DNA from: Nitrobacter vulgaris
GTDB taxonomy: Bacteria > Pseudomonadota > Alphaproteobacteria > Rhizobiales > Xanthobacteraceae
DNA length: 64,000 nt
Reading direction: 5' to 3'
Assembly (NCBI RefSeq): GCF_002028545.1
Contig: NZ_MWPQ01000042.1
Location: 1-64,000, forward strand
Shown here piece after piece: positions 1 to 64,000 of the stretch (position 1 is its first letter; each line of letters begins with the position of its first letter). The notes below the pieces were generated by a model that was not told the DNA's origin, did no database searches, and saw only the letters and a list, made by a program, of their open reading frames with translations. The position numbers and the translations under genes are program-made.

Positions 1-230
1 TTGCCCTCGCGCTGCCACTGCTGGTAGTTGCTGCGCGGCAGGAACATGCGCGCATGAAACAGCTCCGCACCACGGCGCACCGCCTGTTCGAACGGCATGT
101 TTTCGAGGCCGTAGAGCGGGTTGTGGTGAATGAAGGTACGCATCGGCCAGAAAAACGGCACCGGCTCACCCGCCACATAGGCGGTCGAGCGTACCCGCAG
201 ACGCCGGCCGAGGTTCAATGCATCCACCAT
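1..230 (-). CDS. dabA: DabA-like inorganic-carbon uptake subunit (DUF2309), N-terminal part
   Basis: Only the first 76 or so codons lie in the window; the gene runs off the left edge. The ATG at 230 opens a frame with WPMRTFIHHNPLYGLE at about residues 32-47, the N-terminal signature of the DUF2309 (YbcC/UPF0753) family. These cytoplasmic, zinc-containing carbonic-anhydrase-like proteins pair with a NuoL-like membrane subunit to accumulate bicarbonate (DAB systems). The start overlaps the end of the preceding membrane gene by 16 bases, implying translational coupling. Catalytic Cys/Asp/His residues lie outside the window and cannot be checked. Confidence 0.85.
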   Translation of the reverse strand, partial: MVDALNLGRRLRVRSTAYVAGEPVPFFWPMRTFIHHNPLYGLENMPFEQAVRRGAELFHARMFLPRSNYQQWQREG

Positions 231-973
231 GACCACCCTCCGATCGAACCCAGCACCGCGGCAACGGCTGCGAGCATCAGCAACAGACCAGTGCTGAGTG
301 ACAAGTCGACTGCGCCCGCCGGGCGCGGCCATTCTTTCCCGAACAGGCCATGCTGCCACAAGATTGCGGCCGCCCAGCTCCACAGCAACCACACCGCAAG
401 CACGACAGTCGCCAGACCAGCGGGAATCTGCTTCAGCACCGCAAACATGGCGAAGAACCCGGGGAAAGGAGGCGCCGCCAGAGCCGCGAGCAAGGTCAGC
501 ACCAAGGCGCAGGTCAGGCGCGGAAAGGCCGGGCCGATGCGCCCACGCAGTCCGAGATACGCCCCTCCGAGACGCTCGCTCAGGCTGGAGCCGAGAACCA
601 TCAGCAGCGCAGCGGGGATTGTCACCGCCAGAGCCACGAACATGAGCGCTTTACCGTGCAGACCGTGCAGCCACGCCAGCCACACCAACGGCCAAGCGGA
701 GGTGGCCTGCAGCCGCGCCCAAATGAACACCTCCTGCACCGCAAGCAGCCGCCATGCATAGAGCAGCGCGGTGAACGCCGCCAATAGCTGCAGGGGAGTT
801 ATGTATTGCTCGGGTGGCGCGGCCGCCCGGTCGAGCAACAGCACCCCCGCAATGGGACACGCCAAAAGCACTGGAGCGCGCAACCACACGGGTAGCGCCT
901 GGAGCCCGGCGTTGAACAACATGCTCAGGGGAAACAGCGGCAGCAGGATCAAGGCAAGGAACAGAGCGATCAT
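215..973 (-). CDS. Polytopic membrane protein between dabB and dabA (NuoL/NuoM-like fragment)
   Basis: A 252-residue, very hydrophobic protein with roughly seven or eight predicted membrane segments. The start at 973 is chosen because it follows the upstream dabB stop by five bases; an in-frame extension through dabB is antisense-style shadow sequence. Around residues 170-185 it carries APPFPGFFAMF, reminiscent of the loop-helix before the discontinuous helix of proton-pumping NuoL/M/N and Mrp subunits. It lacks the length and the lysine/histidine-rich core of a full antiporter subunit. It sits inside the DAB operon, overlapping dabA, so it is probably an accessory or third membrane subunit. 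Function not established. Confidence 0.75.
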   Translation of the reverse strand: MIALFLALILLPLFPLSMLFNAGLQALPVWLRAPVLLACPIAGVLLLDRAAAPPEQYITPLQLLAAFTALLYAWRLLAVQEVFIWARLQATSAWPLVWLAWLHGLHGKALMFVALAVTIPAALLMVLGSSLSERLGGAYLGLRGRIGPAFPRLTCALVLTLLAALAAPPFPGFFAMFAVLKQIPAGLATVVLAVWLLWSWAAAILWQHGLFGKEWPRPAGAVDLSLSTGLLLMLAAVAAVLGSIGGWSWWMH

Positions 974-978
974 GGCGG

Positions 979-2679
979 TCAGACCCAACGCAGCCAAATA
1001 TTCACCCGCTTGGTCGCGGCCAGCAGGCTGCGTGACAGTTGGGTGTAAATGACGGACACATAGAACTCTCGCGAGAACAGGGCGTAGAGATTGAGGTAAA
1101 TAGCGTTCCACCGTGTGCCGGGTTTCCCCCCGATTTCGAGCGACTGCGCATAAAATGTCACCAGCCAGGCGCCGACCAGCAACGCAGTGAAGAACAGCAC
1201 AAGGATGACGAAAGCGAGGTCGTTGATGCCCGCCGCGGCATAGATGGCGTCGCGCAGCACCGGATCCGGGTAGAGGAAGGCCTCGAACGCATGTGCGATG
1301 AGTGTATAGCCCACCACTACGATGAGAAAGGACAGAAGGATCATGGTCAGCAAGCCCCATGCGTTCTCGCTAGGCAGCTTGTGAATGGAGAAGAACAATT
1401 GCGCGCCAGTGACCCAGCCGAAGAACAGCAGCACCACCGAGCCTTGCTTATGGAAGAAATCCTCCGCCACCACCCCGTGTGACAAGCCCAGCACCAGCAC
1501 CGGCACCAGCACGGTGACGAGCGCGGCCAACAGCCAGGGCACCTTCTTAACTTCGCGCAGGGGACGGCGCTCGACCACGAAGCTGTAGATATCATCGGGC
1601 GGCACGCCATCCTCGTGGCGGCTTTCGCTGATGACATTGCCCGAGCCGAGGAACAGCGTGGCTTTGAACAATCCATGTGCGATGAGGTGATAGACGGCGA
1701 GCGAAAATGCGCCCAGCCCGCATTCCATGATCATGAAGCCCATCTGCCCCATGGTGGAATAGCCCAGAGATTTCTTGACGTCATTTTGCGTGAGCATCAG
1801 CGCCGAGCCGATCAGCGCCGTCACCAGCCCGACGACGAAGGCCAGGTGCAGCACGTTGGGCGCGTGAACGAACACCGGAGCGAAGCGGTTGAACAAGAAT
1901 CCCCCGGCGTTGACAATGCCCGCATGCATCAGTGCCGACACCGGCGTGGGACCGTCCATTGTGTAAGGCAGCCAAGTATGCAACAGGAACTGCGCCGAGC
2001 GGGCAAACGCCGCCAGCGCCAGCAGTAGCGCCGCCAGCGGCACCACCGCCACCCCGCCGAGTTGCACACTCGGATCGGCGCTGATCCGTGTGAACAGTTC
2101 CGGCAACTGAGCGGTTCCATAGCCATGCCACAACAGCAACGCCGCGCCCACCAGCGGCAGATCGCCCACGCGATAGGTCAGAAACGTCCACAACGCATAG
2201 CGGCCACTGGCTTTGCGACTGGTGTCGAAGCCGAGCAGAAAGAACAGCAGCACCCCAATCAGGAACCAGGCGACCAGCAGCGTGACCAGATCGGCGGCGA
2301 TAACCATCAGCAGGATCACGGCCGTCATCAGGTCAAGCTTGGCAAAAAACCGCACGTAGCCGGGCTCGTCGGCCATGTAGCGCACCGAATAGACATGCAC
2401 CACCAAGCTGATAGCCGCCACCAGCACCGCCATCGCCACCGCGAGATGGTCGAGCAACAGAGCCGCCGGCCCGAGTCGAGCCAGCATCACCTCGCTCTCC
2501 GGCGCGGCCAGCACCGCCACCAGCATCGCCAGCGCGACAGCGCAGGTGACAGCGGTCATCGTCACGCTGATGCGCGCCGCCTGTGCCGGCCGACCGGCTC
2601 CGGCTAGCGGGGCGACGATCGCCGATAGTGCCGGTAGCAACGGCAACACCACTAGACACCAAGAGACCCATTGGTCCAC
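979..2679 (-). CDS. dabB: DabB-like NuoL-family membrane subunit of a bicarbonate uptake complex
   Basis: A 566-residue multi-spanning protein of the proton-conducting transporter family (NuoL/MrpA). LLHTWLPYTMDGPTPVSALM and the downstream HGLFKATLFLGSGN match the ion-translocation core of NuoL-type subunits. No other Complex I genes are nearby and a DUF2309 gene follows, the pairing that defines DAB inorganic-carbon accumulators, where this subunit is thought to couple cation flow to bicarbonate uptake. A GTG start at 2679 is preceded by AAGGAG at a good distance. First gene of the leftward operon. It could also be called NADH dehydrogenase subunit 5 by similarity alone; the context argues against respiratory Complex I. 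Confidence 0.88.
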   Translation of the reverse strand: MDQWVSWCLVVLPLLPALSAIVAPLAGAGRPAQAARISVTMTAVTCAVALAMLVAVLAAPESEVMLARLGPAALLLDHLAVAMAVLVAAISLVVHVYSVRYMADEPGYVRFFAKLDLMTAVILLMVIAADLVTLLVAWFLIGVLLFFLLGFDTSRKASGRYALWTFLTYRVGDLPLVGAALLLWHGYGTAQLPELFTRISADPSVQLGGVAVVPLAALLLALAAFARSAQFLLHTWLPYTMDGPTPVSALMHAGIVNAGGFLFNRFAPVFVHAPNVLHLAFVVGLVTALIGSALMLTQNDVKKSLGYSTMGQMGFMIMECGLGAFSLAVYHLIAHGLFKATLFLGSGNVISESRHEDGVPPDDIYSFVVERRPLREVKKVPWLLAALVTVLVPVLVLGLSHGVVAEDFFHKQGSVVLLFFGWVTGAQLFFSIHKLPSENAWGLLTMILLSFLIVVVGYTLIAHAFEAFLYPDPVLRDAIYAAAGINDLAFVILVLFFTALLVGAWLVTFYAQSLEIGGKPGTRWNAIYLNLYALFSREFYVSVIYTQLSRSLLAATKRVNIWLRWV

Positions 2680-2781
2680 GGCAACACTCCTTGTTCGATC
2701 GGGATAGCGCGATGCCGAAGCATTCGGGGGCCCCGCAGCCCCGGCTGGCCAAGCAGGCCGGCCGCAACATCATAAAGGATA

Positions 2782-2816
2782 GACTGAATAAGCAAATTTG
2801 ATTTTCTTATTCAGTC
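2782..2816. promoter_or_regulatory. Perfect 11-bp inverted repeat between divergent genes
   Basis: GACTGAATAAG (2782-2792) and CTTATTCAGTC (2806-2816) are exact reverse complements separated by 13 AT-rich bases. The element is centred in the 208-bp gap between dabB (leftward) and a rightward hypothetical gene. No T-run follows either arm in the manner of a terminator. An operator for a dimeric regulator, for example a LysR-type carbon-fixation regulator, is an inference. Confidence 0.55.
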
Positions 2817-2887
2817 CCCAAGGCGAGCTGATAACAACGCTTGCCGCCAGCACTCGGCGAATCGTTTTTCATGCAAGAGAATCGTCC

Positions 2888-3181
2888 ATGGCCAAATACG
2901 TCGGACTCGACCAAGACAGACATGGGATGACCCCGCTCGGGCGAACCGTGCTTGATGCGCGCGTGTTCGGTCTCATTCCCGAGACACAAGACTGCGCGAA
3001 TTGGGACGCCGGCCAGATGCAGGCGTTGATGAGCAAAGTGGACCAGCTTTGGGATCAATACGGCAACGTTCCCAGCGCGTTGCCACCGGAGTTGGCCGAC
3101 CGCCACAAGCGCGTTTATGCCGAGGCCATCGCCCGTGCAAAGGCGCGTGGCTGGGACGCTGAACTGGACGATAACGATTAG
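2888..3181 (+). CDS. Conserved-looking hypothetical protein, divergent from the DAB operon
   Basis: A 97-residue acidic soluble protein starting MAKYVGLDQD and ending in an acidic tail (DAELDDND). A longer in-frame ATG at 2798 exists, but it would read through the regulatory dyad, so the ATG at 2888 is preferred. There is no signal peptide, membrane segment or cysteine pair; the one Cys lies near residue 37. Not assigned to a function. Its divergent position relative to dabB, sharing a 208-bp control region with a perfect dyad, suggests common regulation with inorganic-carbon uptake. Confidence 0.7.
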   Translation: MAKYVGLDQDRHGMTPLGRTVLDARVFGLIPETQDCANWDAGQMQALMSKVDQLWDQYGNVPSALPPELADRHKRVYAEAIARAKARGWDAELDDND

Positions 3182-4026
3182 CTGGCCTGCGGCGGCCCGG
3201 GTTCGAAACCAGCCCTTTGCTCGGTCAGGCTAGTGCCTCCCAGGCGTCCTCGCCGCCGCGCTTCGCAGCAGATGTCGGTGGCAGCGGAGAGCTGGGGATG
3301 GCGCGTGCCGTGCAACGATCTGTGACGACGGGTCGCATCACCTCGGCGTCAGGTCGCAGGATGTGGAGGCTGCGAAAGGTGAATGATCGCACGCCTTACA
3401 TCTCATTAGTCTATTAGGGGCAACGCGTTCACGCTCATGGCTGGCGCTGATTGGTGCACAATCTCTGGCAAACATTGCAGCGTGCGCCAACGAGCGGTTG
3501 AAAACGACACCCCTCGCAATCGAGCAATGGAACCAGCCCAAGCCAGTCGCTCGCGCATACTTGGCGAACAAACAGAATGCCTCGTTCTACTGGGCCTCAT
3601 GCGGGTTTCTGCAGGTGCCCAGCCGCAGCCTCGATCAGTAACACTGATGGGTCGGTCGGGTATTTGCCGCCTTCCCGTCCTGAGAGGAACCTTGCCCTCG
3701 CCGACGTCGACGCGCCCCTGCTTCAGGGCCCATTGAAAGGAGATGCGCAGTCCATTCGTGCAGCTATGAAACAAAACGATGGAAAGAATTCCAAAACCCG
3801 CACCGACATCGCCGAAGCTATGCTGGCACAGCCCTTTCGTGCGCGCCCTTCTCGAGACGCTTGCTGCGTCGCCAGGCGGAACCGAGAGACCTTAGTTGTC
3901 GGTGGCCATATGGCACAGCTCCAGTGCCTTTGCTGCCCGAGATTTCAGATTCAATCGCAAGCAACCCGAAGGCGATACCAAGCGGTAAGACTCCCGCGGC
4001 GCATTGGACGCGAAAGTCAAAGCGGC
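3182..4026. other. Gene-poor stretch with degenerate coding traces
   Basis: No gene with a convincing start, ribosome site and codon pattern was found. On the + strand about 3442-3645 stays open without a usable start codon (ending in SRSLDQ before a TAA), with a composition like real protein. It may be the remnant of a lost gene, but no family is recognisable. Several overlapping open frames on both strands look like chance. Confidence 0.4.
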
Positions 4027-4293
4027 TCAGTGCACCGTCATCCAGGCCCGCGCGTCGCGTTGCGCCATGACAATCTCGGCCTCGGACATCAGCGCCGCAA
4101 CCTCGCGGCGCATCGCGGCCGCGTCAGTGTGTCCCTTAAGCGCTGCAAGATTGAACCATTTATGCGCGGCCACCAGATCGACCAGGCCGGCCCGACCGCT
4201 CGCCCAATACAGGCCCTGTTCGAAAAGAATATCCTGAATAGCGTCAGCGCTTACCGGCACCGCCGTCTCGTAGTCGATCTGCCCCTGATACAT
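4027..4293 (-). CDS. Sel1-repeat-like small protein
   Basis: An 88-residue protein beginning MYQGQIDYETAVPV. The central part, GLYWASGRAGLVDLVAAHKW followed by FNLAALKGHTDAAAMR, matches the alternating A/G/W spacing of one and a half Sel1-like (SLR) helical repeats, with the AHKWFNLAA core typical of that family. The start at 4293 is supported by GGAACAGAG just upstream. Sel1-like proteins are generally protein-interaction scaffolds. It is isolated, with no operon partner. Function unknown. Confidence 0.75.
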   Translation of the reverse strand: MYQGQIDYETAVPVSADAIQDILFEQGLYWASGRAGLVDLVAAHKWFNLAALKGHTDAAAMRREVAALMSEAEIVMAQRDARAWMTVH

Positions 4294-4422
4294 CTCTCTG
4301 TTCCTTTTTTTGCCACCCCTGCTTCGAGTGCGGCCCATCCACCTGTTGGCGCCCCGCTGGATCCAACCGCCGTTCGCCGGCGTGCCGTCCAGACACACGG
4401 ATCATGGAGGTTAAATTTGAAG

Positions 4423-4559
4423 AGCAGTTTAAGTATTGGGATGAATCGAACGTGAACACCGTTGCGGACAGGAATCGCACCGAATCAAAAAACCCTTATG
4501 TGAGAGGGGTTTTTGTAGTTTCACAGGATTCGATTTACTGTTTCATTTGGCAAACTGCT
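4423..4559. repeat. Nested inverted repeats with a terminator-like core
   Basis: Three dyads share nearly the same centre: AGCAGTTT (4423-4430) with AAACTGCT (4552-4559), CGAATC (4481-4486) with GATTCG (4527-4532), and an inner A-tract/CCC stem (4488-4496 with 4506-4514). The 4294-4999 interval otherwise contains no recognisable gene. The arrangement could be a decayed palindromic mobile element or a folded transcript. Confidence 0.4.
4487..4515 (+). terminator. Possible rho-independent terminator, readable in both directions
   Basis: A stem of AAAAACCC against GGGTTTTT with a short loop and a run of T at 4510-4514. It has no clear upstream gene on either strand, so which transcript it would end is unknown. 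Confidence 0.35.
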
Positions 4560-4999
4560 AACCATCGCCACAGCCCGGATCCAACCGCGCTCGCTAAAGC
4601 AGGAGGCCGGACGCCGTAAGCATCACGATTCGCCGCCTTCCTGCGACAGATCAACTGCAAATGATGGAAAATGGCAGCGCCGGGGCTGAGCCACGCCAGC
4701 GCAGGACGAGGGCGTCGGTGAACACGTCAGGACCAACTCTCACCGCAGCCGAGGCTGCAAGTGATCGCGGATCTTGATATCCGCGTCGACGAAGACCGAC
4801 GGTGAAACTCACCGCGTTCTTCCTTCGGATCGGTTGTCGCGGGGGGAGTTCCGAAACGACGATCCGACCGTTTGACCTGATGTCTCGCCGACACCCTCTC
4901 TCGTCGCCAAAGCCCGAATTTGAAATCTGTTTGGAAACAAACTCTCTTCGGCTCCTACGACTTCGCCGGCATCAAGCTGCCGGCGATTCCAAAGCGAAC

Positions 5000-5113
5000 T
5001 TATTTCTTCTTCTTGGCGACCTTGCGGGTCTTCTTCGCAGTCTTCTTCACTGCGCTCTTCGTCTTCTTCACCTTCTTCGTTTTCGCTTTCGCCTTCTTCG
5101 CTTTCTTGGCCAT
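5000..5113 (-). CDS. 37-residue lysine-rich histone-H1-like protein
   Basis: Reading leftward from ATG at 5113 gives a 37-residue protein composed almost entirely of Lys, Ala, Thr and Val (MAKKAKKAKAKTKKVKK at the start, KVAKKKK at the end), with 20 lysines and no acidic residue. GGAGGG sits six bases before the ATG, a strong ribosome site. Such K/A-rich peptides resemble the C-terminal tails of bacterial histone-H1-like proteins and probably bind nucleic acid. It is monocistronic as far as can be seen. The composition and ribosome site together make a chance open frame unlikely, though it could be the surviving part of a longer H1-like gene. Confidence 0.7.
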   Translation of the reverse strand: MAKKAKKAKAKTKKVKKTKSAVKKTAKKTRKVAKKKK

Positions 5114-5232
5114 GTTGCCCTCCAGATGTAGTGAGATGGCTTAGTCGCTGCATGCACTCGGGAATCGAAGTGCACATCATTCGAATACACCAACATATTG
5201 AAAAAAACAGTGTCTCGCTTAAGGAAGTGTTG

Positions 5233-5343
5233 ATGCCTTACAGCGGCAAGACGGCAGCACGCACCGCGATGATGCGGAGACTCGTTGACGAGAGGCGCCA
5301 GCAAGCTAAGAAACCCTGCGCAGGCGCTTCTCAATATTTTTAA
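5233..5343 (+). CDS. Possible 36-residue basic protein
   Basis: ATG at 5233 preceded by AAGGAAG seven bases upstream opens a 36-residue basic frame (MPYSGKTAARTAMMRRLVDE at the start). No family recognised. Support is only the ribosome site and an amino-acid composition that looks like protein; it may be chance. Confidence 0.3.
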   Translation: MPYSGKTAARTAMMRRLVDERRQQAKKPCAGASQYF

Positions 5344-5533
5344 GAAAACCACTGCGCCGCAGCGATATTCTGCATTCAACAAATCAGCGATAGATGCGCA
5401 GTACGCATCGTGACGAGTCGGAGCGAAGGTGAAATCGATATAGGCATGGACTCCGAGTCGCGACTTTTGGCAATAAAAATATTTTCACCAACAAGCTTGA
5501 AAGCCACCGCTCGAGCCCGCCATGACGCATCGC

Positions 5534-5564
5534 TTTTGCGAATCGTGAAATACGATTCGCAAAA
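5534..5564. promoter_or_regulatory. Perfect 13-bp inverted repeat
   Basis: TTTTGCGAATCGT (5534-5546) and ACGATTCGCAAAA (5552-5564) are exact reverse complements around a 5-base centre. The T-run is on the 5' side of each reading direction, so it does not look like a rho-independent terminator; a protein-binding palindrome is more likely. Flanking DNA from 5344 to 5607 shows no gene. Confidence 0.5.
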
Positions 5565-5607
5565 TTGATCCTGCTCTCACTACTCTTCCGGGCGCTGTCG
5601 GCTCGTT

Positions 5608-5778
5608 GGGACAGGTTGCGAACTCAGTTGGTACGAGCCCGTGAAGACGTTTGCGAGCGGTTGGTGTTGTAGTCGATCCTCAGTCCTCGATGACTGGCGG
5701 GCCTCGTCGAGGCTGACGAACAGATGCTCGTTGAGGCATTAGGCGCGAAGCGGCCTTTGAAGCTTTTGACAAAGCCTT
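5608..5778 (-). pseudogene. IS3-family transposase (OrfB) C-terminal remnant
   Basis: Leftward translation in three alternating frames gives AFVKSFKGRF, then CLNEHLFVSLDEARQ, then RIDYNTNRSQT, then LHGLVPTEFATCP. Placed end to end these match the conserved C-terminus of IS3/IS407-group integrase-like transposases, where the intact protein reads as NAFVESFNGRLRDECLN through to a PHSSL and P-x-EFA ending. At least three frameshifts separate the pieces, and the N-terminal two thirds with the first catalytic Asp residues is missing. It marks an old insertion next to gatB. Confidence 0.75.
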
Positions 5779-5939
5779 CTGCATCGGTTGGCGGGCGTAA
5801 CGTAGCGCCACTCCGCGCCATGCGAGGCCAACTCCTTCAGCCAGGCCCGCAACGCTCAGCCAAACAAACGCAAGCGCCGTCGCACCATGCGGTCGGGGCG
5901 AGGAATGCAGCCGCGCAGCGTTGAAACTACGGTCGAAGG

Positions 5940-7424
5940 TTACAGACCAAGCTTGGTCTTGAGCAGATCATTCACCGCCTGCGGATTGACCTTGCCGCCA
6001 GACGCTTTCATCACTTGACCCACGAACCAGCCGATCATCTGTGGCTTGGCGCGGACCTGCGCGACCTTGTCCGGGTTGGCAGCGACGATATCCTCGACCG
6101 CCTTCTCGATCGCACCCATGTCGGTGACCTGCTTCATCCCGCGCGCCTCGACCAGCACCCGCGGATCGCCGCCCTCGGTCCAAACGATCTCGAACAGATC
6201 CTTGGCGATCTTGCCGGAGATGGTTCCCTCGCCAATCAGGTCGATGATCGCAGCGAGTTGGGGCGCCGATACCGGCGATGCCGCGATGCTCAGGCCCTCT
6301 TTGTTGAGGCGTCCGAACAGTTCGTTGATCACCCAGTTGGCGGCAACTTTCCCATCGCGTCGCGCGTTCGCAAGACCGGCCAGAACCGACTCGTAGAAGT
6401 TGGCGCTCTCATGCTCGTTGACAAGCACGGCGGCGTCATAGGGTGTCAGGCCGAGATCCGCGATGAACCTTGCCTTCTTCTGGTCCGGCAGTTCCGGCAG
6501 ATCGGTCTTCAACGCATCGACGAAGGACTGCGAAAACTCCAGCGGCAGCAGGTCGGGGTCGGGGAAATAGCGGTAGTCGTGCGCCTCTTCCTTGGAGCGC
6601 ATCGCGCGGGTCTCGCCCTTATCCGGATCGAACAGCCGGGTTTGCTGATCAATGCTGCCGCCATCCTCGAGAATTTCGATCTGACGCCGCGCCTCGTGTT
6701 CAATCGCCTGACCGATGAAGCGGATGGAGTTGACGTTCTTGATCTCGCAGCGCGTACCGAAGGGCTCGCCCGGCCGGCGCACCGAGACGTTGACGTCGGC
6801 GCGGAGGCTGCCTTTCTCCATGTCACCGTCGCAGGTGGCGAGATAGCGCAGGATCGTCCGCAGTTTCGTCACATAGGCCTTGGCCTGTTCGGATGAACGC
6901 ATGTCGGGCTTGGATACGATTTCCATCAGCGCTACGCCGGAGCGGTTCAGGTCGATCGCGCTCATGTCCGCGTGCTGCTCGTGCAGAGACTTGCCGGCGT
7001 CCTGTTCGAGATGTAGCCGCTCGATCCCGACCACAAAGCTCGTGCCGTCAGCAAGATCGACCACGACTTCACCCTCACCGACGATCGGCGACTTGTACTG
7101 GCTGATCTGATAGCCCTGCGGCAGGTCGGGATAGAAATAGTTCTTGCGATCGAACACCGAGCGCAGGTTAATCTGCGCGTTCAACCCAAGCCCGGTGCGC
7201 ACCGCCTGGCGGACGCATTCCTCGTTGATGACCGGCAGCATTCCGGGCATGGCCGCATCGACCAGCGAGACATGGCTGTTGGGGTCACCGCCGAAGGCGG
7301 TCGAGGCGCCCGAAAACAGCTTTGCGTTGGAAGTGACCTGGGCGTGGACTTCAAGCCCGATCACCATCTCCCAGTCGCCGGTTGCGCCTTTGATCAGGTT
7401 AGACGGTTTGACAGGTGCGTTCAT
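5940..7424 (-). CDS. gatB: Asp-tRNA(Asn)/Glu-tRNA(Gln) amidotransferase subunit B
   Basis: A 494-residue protein of normal family length. GatB phosphorylates the misacylated tRNA-bound Glu (or Asp) and, with GatA-derived ammonia, amidates it to Gln-tRNA(Gln) or Asn-tRNA(Asn). The N-terminal cradle domain has [13 protein letters not shown] and the signature [18 protein letters not shown]; the C-terminal YqeY-like tail (residues about 350-494) ends [17 protein letters not shown]. It is the last gene of the leftward gatC-gatA-gatB region, separated from gatA by a small ORF and a patatin lipoprotein gene. Confidence 0.98.
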
Positions 7425-7489
7425 GCGCGGCTTTTACTCCGGGGTTCGCGATTGGGAAACCCCATCTTACGCGGGATGTCCACGCTCGC

Positions 7490-8869
7490 TTACTTGCTTC
7501 CGGCAAACATGCGAAACGCGGAGCTTGCCCGCAATGCGTCCCGGCCTGCCGCGATGACCTCATCCACCTGCTGCGGCGGCAAGTGGAATCGGGTCGGAAC
7601 AGTCTCGAGGCGAGCAGCGCGCGCGGAATCAAGTTGATCGAAGCCGACGCGGCCTACGAAAAATTTCAGATCGTGACAGTTCCAACCCGGACGCGCCCCG
7701 TAACGGGCGCGCTCCGCCGCAGTCAGACCACAGCGCCAACGGACCAGCGCCGCCTGCCAATCACCCATGGTGCGCTCGAAGGCGGTGTAACCCGCGCCCA
7801 CACTGGCATCGATCGCGGTATTCGCCGCCGCCTTGACCAGATCGACGCCGCTTGGACCTTCAATGGTATTGATCCAGTTGCCTGAAACGCCGGTCTTGGC
7901 ATCCACGACCACAAAAAGTCCGCGCCGAATTTTGACGGCCTGCTCGGGTGACAGCGGTTCATAGGGAGCGCGCGCCGACAGCAGCGCGATGGTGAAACCG
8001 GCCAAGCCGTAGTTGTCGACCAGACCACCGTCGAGCAGCTTGATGTAGGGAATTTCGCCATCATGATAGCGGCTGATTGCTTTCGCAAAGGCGCTCAACA
8101 TCGGCGGCGCGTTGCGATTGTCGCGCGCTTTCAAGATCCAGGCCGGCAGCGGATCCTTACATCGACCCGGAAAGGTCTGAATCACCACCGGCGCGAACGC
8201 GACGGGGACCGCCGCCGACGCCGCCACCGCGTTTGCCAACGGATAAGACTCGAGGTCGCTGCACATTGCGCTGAACGCAGTCACACCAAAGACAAAGGGC
8301 GTGCGATTGTAGATGTCGGAGGCGTTGATCCACACCCGCGGGCGTACCGTCTTTCGCAGATCGGCGAAGGTCGCGCCATGAAACAGGTTGGCATCGAGCC
8401 AGCGCGGCAGGCCGTTGGAATCGTTGATACCGCCGGCGAACGCTTTGCTAAGCGTGGCAAGGTTGAGGTTGGTTTGAAGCCCCTCCTCGGCATTGCGCAG
8501 CAGGAATTTTTCACGGAAGTCGGCCATGGCCGCTCGTTTGCGCAATCCGAAATACGCAGCGGTTACCGACCCTCCCGACACTCCGGAAATGAAATCGATG
8601 CGGTCGATCATGGATGCGCCGCCGCCGCGCACTGGCGTCTGCGCCAGTTCTTCTAGCACACCGAAAGAAAAAGCAGCCGCCCGCGTACCGCCGCCTGAAA
8701 ACGACAGCGCGACCAGATCGTCGTCGGTGGCGGTGCGTTCTTCGAAGTTTTCGTGCAGTTGGCCCGCGAGATCGGCGCTGCTGCCCGGCTGGTTGACAGG
8801 CGCGTTCTGGATCGACGCGCAGCCGAGCAGCATCGCACACAGTCCGATGACAGCTAATGCTGAACGCAT
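7490..8869 (-). CDS. Patatin-like phospholipase, predicted lipoprotein
   Basis: A 459-residue protein with a lipoprotein signal ending AMLLGC (lipidated Cys17). The patatin fold follows: oxyanion glycine-rich loop SGGGTRAAAF at about residues 58-67, nucleophile elbow GVSGGS with Ser98, and the catalytic Asp in LLDGGLVDNYG. Patatins are serine lipases/acyl hydrolases using a Ser-Asp dyad. The signal suggests the periplasmic face of the envelope. It lies between the gatA and gatB regions in the same orientation, so it may share their transcript although no functional link is obvious. The substrate cannot be told from sequence. Confidence 0.9.
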   Translation of the reverse strand: MRSALAVIGLCAMLLGCASIQNAPVNQPGSSADLAGQLHENFEERTATDDDLVALSFSGGGTRAAAFSFGVLEELAQTPVRGGGASMIDRIDFISGVSGGSVTAAYFGLRKRAAMADFREKFLLRNAEEGLQTNLNLATLSKAFAGGINDSNGLPRWLDANLFHGATFADLRKTVRPRVWINASDIYNRTPFVFGVTAFSAMCSDLESYPLANAVAASAAVPVAFAPVVIQTFPGRCKDPLPAWILKARDNRNAPPMLSAFAKAISRYHDGEIPYIKLLDGGLVDNYGLAGFTIALLSARAPYEPLSPEQAVKIRRGLFVVVDAKTGVSGNWINTIEGPSGVDLVKAAANTAIDASVGAGYTAFERTMGDWQAALVRWRCGLTAAERARYGARPGWNCHDLKFFVGRVGFDQLDSARAARLETVPTRFHLPPQQVDEVIAAGRDALRASSAFRMFAGSK

Positions 8870-9030
8870 GGTCCTAAAGTCGCCCCGCCAATCGCGCGCC
8901 GACTATGGTTCGGGGCGCGGCGAATGGCAATCCGTCTCGACCGGCCTACCTCCCGTTGTGGTCAATTTGCGGCGCCGGTACCGCGCATGAAGCGGCAATG
9001 AAATTGGCGGGGCGACCACCCCCGAATGAG

Positions 9031-9339
9031 CTAGCCGCTTTGGCCGCCCAGCAATTCCGCGACGATCTGGCTCCACTCGTCCTCGGACGAACCTTTCGCA
9101 AACGGCTTGTCGGCGCGGCGATACCAGTAAGCGGCGTTACCGATCTCGCGACCATCAAGCCGATGCAGATAGGCGTGTACCCAGGCGGCCTCCGGCCCCA
9201 CCAGCGGCTGCACAATGACGTGCGCCTTATTCCAGTCACCCTTGGCAGCCCACCACAACGCCGCAAGCTGTGGCGAAACACCCCCCGGCGGGGCCGCACT
9301 CGTCAGGCTGGCTTTGAAAGTATCTGGAGTCACCACCAC
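9031..9339 (-). CDS. Small conserved-looking hypothetical protein after gatA
   Basis: A 102-residue soluble protein (start [11 protein letters not shown]) that overlaps the last 10 bases of gatA, a strong sign of co-transcription. It is rich in Trp and Ala ([16 protein letters not shown] near residues 26-41 and [11 protein letters not shown] near residues 70-80). The spacing of AHVIVQPL and [10 protein letters not shown] resembles a single TPR-like helical hairpin. No catalytic motif or signal peptide. No function is assigned. Confidence 0.75.
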
Positions 9340-10808
9340 ACCTCGGGTTTAAAGCGCCCGGTAGCCTGCTCGATAATCGCGCCGAGCGAAAGCAGCGTCT
9401 CCTCGTCGAACGGCCGACCAATCAGTTGCAGTCCGAGCGGAAGTCCCTGAGCATCCTTGCCCGCAGGCACGGAAATACCCGGCAAGCCCGCCATGTTTGC
9501 CGTCACAGTGAAGATGTCGTTGAGATACATCTCGATCGGATCGGAGCCAGCCTTCTCGCCGATGCCGAAGGCGGCGGACGGCGTCGCCGGAGTGAGGATC
9601 GCGTCGACCCCCGCTGCATAGCAATCCTCGAAATCCTTTTTGATCAAGGTACGAACCTTTTGTGCGCGGAGGTAATAGGCATCGTAGTAACCCGCCGACA
9701 AAACATAGGTTCCGATCATGATGCGACGGCGGACCTCCGCGCCAAAGCCTATCGCACGCGTATTTTCATACATTTCCACAATGTTGTTGCCCGCTGCCCG
9801 GGCGCCGTATCGGACGCCATCGTAACGCGCGAGGTTTGAGGACGCCTCGGCCGGTGCGACGATGTAGTAAGCGGGCAGTGCGTATTTCGTGTGGGGCAGC
9901 GACACCTCCACAAGTTCGGCGCCAGCGGCTTTCAGCCAGTCGGCACCCTGCGACCACAGTTTCTCGATTTCAGCGGGCATTCCGTCCAGCCGGTACTCCC
10001 TGGGAAGGCCGATCTTCATTCCCTTGACGGATTTGCCGACCACGGCTTCATAGTCGGGCACGGCACGATCGACTGAAGTCGTATCCTTGGGATCATGGCC
10101 TGCCATCGAGCGCAGCAGGATCGCCGCGTCGCGGACGGTACGCGCAATCGGCCCCGCCTGATCGAGCGACGACGCAAACGCGACAATGCCCCAGCGGGAG
10201 CAACGCCCGTAGGTGGGCTTGATGCCGACGGTACCGGTGAAGGCTGCGGGCTGGCGGATGGAGCCGCCGGTATCGGTCGCGGTTGCGCCGAGACATAATC
10301 CGGCCGCCACCGCCGAAGCCGATCCGCCGGATGAGCCACCGGGCACCAGTTTCGCGTCGGAGGCTTGCCGCCGCCACGGATTGAGCACCGGACCGAAGCA
10401 CGAGGTCTCGTTGGACGAACCCATCGCGAATTCATCATTGTTGAGCTTGCCAAGCATCACCGCGCCGTCACGCGTGAAGAGCTGCGACGTCACCGTGGAT
10501 TCATAAGGCGGCTTGAAATCATCGAGGATTCGCGAACACGCCGTGGTCCGTGTGCCTTCCGTCGCAAACAGATCCTTCACGCCGAGCGGAAGGCCATTGA
10601 GCGGTCCGCCCTCGCCTTTGGCAATCCGCCCGTCGGCCTGGCGCGCCATCGCCCTCGCCTGCTCCGGCGTCTCGAGCACATAGGCGTTCAAGACGCGCGC
10701 CCGCTCCATCGCCGCAAGATGCGCGTCGGCCAGTTCGAGCGCGGTGAACGATTTGCCCGCGAGACCGTCACGAGCCTCGGCCAGCGTAAGCGAAGTCAAG
10801 TCTGTCAT
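9330..10808 (-). CDS. gatA: Asp-tRNA(Asn)/Glu-tRNA(Gln) amidotransferase subunit A
   Basis: A 492-residue amidase-signature protein, the glutaminase subunit of GatCAB that supplies ammonia to GatB. The Lys-cisSer-Ser triad is visible: GVKDLF with the catalytic Lys near residue 77, [20 protein letters not shown] with the cis-Ser region, and [13 protein letters not shown] with the nucleophile Ser. The start codon overlaps the stop of the small upstream ORF in an ATGA arrangement, and its 3' end overlaps the next small gene by 10 bases, consistent with one leftward operon from gatC. Confidence 0.98.
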
Positions 10809-11011
10809 TTATCAACCGCGCTGCAAAAAAAAGGCGATAGGGTTCTGTCGTTCCTGGGGTCATCGGCAGGCGCCGTATCGTTTGCCTGAAGTCTTTCGAA
10901 AACGGTCTTCATCGCCTCGTCGGGATCGGCGGTGCGGCCCTCGCGTTCCATGGCGTCGAGGTAATCCATATAAGCCCGATACGACTTTTCATCGCCACAG
11001 AGCAGACACAT
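10805..11011 (-). CDS. Small hypothetical protein between gatC and gatA
   Basis: A 68-residue protein beginning [20 protein letters not shown]. It has an N-terminal CxxC pair and a charged helix ([20 protein letters not shown]). It overlaps gatA by four bases (ATGA) and follows gatC by 14 bases, so it sits firmly in the gat operon. The CxxC might bind a metal with a second pair elsewhere, but only one further Cys exists (near the C-terminus). Function unknown. Confidence 0.75.
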
Positions 11012-11025
11012 CGAATCAAACCCTG

Positions 11026-11313
11026 CTATTCGACGACCTTCGGCACCAGAAAGAAGTGGTCATGAGTCACCGCCGCGTTGGCGACGATCTTGTCCGCGAT
11101 CTCGCCGTCATTCACCAGGTCGGGCCGCATTTTCATCGCCATCGGCGTCACAGACGTCATCGGTTCGACACCGTCGACGTTCACTTCCTGCAACTGCTCA
11201 ACGAAGGCAAGGATCGCGTTCAGTTCGCCCTGGAGATGGGGAACCTCGGTGTCATCGACCGCTATACGCGCGAGATGCGCGATGCGGCGGACGGTAGCGG
11301 CATCGACGGACAT
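11026..11313 (-). CDS. gatC: Asp-tRNA(Asn)/Glu-tRNA(Gln) amidotransferase subunit C
   Basis: A 95-residue protein of exact family length, starting [19 protein letters not shown] and containing [20 protein letters not shown] followed by PMTSV, the GatC signature. GatC wraps around the GatA/GatB interface to stabilise the amidotransferase. The start at 11313 gives the standard N-terminus; longer in-frame extension is not conserved-looking. First gene of the leftward gat group, divergent from ruvX. Confidence 0.97.
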
Positions 11314-11478
11314 ATTAGGCCCCCGCAGGCGTCTATCGTAAGGCATTGGCGCCCTACAAGCGTTACGCCTATAGCAGACCCGGCTTTCGCACTGCAACCA
11401 TCCGTGATTGCCAAGGTCGCGCAAACGGTTCCTTAGCCCCCTTTTGCCCTGCCTGTCTTGCCCATGATATGCGGTCTC

Positions 11479-11994
11479 ATGCCTGCATCCATTCTCCCGT
11501 TGATCGAAGCCGCCGCGCATTGGCCTGAGCGCGGAGCGCTTGTCGGACTCGATCTCGGCACCAAGACCATTGGCGTCGCGGTGTCCGATCCGGATCGTCG
11601 CCTCGCCACCGGCGTGGAAACCATCCAACGCAAGACGTTCACGGTCGATGCCGCGCGGCTTCTTGCCATTGCAAGCGAACGTCGTGCGGAAGGTTTCATT
11701 CTTGGACTGCCGATCAACATGGACGGCAGTGAGGGGCCACGCGCACAGTCGACCCGTGCTTTTGCGCGCAATCTGGCAAAACTCACCGATTTCGCAATCG
11801 GGCTATGGGACGAGCGGCTCTCGACGGTCGCCGTCGAGCGCGAGTTGATCGGATTGGACATGAGCCGCGCAAAGCGCGCCAAGGTCATCGACGAGCATGC
11901 CGCGATCTTTATTCTTCAGGGTGCGTTGGACCGGCTTGCGGCACAGCGGCGATCGTCCGGACCGGAGCGATCACGGCTGATTGGCGAGCCATAA
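11479..11994 (+). CDS. ruvX: Putative pre-16S rRNA nuclease / Holliday junction resolvase-like (YqgF)
   Basis: A 171-residue RNase H-fold protein. [15 protein letters not shown] carries the first catalytic Asp, [14 protein letters not shown] the second conserved segment, DERLSTVAV the conserved Glu, and [12 protein letters not shown] the terminal Asp. YqgF proteins mature 16S rRNA 5' ends and have been proposed as resolvases. Upstream ATG (11464) and TTG (11458) starts are also in frame; 11479 is preferred by comparison with family length, but no strong ribosome site decides it. The 3' end overlaps the convergent CPBP gene by 24 bases. Confidence 0.92.
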
Positions 11995-12765
11995 CGTCTG
12001 TAGCGTCGCCGCGAGATTGTTGAGGCCATGCAGGATCACGGTCGGCCAGATCGAACCGCTGAGGTATCGCAGGTAACCGAACAGCAATCCGATCGAAAAG
12101 ATCTGCCCGAAGAAAAACCAGTCGTATTGAAGGTGCATCGCTGTCCATACCATCGATGACAGCAAGATCGCGCCGGTGGGGCGCAAGAACGACTCCGACC
12201 AGCCGCGATACAGGAATCCGCGCGTCAGAAGTTCCTCGCTGACGGGCGCCACGACGCAAAATGAAATGACCAGAAGCCACAGCGCGCCATCGGCGCGGGC
12301 CGACTTTGCCACATCGACCATGAATGCAGCCGAACTTTCGTGTCCCACCGCATTGGATATTCCCTCCCAGCTGATGACAAGCACGACCATGGCGACGATG
12401 CCAAGCAGCAGGTAGCGCCATGAGGTCCAGCGCAGCGCGAGATAATCGGCGAACGACACTCCCGACAGCCGGATCGCGATCCACAGCGCGAGCAGGGCCG
12501 CAGGCAGCCCCATGATGACCGATAGTGAGATGGTCAGACCTCCGCCGGCCAATTCCTTGACCTCGTCGAAACTGAACGGCGCACGATCGGTGATCAGGAA
12601 ATAAGCAAGGACGGATAGCTGTCCTGCAAACATCGCGGCGAATACCACGATCCCCCAAAGGCTGGTGCCAAGAAATTTCCACGTTTGCGGGACGCGGGTC
12701 GGTGAAGGAGCCAACGCCGGCGGCGTCACAGGATCACTTTCGGGTATACTTACTCCGCTCGGCAT
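11971..12765 (-). CDS. CPBP-family intramembrane metalloprotease
   Basis: A 264-residue membrane protein with about seven hydrophobic segments after a proline-rich cytoplasmic N-terminus. The CPBP (Abi/CAAX) motifs are present: SEELLTRGFLYRG with the paired Glu and Arg, an F-x-x-x-H-like AMHLQYDWF, and VILHGLNN with the last His. Members act as CAAX-type prenyl proteases or as intramembrane proteases of unknown substrate in bacteria. It is convergent with ruvX (24-base overlap) and 15 bases downstream of the acyl-CoA dehydrogenase gene in the same direction, possibly one transcript. Confidence 0.9.
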   Translation of the reverse strand: MPSGVSIPESDPVTPPALAPSPTRVPQTWKFLGTSLWGIVVFAAMFAGQLSVLAYFLITDRAPFSFDEVKELAGGGLTISLSVIMGLPAALLALWIAIRLSGVSFADYLALRWTSWRYLLLGIVAMVVLVISWEGISNAVGHESSAAFMVDVAKSARADGALWLLVISFCVVAPVSEELLTRGFLYRGWSESFLRPTGAILLSSMVWTAMHLQYDWFFFGQIFSIGLLFGYLRYLSGSIWPTVILHGLNNLAATLQTLWLANQP

Positions 12766-12780
12766 TTGCTTACCCCCGAT

Positions 12781-14421
12781 TCATGGCAGCGCCCGCTCTA
12801 GCAGATCGCGGCTCTGGGCGGCGGACAATTCGGCCGTTCCGAACAGGCGCCCATGCGTGCCGCCGAGCCGTGTCGTCGCAAACAGCGCGGCCTGATTTGG
12901 CGAGGTCCGGTTGAGCGCCGCGACCGCGGCCAGTTGCGCGAGCGTCTCCACCGCCTGGCGCGCGACGCGCTCACAGTCGGGCCGACGGAAAGTCTTGGCA
13001 AGAAATGCTACCGCTTCCGCCGCACCGGGCAAACCATTGGTATCCGCCACGAAATCTTCGAGCACGGCGACAGCCGCCTCGCCTTCGTGGGCCAGCGCCC
13101 GCAGCACGTCGAGGCACATCACGTTTCCGGACCCTTCCCAGATCGCGTTTACCGGCGCCTCGCGATAGTGACGAGGCAGAATATTCTCCTCGACATAGCC
13201 GTTTCCCCCCAGACACTCCATCGCCTCATACAGAAAGCCCGGCGAGCTCTTGCAGATCCAATATTTCACCGCGGGCGTCAAAAGCCGCATCCATGTCGCC
13301 GCTTTCGGGTTAGACGGAGCTTCATCGCACGCGCGACACAGCCGCATCACCAATGCCAACGACGCTTCCACATGCAGCGCCATATCGGCAAGAACCGCAT
13401 GCATCAAGGGCTGATCGACGAGACGTTTCTGGAACACGCTGCGATGACGTGTGTGATGCAGCGCATGTGCCAGCCCCGAGCGCATCAAGCCTACCGAGGC
13501 GATGGCGCAATCCTGCCGTGTTAACTGCACCATCTGGATGATGGTGCGAATGCCGTTTCCTTCGTCACCGACACGCCGGGCATAAGCCTCGATAAATTCC
13601 ACTTCGGACGATGCATTGGAGCGATTGCCGAGCTTGTCCTTCAGCCGCTGGAGATGAATCGTGTTGACCGAGCCGTCTGGACGGAAGCGTGGCATGAAAA
13701 AGCATGTTAGTCCGCCATCCGCCTGCGCCAGCACCAAGAACGCGTCGCACATCGGCGCCGACATGAACCACTTGTGACCGGTGATACGATAGGCGTCGCC
13801 ATCGCGGACGGCGCGGGTCTGGTTGATGGACACGTCGGTGCCGCCCTGCTTCTCGGTCATGCCCATGCCCAGGGTGATGCCGCGCTTGGTCCACCACGGC
13901 GCAACCGACGGGTCGTAGCTGCGGGTCGCAATCACCGGCATCGTTTTCGCCAACATGTCCGGCTGCACTGCGAGCGCCGCCACTGAGGCACGAGTCATGG
14001 TGATCGGACAGAGATGCCCGGTCTCGACCTGCGCAGCCATATAGAATTTTGCCGCACGCACCACTTCCGCCGCGCCGGCTGCCGGTTTGCCCTCGGCCGT
14101 CCAGGTGGAATTGTGGAGACCGGCATGAGCGCTGTTCGCCATCAGTTCGTGATAGGATGGATGGAATTCGACCTCGTCGCGCCGGTTACCGCGCGCATCG
14201 AACAGCCACAGCTTCGGCGGGTTCTCGTTGGCCAGACGGCCGCGCGCGGCCATCGCCGCCGAGCCCCAATGCTTTCCGAACGCCTCCATTTCGTCGCGGG
14301 CTGCGGCTCCGCCGTTCGCAGCTGCCGCCTCCGCCAACGGACGGTCGAGCGTAAATAGATCAACGTCTTCGAACGGCGGCGACTGGTTGAAGACCTCGTG
14401 CGTCCTGAATGGTTGCGTCAT
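12781..14421 (-). CDS. AidB-like acyl-CoA dehydrogenase family protein
   Basis: A 546-residue flavoprotein, long for a plain acyl-CoA dehydrogenase and matching the AidB subgroup. It shows the ACAD core TEKQGGTDVSINQTRAV, HKWFMSAPMCDAF (FAD-binding strand) and the C-terminal LGGNGYVEENILPRHYREAP near the active-site base region. AidB of E. coli is induced by alkylation stress, binds DNA and has isovaleryl-CoA dehydrogenase activity. Whether this protein uses isovaleryl-CoA or another substrate cannot be told here. Divergent from pyrB, with about 170 bases between starts. Confidence 0.92.
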   Translation of the reverse strand: MTQPFRTHEVFNQSPPFEDVDLFTLDRPLAEAAAANGGAAARDEMEAFGKHWGSAAMAARGRLANENPPKLWLFDARGNRRDEVEFHPSYHELMANSAHAGLHNSTWTAEGKPAAGAAEVVRAAKFYMAAQVETGHLCPITMTRASVAALAVQPDMLAKTMPVIATRSYDPSVAPWWTKRGITLGMGMTEKQGGTDVSINQTRAVRDGDAYRITGHKWFMSAPMCDAFLVLAQADGGLTCFFMPRFRPDGSVNTIHLQRLKDKLGNRSNASSEVEFIEAYARRVGDEGNGIRTIIQMVQLTRQDCAIASVGLMRSGLAHALHHTRHRSVFQKRLVDQPLMHAVLADMALHVEASLALVMRLCRACDEAPSNPKAATWMRLLTPAVKYWICKSSPGFLYEAMECLGGNGYVEENILPRHYREAPVNAIWEGSGNVMCLDVLRALAHEGEAAVAVLEDFVADTNGLPGAAEAVAFLAKTFRRPDCERVARQAVETLAQLAAVAALNRTSPNQAALFATTRLGGTHGRLFGTAELSAAQSRDLLERALP

Positions 14422-14594
14422 GAACCACCTCCGCCGGCGCTGATGCCCATGCGACTTTATGCCGGAACCGCGGCGAGTTCACGCCGACGGTCTCCACTTC
14501 ATTTACCGTGACCTCCGCTTCGGCGGGGGATAACCCGCTCGCGCGCTGTTCGGCCTTGCCCGACGGGGCAACTCTGCCTATAGCTCTGGCTTTA

Positions 14595-15548
14595 ATGACA
14601 TCGCCAGCCAAATCGAGCTTTGTCCTTGGACACCGGCATCTGCTGGGCATCGAGGGCCTTTCCGTCGCCGACATTACCGGCCTCCTCGACCTTTCCGAAG
14701 AATACGTCGAATTGAACCGCCAGGTGGACAAGAAACGAACCTCCTTGCGCGGGCGTACCCAGATCAACCTGTTCTTCGAGGCTTCGACCCGAACCCAATC
14801 GTCATTCGAGATCGCCGGCAAGCGGCTCGGCGCCGACGTGATGAATATGTCGGTATCGTCAATGTCGACTCGCAAGGGGGAGACGCTGGTCGATACCGCG
14901 ATGACGCTCAACGCCATGCACCCGGACATTCTGGTGATGCGACATTCAGCTTCCGGCGCGGTGGAGCTTCTGGCGCGCAAGGTTGACGGTTCCGTTATCA
15001 ATGCTGGCGATGGCGCCCACGAACATCCGACCCAGGCGCTGTTGGATGCCCTGACTATCCGCCGCAACAAAGGACGGCTGGAGGGACTTCTGGTCGCGAT
15101 TTGCGGCGACGTGCTCCACTCGCGTGTCGCGCGCTCCAATATCATCCTGCTCAACGCCATGGGCGCGCGGGTCCGCGTCGTTGCACCCTCCACGCTGCTG
15201 CCACCGGGCATCGAGCGCATGGGCGTCGAAGTCGCCCGCGATATGCGCGAGGGGCTGGACGGCGCAGACATCGTGATGATGCTCCGGCTACAACGCGAAC
15301 GGATGAGCGGCTCGTTCGTGCCGTCGAGTTCCGAGTACTTCCATTATTACGGCCTCGACCAGAAAAAGCTCGCATACGCCAAACCTGACGCGCTGGTCAT
15401 GCATCCGGGGCCAATGAATCGCGGCGTTGAGATTGATTCAATCGTCGCGGACGGCACGCAGTCTCTGATCCGCGAACAAGTGGAAATGGGCGTAGCGGTG
15501 CGGATGGCAGTGCTGGAGGCGCTGGCGAGGAACCTGCCGAATGCATGA
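14595..15548 (+). CDS. pyrB: Aspartate carbamoyltransferase catalytic subunit
   Basis: A 317-residue enzyme making N-carbamoyl-L-aspartate from carbamoyl phosphate and aspartate, the second step of UMP synthesis. [20 protein letters not shown] contains the carbamoyl-phosphate-binding STRTxxSFE motif; [13 protein letters not shown] and [12 protein letters not shown] are the aspartate-side motifs. The in-frame ATG at 14508 gives a poor extra N-terminus, so ATG 14595 is preferred. No regulatory pyrI gene is present; instead a dihydroorotase-like gene follows 60 bases later, the arrangement in which ATCase assembles with a DHOase-like partner. Confidence 0.97.
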
Positions 15549-15617
15549 ACCCGACCGTTCCGGCCGATTTGCAGGGCGAGCATTAGCGAGCGCTCTCGAT
15601 TTGCGAAGGTGCAGCAC

Positions 15618-16919
15618 ATGCTAAGTGGTCACCGCCCCGTCCTGCTCGCCAACGCTCGCATCGTCGACCCTGCCCTCGATCTCGATGGCCCTGGGGATGT
15701 GCTCATCACTGACGGGGTCGTTCGTGACGCGCGCCACGGCATCGGCGCCGCAGGAGTGCCCGAAGGCACCGACATCATCGACTGTGCCGGCAAGATCGTC
15801 GCTCCTGGCCTGATCGACATACGCGCTTTCGTCGGCGAGCCGGGCGCCGGCCATCGCGAAACCTTTGCATCCGCGAGCCGCGCCGCCGCTGCCGGCGGGA
15901 TCACCACCATTGTCTGCCAGCCTGACACTTCGCCGGTGATCGACAATTCCGCAACCGTCGATTTCGTGCTGCGCCGCGCGCGGGACACCGCGATCGTCAA
16001 CATTCATCCGATGGCGGCGCTGACCAAGGGTCTTGCCGGCAAGGAAATGACCGAGATCGGCCTCTTGAAGGAGGCAGGCGCGGTCGCCTTCACCGATGGT
16101 GCCCGCAGCGTGATGAATGCCGGGGTGATGCGTCGCGCCCTCACCTACGCCCGCGACTTCGACGCGCTGATCGTCCATCACACCGAAGATGCCTTTTTGG
16201 TCGGCGAAGGCGTCATGAATGAAGGCGAGCTATCTGCCCGTCTCGGATTGACGGGCGTTCCGACGGCCGCGGAAGCGGTGGTGCTGGAGCGCGACATGCG
16301 GCTCGTGGGACTCACCGGCGGTCGTTACCACGCGGCGTCGCTCACCTGCGCGGAATCTCTCGATATTCTCAATCGCGCGCGCGAGGCCGGACTTCCTGTC
16401 ACCGCGTCCGCATCAATCAATCATCTAACTCTAAATGAAAACGATATCGGTCCATACCGCACGTTTCTGAAGTTGTCGCCGCCACTGCGCGGCGAGGATG
16501 ACCGCCGCGCGCTGGTCGCAGCGCTGGCGTCAGGCCTGATCGATGTGGTGATGTCCGACCATAACCCGCAGGACGTGGAAACCAAGCGCCTGCCTTTCGC
16601 GGAAGCTGTGTCCGGCGCGATAGGGTTAGAAACCATGCTGACGGCGGCGCTGCGGCTTGTACACAACGGGGAACTCGATATCAAAACCCTGATCCGGGCA
16701 ATGTCGACGCGGCCCGCAGAATTGCTGGGTTTGCCGGGCGGATCATTACAACCGGGCGCACCCGCCGATGTGATCGTGATCGATCCTGACGTCCCCTGGA
16801 TTCTCGATCCCGCCGATCTCAAATCGCAATGCAAGAATACGCCATTTGACGAGTCGCGCTTCCTGGGCCGTGTCGTCCGCACAATCGTCGGCGGACGCAC
16901 GGTTTTCGAACACGTCTGA
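15618..16919 (+). CDS. pyrC: PyrC-type dihydroorotase homologue, probably non-catalytic
   Basis: A 433-residue amidohydrolase-fold protein of type I DHOase length, directly after pyrB. Where active enzymes read PGLIDMHVHLREPG this one reads PGLIDIRAFVGEPG, so both metal-binding His are Arg69 and Phe71 and the substrate Arg is Gly73. The later HxxHxS segment reads HAASLT with Ser241 in place of the metal His, and the ATDHAPH-like segment is MSDHNPQ, keeping Asp314. This resembles PyrC'/PyrX, inactive homologues that scaffold ATCase. A separate active DHOase would then be needed elsewhere in the genome. A GTG at 15609 is an alternative start; ATG 15618 fits AAGG spacing. Confidence 0.9.
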   Translation: MLSGHRPVLLANARIVDPALDLDGPGDVLITDGVVRDARHGIGAAGVPEGTDIIDCAGKIVAPGLIDIRAFVGEPGAGHRETFASASRAAAAGGITTIVCQPDTSPVIDNSATVDFVLRRARDTAIVNIHPMAALTKGLAGKEMTEIGLLKEAGAVAFTDGARSVMNAGVMRRALTYARDFDALIVHHTEDAFLVGEGVMNEGELSARLGLTGVPTAAEAVVLERDMRLVGLTGGRYHAASLTCAESLDILNRAREAGLPVTASASINHLTLNENDIGPYRTFLKLSPPLRGEDDRRALVAALASGLIDVVMSDHNPQDVETKRLPFAEAVSGAIGLETMLTAALRLVHNGELDIKTLIRAMSTRPAELLGLPGGSLQPGAPADVIVIDPDVPWILDPADLKSQCKNTPFDESRFLGRVVRTIVGGRTVFEHV

Positions 16920-17080
16920 CGCCACAATAAGGGCGGCCAGCGAAGGTATCCGAACCAAGGAACACCCGCTGCGCAGGCGGATGGACGCGAACCTCATGCT
17001 CTACCTTGACATGTCGGTTATGGCGCGATGAAGCCGATCTATGGTTTACATCTGCGAAGTGAAGCCCGGAGCCCCTCACG

Positions 17081-17677
17081 ATGTCTTCTTCCATCATTGC
17101 CGTGATCGCCTTCGTCTTCGGCTACCTGTTCGGCTCAGTCCCGTTCGGGATGATTTTGACGCGGCTCGCCGGAACGCAAGATCTGCGTTCGGTCGGCTCC
17201 GGCAATATCGGTGCAACCAACGTGCTGCGGACCGGACACAAGCGACTCGCCGCGGCAACGCTTGTTGGAGATATGCTCAAGGGCACTGCCGCCGTACTTG
17301 TTGCAGGATCGCTATGGGGACCTGCGGCCGCCATGGCTGCGGCACTCGGTGCGTTTCTCGGCCACCTTTTTCCAGTGTGGCTGAAATTCCATGGCGGCAA
17401 GGGCGTCGCAACCTATATCGGGGTACTGCTGGGCCTGTGCTGGGCGACAGCGCTCGCCTTCTGCGCGATCTGGCTGCTTGTGGCGTTCACGACACGCTAC
17501 TCGTCACTGTCGGCACTCATCGCCAGTCTCCTCACGCCGCTGCTGTTGTGGTGGCTCGGACACCCGCAGCAAGCGCTGCTGTTTGCGGTGCTGACCGTGC
17601 TGTTGTGGTTCAAACACCGCGACAACATCCGGCGTCTTTCCGCGGGCAGCGAAGGCAGGATCGGCGCGAAAGCGTAA
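17081..17677 (+). CDS. plsY: Glycerol-3-phosphate acyltransferase (acyl-phosphate dependent)
   Basis: A 198-residue inner-membrane enzyme with five or more hydrophobic segments. It transfers the acyl group from acyl-phosphate to glycerol-3-phosphate to give lysophosphatidic acid, opening phospholipid synthesis. The signature loops are present: [12 protein letters not shown] (first cytoplasmic/periplasmic motif), [12 protein letters not shown] (phosphate-binding second motif), and [13 protein letters not shown] near the C-terminus. The order pyrC-plsY-dprA is widespread in this bacterial group. Confidence 0.97.
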
Positions 17678-17753
17678 CGGCGATCTGGGATCAAATTGAT
17701 CAACGCCGCATCCGAGGTTGCTCCCTCGCGACAACTTGGGCAAAGCTCACCTG

Positions 17754-17855
17754 GAGCATTTCCGCTTTTTACTGATTGGGAGCGAACTCCAGTTTGTTGT
17801 TTTGACGCGTTTTCTTCACGCGAACCGGTATCCACTTCGCTCGAAAACGCTCTAG
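17754..17855 (+). repeat. Dispersed intergenic repeat, copy 1
   Basis: A roughly 100-bp unit whose 3' half includes TTTTCTTCACGCGAACCGG and CCACTTCGCTCGAAAACGC. Essentially the same segment occurs at 30119-30222, and a shortened version at 33347-33405. Its ends are partly complementary (GAGCATTTCC at the start, GAAAACGCTC at the end), so it can form a hairpin. It occupies what would otherwise be read as the 5' part of dprA. Confidence 0.8.
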
Positions 17856-17869
17856 CTTTGGGGGCAGGC

Positions 17870-18988
17870 GTGGACATCCGGAATCCAGACAGGCGGCTGA
17901 ACGAAGCGCAGCGGATCGATTGGCTGCGGCTTATCCGGTCCGAAAACGTCGGGCCTCGGACCTTTCGTTCCCTCGTGAACCATTTCGGCAGCGCCCGTGA
18001 GGCCCTCATCCGGCTACCCGATCTGGCGCGGCGTGGCGGAGCTTCGCGTCCCGGCCGGCTTTGTGCGGAAGCCGAGGCGCGGAACGAGTTGGCGGCTGCC
18101 CGGCGGATCGGCGTCAGTTTGCTAGCGCCAGGAGAGGCCGGCTATCCCCCGCACCTTGCAATGATCGACGACGCGCCGCCACTGCTTGGTGTGCGCGGCA
18201 ACCTCGATGTCATGGAGCGTCCCATGATCGCGATCGTCGGCTCACGCAATGCATCCGGCGCCGGTCACAAGTTCGCGCAAACGCTGGCGCATAATCTCGG
18301 CGATGCCGGCTTCGTCATCGTATCGGGACTGGCACGCGGTATCGATCAGGCAGCGCATCGTGCAAGCCTGGCACGCGGTACTGTCGCAGTGCTTGCCGGT
18401 GGCCATGACCGTATCTATCCGTCGGAGCATGAGGATCTGCTAGCGGCAATATTAGAAGGCGGCGGCGCGATTTCTGAAATGCCGATGGGGCATGTGCCAC
18501 GAGCCCGTGATTTCCCGCGGCGCAATCGCCTGATCTCAGGCGCTGCGATCGGTGTTGTCGTGGTCGAGGCCGCGCATCGATCTGGCTCGCTGATCACCGC
18601 CCGCATCGCTGCCGAGCAAGGCCGCGAGGTTTTCGCCGTGCCGGGCTCGCCGCTCGATCCTCGTGCCGCCGGCACTAACGATCTTATCAAGCAGGGCGCG
18701 ACTCTGATTACCGAGGCATCCGACGTCATCAATGCCGTCCGGCCGATCTTGAGACGGCCGGTCGATCTACCCGCTGAAGAACCGGAGCACGGCAGCACCT
18801 GGACCGAAGAGCCTGCCGCAAGCGACCGTGCGCGCATCGTCGCCTTGCTTGGTCCCGCACCGATTGGACTCGACGATCTGATTCGGATGGCGGATGCCCC
18901 ACCAGCCGTCGTGCGTACGGTCCTGCTTGAACTGGAACTGGCCGGACGACTGGAGCGCCATGGCGGCGGTTTGGTATCAATGATCTGA
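17870..18988 (+). CDS. dprA: DNA-processing protein DprA
   Basis: A 372-residue protein that protects incoming single-stranded DNA and loads RecA during transformation. The Rossmann-like core shows [33 protein letters not shown] and [11 protein letters not shown], the family signatures. A C-terminal winged-helix-like region (about residues 300-372) is present. The frame is open back to an ATG at 17696, but that part is made of the dispersed repeat, so the true start is taken as GTG 17870, which has a GGGGGCAGG ribosome-site-like stretch just upstream. Nothing here shows whether the organism is naturally competent. Confidence 0.93.
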
Positions 18989-19041
18989 CGGTCTGTTCGA
19001 CTCGATTCGAAGTTGCAGCGATTGTAGCGTCTTCAAAGCGA

Positions 19042-20310
19042 CTACTGGACGGGAGCCGATGGCGGCGGCGCGGACCAAGAAGCGGCGGGCTCCAATGGCG
19101 GCGATGCCGGCTCCGTCCTAGGCGAAGCTGATGGCGACGGCGCTGCGGAGGTCGATGGCGACGATACGGCGACAGAGTCGGAGGGAGCTGGCGCCAGCGT
19201 GGAACTCGCTGCTTCCGACGGCGGCAGGGCTTCGCTCTTGCCGACCTTCGGCGCAGGCGTCACCGCCGGAACGGGATCGGCGCGCAGAGGCACCGCTTTG
19301 GGTTCACCGAAAGGCGCAGCATCGGTCGGAGTGCCATCCGCCTTGTTGCGTTCGGACGCGCTGGGTTTCTCGGCTTCAGATTTATCAACGCCAGGTTTTC
19401 CCGTTTCGCTTCTACCGACGTCGGCCTTATCGCTCTCGGATTTGGCTGGATCAGGCTTCGATGCGTCCGGCTTGACCGCTTGCGGCTTTGCGGCTTGCTC
19501 CAGAGCAGGCTGTTTCTCGTCGGCCTGTTTCTTGGCAGGCTCCGTTTTTGGCGCTTCGTCCTTGACCGTCTTTTCTTCGGCCGCTTCTTTCTTGCCGGGC
19601 TGCGCCTTGGGCGTCTGTCCGTTAGCTGGTTCTTCCTTAACCGCTTCTTTTTCCTTGGCTGGCGTCACGTCGGACGGTTCAGTCTTCGCCGTCTCGGGCT
19701 TCGTCGCAGCGTCGCTCGGAGACGCGCCCTGCCCCGCGGCGCCAGCTTTCGTCGATTCGTCCGGGGCCGGCTTGCTTTGCTTGCTGAGCTTTTTCCTGTC
19801 TCGAGGCTTCCGCCTATCCTGCTGACTGGCCTCCTCCGAAGCCGGTCTCGCAGTCTCGGGATTCTCGGCGGCCGGCCGCATGATGCGCCTTCCATACCGG
19901 TCCTTACCTGCCTGTGGTTCATTCTGCGCGGAAGGATCAGGCTGCGCCGCCTGAGGAAGCGGCCTCCTGCCCTGTCCCTCCGCCTGCCTCGGTTCCGGTC
20001 TCACATCACCCGGAGATAACCTGGGTCGTTCAGGGCGGGACCGCTGATCGGTCGCGCCTCTGGAAATCAGATAGGCACTAAGCATCCCGGCCATGTCGGG
20101 GCCGGTGGTATAATGCTGGCGCAGGAAGCCTGGCAACGATCCGGGCGGTACCGTCCTGAGTAGCCCGCGCACCGCTTTGTGGCAGGAGGCGCAGTTCCCC
20201 GAAAACATCTGGGCAGCCGACTTTCCTGCCTCGAGATTTTGCGCTCCGGCATCACCCGCGAAAACAACGATCATAAGCATCGTCGCTAAACTGAGCGCTC
20301 GGCTCGACAT
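19042..20310 (-). CDS. Exported c-type cytochrome with long low-complexity C-terminal tail
   Basis: A 422-residue protein. A signal peptide (residues 1-23, ending GDAGA) is followed by a small single-haem domain with CASCH at residues 40-44 and a likely axial Met in the PDMAGMLSAYL segment. From about residue 90 to the end it is a Pro/Ala/Glu/Lys-rich repetitive tail (KPDPAKSESDKADVG-like units) with no fold. Start 20310 is chosen because GGAGG lies six bases upstream; the ATG at 20316 abuts that GGAGG. It probably resides in the periplasm; the tail might reach the peptidoglycan. Electron partners are unknown. Confidence 0.85.
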   Translation of the reverse strand: MSSRALSLATMLMIVVFAGDAGAQNLEAGKSAAQMFSGNCASCHKAVRGLLRTVPPGSLPGFLRQHYTTGPDMAGMLSAYLISRGATDQRSRPERPRLSPGDVRPEPRQAEGQGRRPLPQAAQPDPSAQNEPQAGKDRYGRRIMRPAAENPETARPASEEASQQDRRKPRDRKKLSKQSKPAPDESTKAGAAGQGASPSDAATKPETAKTEPSDVTPAKEKEAVKEEPANGQTPKAQPGKKEAAEEKTVKDEAPKTEPAKKQADEKQPALEQAAKPQAVKPDASKPDPAKSESDKADVGRSETGKPGVDKSEAEKPSASERNKADGTPTDAAPFGEPKAVPLRADPVPAVTPAPKVGKSEALPPSEAASSTLAPAPSDSVAVSSPSTSAAPSPSASPRTEPASPPLEPAASWSAPPPSAPVQ

Positions 20311-20563
20311 TCTCATCCTCCGGGTGCGGAAATTGCGCGGCCGCCGCGGCGGCACACCTTTTAGCTCATTATGCTGCGAATGGAAGCGTAGAGATGAATG
20401 TAAACACATGACCGCAGCTCGATTCCGGATATCGGCCTTGCGATCAGAACATTGGTGAACCGGCTTCCGCGACATTATTATTAATTATTATTGCTGATGG
20501 AACTTGGACGCCATTCCCAGACGTTATGGCGGCTGATGCGTCCTCGTGATGATGGTGGTTTCG

Positions 20564-21814
20564 ATGGACCGTTTGTTGCGGTTTTTTCTGAACCAATTTA
20601 TCCGGCGCGGCTCGATCACATTCGTAACCGCGAGCGGTATGGCCTTCACTTGCGGCGATGGCACCGGGGAACCGGTTCGGGTCCGGCTGACCACGAAAGA
20701 CGTCGCACGCCAGCTTCTGCTCGATCCTGAAATGTCTTTCGGCGAGGCCTACACCGACGGCACAATGCTCGTCGAACGGGGATCGATTGCCGACGTTCTG
20801 GCGATCATCCTCGACCAGCCCGACATCATGCCGCGCTGGGCGAAGCTGCAATGGTGGCTCCGCTATCTCGCCCGCAACTTCCAGCAATTCAATCCTCGCG
20901 GACGTTCCATAAACAACGTCTCGCGCCATTACGATCTCGACGGCCGTCTCTACTCACTGTTTCTCGATGCCGACAAACAATACAGTTGCGCGTATTTCGA
21001 AACTCCGGACATGACGCTGGACGACGCCCAGCTTGCAAAGAAGCGGCATATCACCGCCAAGATTCTGGTCGAGCGCGGCCACAACGTCCTCGATATCGGC
21101 TCGGGCTGGGGCGGGCTCAGCCTTTATCTCGCGGAAATGACTGGCGCCAACGTCACCGGCATCACGCTTTCGACCGAACAACTTCAGGTGTCGAAAGCCC
21201 GCGCGGCTGAGAACAACATGACGCGGTCGACGAAATTCCTGCTCCAGGACTATCGCGATATTCCCGGATCGTTCGATCGCATCGTATCTGTCGGGATGTT
21301 CGAGCATGTCGGCGTCGACCACTACGATACCTTTTTCAAACGTTGCGCCGAGCTACTTGAACCCGACGGCATAATGCTGCTGCATTCGATCGGCCGTTCC
21401 GAGGGCCCGGGCATTACCAATCCCTGGATCGCGAAGTACATCTTTCCGGGCGGCTACATCCCCGCGCTGTCCGAAGTCCTGTCAGCCATCGAGGGCGCCG
21501 GACTGCTCGTCTGCGACATCGAAATCCTGCGTCTGCACTATGCAGAGACGCTGAAGGCATGGCGTGAGCGCTTCATGGCGAGACGCGAAGAAGTCGTGTG
21601 GCTCTACGATGAGCGGTTCGGGCGCATGTGGGAGTTTTATTTGGCAGCATCGGAAATGTCGTTCCGGAAGCAGAACCTGATGAATTTCCAAGTTCAGATC
21701 ACGAAACGGCAAGGCACCGTACCTATGACGCGCGATTATATCCAATGTGGGGAAGCGAAACTGCGCAATCTTGAGCAAAAACAGCGGCCGCGGTTTCAAA
21801 TCGCCGGCGAATGA
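20564..21814 (+). CDS. cfa: Cyclopropane-fatty-acyl-phospholipid synthase family methyltransferase
   Basis: A 416-residue SAM-dependent enzyme. The C-terminal two thirds hold NVLDIGSGWGGLSLYLAEM (SAM motif I), TGITLSTEQLQ, and FDRIVSVGMFEHVGVDHYDT, all typical of CFA synthases, which methylenate unsaturated acyl chains in membrane phospholipids. An N-terminal lipid-binding region (SCP2-like) precedes it. Start 20564 gives a usual N-terminus MDRLLRFFLNQF; ATGs at 20546 and nearby are possible. The gap to the divergent cytochrome gene includes a run of AT trinucleotides at about 20471-20493. Exact fatty-acid product is not certain. Confidence 0.92.
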   Translation: MDRLLRFFLNQFIRRGSITFVTASGMAFTCGDGTGEPVRVRLTTKDVARQLLLDPEMSFGEAYTDGTMLVERGSIADVLAIILDQPDIMPRWAKLQWWLRYLARNFQQFNPRGRSINNVSRHYDLDGRLYSLFLDADKQYSCAYFETPDMTLDDAQLAKKRHITAKILVERGHNVLDIGSGWGGLSLYLAEMTGANVTGITLSTEQLQVSKARAAENNMTRSTKFLLQDYRDIPGSFDRIVSVGMFEHVGVDHYDTFFKRCAELLEPDGIMLLHSIGRSEGPGITNPWIAKYIFPGGYIPALSEVLSAIEGAGLLVCDIEILRLHYAETLKAWRERFMARREEVVWLYDERFGRMWEFYLAASEMSFRKQNLMNFQVQITKRQGTVPMTRDYIQCGEAKLRNLEQKQRPRFQIAGE

Positions 21815-22125
21815 GCCGCTTCAAATCGGGAAATTTCAGTTTCGAAGGCTAAGTGCGATCCTTAGTGCTGTGAATATAGGCCGATATGCAAAGTCGCTCC
21901 GTCATCCATTCGAAGTTTCGTTTTGAGCGTCAGCCCGGCTCGGCGAGTCGAACGGAGATTTGTCGCTGGCGACAGTCAAGTTCCTTGCATTTTCGACTCA
22001 AGTTTCATTCAAGGTCATGTGGGAATCGGGCATAAGGGGCAGGACCTTGCTTTCGCCGTCCACCGGAGCGGCGCTTTATGCGGGGCCTGTATCCCACAAA
22101 TAATCCAGGTCAGAATCCGAAAGCC
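21815..22125. other. Intergenic region before dnaB
   Basis: No gene seen. It contains a short perfect dyad, TGTCGC-TG-GCGACA, at about 21961-21974, and no clear consensus promoter that can be assigned with confidence. Confidence 0.4.
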
Positions 22126-23616
22126 ATGGCTGATTCGAACATCCTGAAGCTTGCGCCTGACGCGACGACACCAGCCTATCGCACCCCGCCGCACAACATC
22201 GAAGCCGAGCGCGGCATTCTCGGTGCCATTCTGGTCAACAACGACGCATTTTACAGGGTTTCGGATTTCCTGGAGCCGAAGCATTTCTTCGACCCGATGC
22301 ATCGGACCATCTTTGAGACCGCAGGCAGCCTGATCCGCGCTGGCAAGATCGCAACGCCTGTCACGGTCAAGACGTTCGTTCCCGCTGAAACCGATATCGG
22401 CGGAATGACCGTAAGTCAGTACCTCGCCCGTCTGGCGGCGGAAGCGACCACGATCATCAACGCCCTGCATTACGGACGCACAATCTATGAGCAGGCGTTA
22501 CGCCGCGACCTGATTCACATCGGCGAGGACATGGTCAACGTCGCCTACGACGCGCCGGTCGATTTCGCGCCGCGAGCGCAGATTGAGGACGCCGAGCGCC
22601 GACTCTACGAGCTGGCCGAATCCGGCCGCTATGAAGGCGGCTTCCAGAAATTCTCGCAGGCGATGAAGATCGCACTCGACATGGCGGCCAACGCCTACCG
22701 CCGCGATGGAAAGCTTTCCGGCATCGCGACGGGCCTGCGCGATCTCGACTCGAAAATGGGCGGATTGCAGCAGTCCGACCTGATCATCGTGGCCGGCAGG
22801 CCGGGCATGGGCAAGACCGCGCTCGCGACCAACATCGCCTACAACATCGCCAAGACTCATGAGTCGGAGCTTCAGCCTGACGGCACGATGAAGACCGTCA
22901 ATGGCGGGATCGTGGGCTTCTTCTCCTGCGAAATGTCGGCGGAGCAACTGGCGACTCGTATTCTCGCCGAGCAGACCTGCATTCCCTCGAGCAATATTCG
23001 GCGCGGCGGCATCACTGAAAACGATTTCGAGAAGATCCGCGATCACACCATCGAGCTGGAGCACCTGCCGCTCTTCGTCGACGAAACCGGCGGCCTTTCG
23101 ATTTCACAACTCACCGCGCGCGCCCGCCGTCTGAAGCGGCAGAGAGGGCTCGACGTCTTGGTGATCGACTACATCCAGCTTCTGCTGGGTAGCGGCAAGC
23201 GCAGCGACAACCGCGTGCAGGAAGTCACCGAAATCACCACCAGCCTGAAAGCGCTGGCGAAGGAGCTGAACGTTCCGATCATCGCGCTGTCGCAATTGTC
23301 GCGTCAGGTCGAAAATCGCGACGACAAGCGCCCGCAACTCTCAGATTTGCGCGAATCCGGCTCGATCGAACAGGACGCCGATGTCGTGATGTTCGTCTAT
23401 CGCGAAGAGTATTACCTCCAGAACAAGGAGCCTCGGCCCGGCACGCCTGAACATGAGAAATGGCAACTCGAGATGCATCTGGTGCACGGCAAAGCCGAAG
23501 TCATCATCGGCAAGCAGCGCCATGGGCCGACCGGCACCGTCGAACTACAGTTCGAAGGCCAGTTCACCCGCTTCAGCGACCTCGCACATGACGGTCACCT
23601 GCCCGAACGCATCTAG
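22126..23616 (+). CDS. dnaB: Replicative DNA helicase
   Basis: A 496-residue hexameric helicase that unwinds DNA ahead of the replisome. N-terminal primase-interaction domain (PPHNIEAERGILGAILVNND at residues 21-40), linker around residues 150-195, RecA-like domain with Walker A AGRPGMGKT (223-231), Walker B region LDVLVIDYIQLL, and RESGSIEQDADVVMFVYREE. No intein is seen. Start 22126 (MADSNILKL) gives the standard N-terminus; the ATG at 22078 adds an unsupported leader. alr and radA follow in the same direction. Confidence 0.98.
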   Translation: MADSNILKLAPDATTPAYRTPPHNIEAERGILGAILVNNDAFYRVSDFLEPKHFFDPMHRTIFETAGSLIRAGKIATPVTVKTFVPAETDIGGMTVSQYLARLAAEATTIINALHYGRTIYEQALRRDLIHIGEDMVNVAYDAPVDFAPRAQIEDAERRLYELAESGRYEGGFQKFSQAMKIALDMAANAYRRDGKLSGIATGLRDLDSKMGGLQQSDLIIVAGRPGMGKTALATNIAYNIAKTHESELQPDGTMKTVNGGIVGFFSCEMSAEQLATRILAEQTCIPSSNIRRGGITENDFEKIRDHTIELEHLPLFVDETGGLSISQLTARARRLKRQRGLDVLVIDYIQLLLGSGKRSDNRVQEVTEITTSLKALAKELNVPIIALSQLSRQVENRDDKRPQLSDLRESGSIEQDADVVMFVYREEYYLQNKEPRPGTPEHEKWQLEMHLVHGKAEVIIGKQRHGPTGTVELQFEGQFTRFSDLAHDGHLPERI

Positions 23617-23739
23617 CGTCGATTCCGACAGTCGCCTCACGATGCGGCGCGCTACAATATGAGCAGGCTCGATTTACAGCCTTTCCAAGCATACGACTCG
23701 CGCTGTTGAACCGCCGCACAGCCGAGCGTACCATGCGGC

Positions 23740-24927
23740 ATGAATCTCATTCCCGATTCCAAAATGACCTCCAGCAGCGTGCCCACCGATGCCGGCGCGG
23801 CTATTGCGACGGCTGCGGCGATCGGCACCCTCACCGTCGATCTGGACGCTATAGTCGCCAACTGGCGCAAGCTCGAAAAGACCGCGGTGCCCGCCGAATG
23901 TGCGGGGGTGGTCAAGGCCGACGCTTACGGCTGTGGAGCCCGACCCGTGGTGCGCGCGCTGAGCGCCGCCGGATGCAAAACGTTTTTCGTTGCCACGCTC
24001 GATGAGGCGCGCGTGGTGCGCGGTGCCGCGGCCGCGGCCGACATCTATGTGCTGGACGGCTTTTTTCAGAATTGCGGTGACGCTTTCGCGGCAATCAATT
24101 GCCGGCCCGTGATCGGCGATCTCAACGAACTTGCGGAATGGGACGTGTTTTGCCGCCGTACCGGCTGGGCGGGCGGCGCGGCCATCCACATCGACACCGG
24201 CATGAACCGCCTCGGTCTCACCATCGATGAAGCGCAAGGCATCCTTCCAAGGATCGACGCCGGCGATCATGGTATCACGCTGGTGATGAGTCATCTGGCG
24301 TGCGCGGACAGCCTCCATCATCCTCTCAATGCCAGTCAGGTCGCGGCGTTTCGGGAGACCGCCAGGCTGTTTTCCGGCGTTCCGTCTTCGCTGGCGAACT
24401 CGTCTGGTATTTTTCTCGGGCCGCAATATCAATTTGACCTGGTGCGTCCGGGCGCCGCGCTCTACGGCGTCAACCCCACGCCGGAAGCCACCAATCCGAT
24501 GCAGCCGGTGGTCGAGTTGAAGGCGCGGATCTTGCAAACCCGCTCGATCGACAAAGGCGAAAGCGTCGGCTACGGCGCGACGTGGACCGCGCGGCGGCCG
24601 ACCCGGCTTGCCGTTGTCTCGGCGGGATACGCCGACGGATATTTCCGTGCCGGCGGCAGCAATGACGGTACGCGCGGAGCCGACGTCATTGTCGCCGGAA
24701 CGCGATGCCCGGTGGCAGGCCGGATTTCCATGGACCTGTTGGCGGTCGACATCACCGACCTGCCATCTCACGCGGGAGTCCGGCGCGGCCATCTGGCGAC
24801 GCTCATCGGTGAAGGCATCACCGTGGACGAACTCGCTCACCATTTCGGCACCATCGGTTACGAGGTGCTGACCAGCCTGGGCGGCCGCTACAACCGAATC
24901 TACAAGGGCGGTCCAGCCGAGTCGTGA
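23740..24927 (+). CDS. alr: Alanine racemase
   Basis: A 395-residue PLP enzyme interconverting L- and D-alanine for peptidoglycan. The PLP lysine is in GVVKADAYGCGA near residue 65 and the second catalytic base, Tyr, in ESVGYGATW; HIDTGMNRLG and RISMDLLAVDI are also conserved. An alternative start at 23764 (MTSSSVPTD) would remove eight residues. Followed by radA after 18 bases, so the two are probably co-transcribed. Confidence 0.97.
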   Translation: MNLIPDSKMTSSSVPTDAGAAIATAAAIGTLTVDLDAIVANWRKLEKTAVPAECAGVVKADAYGCGARPVVRALSAAGCKTFFVATLDEARVVRGAAAAADIYVLDGFFQNCGDAFAAINCRPVIGDLNELAEWDVFCRRTGWAGGAAIHIDTGMNRLGLTIDEAQGILPRIDAGDHGITLVMSHLACADSLHHPLNASQVAAFRETARLFSGVPSSLANSSGIFLGPQYQFDLVRPGAALYGVNPTPEATNPMQPVVELKARILQTRSIDKGESVGYGATWTARRPTRLAVVSAGYADGYFRAGGSNDGTRGADVIVAGTRCPVAGRISMDLLAVDITDLPSHAGVRRGHLATLIGEGITVDELAHHFGTIGYEVLTSLGGRYNRIYKGGPAES

Positions 24928-24945
24928 GCTAGCGTCGATCACAGA

Positions 24946-26397
24946 ATGCCCAAATCCGCCCTCTCCTTCGTCTGCCAGAACTGCGGCGCGGCCTATAACC
25001 GCTGGCAGGGCAAGTGCGACGCTTGCGGCGAGTGGAATACGCTGGCCGAGGAGGACGTAAGCGGCGCGACGACGATGCCGGTCAGCATCCGCTCCAAGCG
25101 CAAGGGCCGATTGTTCACACTGGAAACGCTAACGGGTAAGACGCAGGATGCGCCGCGCCTCTCCTCCGGCATGACTGAGCTCGATCGCGTCACCGGCGGC
25201 GGCTTTGTCCGCGGCTCGGTTCTGCTGGTCGGCGGCGACCCGGGGATCGGCAAATCGACTTTGCTCACGCAAGCGACGAGCCTGCTGGCGCGCGCCGGCC
25301 ATCGCGCCGTCTATATCTCCGGTGAGGAAGCGGTCGCGCAAGTGCGATTGCGCGCCGAACGCCTTGGGCTTGCCGACGCACCGGTGCAACTGGCAGCGGA
25401 AACCTCTGTTGAGGATATCGTCGCCACTCTGTCCGAAGGGTCGGTACCGCGCCTTGTGGTGATCGACTCGATCCAGACCATGTGGACCGACACGGTGGAA
25501 TCCGCGCCGGGAACCGTAACCCAGGTGCGCGCTTCGGCGCAGGCCCTCATTCGTTTCGCAAAAAAGTCCGGGGCGGCGCTGATTCTGGTGGGCCACGTCA
25601 CCAAGGACGGCCAGATCGCTGGCCCCCGCGTGGTCGAGCACATGGTCGACGCCGTGCTGTCGTTCGAAGGTGAAGGCTCTCAACAATTCCGTATTCTGCG
25701 AGCGGTGAAGAACCGGTTCGGCCCCACCGACGAGATCGGCGTCTTCGAGATGACAGGACTCGGCTTGCGCGAAGTCTCCAATCCGTCCGAACTGTTCCTG
25801 TCGGAACGTGATCTCGGTAGTCCGGGCACGGCGGTCTTCGCGGGCATCGAGGGCACCAGGCCGGTGCTGGTGGAACTACAGGCATTAGTGGCGCCCACCT
25901 CGCTCGGCACACCGCGGCGCGCCGTCGTCGGTTGGGATTCGAGCCGGCTGTCCATGGTGCTGGCGGTTCTCGAAGCTCACTGCGGGGTCAAGCTCTCGGG
26001 TCACGACGTTTATTTCAATGTGGCGGGTGGTCTGCGAATCAACGAGCCAGCCGCCGATCTTGCCGCGGCTGCGGCGCTCGTGTCTTCACTGACAAACGCC
26101 CAACTCCCGACCGACGCGGTCTATTTCGGCGAGATTTCGCTATCTGGCGCGGTCAGACCGGTGGCCCAAACCTCGGCACGGCTGAAAGAAGCCGCCAAGC
26201 TCGGATTCGGACGTGCCGTGCTGCCGGAATCGGCCCGTGGAGACGTCGGCGGCGATGCTGGCCTGTCGCTCAATACCGTCGCCGGATTGACGACGCTGGT
26301 GGCGGATATCGCAGCGCGCGGACAAAGCCGCTCTAGCAAGGCCACCGAGCCGGAGAAAAATGCCACACCTGCCCGATTCCGTCGTCAGGACGGCTAA
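24946..26397 (+). CDS. radA: DNA repair protein RadA
   Basis: A 483-residue RecA-like branch-migration protein acting in recombinational repair. An N-terminal four-Cys zinc ribbon (C10, C13, C24, C27 in FVCQNCGAAYNRWQGKCDAC) leads to Walker A GGDPGIGKSTLL, the diagnostic KNRFG motif in AVKNRFGPTDEIGVF, and a C-terminal Lon-like domain (NVAGGLRINEPAADLAAAAA). All expected elements are present. Confidence 0.98.
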   Translation: MPKSALSFVCQNCGAAYNRWQGKCDACGEWNTLAEEDVSGATTMPVSIRSKRKGRLFTLETLTGKTQDAPRLSSGMTELDRVTGGGFVRGSVLLVGGDPGIGKSTLLTQATSLLARAGHRAVYISGEEAVAQVRLRAERLGLADAPVQLAAETSVEDIVATLSEGSVPRLVVIDSIQTMWTDTVESAPGTVTQVRASAQALIRFAKKSGAALILVGHVTKDGQIAGPRVVEHMVDAVLSFEGEGSQQFRILRAVKNRFGPTDEIGVFEMTGLGLREVSNPSELFLSERDLGSPGTAVFAGIEGTRPVLVELQALVAPTSLGTPRRAVVGWDSSRLSMVLAVLEAHCGVKLSGHDVYFNVAGGLRINEPAADLAAAAALVSSLTNAQLPTDAVYFGEISLSGAVRPVAQTSARLKEAAKLGFGRAVLPESARGDVGGDAGLSLNTVAGLTTLVADIAARGQSRSSKATEPEKNATPARFRRQDG

Positions 26398-26564
26398 AGC
26401 GGCGTGACCTTGCGACCGCCCGCCGCTATACATTCGGCGGCCGCAAGGCCAATGATAGTTTTGTGCGAAAATGTCCCTGCTAGACGCGCTGTATGATCGT
26501 CTGCGAGACCAGCAATAAGCAACGATTCGTGGTTTGAGATTTTACGAGCGGACCTGACCAGCCG

Positions 26565-27194
26565 ATGCCGATAACCATCCTCGACCTCGTTCTGCTAGCC
26601 GTAATGCTGATTTCGGGGCTGCTGGCGATGATCCGCGGCTTTATGCGCGAAATCCTGTCGATTGCCTCGTGGGGCATAGCCGCGCTGGCCACCCTTTACT
26701 CGTTCCAGAAGCTCCTGCCGTTCGCCAAGAATTATATTAACAACGATACGATCGCGGCTGCCGCCGTCATCGGTGGCGTTTTCATCGGCACCTTGATCGT
26801 GATTTCCCTCATCACGACACGCATTTCCGACATGGTCCTCGATTCCAGGATCGGCGCACTCGACCGCACCCTTGGTTTCCTGTTCGGACTGGCGCGGGGT
26901 CTGTTGATCGTCGTCGTTGCCTTCCTGTTTTTCACCTGGCTGGTTCCGGACAAGCAGCGGCCCGATTGGGTCACGGCGGCAAAATCGCTCACGGTGCTCA
27001 ATTCCACTGGCGTCTGGCTACAGTCGCTCTTGCCGGACGATCCCGAGAACACCATTTTAAACAAGCTCAAGAAGAATAAGCCCGAAGAGGAGCAGCCGGA
27101 TGCGGAACCTGCGTCACCGGGTTCCGAGGGCTATTCCAAACCTGCCCGAGACGGCCTGCAAAAGCTGATCGACGGCAAACCGGCGGAACAGTAG
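26565..27194 (+). CDS. cvpA: CvpA-family inner-membrane protein
   Basis: A 209-residue protein with four hydrophobic segments (residues about 6-24, 30-45, 65-85 and 105-125) and the conserved start ITILDLVLLAVMLISGLLAM and RGFMREILSIASWG. The cytoplasmic tail is charged. CvpA is needed for colicin V production in E. coli and has been linked to envelope robustness; its molecular role is unclear. It precedes purF by 58 bases, the common cvpA-purF order. Confidence 0.93.
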   Translation: MPITILDLVLLAVMLISGLLAMIRGFMREILSIASWGIAALATLYSFQKLLPFAKNYINNDTIAAAAVIGGVFIGTLIVISLITTRISDMVLDSRIGALDRTLGFLFGLARGLLIVVVAFLFFTWLVPDKQRPDWVTAAKSLTVLNSTGVWLQSLLPDDPENTILNKLKKNKPEEEQPDAEPASPGSEGYSKPARDGLQKLIDGKPAEQ

Positions 27195-27252
27195 TTAGAA
27201 CGCGGACTTGACGTTCACGACTTATTCAGGTCCGACCGAATAGTGAGGCGCA

Positions 27253-28767
27253 ATGGACTGTCAGCAGAGCCTTTCCAGCGACGCGTCCTCGCATGATTCC
27301 GAACCTGATTTCGATCTTGACGGCGACATGCTCCGTGAGGAATGCGGCGTGTTCGGCATCTTCGGTCATCCGGAAGCCGCAGCGATCACTGCGCTTGGCC
27401 TTCACGCACTCCAGCATCGCGGCCAGGAAGCGGCCGGCATCGTGACCTTCGATGGCCATCGCTTTCACTCTGAACGCCGGCTCGGACTTGTCGGTGACGC
27501 CTTCTCCCGCCGCGAGGTAATCGAACGTCTCCCTGGCAGCGCCGCTGTCGGCCACACCCGCTACTCCACCACCGGGGGCACCATCCTGCGGAATGTGCAA
27601 CCGCTGTTCGCCGAACTCAACGCAGGCGGCTTCGCCGTTGCGCACAACGGTAACCTCACCAACGGACTGACGCTACGTCGCGAATTGGTAGGCCGCGGCG
27701 CGTTGATGCAATCGACCACCGACACCGAGGCCATCCTTCATCTGGTCGCACAGTCAAGGCGCGGCCGCTTCATCGAGCGCTATATCGAAGCGCTTCGGGC
27801 TCTCGAGGGCGCCTATGCGCTGGTGTCGCTGACTAACAAGAAGCTGGTCGGAACGCGTGATCCGCGGGGCATCCGCCCGCTCGTGCTCGGCGAACTCGAC
27901 GGTTGTCCGATCCTTACCTCGGAAACCTGTGCGCTCGATATCATCGGCGCAAAGTATGTCCGTGACATCGAACCCGGCGAAGTCATCGTGTTCCATCGTG
28001 TCGATGGCACCATCCAGACCGAAATCCACAAGCCCTTCCCGCCGATGCCGCCAAGGCCGTGCATCTTCGAATACATCTATTTTTCACGGCCAGACTCAAT
28101 CGTCGAAGGCCGTTCGGTCTACGAAGTTCGCAAGGCGTTCGGCGCACAACTGGCCCGTGAGAGTCACGCCGAGGTCGATGTCGTGGTACCGGTGCCCGAT
28201 TCCGGCGTGCCTGCCGCCCTTGGCTACAGCCAGTTTTCCGGGGTGCCGTACGAACTCGGGATCATCAGAAACCATTATGTCGGCCGCACGTTCATCCAGC
28301 CGGCCCAAAGCGTCCGCGAACTTGGCGTCCGGATGAAGCATTCCGCCAACCGCGCCGCGATTGCCGGCAAACGCATCATCCTGATCGACGACTCGCTGGT
28401 GCGCGGCACGACTTCAAGAAAGATCGTTCGCATGATGCGCGACGCCGGGGCCACGGAGGTGCATTTCCGCCTGGCCTCGCCGCCGATCATCCATCCCGAT
28501 TACTACGGCATCGACCTGCCCGACCGGAGCGGACTATTGGCCGCGACCCACAGCCTCGAGCAGATGCGTGACATGATCGGCGCGGATTCGCTTGCCTTCC
28601 TCTCCATCGACGGCATGTACCGCGCCATGGGCGAACCCGGACGCGATCCGGCGAACCCGAAATATTCCGATCACTGCTTTACTGGCGCCTATCCGACCAA
28701 CCTTACCGACCATACTGACGTCGAACCGCAACCCCATCAGTTGTCGCTGCTCGCGGAAGCGAGCTGA
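27253..28767 (+). CDS. purF: Amidophosphoribosyltransferase
   Basis: A 504-residue enzyme for the first committed step of purine synthesis, converting PRPP and glutamine to phosphoribosylamine. The mature catalytic Cys is Cys31 in REECGVFGIFG, so a 30-residue propeptide is expected to be removed. HNGNLTNG and the glutamine-binding TRYSTTG loop follow. The PRPP loop is RIILIDDSLVRGTTSRK. The Bacillus-type enzyme in this family carries an Fe-S cluster; the cysteines here were not mapped in detail. Confidence 0.98.
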   Translation: MDCQQSLSSDASSHDSEPDFDLDGDMLREECGVFGIFGHPEAAAITALGLHALQHRGQEAAGIVTFDGHRFHSERRLGLVGDAFSRREVIERLPGSAAVGHTRYSTTGGTILRNVQPLFAELNAGGFAVAHNGNLTNGLTLRRELVGRGALMQSTTDTEAILHLVAQSRRGRFIERYIEALRALEGAYALVSLTNKKLVGTRDPRGIRPLVLGELDGCPILTSETCALDIIGAKYVRDIEPGEVIVFHRVDGTIQTEIHKPFPPMPPRPCIFEYIYFSRPDSIVEGRSVYEVRKAFGAQLARESHAEVDVVVPVPDSGVPAALGYSQFSGVPYELGIIRNHYVGRTFIQPAQSVRELGVRMKHSANRAAIAGKRIILIDDSLVRGTTSRKIVRMMRDAGATEVHFRLASPPIIHPDYYGIDLPDRSGLLAATHSLEQMRDMIGADSLAFLSIDGMYRAMGEPGRDPANPKYSDHCFTGAYPTNLTDHTDVEPQPHQLSLLAEAS

Positions 28768-28794
28768 CCGGACACGCCCCACAAGCGTCCGCAG

Positions 28795-29325
28795 TCAAAA
28801 CTGCCGGACCATGAACGACGCCGCTTTGCTGTAACCATGCAGCTTCCGCATCAGTGTGACGTCACCGATCTCGTCGAGCGGGATCGCGCGGAAGCCATGT
28901 CGCACCCAAAATCCCGCGGAGTCATTGACTGCCACCAGCGAAACGGTGGCGAGTCTTTCCTTACCCGCTCGCACGAGCACCTGCGACACCGCCAATGACG
29001 CCGCGCCGGTCCCACGCAACCCGGACAGCAATGCAAGGTCGTGAATATAGTAAGTTTCAGGTCGCCTGGGCAACTCGCCGAGGTATGAATTCAACGCTGG
29101 CGGATCCTTGGCCCGCCACGGATGGCTGATGACATAGCCGGCGATAGTCCTGCCGGCGTGGAAGACCAGGCAGCCAGCCGTGTAAAGGCAGAGCCGCTCG
29201 GCGAACACTTCCGCATCCTCTGGAAACGCTGGATGAACCTCTTTTGCAACTGCCAGCACCTGCGGCAGGTCACTGGGCACCATCGGCCTCCATTCGCCTT
29301 TGGCCTCGCCAGATAATTCGGGCAT
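28795..29325 (-). CDS. GNAT-family N-acetyltransferase
   Basis: A 176-residue single GNAT domain. YYIHDLALLSGLRGTGAAS is the beta4/alpha3 acetyl-CoA pyrophosphate loop (R/Q-x-x-G-x-G/A variant), and SLVAVNDSAGFWVRHGFRAI is the beta5-alpha4 segment with the usual N-x-x-x-x-x-FW-x-x-xGF pattern. The substrate is not predictable. It is convergent with purF, ending 27 bases from it. Confidence 0.88.
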   Translation of the reverse strand: MPELSGEAKGEWRPMVPSDLPQVLAVAKEVHPAFPEDAEVFAERLCLYTAGCLVFHAGRTIAGYVISHPWRAKDPPALNSYLGELPRRPETYYIHDLALLSGLRGTGAASLAVSQVLVRAGKERLATVSLVAVNDSAGFWVRHGFRAIPLDEIGDVTLMRKLHGYSKAASFMVRQF

Positions 29326-29376
29326 AAGGCACAGAACCTCCGTCCTCGTCCCCCCCTAGCACGAAGCACCCCAGTC

Positions 29377-30120
29377 ATGACACAACCGCTCGCCTCCCGC
29401 ATAGCGCTTGTCAGCGGCGCCTCGCGCGGCATCGGCTACGCCACCGCACGCGCGCTTGCCAAAGCCGGCGCGCATGTCATCGCAGTTGCGCGCACGCAAG
29501 GCGGGCTCGAAGAACTCGACGACGACATCCGCAAGGACGGCGGCAACGCGACGCTGGTGCCGCTCAATCTCACCGACTTCGATGGAATCGCACGGCTCGG
29601 CGCGGCCCTGAACGAGCGTCACGGCAAACTCGATATCCTCATCGGCAACGCAGGCATCGCCGGTCCATCCTCCCCGCTTGGCCACATCGAGATGAAGCCA
29701 TGGCAGGACGTGATGGCGATCAACGTCACCGCGAATTTTCAATTGATCCGCTGCATGGAACCGTTGCTGCAGCAATCGGATGCCGGACGCGCGGTATTCG
29801 TTACCGCCAGCGCTGCTGGCGAGGCCAACGCTTATCGCGGCCCCTACGCAGCCTCGAAGGCGGCGCTGGACACGCTGGCGCGATGCTGGGCAAACGAGAC
29901 CGCCTCGACTCCGCTCCGCGTCAACCTATTCGATCCGGGACCGGTCCGGACCCGGATGCGCGCCACAGTGTTCCCCGGCGAGGATCCCATGACGCTGGAC
30001 ACGCCGGAACAGGTTGCGGATCTCATTATACCGATGTGCCTTCCCTCCTGGAGCGAGACCGGAAAACTATACGACTACGCCAGTGGCGAGGTTATGAGCT
30101 TCGGCTCGCCGCCGGCCTAG
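29377..30120 (+). CDS. SDR-family NAD(P)-dependent oxidoreductase
   Basis: A 247-residue classical short-chain dehydrogenase. Cofactor loop VSGASRGIGYATARAL, NAGIAGPSSPLG after the NAG strand, catalytic Ser in FVTASAAGEA, and YRGPYAASKAALD giving the Tyr-x-x-x-Lys pair. The C-terminal loop FDPGPVRTRMRATVFPGEDP resembles the YciK-like/oxoacyl-reductase subgroup. Substrate unknown. The gene stands between a leftward GNAT gene and a dispersed repeat. Confidence 0.92.
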   Translation: MTQPLASRIALVSGASRGIGYATARALAKAGAHVIAVARTQGGLEELDDDIRKDGGNATLVPLNLTDFDGIARLGAALNERHGKLDILIGNAGIAGPSSPLGHIEMKPWQDVMAINVTANFQLIRCMEPLLQQSDAGRAVFVTASAAGEANAYRGPYAASKAALDTLARCWANETASTPLRVNLFDPGPVRTRMRATVFPGEDPMTLDTPEQVADLIIPMCLPSWSETGKLYDYASGEVMSFGSPPA

Positions 30121-30222
30121 AGCCGTTCCGCTTCGGATGGGAATCAGAAGCGGAGCTCCATGATTTTGATTTAACGCGTTTCTTCACGCGAACCGGTTTC
30201 CACTTCGCTCGAAAACGCTGTA
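30119..30222 (+). repeat. Dispersed intergenic repeat, copy 2
   Basis: Starts at the last bases of the SDR gene's stop region and shares with 17754-17855 the segments TTCTTCACGCGAACCGGTTT and CCACTTCGCTCGAAAACGCT in the same orientation. The 5' half is less similar but keeps the CGGAGCTCCA-like motif. Confidence 0.75.
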
Positions 30223-30352
30223 GGCGCGCCGGCGATTGGCCGCCATCGGTCGCGTTCCGCCACCGCCGGCGTATTGAACCGTTTGGGGACGGCCGCCTCA
30301 CAAATGACTGGAAGTACGCGATGGATGGTGTCGGGCGGGTCAGGAGCTGTCG

Positions 30353-30520
30353 ATGCAAGCCGTTGTCGAGCGCGTGATACGCGCTTTTACCCTCAAGAAC
30401 TCACCGTCCGACGAAAAGGCCGACGGCGACTGCCGAACTCCGGCCGGATTGGCCGCCGACTTGTTGGAGAATTACAGAGCGCATCTTCTGCAGCGCGCAC
30501 AGCCTCCTTGCAGCCGGTGA
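30353..30520 (+). CDS. Small hypothetical protein, 55 residues
   Basis: ATG at 30353 has AGGAG six bases upstream and opens a 55-residue frame starting MQAVVERVIRAFTLKNSPSD and ending with a Gln/Pro-rich tail. The middle (GLAADLLENYRAHLLQ) would form an amphipathic helix. No family recognised. Its ribosome site and composition favour a real gene over a chance frame. Convergent with der, 51 bases from its end. Confidence 0.5.
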   Translation: MQAVVERVIRAFTLKNSPSDEKADGDCRTPAGLAADLLENYRAHLLQRAQPPCSR

Positions 30521-30571
30521 CGGCGTCCTGCTTCTGGCAATTCTGATCGACAAATCGATTAGCGGTGCGCG

Positions 30572-31954
30572 CTATGACTTGCGCTTGCGCTTATGCGCGA
30601 ACGGATTAGCTTTTTCGCGAAGCGTGACGCGGATCGGCGTGCCGGGGAGATCGAAAAAGCCGCGCAGGCTGTTGACGAGATAGCGCAGATAGGATTCCGG
30701 AACCGCGTCCGCCCGCGAACAGAACACAATGAAACTCGGCGGCCGCGCCTTGGCCTGGGTTACATAGTTGAGTTTCAATCGCCGACCCGAAACAGCTGGC
30801 GGCGGGTTGGCATCGACCGCCTGCTCGAACCAGCGATTGAGCGCCGCGGTCGGCACACGACGATTCCAGACGGCGTAGGCGCTTTGGATCGCCGTCATCA
30901 GGCCGTCGATCCCGTCGCCCGTCAGGCCGGAGACCGCGACAATCGGCGCGCCCTTGACCTGCGGCAGCCAGTGATCTGCATCGGTGCGCAGCGACGCGAT
31001 CCGGCCGGATCCCCGATCCATCAGATCCCATTTGTTGACGGCGATCACCAGAGCGCGGCCTTCACGTTCGATCAGGTCGGCGATGCGGAGGTCCTGCTCC
31101 TCGAATTTGTTCTGCACATCCATCATCAGCACGACGACTTCGGCGAACCTGACGGCGCGCAACGTATCCGCCACGGACAGTTTCTCGAGCTTCTCCTCGA
31201 TCCGCGACCTGCGCCGTAGCCCGGCGGTGTCGAAGATCCGGAAATCCCGTCCCTTCCAGTCGAGCTCGACCGAAATGGAATCCCGCGTGGTGCCGGCTTC
31301 GGAACTGGTCAGCAGCCGCTCTTCCCCAAGCAGATAATTGATCAGTGTCGATTTGCCGGCATTGGGGCGCCCGACAATCGCCACGCGGATCGGCCGCTGC
31401 GAGATATCGTCGGATTCGATGATGTCGTCATCGTCGAATTCCTCGGCTTCTTCGGCTGGCTCCGGCATCACGGCACGCAATGCGTCATACAGATCGCTCA
31501 TGCCCTCGCCGTGCTCGGCGGACACCCCGATCGGATCGCCAAGGCCCAGCGCATAGGATTCCAGAGCCCCGGCGTCCCCGTGCCTGCCCTCGCTCTTGTT
31601 GGCGACGAGCACAACCGGCTTGTTGGCGCGGCGCGCGAAATCGGCGAACGAACGATCGGTCGGCGTGAGGCCCGCACGCGCATCGAATACGAACATCAGG
31701 ACATCGGCGGCTGCAATCGCAGCTTCGGTCTGCTCCTGCATTCGCGCCGTCAGCGAGCCGCGCGGACCTTCATCGAGACCAGCGGTGTCGATCACCGTGA
31801 AATCGAGGTCGCCGAGCCGAGCCTGTCCTTCGCGGCGATCACGTGTGACGCCTGGCTCGTCATCAACCAGCGCCAGCTTCTGCCCGACCAGACGGTTGAA
31901 CAGGGTCGACTTGCCGACATTGGGTCGGCCTATGATGGCAATGGTGAAGGGCAT
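30572..31954 (-). CDS. der: Ribosome-assembly GTPase Der (EngA)
   Basis: A 460-residue tandem GTPase that helps assemble the 50S subunit. First G domain: [14 protein letters not shown] (G1), then DTAGLDEG (G3) and VANKSEG (G4). Second: [23 protein letters not shown] and VNKWDLMD. The C-terminal KH-like domain (about residues 370-460) is basic and ends AHKRKRKS. Normal family length. It follows the lipoprotein and TPR genes, all leftward. Confidence 0.98.
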
Positions 31955-32019
31955 CGAAGCTCCGCGCCCGTTCCGGGCGGCGTCTCAATACCAGTGTTTC
32001 AGCAGCGCCGATACCGCTG

Positions 32020-32538
32020 TCAGCGCGAGAAGCTGCCGCTGGGCATCGGTGCCGGGAATGGCGACGCTGCCGGCTCGGTCTGTTGTGCGGCAGGCGGCGG
32101 CGGTGCAGCCTGCTGCGCCGACGGGGACTCTTCTTTTGGCAGGGACGTGGCCCGCCGATGAACGAGACGCTTGGGCTTGCTGGGCGCGGCGGCGGCAGTG
32201 CCGGCATCAGCGGCGGCGGCCTCGGCGCCACCGGACGAGCCGTTTGCTGCGCCCTGTTGTCGCGCCCGCCCCGATTCCGGCGCCGGTGCCGTGGCAGGCT
32301 GAGCTTGCTGAAGCTCGCCGTCGCTCTTGTAAAGATCCTTCGGCACGCCTTGCTCGATGCCCGGAACGCCACCCGGGAAAACCGGCTGGCGGTTACCCTG
32401 CATCTTCTTCTTCGTATCGAGGAAGCCGAGCAAATCGGACGGATCCCAATTGTTCAGGCCGCCACTACCGCAACCAGCCAGCACGCCGCACAGCGAAATC
32501 AGAACAGCGAAAGTCAATAGGCGTTGCGAGCGGCGCAT
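32020..32538 (-). CDS. Proline/alanine-rich lipoprotein upstream of der
   Basis: A 172-residue protein with a lipoprotein signal peptide ending SLCGVLAGC (lipidated Cys near residue 23). The conserved-looking part NNWDPSDLLGFLDTKKKMQG and VFPGGVPGIEQGVPKDLY is followed by a low-complexity Ala/Pro/Ser tail with no fold. The start at 32538 places a hydrophobic signal correctly. In many alphaproteobacteria this slot between a YfgM-like TPR protein and Der is held by BamB; here there is no beta-propeller, so it is probably a different envelope lipoprotein. Function not known. Confidence 0.8.
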   Translation of the reverse strand: MRRSQRLLTFAVLISLCGVLAGCGSGGLNNWDPSDLLGFLDTKKKMQGNRQPVFPGGVPGIEQGVPKDLYKSDGELQQAQPATAPAPESGRARQQGAANGSSGGAEAAAADAGTAAAAPSKPKRLVHRRATSLPKEESPSAQQAAPPPPAAQQTEPAASPFPAPMPSGSFSR

Positions 32539-32576
32539 CGACGGTTCTCGTTCAAGCTTGAGTTCGACAAACCTGC

Positions 32577-33230
32577 TCAGCTCTTCGCAACCGGCGGCAG
32601 CAAAGCTTGCAGGGCTTCGGCGCGGTTGCGCAGGCTGGACGGCGTCTGGCCGTCCTCGCTGATCATGTCGAGCCACTTCCGTGCAGCCGTGGTGTCGTCG
32701 TTGCGCCAGGCGGATAACGCCAAAAGCTCGCGCGCGGTATGGCGAAAGGTCGCCTCGGGCGCAGTCGTCGGCTCGAGCCGCTGCAGCATCTTGTTGTAGG
32801 TTTCGGTGTCCACCAGCAATCCGGCGGCGCGCACCCGCGCAAGATCACGCTCGGCGCTGCTGAACCCGCTGTCGGCGGCAATCGCATCATAAAGTTTCAC
32901 CGCTGCATTGACGTCATGCTTGGCGGCTTCAGCAGCGGCGCGAAGCCGCGACAGATTACGATATCCGGGCGGTGCGGTCTCCGCCAGTTTGGTGAAAGCC
33001 GCTTCCGCTTCGGCATGCTTGTTTTGATCGGCCAGCGCAGCCGCCGCTTCAAAGGTCGAACTGGCCTCGGCGGCCTTCTGGGTCTGGAGATATTGGTATC
33101 CACGCCAACCGCCGACAGCGGCAATCACGAGAATGATAGCGGCAATGATTAGCGCCGAATAGCGGCTCCAAATTCTCTGGACCTGTTCGCGACGCAGCTC
33201 ATCATCAATTTCACTAAATATCTCAGTCAC
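32577..33230 (-). CDS. YfgM-like single-span tetratricopeptide protein
   Basis: A 217-residue protein with a short cytoplasmic N-terminus (MTEIFSEIDDELRREQVQRI), one membrane helix at about residues 25-45, and a periplasmic TPR-like region to the end (AEAAFTKLAETAPPGYRNLSR; LYDAIAADSGFSSAERDLAR). This matches the DUF2133/YfgM family, ancillary proteins of the Sec translocon that hand over periplasmic proteins. It lies 38 bases upstream of the lipoprotein and close to der, a commonly linked trio. Confidence 0.85.
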   Translation of the reverse strand: MTEIFSEIDDELRREQVQRIWSRYSALIIAAIILVIAAVGGWRGYQYLQTQKAAEASSTFEAAAALADQNKHAEAEAAFTKLAETAPPGYRNLSRLRAAAEAAKHDVNAAVKLYDAIAADSGFSSAERDLARVRAAGLLVDTETYNKMLQRLEPTTAPEATFRHTARELLALSAWRNDDTTAARKWLDMISEDGQTPSSLRNRAEALQALLPPVAKS

Positions 33231-33346
33231 TTACTGCTATCCCCGCTTCCCCAAACCACAGCGCCGCGCCGCGCGCGCCCCCACCAATAGCGACCGCGAT
33301 ATCGTAGCGATATGGCACCGACAAGGCAAAAGCGAGTCCGATCGGC

Positions 33347-33405
33347 TAAAGCGTTTTCTTCACGCGAACCGGATTCCATCCTCGGGTCAAGCCCGAGGAC
33401 ATGAC
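33347..33405 (+). repeat. Dispersed repeat, shortened copy joined to a second hairpin
   Basis: GCGTTTTCTTCACGCGAACC from the repeat family at 17754 and 30119 is followed at once by CCTCGGG-TCAAG-CCCGAGG, a perfect 7-bp hairpin (33380-33398). The interval 33231-33593 contains no recognisable gene otherwise. Confidence 0.65.
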
Positions 33406-33593
33406 GCTACGGTGAGGCTCGACTGCCGGAGTTCCTGTGTCACGAAGAACGCGATGCCAAGCGGTACTTTTCATGCTGACAACACCGTCCCAGCTTCACT
33501 TGTCTTCATCCACGCTGTTCGATGAACAACAGGTTGACGTCGCGTAAGGCCGGAACGGTGTTACGAAATACGCTTGGCGAAGCAGGCCAGCCG

Positions 33594-35408
33594 TCAAAGC
33601 GTTTTCAGATATTCGAGAAGAGCTTTCTTGTCAGCATCCGGCAGGCTCGTCCCAAATTCGTGACCGCAACGGCTGTTGCCTGAGTTCAGATCGTCGCAAC
33701 CGGTTGTTTCGCGAACATTGCCGGCCTGGGCCTGATTTAAAGCAATGCCAATGTTATTCACGTCATAGTCGGGACCGATCGCAAAACGCTGCTGCCGTTG
33801 GCTTGCAGGCTTGAGCAACTCGGCAAGACTCGCGACCGAGCCATTGTGCAGGTACGGAGCGGCCGCCCATATGCCGTAGAGAACCCGCGATTCATAGGCG
33901 CCCTTCGGGGGCGTTGGGGCTGCAGCGTCCGTTTTCGAGCTTGAGCTTCCAGCATCCATGTCGAGTCGAAGACGGGTTTCAGGAGTTGCAGCGGCGTCGG
34001 GAAACCTGAATGCACCCGGCAAGTCCTGCAAGACGGTTGGGAGTCGAGTGGCATCGACAGGCTCGGACGCGCCCTGCGCGACCTCGGGCTTGGCAGAAAC
34101 ACCAAGGGCTCGTGGTGAGGTGCCTTTCGAAAAGCTCAGGACGTGCTCTCCGATCGTGCCTATCACCGAGGTCGAAAGGATGTTGAATGCGAGGTCGGTT
34201 TCTTTCAGAGGCTTGGTCGCGAACGGAATGTAAGCACCTTTCAGGACTCCCGATTTGGCCGTCCATCCCAGGATATCGTATTCACGCGTGTCCGTCCCGA
34301 CGTTCTGAATTGGCGTCGCCCAGGTCTGCTGAAATGGGAAACGCTCCGTGCCGGCTTTTTGGCCATGGCATTCCTGGCAGCCGCCATCAGCAGCCGACCG
34401 TTCAAAGATCGTTTTGCCCTTGGCCGCCAGCGCGGTGTCGACGGACCATGGCCATTTCGGCGGCCCGATTTTCTTTGCCAGATCCTCAAGCTTTTGCAGC
34501 CCGTCAAAATTCACCGAATTATTGTTCAGGAAGTCGATAAACAGGCCATCGTGCGTCGGCTGGAAGTTGCCGAACACGCCCATCACTTCACCAACATTCC
34601 GAGCCAGCCCGAGGATATCACTCCCGTTATCGGCGAATCCGGGCCACTGCGTCTTGTCCTGTTTTGGCGCGTTCCAGAGAAAAGGATAGCGTACCGGCGC
34701 ATCGGCTCTGTGAATGTTTTCGGGGATCAAAAATGTCGGCTCCGGGCCGATGCCCAACCCCGTCACGCGATTGAAGATCATGCCGACTGCATCGAGGCGC
34801 CCCAATCCCCAGGCGGGGTTCGGAAGAGATCGATCAATGATGGTGTGGTATCGCACGTACCATGCATCGACGTCGCTCCGCAGCGCGGCGACTTTATTGC
34901 TATCGGGCTTGGCCGTCTGAAGGACAGACGCTGCAAATGCATTGAACGCGGCATCGTCGGACGTTGCCCGCGCCATCGCCTTATCGAGATCGCTTAAGAA
35001 CGTTTGGAAATCGACGAGCGCCGGCCCGCCATCGATACGATACTGCCGTTCTGCGACCTTGATCTGGCGGGTGTGACAGGCGGAGCACGTCATCCCGACA
35101 ACCTTCGCGCCCGTCGGGCCTGATGCATAAAAACCGACAGGAAGCTCCTGCGAAGCATCGAGCGCCGGCAAATATCCGTATCGTGTCAGCCCGCCGGAAA
35201 GAAAGGGAGCCCCGTCAGCTTGCTTGAGTGCCTTGAGCCACGCCAATGGAATGAGGCGCGAACCTTGATCGCGCGTGTAGAAATCGGTGCGGCTAGGCAT
35301 ATCCCAAGCTGAGCCTTGGTCAACGAATACCGGACCAGACTCGTCGGCAAAGGATGAGGTGGCGAGAGGAAAATTCAGGAGGACGAGGGCCAGAATAAGA
35401 GTTCGCAT
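33594..35408 (-). CDS. Periplasmic dihaem cytochrome c (peroxidase/RoxA-like)
   Basis: A 604-residue exported protein with signal peptide (residues 1-21). First haem motif CSACH at residues 108-112 in GMTCSACHTRQIKV followed by YRIDGGPALVDFQTFLSDLD; second haem motif CQECH in the second half, followed by an ERFPFQQTW segment. The two widely spaced CxxCH sites and the RIDGGPA stretch resemble the dihaem cytochrome c peroxidase superfamily, especially the RoxA-like branch. Start 35408 is chosen for the signal peptide. Substrate (peroxide or an organic oxygenation) cannot be told. Confidence 0.82.
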   Translation of the reverse strand: MRTLILALVLLNFPLATSSFADESGPVFVDQGSAWDMPSRTDFYTRDQGSRLIPLAWLKALKQADGAPFLSGGLTRYGYLPALDASQELPVGFYASGPTGAKVVGMTCSACHTRQIKVAERQYRIDGGPALVDFQTFLSDLDKAMARATSDDAAFNAFAASVLQTAKPDSNKVAALRSDVDAWYVRYHTIIDRSLPNPAWGLGRLDAVGMIFNRVTGLGIGPEPTFLIPENIHRADAPVRYPFLWNAPKQDKTQWPGFADNGSDILGLARNVGEVMGVFGNFQPTHDGLFIDFLNNNSVNFDGLQKLEDLAKKIGPPKWPWSVDTALAAKGKTIFERSAADGGCQECHGQKAGTERFPFQQTWATPIQNVGTDTREYDILGWTAKSGVLKGAYIPFATKPLKETDLAFNILSTSVIGTIGEHVLSFSKGTSPRALGVSAKPEVAQGASEPVDATRLPTVLQDLPGAFRFPDAAATPETRLRLDMDAGSSSSKTDAAAPTPPKGAYESRVLYGIWAAAPYLHNGSVASLAELLKPASQRQQRFAIGPDYDVNNIGIALNQAQAGNVRETTGCDDLNSGNSRCGHEFGTSLPDADKKALLEYLKTL

Positions 35409-35582
35409 CTGTGCTCCGAGCGCACAGCCATTTAGGGCTGCCATGTTGTTGTTGACACACCGCAAGCGAGCGGTGGACGTTACTTCGCACGGATAGCGTG
35501 TTCTCGCAATGGTTGATACAACAAGAAAATTCTAGTCAAGCGATCATAAACTTGATGGGGAGTTCGAACCGGCCATGGCGAT

Positions 35583-36407
35583 CTAGCTCTTCGGCTTCAT
35601 CGCATAAACGTGTTCGGGACCGGGAAAGGCGCGGCTACGCACGTCGCGTGCATAGCCTTCGATCGCGGCCTCGATCATGGGGCCGAGTTCGCCATAGCGC
35701 CGGACAAATTTCGGCGCTCGCGGCGACAAGCCGAGCATGTCCTCCAACACCAGCACCTGGCCGTCGCAGGCGGGACTGGCACCGATGCCGATCGTCGGGA
35801 TCGCCACCGTTTCCGTGATCTTGCGCGCCAACGGCTCCGCAACCGCTTCGATCACCATCGAGAACGCGCCCGCCTCCGCCACGGCACGCGCATCGTCCTC
35901 GATCGGCTGCCAAGTTCCTTCCTCGCGTCCCTGCGCACGAAATGAGCCGAGCGTGTTGATCGATTGCGGTGTCAGGCCGACATGCCCCATGACGGGAATT
36001 CCGCGCTCGGAAAGAAATGCAATGGTCTCCGCCATCTTCACGCCGCCTTCGAGCTTCACCGCGCCGCAAAGCGTCTCCTTGAGAAGGCGCGCGGCGGAAT
36101 GAAACGCCTGCTCCTTCGAGGCCTCATACGAGCCGAACGGCATGTCCACCACGACCAATGCATGTTGTGACCCGCGCATCACCGCGCGGCCCTGCAGGAT
36201 CATCATGTCGAGCGTGACCGGCACGGTGGTCTCGAAACCGTGCATCACGTTACCCAGACTGTCGCCGACCAGGATGACATCGCAATAGCGGTCGACCAGT
36301 GCTGCTGTATGAGCATGATACGAGGTCAGCATCACGATTGGATCGCTGTTCTTGCGAGCGCGAATGTCGGGTGCTGTCCTGCGACTGATGGTCGACTGAA
36401 TCGACAT
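35583..36407 (-). CDS. panB: 3-methyl-2-oxobutanoate hydroxymethyltransferase
   Basis: A 274-residue TIM-barrel enzyme adding a hydroxymethyl group from 5,10-methylene-THF to ketoisovalerate for pantothenate. [33 protein letters not shown] (metal/substrate Asp), [13 protein letters not shown] and [16 protein letters not shown] are family landmarks. Start 36407 ([10 protein letters not shown]) follows the NnrU-like stop by one base, so these two are translationally coupled. panC is not adjacent. Confidence 0.97.
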
Positions 36408-36408
36408 C

Positions 36409-36993
36409 TCAGGCTCCGAAGACGGGAACGCCGACAACGTACGGATGGAAGAGAGCGCCGAGTGCAAGATAAAGGACGAGGCCAACGATAACCGCAATCA
36501 CGTCGTTGCGAACCCCGCCGACTGGAATCGGTAGGCCGCTTGGATCCGAGCGGCGTTTGAGCGAAATGCGATCGATAACCGCCCAAGCAAGAATCGATCC
36601 GAACAAAATGATCGAGCCGAGATCTCCGTTGGCGAGCAGATGCGCCGTCGCCCACAGCTTCACCCCTACCAACAACGGATGCTTCAGCTTCGCGTAGATA
36701 CGGCCGCGGATATAGGACGCGACCATAAGAATGATAGCGGGCAGAATCAGCGCTTCCGCGATGTGCTTCATCACGCGCGGCGGATGCCAGACGTCGATCC
36801 AGCCGGTGGCGCGATAGTCCAGGAATCCCCACACAATCAGCGCGACACCAACCGCGGAGATCAGCGAAAACCCGACCTTGTATGGTCCTTCGCCATAGGA
36901 CGAGATTAACCGCGCACGAAAATCGCGCTTAGTTGCCGCGAGATGCACCCCGAGGAACACAACAAGGCCAGCAATCATCACGAGTAGTCCCAT
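36409..36993 (-). CDS. NnrU-family membrane protein
   Basis: A 194-residue protein with five or six hydrophobic segments. [20 protein letters not shown] near the start and [20 protein letters not shown] in the middle are the NnrU family landmarks. Named for a gene next to nitric-oxide reductase in Rhodobacter; members are also thought to act in carotenoid or isoprenoid isomerisation (Z-ISO relatives). No denitrification gene is present here, so its role is open. It ends one base before panB starts. Confidence 0.88.
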
Positions 36994-37164
36994 CGTATCC
37001 TCCTATGAGCTGGTCTCGATTAACATTTTTGAGGAGTTTCAGGCAACACGGCGCAATAACAGAGGCAAACACGTTTTCGTCGCAACAACACCTAGCAATC
37101 ACCTAAAAAAAACGAAGAACGCCAGCGCACGATCACCGCTCCACCAAACCAGATGGAGCTTTCA

Positions 37165-37458
37165 ATGAACGTCAGACTTCTCGTCGCCGCCGCCGCTATC
37201 ACAGCCTTTGGAGTTGCCGGTGCCCAGGCCCAGCAGCTCTCACCCCAGGGTCAAGCACAGCAGAACGACAGCATTCGTGGCAGCGCAGGAGCGTCCGGAT
37301 CCGCGCATACCCAGAAGGTTCATCCGAAAGGATCGGCGAAGGGTACGGTCGGCGCGGCGCCAGGGCGCAGCGGGGTCGATGCTGGCGCCTCCGGCTCGGC
37401 AGATACGCCGCCTGCGAACATCAACGGCAGCGCCCGCACGGGCGGCTCGATGCGCTAG
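37165..37458 (+). CDS. Small exported Gly/Ser-rich protein
   Basis: A 97-residue protein: signal peptide (residues 1-22, ending GAQA) then a Gly/Ser/Ala-rich low-complexity body with repeated GS-A/G units (SIRGSAGASGSAH; GASGSAD; NINGSARTGGS). The start at 37165 is preferred over ATG 37153 because GGAG sits six bases ahead of it. Probably periplasmic or secreted. No function recognised. A strong terminator lies at 37559-37586, about 100 bases downstream. Confidence 0.75.
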   Translation: MNVRLLVAAAAITAFGVAGAQAQQLSPQGQAQQNDSIRGSAGASGSAHTQKVHPKGSAKGTVGAAPGRSGVDAGASGSADTPPANINGSARTGGSMR

Positions 37459-37463
37459 TGGCT

Positions 37464-37543
37464 CTAGTGGGACCTTGAATTTGACATTCGCTTGCCGGGT
37501 TTGCTGCAAAAGTGGTTATCGAATGTCAAACTCACTCCACTAG
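37464..37543. repeat. 80-bp palindromic element
   Basis: CTAGTGG (37464-37470) pairs with CCACTAG (37537-37543), and TTTGACATTCG (37480-37490) with CGAATGTCAAA (37520-37530); the centre is about 29 bases. The two nested arms give an imperfect hairpin element of a REP/MITE-like kind, inserted directly after the stop of the exported protein gene. Confidence 0.7.
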
Positions 37544-37558
37544 TACGCGTTTTTCGGG

Positions 37559-37586
37559 AAACGGCCGGTCCAGACACCGGCCGTTT
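37559..37586. terminator. Bidirectional rho-independent terminator
   Basis: A perfect 11-bp stem, AAACGGCCGGT (37559-37569) and ACCGGCCGTTT (37576-37586), loop CCAGAC, with T-runs on both strands. It lies between the converging exported-protein gene and prfC and can serve both. Confidence 0.88.
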
Positions 37587-37598
37587 TTCGTTGCGGGA

Positions 37599-39218
37599 TT
37601 ATGCCGACTTCTTCACGTCCTTGACGCTTGAAAAGACGATACCTTCGGCGCGATCTCGTGTGTAGCCAAGATAGAATTCGTTCTTGGCCAGAAATACCGG
37701 GTCGCCATCGACGTCGTCAGCGACGCCGGAGCCGTTGGCGGCGATGAAGGCATCGAGCTTCTTGCGGTCGTCGGATGAAATCCAGCGCGCAAGCTGAAAT
37801 TCGCAGATTTCGAAATCCACCGGCAGCGAATATTCGGCATCGAGCCGAGCTTTCAGCACATCCAGCTGCAACATCCCGACAACGCCGACGAGAGCAGGCG
37901 CGCCGTCGCGCGGGCGGAAAACCTGCACCACGCCCTCCTCCGACATCTGCTGCAGTGCCTCCTTCAGCTTTTTCGCCTTCATCGCATCGGTTAGCCTCAC
38001 TCGCCGCACGATTTCCGGCGCGAACGACGGCACACCTACAAAGGTGACATCCTCACCTTCGGTCAGGGTATCGCCGATCCGCAACGTACCATGATTGGGA
38101 ATGCCGACCACGTCGCCGGCGAAAGCCTCATCCGCAATGGCGCGATCCTGCGCAAAGAAGAACTGCGGCGACGACAGCGGCATCGGCTTGCCGGTGCGCA
38201 CCAGCTTCGCCTTCATGCCGCGCGTGAGCTTGCCGGAACATAGACGCGCAAAGGCGATGCGGTCGCGATGATTGGGATCCATGTTCGCTTGAATCTTGAA
38301 TACGAAGGCGGTCATGCGCGGCTCATCGGCCTCGACCTTGCGCAGATTGGACTCCTGCGCGCGCGGAGGAGGCGCGAACTTTCCGAGTCCTTCCAGAAGA
38401 TCACCGACGCCGAAATTGCGCAGCGCCGAGCCAAAATACACCGGGGTTAGGTGCCCCTCGCGAAATGCCTCAAGCTCGAACGGCTTGCAGGCTTCGGTTA
38501 CCAGCGCCAGTTCCTCCCTGACCTCATCGACATTCAGATTGGCGTTGCGCGCCGCGAGATCTGCGATGTCGATCCGTTCGGCCGCGCCGGTCTTGGCGCC
38601 GCTGCCCTCGAGCAGGCGGATGCCGCCGGTCGCAATATCGTAGGTACCGAGAAAATCGCGGCCGCGTCCGACCGGCCATGTCATCGGAGTGGTATCGAGC
38701 GCCAAAGTCTTCTCAATCTCGTCCAGCAACTCGAAGGTATCGCGGCTCTCCCGATCCATCTTGTTGATAAAGGTGATGATCGGGATATCACGCAGACGGC
38801 AGACCTCGAACAGCTTTCGGGTGCGCGCCTCGATGCCCTTTGCCGCGTCGATCACCATGACGGCCGAATCCACCGCGGTCAGGGTGCGGTAGGTGTCCTC
38901 GGAAAAGTCCTCGTGGCCAGGCGTGTCCAGCAGGTTAAATACCCGGCCATCGAACTCGAACGTCATCACGGAAGTGACCACCGAGATTCCACGGTCACGC
39001 TCGATTTTCATCCAGTCGGAACGGGTATTGCGTCGCTCCCCTTTTGCTTTCACCTGCCCGGCAAGATTGATGGCGCCGCCGAACAGTAGAAGCTTTTCCG
39101 TCAGCGTCGTCTTGCCGGCATCCGGATGCGAGATGATCGCGAAAGTGCGCCGGCGCGCGACTTCGGCCGCCAATGGCGAGCGCGGAGACGTGTCAGTCTG
39201 CAAAGCGAGGTCGGACAT
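37599..39218 (-). CDS. prfC: Peptide chain release factor 3
   Basis: A 539-residue translational GTPase that recycles RF1/RF2 after termination. G1 [16 protein letters not shown], switch [19 protein letters not shown]4 FINKMDRES, and the RF3-specific [22 protein letters not shown]-like domains II and III follow. Start 39218 (MSDLALQTD) is a normal N-terminus; in-frame ATG 39317 adds a leader overlapping the divergent riboswitch region. It ends 12 bases from the terminator. Confidence 0.97.
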
Positions 39219-39328
39219 CAGCGAGCGTGTGGCAGGGAAAATCGGCCGGATCAAGGGGTTTCCATCCCGTACCTCAAGCGCCGCCGGGAGCTTGCCGGGC
39301 GCTCCCGCCTGCCCCATATCAAGGCTGG

Positions 39329-39376
39329 GGAAGGACGACCTTCCATCTCACACGACCACTGCGGGGACGGCCCTGC
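39329..39376 (+). promoter_or_regulatory. Guanidine-II (mini-ykkC) riboswitch
   Basis: Two short hairpins with ACGR loops: GGAAGG-ACGA-CCTTCC (39329-39344) and GCGGGG-ACGG-CCCTGC (39361-39376, one G-T pair), joined by 16 bases. This is the hallmark of mini-ykkC RNAs, which sense guanidinium by loop-loop pairing of the two ACGR tetraloops. The gdx ribosome site GGGAGGG (39387-39393) starts 10 bases after the second hairpin, so control is probably at translation start. The downstream gene is a guanidinium exporter, as expected for this class. Confidence 0.9.
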
Positions 39377-39397
39377 CTCATGATTTGGGAGGGCCTT

Positions 39398-39712
39398 ATG
39401 GCCTGGTTTTTGTTGCTCGCCGCCGGATTGATGGAAGTTGGCTGGGCGATCGGCCTTAAATACACTGAAGGATTCACGCGGCTAATGCCGTCGGTGCTGA
39501 CATTGACGGCTATGGCGATCAGCATGGCGTTGCTCGGACTGGCGCTCAAAACGCTTCCGATCGGTACCGCCTACGCGGTCTGGACCGGCATCGGCGCGGT
39601 CGGAACCGCAATTCTCGGCATCGTGCTATTCGGTGATCCGGCGACGATGGCGCGGCTCGCCTGCATCGGCCTCATCGTCGCCGGAATCGCCGGGCTAAAG
39701 CTTGTTACTTGA
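39398..39712 (+). CDS. gdx: Guanidinium exporter Gdx (SMR family, SugE type)
   Basis: A 104-residue, four-helix small-multidrug-resistance protein. The proton/substrate Glu13 is in [10 protein letters not shown]. Residues reported as characteristic of guanidinium exporters are present: Gly10, Trp16, Met39, Ala60 and Lys101. It is preceded by a guanidine-II riboswitch, which fixes its substrate better than homology alone, since older annotations call it SugE quaternary-ammonium efflux. It acts as an antiparallel dimer in the inner membrane exporting guanidinium for protons. Convergent with the phosphate transporter gene, overlapping by eight bases. Confidence 0.95.
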
Positions 39713-40706
39713 CGAATGCCACGACCCAATAGGCCAGCGCGGCGACGATTGCCGATGCGGGAATGGTGATGACCCACGCATAGACGATGGAACTGGCGAC
39801 GTTCCAGCGTACCGCGGACAACCGCCGCGCCGCGCCGACGCCCACGATGGAGCCGGTGATGGTGTGGGTCGTCGATACCGGGACGCCGAGAAACGTCGCC
39901 ATGAATAGTGTGGCCGCGCCGCCGGTCTCCGCGCAGAAGCCCTGCATCGGCGTCAGCTTGGTGATACGAAGACCCATCGTCCGCACGATCCGCCAGCCGC
40001 CCATTAGGGTTCCCAGCGCCATTGCAGCCTGACAGGACAGCACCACCCAGAACGGTACGCTGAATTCGCTGCCGAGATAACCTTGCGAAAACAGCAGCAC
40101 GGCAATGATGCCCATGGTCTTCTGCGCGTCATTCCCACCATGGCCCAACGAATAAAGCGAAGCCGAAAAAAACTGAAAAATGCGGAATGCGCGATCGACC
40201 GCGAAAGGCGTCGAGCGCACCGATAGCCATGAGACGATGGCGACCAGCACCAGCGCAAGCAGAAAACCAACCAGCGGCGATAATACGATCGCAAGTAACG
40301 TCTTCGACAGACCGCTCCAGACCGCCGCCGAAAGACCGGCTTTGGCGATGCCTCCACCGACCAGACCACCGATCAGGGCGTGCGAGCTGCTTGACGGAAT
40401 CCCGAGTCCCCAGGTGACCACGTTCCAGACAATGGCGCCAACCAGCGCAGCGAAGATCACCTGCGCGTCAATCACATTCGGATCTATGATTCCGGTGCCG
40501 ATGGTATTTGCGACATGCAGACCGAATACCATGAAGGCGACAAAGTTGAAGAACGCCGCCCAGACCACCGCGTATTGCGGTCGCAGCACTCGGGTGGAGA
40601 CGATGGTCGCGATCGAATTCGCGGCGTCGTGCAGTCCGTTCAGGAAATCGAACAGCAGCGCGACGGCGATCAGGCCGACAAGGACCGGAAGACCAATGGC
40701 GTCCAC
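39705..40706 (-). CDS. pit: PiT-family inorganic phosphate transporter
   Basis: A 333-residue inner-membrane permease with about ten hydrophobic segments and the two inverted PiT signatures: [20 protein letters not shown] near the N-terminus and [20 protein letters not shown] in the second half. PiT carriers bring in metal-phosphate with protons at low affinity. It lies 14 bases downstream of the DUF47 gene, which is the usual PiT partner. Confidence 0.95.
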
Positions 40707-40720
40707 GGTGCGGCCCTGCC

Positions 40721-41365
40721 CTATACCTGCTCGATGACGATGCTGCTGATCTCGTTGGCTACGTCATCGAAGCGGTCCGCGACCTTCTCCAAGTGATCGT
40801 AGATCTCGACACCGACAATGAAGTCCATGGCATTGGCGTTGCGGTGCTTCAAGAAAAGCTCCTTCAGGCCGATATCGTGCAGATCATCGACACGGCCTTC
40901 CAGCTTGCCCAGTTCCTCGGTGATTGCCATCAGCATCGCGACGTTGTTGCTGATCGACTCCAGCAACGGCAGCGCCCGATGGACCAGATTGGCACATTCC
41001 ACGATCAGCGTACCTATCTCACGCATCGGCGGCTCAAAGCTGAGCACCTCGAACAGCACCACGGCCTTCGCCGTCTGCTGCATCTGGTCGATGGCGTCAT
41101 CCATCGAAGTGATCAGGTTTTTAATGTCGACGCGATCGAATGGCGTGATGAAGGTGCGCCGAACCGCCGTCAGCACCTCGCGCGTGATGCCGTCCGCATC
41201 GTTTTCAAGCTGGCTGACCCGCTGGCAAAAAACCGGCGTTTCTTCACCACCCTTCAGCATTCCCTGAAGCGCAGCTGCCCCCTGCACAACTGTCTGCGAA
41301 TGACGGGCAAATAAATCGAAAAAGCGCTCCTCTTTCGGCAGAAAGGACCGGAACAAACGCAGCAT
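40721..41365 (-). CDS. DUF47-family PhoU-like protein
   Basis: A 214-residue, nearly all-helical protein (MLRLFRSFLPKEERFFDLFA start; LITSMDDAIDQMQQTAKAVV and HDIGLKELFLKHRNANAMDF inside) of the DUF47/PhoU-like family. These proteins sit beside PiT transporters and are thought to regulate them. First gene of the DUF47-pit pair. Start 41365 is chosen over the longer ATG at 41515, which reads a Cys/Pro-rich leader unlike the family. Together they form a two-gene phosphate import unit. Confidence 0.92.
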   Translation of the reverse strand: MLRLFRSFLPKEERFFDLFARHSQTVVQGAAALQGMLKGGEETPVFCQRVSQLENDADGITREVLTAVRRTFITPFDRVDIKNLITSMDDAIDQMQQTAKAVVLFEVLSFEPPMREIGTLIVECANLVHRALPLLESISNNVAMLMAITEELGKLEGRVDDLHDIGLKELFLKHRNANAMDFIVGVEIYDHLEKVADRFDDVANEISSIVIEQV

Positions 41366-41651
41366 CGCAACATCCACTTTGCAGACAAGAACCGGGCCGC
41401 CAGTCCGGATCGCAGGGATGTCATAAACCATTTCCGGCAAAGGTGGGCAATCGGCATCGCAACCGCCGGGATCATCCACCGGTTTATGGGCCTCCTGCCC
41501 GGATGATGGATTCACAACGATTGCTTGAAATCATGAGCAATTTCGCTGACCACCGCTGCGGCGGACCATCGCGCAGACGACGAAAATCGCGACTGGATCA
41601 CCGTGACCCGTTCACGCCGGCGATGTGAAGAAAATTAGCGAAGCAGCCCTT

Positions 41652-42014
41652 TCACTTCGCCTTCGGCAGTCGAAGCTCTTTTTCATAGACCTCAGGCTTG
41701 AAGCCGACGAGCAGCTTGCCACCGGCCTCCAGCACAGGTCGTTTGATCATCGAAGGCTGTTCAATCATGAGTGCCAATGCGCGGGCTTCCGTCAATCCCG
41801 CCTTCTCCACATCCGGCAATTTGCGAAACGTGGTGCCGGCGCGGTTGAGCAATGTTTCCCAGCCGAGCTTTGCGACCCATCTTTTGAGCCGGGCGTCATC
41901 GATGCCAGCCGTCTTGTAGTCATGAAAGTTGTAGCCGATGCCATGATCGTCGAGCCACGCGCGCGCCTTCTTCATGGTGTCGCAGTTCTTGATGCCGTAG
42001 ATGGTGTTGGTCAA
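41652..42014 (-). CDS. ArsC/Spx-family reductase (YffB type)
   Basis: A 120-residue thioredoxin-fold protein. IYGIKNCDTMKKARAWLDDH holds the single conserved Cys at about residue 10, and the RPVLEAGGKLLVGF segment holds the loop before the cis-Pro region. This is the YffB-like branch of the arsenate-reductase family; such proteins probably use glutathione, and arsenate specificity should not be assumed. A TTG start at 42014 with GGAG about nine bases ahead fits; upstream ATG extensions would overlap the divergent gene. Confidence 0.85.
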   Translation of the reverse strand: MTNTIYGIKNCDTMKKARAWLDDHGIGYNFHDYKTAGIDDARLKRWVAKLGWETLLNRAGTTFRKLPDVEKAGLTEARALALMIEQPSMIKRPVLEAGGKLLVGFKPEVYEKELRLPKAK

Positions 42015-42069
42015 CGCAAGGCGCTCCGGAGATTGTTGTATTATGAAGCGGATGTATAAGGAGATTTCG

Positions 42070-42516
42070 GTGCTGACGAAACTACTTGCCGCACTCATCG
42101 TACTCTGGGGCCTCGCCGGATCGGCGATCGCGGAGCCTGACGAGGACGCTGTGCGCGATCTGCTCCATTCGACCTTCGACAAGCCGGAAGCAAAGCTGGA
42201 TGTCGCGCCTGTGGTCGCCCTGGCAGGCTATGCGATTGCGGGCTGGACGCAGGGCGAGACCGGCGGGCGGGCGCTCCTCCGTAACAAGCACGGACGCTGG
42301 ACCATAGTCCTCTGCGCGGGAGACGAAATCAGGAGCGCCGAGGCCTTGCGGCATGCCGGCATTGCCCCTGATGTCGCAAACGCACTCGCCCAAGCGCTCG
42401 CGAAAGCCGAGCAAACGGTTCCGGCCGACCGGCTTGCAATGTTTGCCCGGTTTGAGGGGCTGCTGCGGATGGACGAGGCGGGCAACCACCCTCCGGCTCA
42501 TGATCGGGCGCACTGA
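42070..42516 (+). CDS. Copper-uptake-system-associated exported protein
   Basis: A 148-residue exported protein: signal peptide (residues about 1-21, ending GSAIA), then a soluble domain with YAIAGWTQGETGGRALLRN and HGRWTIVLCAGDEIRSAEAL. This layout resembles the protein annotated as copper uptake system-associated in rhizobial copper loci; the copper role is known only by that context. The GTG start at 42070 is decided by AAGGAG six bases upstream; ATGs at 42043 and 42052 lack one. No copper transporter or PCuAC gene is next to it. Confidence 0.7.
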   Translation: MLTKLLAALIVLWGLAGSAIAEPDEDAVRDLLHSTFDKPEAKLDVAPVVALAGYAIAGWTQGETGGRALLRNKHGRWTIVLCAGDEIRSAEALRHAGIAPDVANALAQALAKAEQTVPADRLAMFARFEGLLRMDEAGNHPPAHDRAH

Positions 42517-42578
42517 TCAACGGTAAAAGGACAAAGGCGGCTTTCGCCTCGGGATTTGGCGGAGACGGCTTTCACCGG

Positions 42579-42606
42579 TTGCATGCCGCAAATCGGCTGC
42601 TATACC
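42579..42606 (+). promoter_or_regulatory. Candidate thrS promoter
   Basis: TTGCAT (42579-42584) and TATACC (42601-42606) are 16 bases apart, 55 bases before the thrS start. Two mismatches to each consensus; listed as a candidate only. Confidence 0.3.
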
Positions 42607-42660
42607 GCAGCATCCCGCTTACCTGCGCTCGTTCGCAGGAGTGAGCCACAGGAGAGACTG

Positions 42661-44703
42661 ATGTCCGACAAACAAGACCCCTCGTCGGGATTCCGGTATG
42701 GCCTCGCCAACTTGAAGCCCGCCTCGCCCACCGACAACGTTGTTCTCACCTTCCCCGACGGTGCGGAACGTGAGTTTCCGAGAAACATCACCGGCCTGGA
42801 AATCGCCAAGGGAATCTCGCCATCGCTGGCGAAGCGAACGGTGGCAATGGCGCTCGACGGCGTTGTCAGCGATCTTGTCGATCCGATCGAACAGGATGCA
42901 AAAATCGAATTCATCAGCCGCGACGACCCTCGCGCGCTGGAACTAATTCGCCATGACGCCGCGCATGTGCTGGCGGAAGCCGTGCAAACACTTTGGCCGG
43001 GCACGCAAGTGACCATCGGCCCCGTGATCGAGAACGGATTCTATTACGACTTCTTCCGCAACGAGCCGTTCTCGGTCGAGGATTTTGCCGCGATCGAGAA
43101 AAAAATGCGCGAGATCATCGCGCGCGACAAGCCTTTCACCAAGGACGTCTGGGATCGCGAAAAGACCAAGCAGGTATTCCGCGACAAGGGCGAGGCCTTC
43201 AAGGTCGAACTCGTCGACGCCATCCCCGGCAACGAGCCGATCAAGATCTACTACCAGGGCGACTGGTTCGATCTCTGTCGCGGCCCGCACATGACCTCCA
43301 CCGGCAAGATCGGCAACGCTTTCAAGCTGATGAAGGTGGCAGGCGCGTACTGGCGCGGCGACAGCAATAATCCGATGCTGACGCGCATCTACGGCACGGC
43401 GTTTGCTAAGCAGGAAGACCTCGATGCCTACCTCAAGCAAATCGAGGAAGCCGAGAAACGCGACCACCGAAAGCTCGGCCGCGAACTCGACCTGTTCCAC
43501 TTCCAGGAGGAAGGTCCAGGCGTGGTGTTCTGGCACGCCAAGGGCTGGACCATCTTCCAGGCCGTGATCGCCTATATGCGCCGCCGCCTCACCGGCGACT
43601 ACGACGAGGTCAATGCGCCGCAAATGCTCGATAAGTCGCTATGGGAGACCTCGGGCCACTGGGAATGGTATCGCGAGAACATGTTCGCGGCGCAGTCGGC
43701 CGGCGACGAGGCTGAGGACAAGCGCTGGTTCACGATCAAGCCGATGAACTGTCCGGGCCACGTGCAACTCTTCAAGCACGGGCTCAAAAGCTACCGCGAC
43801 CTGCCGCTGCGGCTCGCCGAGTTCGGCGTGGTCCATCGCTACGAGCCGTCGGGCGCCATGCACGGCCTGATGCGCGTGCGCGGCTTCACGCAGGACGACG
43901 CGCACATCTTCTGCACCGAGCAGCAGCTCGCCGACGAGTGCCTCAAGATCAACGAACTGATCCTTTCGACCTATGCCGATTTCGGTTTCGACGGCGATCT
44001 GACGGTGAAACTCTCGACACGCCCCGAGAAGCGGGTGGGCTCGGACGCGGCGTGGGATCACGCCGAAGCGGTGATGGCGGATGTTCTCAAGCGCATCGCC
44101 GCATCAAACAACCGGGTCAAGACTGAGACCAATCCCGGCGAAGGCGCATTCTACGGACCGAAGTTCGAATACGTGCTGCGCGACGCCATCGGCCGCGACT
44201 GGCAATGCGGCACAACGCAAGTGGACTTCAATCTGCCAGAGCGGTTCGGCGCATTCTACATTGACGCCGATGGCGGCAAGAAGGCACCCGTGATGGTGCA
44301 TCGCGCGATCTGCGGATCGATTGAACGCTTCATCGGCATCTTGATCGAGCACTTTGCCGGCCACTTTCCGCTTTGGCTCGCGCCGGTGCAGGCGGTCGTC
44401 ACCACCATTACTTCGGATGGTGATGAATACGCCAGGGAAGTCGCAGCCGCAGCGCGGCGTGCGGGGCTTCGCGTCGAAATCGATCTGCGCAACGAGAAGA
44501 TCAACTACAAAGTGCGCGAGCACTCGCTAGCGAAAATTCCTGCTTTGCTCGTCGTCGGCAAGAAGGAAGCTGAGACCAAATCGGTTTCCATCCGCCGTCT
44601 CGGTAGCGATGGCCAGAAGGTGATGCCAACCGGTGAGGCCATTGCCGCGCTTGTGGAGGAAGCCATGCCGCCGGACATCCAACACCGCAAGATACCGCAG
44701 TAG
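42661..44703 (+). CDS. thrS: Threonyl-tRNA synthetase
   Basis: A 680-residue class II synthetase with all domains: N-terminal TGS domain (residues about 25-85), editing domain with [12 protein letters not shown] (HxxxH motif), catalytic core with [20 protein letters not shown] (zinc Cys) and [20 protein letters not shown] (motif 2), and a C-terminal anticodon-binding domain. Start 42661 is preceded by AGGAGAG. No leader resembling the E. coli operator is obvious. Confidence 0.98.
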
Positions 44704-44848
44704 CTGCGGGCTTCGAAAAAGATACGTATCAGTTACATGCCGGCAAGCTTTGCCAAGGAACACGCGCCCGCCCGCAAATAGATCGATCACAATCGCGTCC
44801 CCCCTTGCGCGAGCCAAGCGGGCGGCAGCAAGTTCAACGAGAGCACTT

Positions 44849-45412
44849 ATGTCCGATATTATCGAATTCCTGCGCACCCGCCGCTCGGTCAAGCCACGCG
44901 ACATGAGCGGGCCCTGCCCCTCGGCTGAGGAGATCGATATCATCCTCACCATCGGCGCGCGCGTGCCTGATCACGGCAAGATAACGCCTTGGCGATTCAT
45001 CGTGTTCGAAGGCGATGCACGCGCCCGCGCCGGCGACGTCATCGCTCGTGTCTACGCGAGCAAGAATCCGTCGGCACCGAAGGAGGAAGTCGAAATCGAA
45101 AAGCGCCAGTTGATGGAAGCGCCCCTGGTAATCGGTGTGGTGAGTTGCATAAAGCAACACCCCAGTGTGCCGTCGTGGGAGCAGGTGTTGTCGGCAGGGG
45201 CCAGCGCCATGAATATCGTCACGGCCGTCACCGCGCTCGGCTATGGAGCGAACTGGCTGACTGGCTGGTTCGCCTACGATCGCGACGTGCTCGACGGCCT
45301 CGGGTTAAAGTCGGACGAAAGATTCGCGGGCTTTATTCATATCGGCACGCCGACCAAGCCCAGCAAGGACCGGCCTCGTCCAGCCCTGTCGGATATCGTC
45401 ACCCGATTCTAG
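44849..45412 (+). CDS. Nitroreductase-family FMN oxidoreductase
   Basis: A 187-residue single-domain protein. FLRTRRSVKPRDMSGPCPS is the FMN-phosphate RRS motif at the N-terminus; GARVPDHGKITPWRFIVFEG is the usual AP-x-HGKxxPW-like segment of the YdjA/RutE branch; LGYGANWLTGWFA lies near the C-terminus. These proteins reduce nitro or quinone compounds with NAD(P)H; the physiological substrate is unknown. It follows thrS by 145 bases in the same direction. Confidence 0.9.
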   Translation: MSDIIEFLRTRRSVKPRDMSGPCPSAEEIDIILTIGARVPDHGKITPWRFIVFEGDARARAGDVIARVYASKNPSAPKEEVEIEKRQLMEAPLVIGVVSCIKQHPSVPSWEQVLSAGASAMNIVTAVTALGYGANWLTGWFAYDRDVLDGLGLKSDERFAGFIHIGTPTKPSKDRPRPALSDIVTRF

Positions 45413-45451
45413 CGGTTCGAGCATTCGCATCTCGTGGCGGGCGCTGGCCGA

Positions 45452-45892
45452 TCACTCCGTTTCCGATCTCTTGAGTGTCTTGTCTCGTTCTTCGAGCCAG
45501 AGCACGATCTGGTTTGCGGTGACAGATCCGACGCCCGGCTCGGACAACAATTCATCCCAGGTGTAGGCGGTTGCGATCTCGACGAGATAGCGACTGCGCT
45601 TGGCGACGGTCCGGCCACCGAGCGAGGCGTAGCGGCCATGAAGCAACGCCTCCACGGCCCGACGCGGCAGGTTGCGGCGCGGAGCTTTCTCGCTCGGCTT
45701 GGGGCAGAACGCCCGCACGTCGTGCTCCTCGATATCGAGCTGCGCGGCGATGCGGCGATGATCCATACCGAGCGTGCGCAGGATCGCCACCTCGTCGCGG
45801 AGCCATGAGAGGAAGCGACGCCGGTTGTAATCGCGTTGAGGCGGCGGCGATTCCTGCTGGACGGAGAGATCATCCTTAACCAGCGTCAGCAT
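45452..45892 (-). CDS. Hypothetical protein with HTH-like and helix-hairpin-like segments
   Basis: A 146-residue basic protein starting MLTLVKDDLSVQQ. The middle (LRTLGMDHRRIAAQLDIEEH followed by DVRAF) looks like a helix-turn-helix of the sigma-like type. The C-terminus, WDELLSEPGVGSVTANQIVL followed by WLEERDKTLKR, has the spacing of a helix-hairpin-helix or RNA-polymerase alpha-CTD-type motif. Both point to nucleic-acid binding. No named family assigned. Same strand as, and 104 bases downstream of, the IalB-like gene. Confidence 0.65.
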   Translation of the reverse strand: MLTLVKDDLSVQQESPPPQRDYNRRRFLSWLRDEVAILRTLGMDHRRIAAQLDIEEHDVRAFCPKPSEKAPRRNLPRRAVEALLHGRYASLGGRTVAKRSRYLVEIATAYTWDELLSEPGVGSVTANQIVLWLEERDKTLKRSETE

Positions 45893-45996
45893 GGGCAATC
45901 TCCCGATTTGGTGGATGTTTGACTCAACTGCGTTGCAACCCTGGCCTGTCTTTTGATTGAGCATGATCTCGTCAAAACCGGTTCTCTCGACTGTCG

Positions 45997-46569
45997 CTAT
46001 TTTGCGAGTTCTGTTGCGCGCGCCAACGCGGGACCGAAGCCGTTGAGCGAGACGTTGAAGGTGACGGCCTCGTTGCTGGAGAGGTTGAGCGAGGCGACCA
46101 CGAGTTTCGTGCCCTTGCGCATGGCGTCGGTGGCGGCGGCGGGGAAATTCACCGGCAACAGGCAGCCCTGCGGCACGCAGGTGGAGAAGCGCAGTCCCTT
46201 TCCAAGGTCTTTGTCGTCGAGCTTGAGCACCGCGCCGGCGTCGAGATTGAGCCCGAACGGCATCAGGATGGTGCCATCGACCTTGCCGCCCACGGCAGAG
46301 TTCAGTTCGATGGCGTAGACGCGCCTGCCGGTTTCCTTGTTGCCCTGCGCTTGCGACAACAAGCATTGCTTGCGCCGCTCGATGATCCGGCAATCGACGG
46401 TCCAGTCGCCGAAGGTCTCGTTCACCGACGAGGCCCCGTTCGGCAGCGTTGCTGCTGATGTGGCTGGCTGCTGCACCGCCGGTTGCTGGGCCTGGGCCGC
46501 AGTCATCGTTGCTGTGATCGCGGCAGCGAGGGTGAACAGGCGTGTTCGTGTGAGATTGGCTGACATCAT
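45997..46569 (-). CDS. IalB-like (invasion-associated locus B) exported protein
   Basis: A 190-residue protein: signal peptide (residues 1-27, ending TAAQA), a Gln/Pro-rich linker, then the IalB domain with ETFGDWTVDCRIIERRKQCL and RFSTCVPQGCLLPVNFP. The four cysteines probably form two disulfides. Named after Bartonella invasion protein B, though it is widespread in non-pathogens with unclear function. Its ATG overlaps the tonB stop (ATGA), so it is the last gene of the exbB-exbD-tonB transcript. Confidence 0.85.
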   Translation of the reverse strand: MMSANLTRTRLFTLAAAITATMTAAQAQQPAVQQPATSAATLPNGASSVNETFGDWTVDCRIIERRKQCLLSQAQGNKETGRRVYAIELNSAVGGKVDGTILMPFGLNLDAGAVLKLDDKDLGKGLRFSTCVPQGCLLPVNFPAAATDAMRKGTKLVVASLNLSSNEAVTFNVSLNGFGPALARATELAK

Positions 46570-47363
46570 CGACTGAACCTGATTGGAACGGCGAGTGTGA
46601 TTGAACCGCCGCCGACATCGGGCGGCGGGGCGGGAACGGGACTGGCGCGGCGCGGCAGCGAGGCGGCTTCTGCGTCGAGCGCGGAGTCGCCGGCCGAGCG
46701 CACCAGGCGTGCCGACAGCACGCGGCCGGAGCGGTCGATCGTGAACGCAACCGTCGCAACCCCCGCACCCGCCGCACCGGACGGGAAACGCTTGTGGCGG
46801 TTGAGATGCGCCATCAGCGCGCCGCGCCAGGAGCTCGGCGACATCGACGAGGCCATGCCTTCCGCGGGCGCGGCGGCGCGATCGGCGCGCTGCGCCTGTG
46901 AACTCTGCGGTGCGGTGGTGCGCGGCGCCTTCTTCTTTTTCTTCTTCGGCTTCGGTTTCGGCGGCTCCGTCTTGGCCGGCAGCACCACCTCCGCCTTCTC
47001 CACCTTCGGCGTCGGCGGCGGCTTGAGCTCGGCCTCCTTCACTTCCGGCGGCGTCGGATCTGGCTTCTCCTCGACCGGCTTCTCCGGTTCGGGCTGCTCC
47101 TCCTCGGCCTCCTCCATCTGCGGCCCCGGCGCGATGTCCTGCTGCGGCACCTCCGGCGCCACCGCCAGCGGCGCCAGCTCCATCATGATCGCGGCCGGCG
47201 GATCGCCCGGCGTCTCGGCCTGCGCCGGCCAGTGCAACGCCAGCCAGATGCCGCCGGCGTGCACCGCGACCACCGCAAGCCCGGCCGCGGTCCAGCGCAG
47301 CGCCGCGGCCCTGGTCACCGCGCCTTCCGGCCGCCCGTCCGGATCGCGCCAATCGATCCTCAT
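46566..47363 (-). CDS. tonB: Energy transducer TonB
   Basis: A 265-residue protein: one membrane helix at about residues 25-45, a long Pro/Glu/Lys linker (PEPEKPVEEKPDPTPPEVKE; PPKPKPKKKKKKA), and a C-terminal domain with WRGALMAHLNRHKRFPSGA and AFTIDRSGRVLSARLVRSAG, the TonB fold that contacts the receptor TonB box. It carries proton-motive energy from ExbB/ExbD to outer-membrane receptors. It overlaps exbD by four bases on one side and ialB by four on the other. Confidence 0.93.
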   Translation of the reverse strand: MRIDWRDPDGRPEGAVTRAAALRWTAAGLAVVAVHAGGIWLALHWPAQAETPGDPPAAIMMELAPLAVAPEVPQQDIAPGPQMEEAEEEQPEPEKPVEEKPDPTPPEVKEAELKPPPTPKVEKAEVVLPAKTEPPKPKPKKKKKKAPRTTAPQSSQAQRADRAAAPAEGMASSMSPSSWRGALMAHLNRHKRFPSGAAGAGVATVAFTIDRSGRVLSARLVRSAGDSALDAEAASLPRRASPVPAPPPDVGGGSITLAVPIRFSR

Positions 47364-47842
47364 GGCTTGGTAGCCGCCGCTGGCGCACTGCTACCGGCGG
47401 CCACGCTACCTGCTTGCACCTGTCCGGTATCCTCCAGCCCAACCAGCGCGATCTTGAGATAGCCGGCCTCGCGCAACAGGTTCATCACCTTCATCAGCTC
47501 GTTGTAAGCCACCGTCCCGTCGGCGCGCAGAAACACCCGCTGCTCGCGGTCATTGCTGGTCTGCTGATCGAGCGTTGCCTGAAGGGTATTGCGCGGCACC
47601 TCGTCGTTGCCGAGCGCCAGCGTCAGATCCTGCTTCACCGTCAAAAATACCGGCTTGTCGGGACGCGGCTGCGGCTGTGCATTCGACACCGGCAGGTCGA
47701 CCGCGACATCCACCGTCGATAACGGCGCAGCCACCATGAAGATGATCAAAAGCACCAGCATCACATCGATGAACGGGGTGACGTTGATTTCGCTCAGCTC
47801 GTCGATGCCGCCGTCCTGCGGGTTCTTCAGAGATACCGCCAT
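47360..47842 (-). CDS. exbD: Biopolymer transport protein ExbD
   Basis: A 160-residue single-span protein: cytoplasmic N-terminus, one membrane helix containing the conserved Asp in NVTPFIDVMLVLLIIFMVAA, then a periplasmic domain (RVFLRADGTVAYNELMKVMN). Works with ExbB as the proton channel powering TonB. The last 20 residues are Ala-rich. Overlaps tonB by four bases and follows exbB by six. Confidence 0.95.
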   Translation of the reverse strand: MAVSLKNPQDGGIDELSEINVTPFIDVMLVLLIIFMVAAPLSTVDVAVDLPVSNAQPQPRPDKPVFLTVKQDLTLALGNDEVPRNTLQATLDQQTSNDREQRVFLRADGTVAYNELMKVMNLLREAGYLKIALVGLEDTGQVQAGSVAAGSSAPAAATKP

Positions 47843-47848
47843 GAGGGC

Positions 47849-49003
47849 TCACTCCGCAGCGGAGCGGCCGCGCGACAGCGGCACCACGGACGGTCCAAGC
47901 CCCCGCTCCTGACGTTCCAGGTCGCGCGAGATGTGCTGAATGATCTCGCCGGAGGCATCCGACAGCAGCGCCCGGTAGCTCGAAAGCGCACGCGCGAACA
48001 CGTTGTAGATGATCACCGCCGGAATCGCGGCGACGAGCCCGAGCGCGGTCGCAAGCAAGGCTTCGGCGATGCCCGGCGCCACCACCGCAAGATTGGTGGT
48101 CTTGGAATGCGAGATGCCGATAAAGGAGTTCATGATGCCCCACACCGTGCCGAACAGCCCGACGAACGGCGCGGTCGCCCCGATGGTCGCAAGCAAGCCC
48201 GTGCCGCGGGCGATGTCGCGCCCCGACTTGGCCTCGATCCGCGACAGCGCGATGGCCAGACGCTCCTTGATGCCCTCAGAGGACAGATCGTTCGAGCGCC
48301 TGCATTCGTTCTCCGCCGCCTCCATCAGATCAGACACCGGGCCCTTGCCGGTCCACCCCTCAGAGATCTCTGCCCGTGCCGCCGCAAGAGTGTCGGCGCG
48401 CTCCAGCTTGCGCAAGCAGCTCTGTGCCCGCCGCCGCGAAGCCGCCAGATCCAGCCCCCGCGCCAGCCAGATCGTCCACGTCACCAGCGACGCAAACGCC
48501 AGACCGATCATCACCGCCTTCACAATGATGTCGGCCTGCATGAACATGCCCCACGGCGACAGGTCTTGCGGAAGCGTGGAGGACGAGGCATCCGATGCTG
48601 GCGCGGCAGCCGGCGCAGCTGATTGATCCAGAGGCGCGGCCGCGTCAGACGATGCCGCCGGTGCCTCCCCGGACGAAGCTTCAGCCGCAGGTACACCCGA
48701 AGAAGACGACGGCGTGGGCGATGTCACCGACGACGGCGGTGTCGTTGGCGATGCGGACGATGGCTGCGCGGACGGCTGCATCGGCGTCGATGCTGCTTGG
48801 GAAGACATCGGCACTGACGATGATGGCTGCGTCGGTAACGCCGACCGCGGTGAAGGCTGCGTCGCGGGATGCGCCGACGGCCCAGATCCCGCCGCAGCCG
48901 GATGCTCCCTCTGCTGCTGCGCAGTCGCCGGCGCCGCAATCGCCAGAACGGCGAGCGCGACGACAAACCCAAGACGTGTCGCCCTTGTTACAAATCCCGT
49001 CAT
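47849..49003 (-). CDS. exbB: ExbB-type proton channel with long periplasmic extension
   Basis: A 384-residue protein. After a signal-like N-terminus (ending APATA) there is a Pro/Ser/Thr-rich unstructured stretch to about residue 150, then the MotA/TolQ/ExbB domain: first helix ADIIVKAVMIGLAFASLVTW, and the helix pair around LATIGATAPFVGLFGTVWGI and EALLATALGLVAAIPAVIIY. The extension is much longer than in E. coli ExbB (244 residues) but typical of alphaproteobacterial ExbB. Start 49003 follows AAGGAACGGGG. It lies 19 bases after macB. Confidence 0.93.
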   Translation of the reverse strand: MTGFVTRATRLGFVVALAVLAIAAPATAQQQREHPAAAGSGPSAHPATQPSPRSALPTQPSSSVPMSSQAASTPMQPSAQPSSASPTTPPSSVTSPTPSSSSGVPAAEASSGEAPAASSDAAAPLDQSAAPAAAPASDASSSTLPQDLSPWGMFMQADIIVKAVMIGLAFASLVTWTIWLARGLDLAASRRRAQSCLRKLERADTLAAARAEISEGWTGKGPVSDLMEAAENECRRSNDLSSEGIKERLAIALSRIEAKSGRDIARGTGLLATIGATAPFVGLFGTVWGIMNSFIGISHSKTTNLAVVAPGIAEALLATALGLVAAIPAVIIYNVFARALSSYRALLSDASGEIIQHISRDLERQERGLGPSVVPLSRGRSAAE

Positions 49004-49022
49004 GATTCCCCGTTCCTTGTTC

Positions 49023-50972
49023 CTATTGACTTGACAGCGCCACGACAGGATCAAGCCGCGCCGCGCGAAACGCCGGCATGAAGCCGAACAGCGTTCCCAT
49101 AACCACTGCCCCCGTTACCGCGCCGATCGCTGCCGTGATCGAGAAAATTACCGTCATGCCGAACAGTGTGGCTGCGGCTATTCCGATCAGCACGCCGAGC
49201 AGCAACCCGAACACGCCACCGATTGCCGACAAAACGATCGCCTCGGTCAGGAACTGGCCCAGGATGTCCGCGGTCCTGGCCCCGATCGCGGCACGGACAC
49301 CGATTTCCCTGGTGCGCTCGGCCACGGTGATCAGCATGATGTTCATGATGCCGATACCGCCGACCAGCATCGAAATCGCGGCGATGGCGCCGAGCAAAAG
49401 ATTACTTGAGCGGCGCTCATCCTCGGCCTTGCGGAAGGCGGACGCCGCATCGTGCAGCCAAAAATCCTCGCGACCGTGGCGGCGGATCAACAGCGACTTG
49501 ATGGCGTCCTTGGTCTGTTGCAGACGGGACATATCGGCGATGGAGACAACGATCTCCGACAGCTCGTCCTTACCATAGAGTCGCATCGCAGCCGTCCGAA
49601 GCGGCATCACCACGTTATTGTCCCGATCCATGCCCTTCTCGGAAAGGCCCTTGGACTCGAGCACGCCGGTGACAAGAAATGGAATGTTGTTGACCAAAAC
49701 GTGGCTGCCGGAAGGATCGGCGATATTGGGAAACAGTTTTAACGCGAGGGTCGCACCGAGCAACATCACGGCGTTGCCGCTGATCTCATCCTCCTTCGTA
49801 AAGAACATTCCCTTCGCCGTATCCCAGTTGTGAACCGTCCGAAACTCGGCCGTGGTGGCGATTACTTCGGCGTTCATATCCGTGTTGGCGTGCCGCAATA
49901 TGCCGGCTTCCCACAAGGCCGGCATCGACCCGGACACGTTGGCAAGATCCTTGATCGCCTCGGCATCGGCGAGAGTCAGCGGCATGCTGGTCACTGCGGA
50001 TTCGCCCGCACGGCTGACCACCAACCAGTTGGTGCCGATGGCGGAGGCCCGCTCCATGAACGACGCCTGCGCGCCGCGCCCGATCGCCATCATGGCGACG
50101 ACGGAAGCAACGCCGATGACGATGCCGCTCAGGGTCAGCGCCGTACGAACCGGATTGACCGCAAGCGCGGCGAAGGCAGAGCGGGCCGCTTCCTCCAGCC
50201 AGGCCCACAGCGGCGGCGAGGTGCCATTCGCATGCCGTGCAGCAACGGCAACCGAGGAGCGCGGAACCCTTCCAGCGTCGCGACCGCTGTCAGAGGCGAT
50301 CAGTCCGTCCTCGATCCGGATGATGCGCTCAGCCGCGGCGGCTACGTTCGAGTCGTGAGTGATGAGGATGATCGTGTGCCCGGCGCCGGCAAGCTCTTTC
50401 AGGATCCCCAGTACTTCCGTGCCGCTTTTGCTGTCCAACGCGCCCGTCGGCTCGTCAGCGAGGATCACCGCGCCACCGTTCATCAGCGAGCGCGCGATCG
50501 AGACACGCTGCTGCTGGCCGCCCGAGAGCTGCGACGGCCGATTGAACATGCGCGTGGCAAGGCCGAGCCGCGCCAGCAGTGCGGACGCGCGGCGATGACG
50601 ATAAGCGCGGGGCGCGCCGGCATGAACCGCCGGCATCTCGACATTGCCTAGCGCGCTTACTGTCGAGATCAAATGATACTGCTGGAAGATGAAACCAAAG
50701 GAATTGCGACGCAGCGCAGCGAGACCGTCACGATCGAGCCCGGCGACATCCTGTCCCGCAAAACGGTAGATGCCCTGCGTCGGCCGGTCGATCAGGCCGA
50801 TGATATTCATCAGCGTCGACTTGCCGGATCCGGAGGCGCCGACGATGGCGACGAACTCGCCGGAATAGATCGACAGCTCGACGCCGCGCAGCGCGCGGGT
50901 AACAACATCGCCGCTACGATAGGAGCGGCAAATGCCCGTCAGGTCGATGAGCGGAACATGCGATGCGTTCAT
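49023..50972 (-). CDS. macB: MacB-like ABC transporter (ATPase fused to permease)
   Basis: A 649-residue protein. Residues 1-230 are the ATPase: Walker A GASGSGKS (45-52), signature LSGGQQQR (149-156), Walker B VILADEP (169-175). After a linker come four membrane helices flanking a large periplasmic domain, with the MacB permease end GGIGIMNIMLITVAERTREI and PAFRAARLDPV. MacB exports macrolides, siderophores or peptides with MacA and an outer-membrane channel. Its neighbours here suggest a metal-related ligand. It overlaps macA by four bases. No TolC gene is nearby. Confidence 0.92.
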   Translation of the reverse strand: MNASHVPLIDLTGICRSYRSGDVVTRALRGVELSIYSGEFVAIVGASGSGKSTLMNIIGLIDRPTQGIYRFAGQDVAGLDRDGLAALRRNSFGFIFQQYHLISTVSALGNVEMPAVHAGAPRAYRHRRASALLARLGLATRMFNRPSQLSGGQQQRVSIARSLMNGGAVILADEPTGALDSKSGTEVLGILKELAGAGHTIILITHDSNVAAAAERIIRIEDGLIASDSGRDAGRVPRSSVAVAARHANGTSPPLWAWLEEAARSAFAALAVNPVRTALTLSGIVIGVASVVAMMAIGRGAQASFMERASAIGTNWLVVSRAGESAVTSMPLTLADAEAIKDLANVSGSMPALWEAGILRHANTDMNAEVIATTAEFRTVHNWDTAKGMFFTKEDEISGNAVMLLGATLALKLFPNIADPSGSHVLVNNIPFLVTGVLESKGLSEKGMDRDNNVVMPLRTAAMRLYGKDELSEIVVSIADMSRLQQTKDAIKSLLIRRHGREDFWLHDAASAFRKAEDERRSSNLLLGAIAAISMLVGGIGIMNIMLITVAERTREIGVRAAIGARTADILGQFLTEAIVLSAIGGVFGLLLGVLIGIAAATLFGMTVIFSITAAIGAVTGAVVMGTLFGFMPAFRAARLDPVVALSSQ

Positions 50973-52210
50973 GACTCCACCCTCAGCTTAGCGGGCGGAC
51001 CGGACGCCTTCACGCCCGTGATGATCCGTTCGCCACCGGCGAGGCCGCTCGTGACTTCACTGAGGAAGCGGGTCCGGGCACCAGTCTCGACCTTGCGGAC
51101 GGCGATGGTCCCGTCTCCCTGAAGAACGCGAACCTCGCTTTTTTCGTTGAGTGACGACACTGGAATGACCAGGGCGTTTTGCGCCGCGGCGGTGACGAAA
51201 AATACCTGTGCGGTCATTCCGGCTTTCAAGCCGCCATCCTTGTTGGGAACGTCGAACAGCGCCGTGTAGAGTACGACATTGCCCGATTGCGTTGCAGCCT
51301 TGGCCTCGACCTTCTTGTCGGGCCGGCGCGGCGCCGGCTGGATTTGCCGGAGCGTTGCATGCCACTTGCGGTCCGGCCGGCCCAATGTGGTGAACCACAG
51401 CGGCATGCCTTCACGCAGCTTGACGACGTCGGCTTCGGACACATCTGTCCACACCGTCATGGTATCGAGGTCGGCGATTTGCAGCACCAGCGGCGTATCA
51501 TAGTTCGCGTTGAGGGTCTGCCCCTCCTTCGCGTCCAACGAAACCACGGTGCCCGCCATCGGCGCGGTGATACGGGCGAAGCGCAATGCTGTTTTTTGCG
51601 CGTGAAGATCGGCCTGCATCTGACGGATGCGGGCTTTGGAAGCGTCGATACGAGCGATCAGGATGTCGCGGTCGCGCTCCGCCGTCTCAAAAGCGACTTT
51701 CGAAACTGCGCTGCTCTGAGACAGCGTCAGGTGGCGCTCGGCATTGCGTTTTGCAAACGCAAGCCCGGCTTCCTGCTCGGCGAGTTCGGCGGTCAACCGC
51801 GCGACGTCCGCCTCAATGCCCTCGACCTTGGCCGCCTGCATCTCGGCGTCGATCTCCGCCACGACCGCCCCCGCGGTCACCTCGTCGCCAACGGCAACGT
51901 GAAGACGCTTCAACTGGCCGGACACCTGCGCGCCGACATCGACATAAGCGCGCGGCTGTATTTTACCGGTCGCGGCAACGGTGCTCTCGATGTCCTGCCG
52001 CGTGACGGCAACGGTCTCATAAAGGCTGTCCGGCGACGGCGCGCGGAATCCCATGAAAGCAAGGGTGCCGAGCACAGCCAGTGTGACAACGCTCACCCCC
52101 AGGACGAGCCGCCGAGAACCGCGCGTTCGCCGCGCCGGCGCGGTCCAGGCCGGCAGCAGCGTCACGCCATCGACATCGTCAGGAGGCACCGGGGCGTTCA
52201 TCGTCGGCAT
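50969..52210 (-). CDS. macA: MacA-like periplasmic adaptor (HlyD family)
   Basis: A 413-residue membrane-fusion protein: short cytoplasmic N-terminus, one membrane helix at about residues 30-50, lipoyl half-motifs VAATGKIQPRAYVDVGAQVS and ITAPMAGTVVSLDAKEG, an alpha-hairpin coiled coil between them (residues about 120-210), and a C-terminal beta-barrel with RVLQGDGTIAVRKVETGART. It bridges MacB to an outer-membrane channel. Start at 52210 (MPTMNAPV) or 52201 (MNAPV); the choice is not forced. Same operon as macB, overlapping four bases. Confidence 0.9.
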   Translation of the reverse strand: MPTMNAPVPPDDVDGVTLLPAWTAPARRTRGSRRLVLGVSVVTLAVLGTLAFMGFRAPSPDSLYETVAVTRQDIESTVAATGKIQPRAYVDVGAQVSGQLKRLHVAVGDEVTAGAVVAEIDAEMQAAKVEGIEADVARLTAELAEQEAGLAFAKRNAERHLTLSQSSAVSKVAFETAERDRDILIARIDASKARIRQMQADLHAQKTALRFARITAPMAGTVVSLDAKEGQTLNANYDTPLVLQIADLDTMTVWTDVSEADVVKLREGMPLWFTTLGRPDRKWHATLRQIQPAPRRPDKKVEAKAATQSGNVVLYTALFDVPNKDGGLKAGMTAQVFFVTAAAQNALVIPVSSLNEKSEVRVLQGDGTIAVRKVETGARTRFLSEVTSGLAGGERIITGVKASGPPAKLRVES

Positions 52211-52214
52211 CCGC

Positions 52215-52541
52215 TCACTGAATGTCTTTGTAGTCGACGTCGAACGACTGGCCGGGGCCAGCGTCGAACAGCAAATAGAACTCGCCGTCAGGCTTGCGGA
52301 AGCTGACGGTCGAGTCGGTCCCGAAGCTTGTTTGCAGGATGATCGTCTCGTCGTAGCGAACGACGTCGAGCCTCACCCCGGGAACGCCGGTGCCGTCCGC
52401 GAATCCGCCTTCGCAACCCACCATCGTCGCATCGATCATCTTGCAGATACAAAACGGCGGATGCGCCCAGGCAGCACCGATAAAGAAAGACACCGCGCCG
52501 AAGGTGGCGATGGTCAGTCCGCCTTTCCAGAGCCCCTTCAT
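52215..52541 (-). CDS. Small exported Cys-containing hypothetical protein
   Basis: A 108-residue protein with a signal peptide (residues 1-26, ending GAAWA) followed at once by HPPFCICKMIDATMVGCEGG, a three-Cys cluster. The rest (YDETIILQTSFGTDSTVSFR; YLLFDAGPGQSFDVDY) looks like a small beta domain. No family recognised; the Cys cluster may bind metal. It lies between macA (four-base gap) and the next exported gene (ATGA overlap), so it is part of the operon. Confidence 0.75.
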   Translation of the reverse strand: MKGLWKGGLTIATFGAVSFFIGAAWAHPPFCICKMIDATMVGCEGGFADGTGVPGVRLDVVRYDETIILQTSFGTDSTVSFRKPDGEFYLLFDAGPGQSFDVDYKDIQ

Positions 52542-53068
52542 ATCCGCCCCCTCTTCTCGAGCCAGGCCGCAGTCAAGGGCGAGGCTGTGCGGATCGGGAT
52601 CGACGTCTGGTATAGCGCGCCGTCCCAGCCCTCGAACGTCACCCACAACATACCGTCAGCACTGGCCTTCTCCGGAATCCGCACTTCCGCAAACTGTCGA
52701 TAAGGGGTACCCGAAAACAGCGCGCCCGCGGTACGAACGTTGCGCGGCTTGCCGACGCGCAAGTATGCCGCCTTCACCTGATCGACGCAGGCCGGACACA
52801 GCGCCATGACAAAAGACTTGGTGTAACCCGCACGCCCTTCCGCCTCCGGTTCGATCAGCTTGAACTCGGCCATCCGCGCGGTCCACGGACCAACCACAAC
52901 CTCGCCGATATCGCGCTCGCCGAGGCCCTTCTTGCCACCGAACAATGCATCTGCCTGGAAGAAGGCCGGCGCCGAAACGATCGGCACGATCAGCATCAAG
53001 GCGCTGAGATGGAATCGCCAGCGCTGCCACAGCGACGCATTGCGCGATGGGGATACGAGCGCCGCCAT
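52538..53068 (-). CDS. Membrane-anchored hypothetical protein with CPAC motif
   Basis: A 176-residue protein with an N-terminal hydrophobic segment (about residues 17-42) and a soluble domain containing KSFVMALCPACVDQVKAAYL, a CxxC pair. The CPAC looks like a redox or metal site but no thioredoxin signature surrounds it. Later segments (YRQFAEVRIPEKASADGMLW; FEGWDGALYQTSIPIRTASP) are beta-rich. Not assigned to a family. It shares the stop/start junction with the PepSY gene and overlaps the next gene by four bases. Confidence 0.75.
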   Translation of the reverse strand: MAALVSPSRNASLWQRWRFHLSALMLIVPIVSAPAFFQADALFGGKKGLGERDIGEVVVGPWTARMAEFKLIEPEAEGRAGYTKSFVMALCPACVDQVKAAYLRVGKPRNVRTAGALFSGTPYRQFAEVRIPEKASADGMLWVTFEGWDGALYQTSIPIRTASPLTAAWLEKRGRI

Positions 53069-54294
53069 TACTCAGTCGCCTCCAGCCCCAACCGCACATG
53101 TCTGCGGTCGCGGACGATCTTCACTGTCTCGATCGCGGTGCGCCTGGTCCACACCATCATCCCGGAAAACACCAGTGTGGTCAGCGTCAGACCGAACAGC
53201 AGGTAGATGAGCTTGAGCCACACGCCGGCGAAATCGCCGGTGTGCAAAGGCCGCATCGAGCCGGTGACGAGCTCGAGCGCGGAGCGGTCGGACACGCGCC
53301 GCGCCCGCTCCACCTTGCCGTTGTAGGGATTGACCTCCACCGTCTCGAAAATCAGCGGATAATTGCCGCGCCCACCGACGCTGATTTGGCCGTAGGCGCT
53401 GTCCGGGAGTTCCACGAAGCTGGGCTCAAGATCAGGCAGCTGAGCATGCACGATCTCGGCCGCCTGCCCCAGCGTGATCCGCGGCGCCGGCGCGCCCTCG
53501 GCGACCACCGGCACGTCGGTGCGCGCCACCACGGGCGGCACACCTGCCGTTGAAATCGAAATGTGGTTGTCGCTGAGAATCGCCTGGATCAAAAACCAGC
53601 TTGCGGTCACCGCCATAATGGCGATGAATGGGATCGACCACACCCCGGCCAGCCGGTGCAGGTCGCCCCAGAAGATGCGCTTGCCCTTGCCGATGCGAAG
53701 GCGGGGCTGCAGGTAGGCACGCCAGAACCGCTTGTAGACGACGATCCCTGTGATCAGCGAACCAAGCAGTGGAACCGACAAGGCCGAGACAAAGTACCAC
53801 CCAATCGGGAAGCTACTGTCGAACGGCATCAACAGCCAGCCGTGCAAGGCGCGCGTGAAATCACGAAAATCGAACGTGCCCTGCTCGCCCTGCACCACGC
53901 CAGTGTATGGATTGACGAACAACTTGGCGGAACTGCCATCGGGGCGTGTCACTTGCACCCCCAGGGCGAAGATCGACTTCACCGGCCGCGAGATGAATCT
54001 CACCCGAGCACCGGGCACCTCGCGCTCAACCGCCGCCAGTATCTCGTCATAACCGAGCAGCCGCGCGTCATTCGTGGGAGCATTGGCCCGCTCCATCGGA
54101 GATGCCAACCACATGATCTCCTGACTGACGGTCGCGATCGACCCTGTCAGACAAACGAAGAACAAAAACGCCCAGATCGGCAGCGCAAGCCAACCGTGAA
54201 TTACGAACCACAGGCGGGCACCTGAGGTCTTACGCGATGCGGTTCCATTCACTCCTGCTGTCCTCGGCGCGCTGGTTGTCCCGCCACGGGACAT
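53068..54294 (-). CDS. PepSY-associated transmembrane protein (siderophore-reductase-like)
   Basis: A 408-residue inner-membrane protein with four hydrophobic helices: GARLWFVIHGWLALPIWAFL, SLPIGWYFVSALSVPLLGS-like helix near residue 190, SIPFIAIMAVTASWFLIQAI, and LIYLLFGLTLTTLVFSGMM. PepSY domains lie between (VSQEIMWLASPMERA; ITLGQAAEIVHAQLPDLEP). Conserved His in HGWL, LHGWLL, DLHRLAG and PLHTGDF could ligate haem, as in FsrB/PiuB-type reductases that release iron from siderophores. Start 54294 (MSRGGTTSAP) is preferred. First gene of the long leftward operon. Confidence 0.88.
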   Translation of the reverse strand: MSRGGTTSAPRTAGVNGTASRKTSGARLWFVIHGWLALPIWAFLFFVCLTGSIATVSQEIMWLASPMERANAPTNDARLLGYDEILAAVEREVPGARVRFISRPVKSIFALGVQVTRPDGSSAKLFVNPYTGVVQGEQGTFDFRDFTRALHGWLLMPFDSSFPIGWYFVSALSVPLLGSLITGIVVYKRFWRAYLQPRLRIGKGKRIFWGDLHRLAGVWSIPFIAIMAVTASWFLIQAILSDNHISISTAGVPPVVARTDVPVVAEGAPAPRITLGQAAEIVHAQLPDLEPSFVELPDSAYGQISVGGRGNYPLIFETVEVNPYNGKVERARRVSDRSALELVTGSMRPLHTGDFAGVWLKLIYLLFGLTLTTLVFSGMMVWTRRTAIETVKIVRDRRHVRLGLEATE

Positions 54295-54379
54295 CCGCAG
54301 GTCAAAGAATGGCGACCCTATAGTTAGAGACGTTCGAGCAACCGCTTTTTGAACCCCCTCGCTACAAAATTTTTTGACG

Positions 54380-54580
54380 TCATGAGCTAACCAGTCGCAC
54401 CCATCTTTTTTCTTCCAACCGCTCCAGAAGCGGAACTTGGTGGACAAGGGTATAGCGTTGCGGCTCGCCATAAACGCCGGTGTCGTAGTTACCGAACACG
54501 GAATAGTGCTTTTGATTCAGTAGATTTGCGGCGCCGTGGTCCTGGATAAGCGAATAGACGACGCCTTCCACGACCGTCAC
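54380..54580 (-). pseudogene. TonB-dependent receptor C-terminal remnant
   Basis: Leftward reading from 54580 gives NLLNQKHYSVFGNYDTGVYG then EPQRYTL, which matches the last two beta-strands of TonB-dependent receptors (typical pattern NLLNxxYxxFG followed by GxPRxxxL). Nothing else of the roughly 700-residue barrel or plug is present upstream, and the end continues past the usual terminal aromatic residue. It sits directly upstream of the PepSY-MacAB-ExbBD-TonB operon, where an intact receptor gene would be expected. Confidence 0.6.
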
Positions 54581-54673
54581 AATGACCTCGTCGGAGCGGC
54601 AACCTTCCCCTATCGCGGAAAAAGAAGGGTTCGCCCAGGTCCTGATAAAAGAAAGTGAAAAGGCACAGCCGCC

Positions 54674-55168
54674 TCAGAAACCCTGGCGACTAGTGGAGAA
54701 GGTACGCCGGAACCAGTCGTCCAGCAGTGCTTTCTCGTATACATACCGATCGCCCGAAAAGCGCGCCGACGGATTCATCTGGTAGTTGATATCGGTGAGC
54801 GTCTCTTCGCCACTTCGCACACGCCGGCCTCTTTCGATCAATGCATAACGCAGTACGATCCTCGGTAGCGTGACGCCATTAACAATCCGGACGTTGTTGG
54901 GAGCAAAACGAAGCGGCTGTTGATAGCCAGCAAGATCGATATCGACGATATCTATGTTGAGATTCTGCCCAGGCGCGAGAAATCGCTTGCCGAGACGATC
55001 CAGATGAGCGCGAAAAGCCGCCTCTACCGACGCGCTCGAAGTATCGTATGAGCCTGCATCGGTATAGCGGTCAGAATTGACGAAGCGCACGTTCACGCCA
55101 GCGTGGCTCGATGCCGGCGAAAGAATGATGACTGCAAGAACCGCAGCGATGCCAAGATTCCAGCGCAT
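54674..55168 (-). CDS. DUF3016-family exported protein
   Basis: A 164-residue protein: signal peptide (residues 1-23, ending SSHAG) then VNVRFVNSDRYTDAGSYDTS and QNLNIDIVDIDLAGYQQPLR, followed by RIVLRYALIERGRRVRSGEE. This is the arrangement of the DUF3016 family, periplasmic proteins often seen beside TonB-linked genes. Function unknown. It follows the second TonB gene by 77 bases in the same direction. Confidence 0.8.
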   Translation of the reverse strand: MRWNLGIAAVLAVIILSPASSHAGVNVRFVNSDRYTDAGSYDTSSASVEAAFRAHLDRLGKRFLAPGQNLNIDIVDIDLAGYQQPLRFAPNNVRIVNGVTLPRIVLRYALIERGRRVRSGEETLTDINYQMNPSARFSGDRYVYEKALLDDWFRRTFSTSRQGF

Positions 55169-55244
55169 GGTTCACCTTTCGGCCCCGTTGACCGAACATA
55201 AGCACGAATCCCGAAACCTTCCAGGCGCAATTGCCGAGACGAGT

Positions 55245-56033
55245 TCACATCCTGAAGCGCACGGGAACAACGAGTTGCACGACCTGCGCGGTGATCTCCG
55301 GCGGCACAGGGGGTAAAGGAGATGCGCGCACGATCATCGCGAAGGCTTCGTCGTCGAGTTCAGGAGAACCCGAAGAGCGCACAAGATGATATCGGAGCAC
55401 CCGACCGTCGCGATCCATGCCGAAGCTCAAAAGCGCCGTCCCTTCAGTTCCTTTCATACGGGCCTCGCTCGGATAGCGCTTGTAGCGCTCCAGGTGAGAG
55501 AGCAGCCTCGCCTTCCAAGCATGCGAGACCCCGACGGACGCTTGATCGGTATCGCTCGCTCCCATCTCGGGTTGGTCAGGCACGCCGGTAGCGCCCATGA
55601 TCGGCACACTCGTATGAGGCGGCGCGGAGCTTGCGGCTGGCGGAACAGGAGGTGCGCTTGCCTTGTGAACTAACGCCCGCTTCGGACTCGGCGCCGGCAA
55701 TGCCACCGGCTTTTCTACCGCTTCTCCTTGTTCGGAAATCTCCGGCGGAGGGTCCTCGGCGAGCGTCGGCGGGGGTAATTCAGCGAGTTCCGCCGACGTT
55801 GGTTCGGCAACCTCACCGTGCTCGACGAAGGTTGAGCCATGGGAGGGAACAACGACGATCTCGACAAGGGCCGGACCAGGCTGTTCGCCGACCACCGGCT
55901 TGACCGTCGGATCGCAAACCAGCGTATACAAGATAGCGAAATGTGCAGTGAGCGCGATACACGATGGGATTCTCCGCGCAACAAGACGAGGCATCCAACC
56001 GCCTTGCATGATGGCGGTGGGGTTTCCCATCAC
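55245..56033 (-). CDS. Second TonB-family protein
   Basis: A 262-residue TonB-like protein: hydrophobic helix near residues 24-42, Pro/Glu-rich linker (PPPTLAEDPPPEISEQGEAV), and C-terminal domain WKARLLSHLERYKRYPSEAR then SFGMDRDGRVLRYHLVRSSG. It clearly differs from the first TonB at 46566-47363, so it is not a recent duplicate. The start could be 56033, 56009 or 55994; the last has AAGGCGG close ahead and would put the helix nearer the N-terminus. Head of the leftward set including the DUF3016 gene. Confidence 0.88.
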   Translation of the reverse strand: MMGNPTAIMQGGWMPRLVARRIPSCIALTAHFAILYTLVCDPTVKPVVGEQPGPALVEIVVVPSHGSTFVEHGEVAEPTSAELAELPPPTLAEDPPPEISEQGEAVEKPVALPAPSPKRALVHKASAPPVPPAASSAPPHTSVPIMGATGVPDQPEMGASDTDQASVGVSHAWKARLLSHLERYKRYPSEARMKGTEGTALLSFGMDRDGRVLRYHLVRSSGSPELDDEAFAMIVRASPLPPVPPEITAQVVQLVVPVRFRM

Positions 56034-56717
56034 GCACCGTCCGCGACCAGGGATTTACGGTGATGAATTACATCGGCGCGGGTCAGCATGGCGGTAACAC
56101 GTTGCGGAACGGCCATGACGATGGACGCACAAAGAGAATGACCATCAGCCGCGCGGACAGTTCGCATGATGGCGTGCATTCTTCGCTCTCCGGCCTGCGA
56201 ATAATACAACGTCGCGCATACGCAGCCGCGCGCTTCTCACAGGGCATGGCAGCTACCTAGGCTGGGCATGTGCCGCCTTCAAGGCATTGCAAGAGCCAGC
56301 AAACTTGAATACCTCGAAAGTAATGAGGGCTTCTCTCCGCGACGCGGTCGGAGCGACACAGAATATTTCGCAAGCGATTGCGAGCCTGGGAGCATCGCCG
56401 AGCCGCTTGCTGCCGGGATCAATCAAAGGACGTCGGCAAGCAACGAGATTCGCTTACGCGTGATAGCGCGGTGAAAATGGCAGAAGCGGCTCAAGATGCG
56501 GCGGGTCGTCTTCTGGAACAGATGGGCTGAAACCATCGGTAGCGAGGCTCATCAGTCATGCTCGCGACTGAGCCCCATTCAAACGTCTGGCACGATGTTT
56601 CATCGTGCATCGCCCTTTGTGATTGCCGAACCGTCGATGGTGATGCGCGACGCCTTATTCCTAACCTGCCGAAACTTGAGCTATCAGCAAAGACCGGGAT
56701 TCAAGCAACCATTTCCG
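56034..56717. other. Gene-poor interval
   Basis: No gene supported. On the + strand about 56322-56463 encodes an open stretch beginning MRASLRDAVGATQNISQAIA that ends at a TGA, followed after it by a second short frame ending in RLLEQMG. This could be debris of one gene but no family is recognisable. Confidence 0.35.
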
Positions 56718-57131
56718 TTATGCTTTCGCATCACCTGCATCAGCGAACAGCGCGGCAATGGTTTCCGATGCGATCAACGCGTTGGCTTCGAGGGGCTTAC
56801 CGACGACGTGCTCATCAACAAGCGCGAAAGCTTCATCTTCGGCCATCCCGCCACCAATCAGCCCGAGGGTGATGACGTTCTCCACATCGGTCGCCGAATA
56901 GATCTTTTCAAGAAAGCGTCTGTGGCAAGCCGCCGGTGTGTCGCCGTATTGCCCCGCCAGTGGTGCCCTGCCTATGCCGAGACGGGCAATCGTGATCATC
57001 CTCGAGACCTGTTTCAATTTCGCTCCACCTGCGATCATGGCGAGGACCTTGGGGTCGTTCAAATTGAAGGTACGAACCTTGCCGGCAAAACTGATCTGGC
57101 GAGCGCAACGATTGGTGTTGTTTTTGGTCAT
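56718..57131 (-). CDS. GTA gp10/phage tail-assembly-chaperone-like protein
   Basis: A 137-residue protein with a perfect GGAGG six bases before its ATG. The first half (RQISFAGKVRTFNLNDPKVL) and especially VITLGLIGGGMAEDEAFALV then DEHVVGKPLEANALIASETI match the pattern of the GTA-gp10/phage tail assembly chaperone family, whose members read GLxGGG-x(3-5)-A-x-x-LV-x(5-8)-PL. No other phage or gene-transfer-agent gene is seen in the window, so it is an orphan, next to a tRNA gene. The assignment is by pattern only. Confidence 0.6.
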   Translation of the reverse strand: MTKNNTNRCARQISFAGKVRTFNLNDPKVLAMIAGGAKLKQVSRMITIARLGIGRAPLAGQYGDTPAACHRRFLEKIYSATDVENVITLGLIGGGMAEDEAFALVDEHVVGKPLEANALIASETIAALFADAGDAKA

Positions 57132-57447
57132 CTCAAACCTCCTCGATTACTTTGGCAATTCGGCCTGCGATTCCAGCAACCCAGGCGGCGTTATACGAAA
57201 GCAGACCACACCGTCTGTGCGATATGTAGGTGAGGCGGCTCTTTATTCTATTGTGATGCTCTCCCGCCGAGCATCTCGCATCGGCTAACCACATGCCGTG
57301 TTCCGGGAGGATCAGGCGATAAGGCTGCTCCGGCTCACGGTTCGCCATATGTGGTCATGGGAGCAATTCGGCGATCACCTTCATTTTATCACGAGCGTCA
57401 CCCACGCGCCGGAAGGGCTAACTCGTTTTCCTGCATTGAAATCCTTC
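57132..57447. other. Short interval between the phage-like gene and tRNA-Gly
   Basis: No gene or RNA recognised in this roughly 315-base stretch. No direct copy of the tRNA 3' end that would mark an attachment site was noticed. Confidence 0.4.
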
Positions 57448-57521
57448 TGGAGCGGGTGAAGGGAATCGAACCCTCGTATTCAGCTTGGAAGGCTGCTGCT
57501 CTACCATTGAGCTACACCCGC
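57448..57521 (-). tRNA. tRNA-Gly (anticodon TCC)
   Basis: Leftward 74-nt tRNA with encoded CCA: acceptor GCGGGTG/CACCCGC, D-arm GCTCAATGGTAGAGC, anticodon loop CTTCCAA between CAGC and GCTG, T-loop TTCGATT. The anticodon TCC reads GGA/GGG codons. Confidence 0.96.
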
Positions 57522-57606
57522 GCCCGCCGATCACCTATCACGTCGCGCCGGGACCCTCAACCATCCTGCAGCGCAATGAATATCCCGGAACGGACGAGCA
57601 AGGGTC

Positions 57607-57635
57607 TTAACATGCCGCGCGTTCGTGCCTATGAT
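57607..57635 (+). promoter_or_regulatory. Near-consensus sigma-70-type promoter
   Basis: TTAACA (57607-57612) and TATGAT (57630-57635) separated by exactly 17 bases; each has one mismatch to consensus. It would start transcription near 57642, 29 bases ahead of the small ORF. Confidence 0.6.
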
Positions 57636-57670
57636 CTAGTTTCCAACAACAAACGAAAGGAGGTGATCCA

Positions 57671-57715
57671 GTGTCTTGTTCAGAGCGCTGTCACCTCGCT
57701 GGGATCGCCCGCTAG
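57671..57715 (+). CDS. 14-codon ORF behind a maximal Shine-Dalgarno sequence
   Basis: GTG at 57671 opens MSCSERCHLAGIAR then TAG. GGAGG is seven bases upstream inside the 17-nt 16S-complementary run. Two Cys are at positions 3 and 7. Another frame from GTG 57664 runs to TAA at 57761 (33 codons) but would have a poorly placed ribosome site. Either could be a leader peptide; translation is inferred from position only. Confidence 0.4.
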   Translation: MSCSERCHLAGIAR

Positions 57716-57771
57716 GCTTTTCGCCTCGTGGAGGGCGACTCAGCGCCCGGGCCAGCGAGAATAAACATCGG

Positions 57772-57801
57772 GGCGCGGCGGGACAGCTCGCCGCGCCTTT
57801 T
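57772..57801 (+). terminator. Rho-independent terminator of the compact unit
   Basis: GGCGCGGCG (57772-57780) and CGCCGCGCC (57789-57797) are exact reverse complements, loop of eight bases, followed by TTTT. It also lies downstream of the converging peptidase gene. Confidence 0.8.
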
Positions 57802-57935
57802 CGCTACAACAGGTGGATGCGGTCGGGCACCTCGCCATATCAGCGCAGCTGGCCCTCTCAGCATTAATGTTCACGCTGACCGATCCGCGCCGCCAGCGTG
57901 GCCGTACGCCACGAGCGTCAATCGTTGAACCGACA

Positions 57936-58589
57936 TCACCATCGCGCGTTGGCATAGTGCGTACGGCGTCGATGTTGACGGCGTGCCTCATGCCGTCCTC
58001 CGCTCCAGCCGCCAAGTTGGAAATGGCCACTGTCGGCATGTGCCCATTGCGCCCCCGCAACTAGCCCGCAGGAGTTCGCCAGCGCGATTTCGTTGTGGGG
58101 CATGCGTGGCCGCGTGACGTTGCGTCCGTACTGGTTGATATCGAGCGCCAATCCCGCCGGATGCAGAGAGCCATGCACACTTCCGTGCGCTCGCCAGCCT
58201 CCCATAAAACGGATCGGATAACCCTGCCGGTCGAGAGCCGACACCAGACATTGAAAAGCACCAGTGGCGCGGTTGGCAACATGCGCCTTGGCACCCGAGG
58301 CCGAACGGATCAAACCGACCGCTCTCCCCGCGCCCTCGGCCATGACCCGCGCAAGCCCGACGGGAATTCGTCTGTGCCCCTTGTGACGGACCCAGTGCCG
58401 GACAGCAACATGATGGGAATGCCAGCTGGCGTGCTCCGCCGAGTCATACTGCGGGTTCCAGTTGCCATAGCAGGGGCGCATCGCGTCGCATCCCGTGGTG
58501 GCAACCTGCCATTTCTTAGAAGAAGGTCTGGCCGATGAGGGTGTGGCAACAATGCAAATCATCGCCGATGCAATAAGCAGTCGGATCAT
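57936..58589 (-). CDS. M15-type (VanY/DacB-like) peptidase, exported
   Basis: A 217-residue protein: signal peptide (residues 1-20, ending TPSSA), a His/Trp-rich N-terminal region, then a zinc-peptidase-like core. HGSLHPAGLALDINQYGRN has the first His and Asp ligands of the M15 (D,D/L,D-carboxypeptidase) fold and WAHADSGHFQL the last His. These enzymes trim peptidoglycan peptides; extensin-like proteins of this group look the same, so the substrate is not certain. Start 58589 follows GGGAGAT. The C-terminus is basic (RHEARRQHRRR). Confidence 0.78.
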   Translation of the reverse strand: MIRLLIASAMICIVATPSSARPSSKKWQVATTGCDAMRPCYGNWNPQYDSAEHASWHSHHVAVRHWVRHKGHRRIPVGLARVMAEGAGRAVGLIRSASGAKAHVANRATGAFQCLVSALDRQGYPIRFMGGWRAHGSVHGSLHPAGLALDINQYGRNVTRPRMPHNEIALANSCGLVAGAQWAHADSGHFQLGGWSGGRHEARRQHRRRTHYANARW

Positions 58590-58604
58590 CGTATCTCCCG
58601 GCAT

Positions 58605-59178
58605 GCTGGAGTGAGGGGAACGCGGGAACTAAGCCCCTGCTCTGAAATGTCCGGCACGGAACCGCTGGTCATGGTGGCAGGTACCTAGGACGGGCAGCCA
58701 TGCCCTGTCCAGCTAGACGCGAACAGGCGAATGAATTAAGATTGACGGTCGAGGTTAAATTGCTTGAATGAGCAGCACGACGACGTCGATTCTGCGGCAA
58801 AAAGTCGAGCCGAATCAATTAGAAGAGACTACTGGCGGGAAACACGCCTAATCTCGGCTCGTGCGAGCCAAGAAGATAACTCTGGCTCATGAAGTCTAGG
58901 CTCCGCCAGCCGCAGACGTCCCATCCAATCCAGTTTAAAACATGAACGGTCAACCGGCCAATCGAGCCGGCGCCAAAACTGGCGTCCAAGACTTGGAATG
59001 CCGCCACGGTCCCTCTCAAAAACTCGTAGACACGGCGCACTCGCCGACCAGGCGCGCCCGCCTTGCACCAACTCGCTAGCGGTTTTTCTCCTTCGCGCAT
59101 AAGTAGGGTCAACAACACCGCACTGGCTTCAGGAAGGAGCATGCTTGAAACGGGCGATCGAGACGACGGAGGCGAACG
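58605..59178. other. Interval without a supported gene
   Basis: No gene supported. Leftward open frames around 58819-59100 contain some protein-like composition but lack ribosome sites and overlap the real 58-residue gene's region on the other strand. No RNA or repeat was recognised. Confidence 0.35.
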
Positions 59179-59355
59179 ATGAATGATTTTTGGGAATGGC
59201 GCAGTTCTTCGCGAGAATTCGATGGCAAACCTGACGATATCGGTGGAGGTCACGGGAGTGACCGCACCAGAAGGGGTAAACTCGGTCTGATTATCGGCGT
59301 GGTCATGTTCGTTGTTTTGGCCGTGATATTCGTAATTTTCGAATATGCGCAGTGA
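59179..59355 (+). CDS. 58-residue single-span membrane protein
   Basis: ATG at 59179 with GGAGG six bases ahead opens a 58-residue frame: a soluble Asp/Gly/Arg-rich N-terminal half (MNDFWEWRSSSREFDGKPDD) and one strong C-terminal membrane helix (LGLIIGVVMFVVLAVIFVIF), ending EYAQ. The positive-inside rule places the N-terminus in the cytoplasm (RTRRGK ahead of the helix). No family recognised. A good ribosome site plus clean amphipathic layout make it a likely real small gene. Confidence 0.75.
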   Translation: MNDFWEWRSSSREFDGKPDDIGGGHGSDRTRRGKLGLIIGVVMFVVLAVIFVIFEYAQ

Positions 59356-59562
59356 ACCCGCGTCATGAGTCTTAAGCAACGGCCGGCCATTTCCACCATT
59401 GGATGCGTGGAAGTGCATCTTCTTGGCCAGCGCTCGGTTGACTTTGCCGGGGCGCTTCGCTCATAAACGCGCGCAACCGCGCGCTCGTCATCCGGGCAGG
59501 TGCCTTTAATGTCATCCATGGTCGGTCGGGCCACTTCAGCAGGTGACATCCGATGGCGTTGC

Positions 59563-59648
59563 GGGGGAGTGTCCCGAGTGGCAAAGGGAGCTGACTGTAA
59601 ATCAGCCGCCTTATGGCTTCGTAGGTTCGAGTCCTACCTCCCCCACCA
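59563..59648 (+). tRNA. tRNA-Tyr (anticodon GTA)
   Basis: An 86-nt class II tRNA with encoded CCA: acceptor GGGGGAG/CTCCCCC, anticodon stem CTGACTGTAAATCAG with anticodon GTA, long variable arm CCGCCTTATGGCTTC, and T-loop TTCGAGT. It precedes rlmB by about 80 bases. Confidence 0.96.
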
Positions 59649-59725
59649 TTCCCAAGTTCACCATTCTCAAATCTCCGATTGCTACGATTTTCTCGATAGA
59701 TCCCACCCCCCCGAGACAAACACGC

Positions 59726-60571
59726 ATGAGCGATCGTGATCGAGAACCGCGATTCCGGAGGGGTTCACGGCCGGGGAGTGGCCACGTCAAGGATTCCCAC
59801 CGGAAGGGCCCACCAAGGCATGGTTCGGTGCGGAGAGCTCGCGAGACCGGCCCCGATGGCCCAGCGGTGCTTTACGGCTGGCATACGGTGACAGCCGCGC
59901 TGGCGAATCCCCGCCGCCGTATCCGAAAATTGCTGCTTACAGAAAACGCCGCGCTGCGGCTCACGCATGAAAACATCAATACCCGGATCACGCCTGAAAT
60001 CGTGCGTCCGAGTGCCATCGATCAGCGCCTCGGCCCCGACGCGGTGCATCAGGGATTGCTCGCCGAAGCCGATCCCCTACCCTCGCCTGACATCGAGACG
60101 CTGACGCAGGAAGGCATCGTGCTGGTGCTTGACCAGATCACAGACCCGCACAATGTCGGCGCGATCATGCGATCGGCCGCGGCTTTTGCGGTGAAAGCGA
60201 TCGTCACCACGGCGCGCCACAGTCCCGAGGCCACCGGCGTGCTGGCAAAGTCCGCCTCTGGCGCGCTGGAGGTTGTGCCGCTGGTGCTGGTGCAGAATCT
60301 GGCGCGGGCGCTGACCCGACTGAACGACCGCGGCTTCATGACCGTCGGCCTCGACAGCGACGGTGGCGAGAATCTCGCCGCCATCCAGTTGCGGCAACCA
60401 TTGGCTCTGGTACTCGGCGCCGAAGGCAAAGGTCTGCGGCAGCTCACGCGGGATACATGCAGCGCGGTCGCGCGCCTCGACATGCCTGGTCACATCAAGA
60501 GCCTTAACGTCTCGAATGCCGCGGTGCTGGCGCTTTATATCGGCGCCAGCCATCTCGGCCTCATGCACTGA
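59726..60571 (+). CDS. rlmB: 23S rRNA (guanosine-2'-O)-methyltransferase RlmB-like (TrmH family)
   Basis: A 281-residue SPOUT methyltransferase. A basic Arg/Gly-rich N-terminal leader (residues 1-50) precedes the L30e-like substrate-binding domain starting VLYGWHTVTAALANPRRRIR. The knotted catalytic domain shows VLDQITDPHNVGAIMRSAAA, LALVLGAEGKGLRQLT and IKSLNVSNAAVLALY, motifs 1 to 3. It methylates Gm2251 of 23S rRNA in E. coli; the exact target here is by homology. Start 59726. Confidence 0.92.
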   Translation: MSDRDREPRFRRGSRPGSGHVKDSHRKGPPRHGSVRRARETGPDGPAVLYGWHTVTAALANPRRRIRKLLLTENAALRLTHENINTRITPEIVRPSAIDQRLGPDAVHQGLLAEADPLPSPDIETLTQEGIVLVLDQITDPHNVGAIMRSAAAFAVKAIVTTARHSPEATGVLAKSASGALEVVPLVLVQNLARALTRLNDRGFMTVGLDSDGGENLAAIQLRQPLALVLGAEGKGLRQLTRDTCSAVARLDMPGHIKSLNVSNAAVLALYIGASHLGLMH

Positions 60572-60625
60572 CGGCACGAAGACGCCGGGCATTGCGGGAA
60601 CGCGTTTGTTTTTCAGGCGCGCCGA

Positions 60626-61156
60626 TCAGTTCTCATGATACCGCGCTGAATGACGGTAGTCATGATGTTGTCCCGATCCATAAATCACGCGCGGAAGAGC
60701 GGCGCGATCGCCATGGCGCGAAACATGGCCGTGATGCCGGGTACGATTCCAGCGATAGCTGTACACGACCGGGCCGGTCGCGGGCGCGCCATCATAGTAG
60801 TGATGCATGGCGTGGGCATAACGACCGCCGTCGTAAGGATAGAAGTAAGGACGACTGTAGGCATTCCATCCGGCAACGGCACTTTCCTGATAGGTCGGCA
60901 CTGGTGCGAAATTGCCGGGACCGCTGAACACTGGCCCTTGATTGACATAATAGTACTGTGTCGGAGACGGCAGGCTCTCGTAGCCAGCGAAGCCGTAACC
61001 ACCGTAATAGCCTGGATAATAACCCGATACGCAGGGGCTGTACGACAGGCATGGAGAGCATCCACTCGTGAACAACCCTCCACATGCCATTGCGGGCGCA
61101 ACACTTGCGGCCACGATGGCCGCAGCCGCGACCATCCCGGAAATCATTTGACGCAT
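60626..61156 (-). CDS. Exported Tyr/Gly/His-rich protein
   Basis: A 176-residue protein with signal peptide (residues 1-24, ending PAMAC) and a low-complexity Tyr/Gly/Pro/His-rich body (SGYYPGYYGGYGFAGYESLP; HGHVSRHGDRAALPRVIYGS). Several Cys follow the signal (CGGLFTSGCSPCLSYSPC), one of which could be a lipobox variant although MAC is atypical. Surface or periplasmic role is inferred. Convergent with rlmB. Confidence 0.7.
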   Translation of the reverse strand: MRQMISGMVAAAAIVAASVAPAMACGGLFTSGCSPCLSYSPCVSGYYPGYYGGYGFAGYESLPSPTQYYYVNQGPVFSGPGNFAPVPTYQESAVAGWNAYSRPYFYPYDGGRYAHAMHHYYDGAPATGPVVYSYRWNRTRHHGHVSRHGDRAALPRVIYGSGQHHDYRHSARYHEN

Positions 61157-61203
61157 CTACTTTCTCCCGCTGTTTTCTTTGTTCGATTTGGGTCGTGTTG
61201 ATC

Positions 61204-61647
61204 TCAACGAAAGTTTGGAGGCAAACCCGAGGGTCCGATCTTGGGCGCGAGGATCACCGGAGGCGGCATCTGCGGGATGTCGGATTGCGCGGGCGTCGGG
61301 TTTGAACGAGCCGACCACGACTGATGAAAGCTTTCGGCTCGCCGCAGTGGCTTGCGATTGGATGGCGGCTCGATTTCGAGGCGGCCGTAACCGGGCGCGC
61401 GGCCAAGACTCGGATAATAATGACCGACATGCGGTTCATAGACGTAGCGTCCGCCGTACACCGTGGGCTGCGGTTGTATCCTCCGAGAAAGTCCCCAATC
61501 GCCCTCGACGACGGCATAGGACGCATCGACACCATTGATGATGATGGGAACGCCGGGACGTCCGGGAATCACAAACACCGGACCGCTGTCGGCCAGAGCC
61601 GTCAATGAGGTCCCGATCAAAATGGCCAGCACAAGTCCGATACGCAT
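61204..61647 (-). CDS. Exported hypothetical protein
   Basis: A 147-residue protein: signal peptide (residues 1-19, ending TALA) then SGPVFVIPGRPGVPIIINGV and a Pro/Tyr-rich body (YGGRYVYEPHVGHYYPSLGR; PPSNRKPLRRAESF). No known fold. Start 61647 (MRIGLVLAILIG) is chosen for the signal peptide; the ATG at 61695 adds a non-signal leader. It may pair with the neighbouring Tyr-rich exported gene, 47 bases away in the same orientation. Confidence 0.7.
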   Translation of the reverse strand: MRIGLVLAILIGTSLTALADSGPVFVIPGRPGVPIIINGVDASYAVVEGDWGLSRRIQPQPTVYGGRYVYEPHVGHYYPSLGRAPGYGRLEIEPPSNRKPLRRAESFHQSWSARSNPTPAQSDIPQMPPPVILAPKIGPSGLPPNFR

Positions 61648-61817
61648 CACTGGACTCCGGGTTATGGCAAACCCTAATCGAACCAACGCCGGCAAGGGTT
61701 AAGGCTGTCACCGAAACTTCCGGTAAGCCTAACGTCTCGGGATGCGCCGAGGTTCAAATGCGAACAATCCCGCCATCGAATTGTTAACGCAGGTCGCGCC
61801 TGCTCCCATCGTACGAG

Positions 61818-62012
61818 TTAGTCGCTCACGCTAAATATCTCTTCGATGGTCAGGTTGAATAGGCGGGCGATTTTGAATGCCAGCGGCAGGCTTGGATCAT
61901 ATCGTCCACGTTCGAGTGCATTGATCGTCTGACGCGAAACGTCCAGTCGAGCAGCCAAATCAGCCTGTGACCAATTGCGTTGCGTACGAAGCTCCTGAAT
62001 GCAGTTGTTCAT
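61818..62012 (-). CDS. XRE-family helix-turn-helix regulator
   Basis: A 64-residue protein that is almost only an HTH_3/Cro domain: CIQELRTQRNWSQADLAARL then DVSRQTINALERGRYDPSLP, with the recognition helix in SRQTINALERG. Minimal XRE regulators of this type sit directly behind a small membrane protein gene. Start 62012 lies seven bases after the membrane gene's stop. It probably represses its own operon at the palindromes 62406-62461. Confidence 0.88.
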   Translation of the reverse strand: MNNCIQELRTQRNWSQADLAARLDVSRQTINALERGRYDPSLPLAFKIARLFNLTIEEIFSVSD

Positions 62013-62019
62013 CTGTAGC

Positions 62020-62406
62020 TCAGGTGGCCCAGAAGAACGCCCACAGGCCGCACAGCACCAGCCAAACAGTGAGGGCCGACAACCGTGGGAAGCCGGCATT
62101 TTCCAGAAAGCCGTAGCTGAACGTGGCGAGGGTCGTACCTGCAAAACCAAAAGCAAAAGCTTCCAGTTGCAGCCTGCGTTGCATCTCATCCGATCTGCGT
62201 GTGATTCCGACGATGGGCATGCATAGCAGAAGCGCCGGAATCATCGAGCCGAGGCTGATTGCGATACTCGCCGCTCTATCATCGGTGCCCCGCGCAAGCA
62301 GACGCAGCGAAATAATCAGGGTGATTGCGTAGGTCGCCATGCTCAACGCGGCGGGAATCATGTTCCGCGCTAGCTTGGTGTATGTGTTCTGGTCCATTGT
62401 CCGCAT
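62020..62406 (-). CDS. Small membrane protein paired with an XRE regulator
   Basis: A 128-residue protein with four hydrophobic helices (MIPAALSMATYAITLIISLR; AISLGSMIPALLLCMPIVGI; FAFGFAGTTLATFSYGFL; ALTVWLVLCGLWAFFW). Arg-rich cytoplasmic loop RRSDEMQRRLQ. Start 62406 overlaps the first palindrome; ATG 62397 is an alternative. Proteins in this pairing are of unknown function. The operon is likely membrane protein then regulator. Confidence 0.75.
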   Translation of the reverse strand: MRTMDQNTYTKLARNMIPAALSMATYAITLIISLRLLARGTDDRAASIAISLGSMIPALLLCMPIVGITRRSDEMQRRLQLEAFAFGFAGTTLATFSYGFLENAGFPRLSALTVWLVLCGLWAFFWAT

Positions 62407-62423
62407 GTAAAGCTAGCTTTACA
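62406..62423. promoter_or_regulatory. Perfect 18-bp palindrome (operator-like)
   Basis: TGTAAAGCT/AGCTTTACA is an exact 18-bp palindrome adjoining the start of the membrane protein gene. It is the likely operator of the XRE regulator encoded two genes in. Confidence 0.65.
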
Positions 62424-62443
62424 CTCACGCAAGTCACTCAACA

Positions 62444-62461
62444 TGTCAAGTACGCTTTACA
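62444..62461. promoter_or_regulatory. Second, imperfect operator copy
   Basis: TGTCAAGTACGCTTTACA matches the 18-bp palindrome in 14 of 18 positions, 38 bases away centre to centre. A TTGACA -35-like hexamer (62444-62449 on the minus strand) lies inside it, so binding would block the leftward promoter. No gene is seen between 62462 and 62707. Confidence 0.55.
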
Positions 62462-62707
62462 TACCGACGAAGGCAGTCGATTTCCCTAGGCTGATTGTTC
62501 ATCCCGATAGCCGTAGGACACACGAATCCCCCGTCACGAACAGCGATGAGCGTATTTACCCGACAGGGTAGAAGATCACTTGGCGCACAGGGCCAGAAAC
62601 CCGCTGCCACGCCCGCCACAGCAGACCTCGCAACAGCTATGTTCCAACTACCATCGGATAAGAACCCATAGCCGTCAGCGGAAGACTGCGTTAAATAGCG
62701 CCTCTTC

Positions 62708-62783
62708 GCCCGCTTAGCTCAGTTGGTAGAGCAGTGGTTTTGTAAACCTCAGGTCGCTGGTTCGAGTCCGGCAGCGGGCACCA
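62708..62783 (+). tRNA. tRNA-Thr (anticodon TGT)
   Basis: A 76-nt tRNA with encoded CCA: acceptor GCCCGCT/AGCGGGC, D-arm GCTCAGTTGGTAGAGC, anticodon loop TTTGTAA with TGT, T-loop TTCGAGT. The anticodon stem has one T-T mismatch (GTGGT against ACCTC), unusual but not disabling. Confidence 0.9.
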
Positions 62784-63111
62784 TCTCAGAGATGCCAGAG
62801 CACTAGATCGTCGCGCGTGCGGAACCTGCTGGTCGATAAAGCATGGGCCGGGTGTGCGGACGCGTGCCCCTGCAAGGAGCCGCATCCGCCATGCTGAGTG
62901 TTTTGCGTACTATAGACACATCGGCGGAATGTCGTCGGTGGGGTGATGGATGCAGCGCCTCCCGGTAGGACAACAATGATCCGTAGGGACGACAATGATG
63001 CATCTTGCGTTAGGATCGAAACATCCTGCCAGTCCGCAGCTAGGGCAGCCTAGCCGCGTCCTGTCCTTTTATCACCTGCGCGGACATGCCGTCCCTGTCA
63101 CCGGAGGCTGC
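62784..63111. other. Interval between tRNA-Thr and the SulP gene
   Basis: No gene or RNA recognised. Short open frames on both strands have no ribosome sites. Confidence 0.4.
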
Positions 63112-64000
63112 TCACGTCAGCGCCTCCTCCTCTTCCTCTTCCGCCGCCGCGTCGCGCCGCGCTACCCCGCTCTGCGCGAGCTTGCTATGCGTGCCCCTGC
63201 TATGCGCGACCCTGCTATGCGCGGCCTTGACGCCCTCAGCCAGATCGCTGCGAAATCGCACGTAAGGCGGCTTCACGCCATGGATCAGAAGCGTGCGCCG
63301 GATCGCGGGAGACGCTCCGGTAATATAGACGGGCGCTCGCCGGCGATGCGTTTTGTGCACAAAGCCCTCAATCGCTGCAGCTCCGGAGGAATCGATCACC
63401 GGCACGTCCGAGAAATCGATGACGTAGGCTTTCGGATGGTCGCCAATACTGTCGAGCGCCGCGCCGACATTCGCCGCCGCCCCGAAAAAGAACGCCCCGG
63501 AAATCCGGTGAACGGCCACATCGGGATCAGTGGCGAGGGCGACATCATACGCTTTCCGGCCATTGCCATTGACCCTGACCGACTCGTCCCCGTCGGTCAG
63601 CGAACGCGCGTTCTCGACTTCCACCATCTTCGCCATGCGATGCAGGAATAGGAGCGCCGCGATACCGAAGCCGACAAGAATGCCTTCGATGAGGCCACTG
63701 AAGATCACCAGCAAGAACGTAACCACTAATACCACCGCGTCGCTGCGCGAGGCACGCAGAAGCATTGCGAATGCGTGCCTTTCGGCCATGTTCCACGCGA
63801 CCACGGCCAGCACGGCGCCGAGCGCGGCCAGCGGGATGTACGAAGCGAGTGGTGCGGCGACGAGCATGAACAGCAACAAAAACACCGCATGCAGCATGCC
63901 CGCGACCGGGCCGTGCGCACCGGAGCGCACATTCGTTGCTGTGCGGGCGATCGTGCCGGTTACACAGAAGCCGCCAAAAAACGGGGAAACGATGTTGGCT
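63112..64000 (-). CDS. SulP-family anion transporter with STAS domain, 5' end cut by window
   Basis: About 296 codons lie in the window and the frame continues past its right edge. The upstream part reads PFFGGFCVTGTIARTATNVR then SGAHGPVAGMLHAVFLL, the conserved SulP segment (PxxGGxxxxGxIARTxTN). Two or three further membrane helices follow, then a STAS domain with VIDFSDVPVIDSSGAAAIEG, the switch Ser in DSSG. SulP carriers move sulfate, bicarbonate or other anions; bicarbonate would fit the DAB operon far to the left but this is not shown. The C-terminus after STAS is an odd His/Ser/Arg repeat and Glu run. Confidence 0.9.
   Translation of the reverse strand, partial: ANIVSPFFGGFCVTGTIARTATNVRSGAHGPVAGMLHAVFLLLFMLVAAPLASYIPLAALGAVLAVVAWNMAERHAFAMLLRASRSDAVVLVVTFLLVIFSGLIEGILVGFGIAALLFLHRMAKMVEVENARSLTDGDESVRVNGNGRKAYDVALATDPDVAVHRISGAFFFGAAANVGAALDSIGDHPKAYVIDFSDVPVIDSSGAAAIEGFVHKTHRRRAPVYITGASPAIRRTLLIHGVKPPYVRFRSDLAEGVKAAHSRVAHSRGTHSKLAQSGVARRDAAAEEEEEEALT

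Follow-up and report, generated by a model that had tools for sequence, protein, structure and literature searches.

What is a perfect 17-nt complement of the 16S rRNA 3' end doing in an apparently self-contained transcription unit of Nitrobacter vulgaris? The unit lies within the 64,000-nucleotide stretch of DNA analyzed here (the window), and a preliminary description made from the sequence alone had seen in it a promoter, the 17-nt complement, a 14-codon GTG open reading frame (ORF) and a terminator, adding that the RNA may be undescribed. We find that this reading of the sequence is correct and that the element is already described rather than new. With a probability of roughly 0.9, it is this genome's ortholog of rreB, judged by the reported description of that gene. 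The identification puts a name to a 195-base gap.

Table 1. Features of the element and its neighbors in window coordinates. Class a denotes sequences with the window's type of peptide; SD, Shine-Dalgarno.
Feature	Position	Strand	Basis or remark
tRNA-Gly	neighbor of element	-	also named in the preliminary description
ORF with weak, sub-threshold Peptidase_M15_4 match	57936-58604	-	Pfam search
Sigma-70-like promoter TTAACA-17-TATGAT	57607..57635	+	promoter scan of 57522-57935
Promoter boxes	TTAACA 57607-57612, TATGAT 57630-57635	+	17-base spacer between
Predicted small mRNA (probable rreB), ~160 nt	57642..57801	+	inferred from promoter and terminator
Extended SD GAAAGGAGGTGATCCAG	57655..57671	+	perfect 17-nt complement of own 16S 3' end
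Probable rreB ORF, GTG start, 14 codons and TAG	57671..57715	+	kept in 21/21 class-a sequences
SD-hiding stem, 5' arm GAGGTGA	57660..57666	+	fold predictions, alignment
SD-hiding stem, 3' arm TCACCTC	57691..57697	+	16S anti-SD copy within codons 7-9
Proposed releasing stem, 5' arm CTCGCTGG	57695..57702	+	alignment, fold predictions
Proposed releasing stem, 3' arm CCAGCGAG	57752..57759	+	alignment, fold predictions
Intrinsic terminator, 9-bp stem and TTTT	57772..57801	+	sequence, predicted fold, covariation
Terminator arms	GGCGCGGCG 57772-57780 / CGCCGCGCC 57789-57797, TTTT 57798-57801	+	sequence

The promoter, the 17-nt complement, the GTG ORF and the 9-bp terminator all lie where the preliminary description had placed them, far beyond chance, and its view of a self-standing unit directed at the 16S tail is upheld (Table 1). 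All 17 bases of GAAAGGAGGTGATCCAG pair with the end of this genome's 16S gene, ...GCGGCTGGATCACCTCCTTTCTAAGG. In the window this motif has a single match at up to two mismatches (0.01 expected), the next stretch exactly complementary to the 16S tail reaches 10 nt, and the 20-nt block from SD to start codon (SD-start block), searched for at up to two mismatches, occurs once in the whole genome. The promoter scan of 57522-57935 lists a single promoter-like site, the TTAACA/TATGAT pair, with 10 of 12 matches (mean of 0.1 in shuffles), and transcription would be expected to start near 57642. By manual count, 14 of the 21 class-a upstream sequences carry TTAACA (11) or TTAACG (3), and 7 carry neither. 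The terminator was not listed by the terminator scan, yet it is present in the predicted fold, and among 18 relatives three of its nine pairs have changed on both sides.

rreB is reportedly a small mRNA of 165 nt, conserved in Bradyrhizobiaceae, in which a 17-nt SD that pairs with the 16S 3' end along its full length is followed directly by a GTG start and a 14-aa ORF. Its RNA is said to co-sediment with 30S subunits and to depend on ribosomes for its stability, its translation to be weak, hampered by the long SD and the GTG, and the RNA to become more stable when a stop codon takes the place of the start codon. A Rhodobacter/Roseobacter counterpart, rreR, reportedly combines an extended SD with an ORF of 18 aa in Rhodobacterales. 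The element has the same fully complementary 17-nt SD, the same lineage and the same GTG and 14-aa ORF behind the SD (the latter two in 21 of 21 class-a sequences as well), with a predicted length of ~160 nt against the reported 165; conservation in Bradyrhizobiaceae was also found, though 4 of the 9 genomes of the window's genus gave no DNA match to the element. The suggestion that the element may be undescribed is thus withdrawn, as its features agree with those of rreB, a small mRNA already in the literature. Among the matches listed in our literature searches for rreB there was no paper describing the gene itself; the available parts of PMC7298713 and PMC7217052 cite the rreB paper by title and authors (Hahn et al. 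2017, RNA Biol 14:1353, PMC5711450). Table 1 of PMC7217052 gives two peptides as unstructured, SP-1 (14 aa, 1.6 kDa, Bradyrhizobium japonicum) and SP-3 (18 aa, 1.9 kDa, Dinoroseobacter shibae), which we infer to be RreB and RreR, names that section 8 of that paper, in its available text, does not use. The lengths and computed masses of the peptides from Bradyrhizobium (L088; 1619 Da) and Dinoroseobacter (L076; 1964 Da) fit SP-1 and SP-3 as that table gives them. The portions available of PMC5082802, PMC10117765 and PMC4842269 hold nothing on the rreB element, and in those of PMC6943124 the complement of the 16S tail occurs in test oligonucleotides alone.

Allowing up to two mismatches, 31 of the 61 relatives and 94 of the 385 class genomes contain the SD-start block, and a shorter pattern (up to one mismatch) occurs in 77 of the 398 phylum genomes, by manual count 76 of 135 Alphaproteobacteria and 1 of 263 phylum genomes outside the class; these genome samples overlap with one another and with those behind the genus and RF01867 counts given elsewhere in this text. 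As a control, the reversed pattern gave one occurrence in the same phylum search. Bradyrhizobium, Rhodobacterales, Caulobacterales, Methylobacterium and Azospirillum are among the named matches listed, with genera assigned to the orders in which we take them to belong. We sorted by peptide 172 distinct sequences that had enough flank and the pattern, other variants and near-identical copies being left out, and the class labels used here (a, b, c, d, r and other) are our own. The window's type, RCHLAGIAR-like (class a), comprises 21 sequences, all of 14 aa and all with GTG, some of them from contigs named Bradyrhizobium, and the peptide of the element itself reads V/M-S-C-S-E-R-C-H-L-A-G-I-A-R; the Rhodobacterales-type LERGVGT sequences (class r) number 37, all of 18 aa, with 36 GTG starts and one ATG. 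The rest are 69 VSHC, 20 MSSE/MSSG, 3 SYE and 22 other sequences. Among the matches listed, peptides vary between classes and the SD-start block is common to them.

Several loci depart from this scheme. The same genome holds a decayed second copy (L187; G000:C46:3081-3129, minus strand) that still has the RCHLA-like region along with the arms CTCGCTGA and TTCAGCGAG, has lost the extended SD and runs in frame beyond the usual stop to 31 codons; it resembles the version of another genus (L031), so it may have arrived separately. At five loci, L038, L041, L107, L135 and L147, of which the last three are named Azospirillum, an ORF of 56-59 aa that begins like an exported protein (MSHGA..PV...LFG) follows the extended SD at up to two mismatches; most others have 14-35 aa. 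The matches listed also include the block in contigs whose names point to Gammaproteobacteria (L114 and L146; SAR92 cluster, Cellvibrionales), and in L146 a terminator-like hairpin and T run fall within the reading frame. Two further Gammaproteobacteria-labelled contigs (L137, L163) carry the MSSE type known from Alphaproteobacteria-named contigs, either as mislabelled bins or through transfer.

The borders of the ORF bear on its translation. In class a, where it has 14 codons in 21 of 21 sequences, the stop is TAG in 13, TAA in 4 and TGA in 4; in class r, where it has 18 aa in 37 of 37, TAG ends 19, TGA 9 and TAA 9. Because ORF length is constant while the stop codon varies, translation is supported. 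All 21 class-a sequences are identical in codons 6-10, third bases included, and a codon-position test gave no third-position excess and no ordinary coding signature; with third positions not the most variable, this invariance argues for a constraint on the RNA more than for selection on the peptide, which is probably not a structured product.

The preliminary description proposed that the SD can be hidden by GAGGTGA/TCACCTC and released by an overlapping stem, CTCGCTGG/CCAGCGAG. Both stems exist in the sequence and overlap at 57695-57697 alone. None of 200 shuffles folds as well as the RNA of the element (z -4.43), and the fold predicted for the window's RNA contains GAGGTGA/TCACCTC and not CTCGCTGG/CCAGCGAG. 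For structural comparison, alignment A1 holds every class-a sequence except L029, L094 and L122, whose longer middles shift the 3' arm (18 of 21), and A2 adds L155. Pairing of the SD with TCACCTC is possible in 19 of 19 aligned sequences, which bears out the claim that the SD can be hidden; the consensus fold pairs the SD core with TCACCTC inside the ORF, and the mean pair probability of this stem is 0.63-0.99 in all 19 single-sequence folds. The same 19 sequences show no two-sided changes in the stem, both arms of which may be held by other constraints. The mean paired probability of the SD core is 0.90 in class a (n = 21) and 0.93 in class r (n = 37), whereas it is lower elsewhere (b 0.63, c 0.65, d 0.55, other 0.69). 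In the 14 class-a rows shown (of 21), CACCTC lies within the predicted SD partner range in every case, the best duplex partner being GGGATCGCCC in 8 and TGTCACCTC in 2. Strong self-complementarity failed as proof of SD hiding for class a: complementarity of the SD to the downstream part is no stronger there than in dinucleotide shuffles (median z -1.2) and falls below z -2 in 0 of 21 sequences (b 23/69, c 5/20, d 0/3, r 16/37, other 3/22). In class r an anti-SD stands 3' of the ORF in 32 of 37 (shuffles: mean 1.8, largest 6). We would give about even odds that the ORF-internal copy of the 16S tail covers the SD core in free RNA.

Two-sided changes occur at 2 of the 8 pairs of CTCGCTGG/CCAGCGAG among the 19 sequences, one of the two owing to L155 alone, and as L155 was picked after its changed stem had been seen, compensatory pairs in A2 are a biased sample; 99.3% of cells are paired, as compared with 97.0% in shuffles. 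The consensus fold holds the SD stem along with the other five pairs of CTCGCTGG/CCAGCGAG. In 18 of 19 single-sequence folds, however, the releasing stem has a mean probability of at most 0.02 (0.82 in L023), and forcing it costs the window's RNA 4.4 kcal/mol at near-zero probability, such forced-stem energies being rough (in L021 the forced value falls below the free minimum). Release by CTCGCTGG/CCAGCGAG thus keeps a few compensatory changes in its favor and is otherwise unpredicted and costly, so that we regard the stem as a possible alternative and not as a demonstrated switch.

Most likely, the element is an mRNA that 30S subunits capture, that is translated weakly and that ribosomes control. 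The short monocistronic mRNA would pair through its 17-nt SD with the entire single-stranded 3' tail of 16S rRNA, with the GTG and 14-codon ORF at normal spacing behind it. In free RNA, TCACCTC within the ORF would cover the SD core, and a 30S subunit with a free tail would displace it because its own hybrid is much stronger; the computed SD-16S hybrid is -31.0 kcal/mol, whereas a 9-bp SD gives -13.8 and opening the fold costs 6.5. The over-long hybrid would then hold the 30S at a poor start codon, leaving the RNA ribosome-bound but little translated, and RNA stability would depend on ribosomes. The releasing stem would be unnecessary in this account. Ribosome control fits what is reported for rreB.

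The RNA might instead act in trans, occupying 30S tails to titrate 16S rRNA or to sense ribosomes, with the ORF incidental. A 17-bp hybrid of such strength in a stand-alone unit would suit this role, as would the missing third-position excess and peptides that are class-specific next to a common SD-start block. Yet the start codon, the spacing and the length of the ORF are conserved and the stops are interchangeable, which argues for translation, and ribosome titration would demand very high abundance; we consider this reading doubtful. We think it unlikely that the locus is a peptide gene whose 14-aa product has a function of its own: the fixed length (14 in 21/21, 18 in 37/37) and the kept start codon would be expected of one, but the sequences differ between classes, codons 6-10 are fixed down to their silent positions, a sign of RNA constraint, and both the 14-aa B. 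japonicum and the 18-aa D. shibae peptides are listed as unstructured in isolation in the available part of PMC7217052.

The genomic setting bears on whether the unit could be a leader-peptide attenuator governing a downstream gene. Of the two neighbors named in the preliminary description, the tRNA-Gly stands (minus strand) and the peptidase gene becomes a minus-strand ORF with a Peptidase_M15_4 match below threshold, for which three other genomes of the genus have 75-84% identical counterparts. Near the tRNA-Gly lies a Phage_TAC_11 (GTA-gp10) gene (56718-57131, minus strand, E 1.4e-9). In a gene-order comparison in which some relatives' loci extend just ~1.5 kb per side, the Peptidase_M15-like ORF adjoins the element solely in loci of the window's genus and a SpoU methylase lies beside it in 2 other loci; no partner gene appears to stand out from this shared gene order. 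The short ORF, overlapping stems and terminator are attenuator-like, but the peptide has no single-residue run, the releasing stem is barely predicted in folds, and the plus-strand ORFs past the terminator (57813-58064 and 58095-58538) have no Pfam match with an E value of 1 or lower, while the overlapping ORF on the minus strand is the one with the weak Peptidase_M15_4 match and genus counterparts. Because a leader-peptide switch needs a downstream gene and the terminator follows at once, with no recognizable gene among the two plus-strand ORFs searched behind it, we judge a cis-acting attenuator very improbable, and with it the leader-peptide switch proposed earlier. A chance match or a misplaced 16S fragment has nothing in its favor beyond the 17 nt and can be dismissed as next to impossible, since the letters flanking the 17 nt do not extend the 16S complement, which ends at their borders, only 0.01 matches are expected in the window, and the block is conserved in 31 of 61 relatives.

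The locus had also been said to belong to no known RNA family. An Rfam search contradicts this, giving a full-length match to CC2171 (RF01867) at 57647-57798 with E 1.4e-7, though its 46.8 bits do not reach the curated gathering score (at least 75 bits). The whole model aligns to the window, with the first 30 nt almost identical, and the alignment has the 5' block CAACAA.CGAAAGGAGGUGAUCCAGUGUCU and the 3' terminator hairpin in common. RF01867 matches 33 of the 61 relatives with an E value of at most 0.001 and exceeds the cut-off in 11 of the 61, and all 11 above-threshold places cover extended-SD motif sites. A weak match in the window's genome (L002; 17 bits; G000:C2:51132-51301, minus strand) lies on the opposite strand of the 16S 3' end at C2:51277-51293 and was rejected as false, explained by the complementarity of the extended SD to that end. 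From sequence likeness we infer that CC2171 and the rre RNAs are one family; if so, CC2171 members would be short mRNAs. Our literature searches found no paper equating CC2171 with rre and none naming CC2171 with Caulobacter and sRNA. VSHC loci (L018, and L007 and L019 with changes) have recurring W-I-L-A-S codons, CTGGATCCTCGCCTC in L018, that resemble the 16S tail CTGGATCACCTCC; these codons are able to pair with the extended SD, and SD complementarity falls below z -2 in 23 of the 69 sequences of this class. The recurring imitation of the 16S tail across these RNAs is suggestive and unproven and, with the RF01867 link, a useful addition.

Among known systems, rreR reportedly shares with the element an extended SD and a short ORF; its type of peptide differs (VSRxxLERGVGT...), and its anti-SD stands 3' of the ORF (32 of 37) rather than inside it. 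The extended SD motifs of Staphylococcus aureus, in the accessible text of PMC13009471, likewise give mRNA-16S pairing longer than usual, but are presented as an initiation feature in one species and not as one conserved small mRNA. CC2171, typed in Rfam as an sRNA and known there from Caulobacter, begins with the same SD-start block as the element, and has another ORF (model consensus GUGUCUCAUUGU..., VSHC type) and another middle part. It is conceivable, though we hold it only tentatively, that rreB, rreR and CC2171 form one Alphaproteobacterial family sensing free 30S subunits, with the SD hidden by the RNA's own imitation of the 16S tail and the peptide dispensable. The imitation would lie inside or behind the ORF, and only a subunit with a free tail would open the SD; if the internal imitation is real, these RNAs would offer a natural system for how cells read their supply of free 30S.
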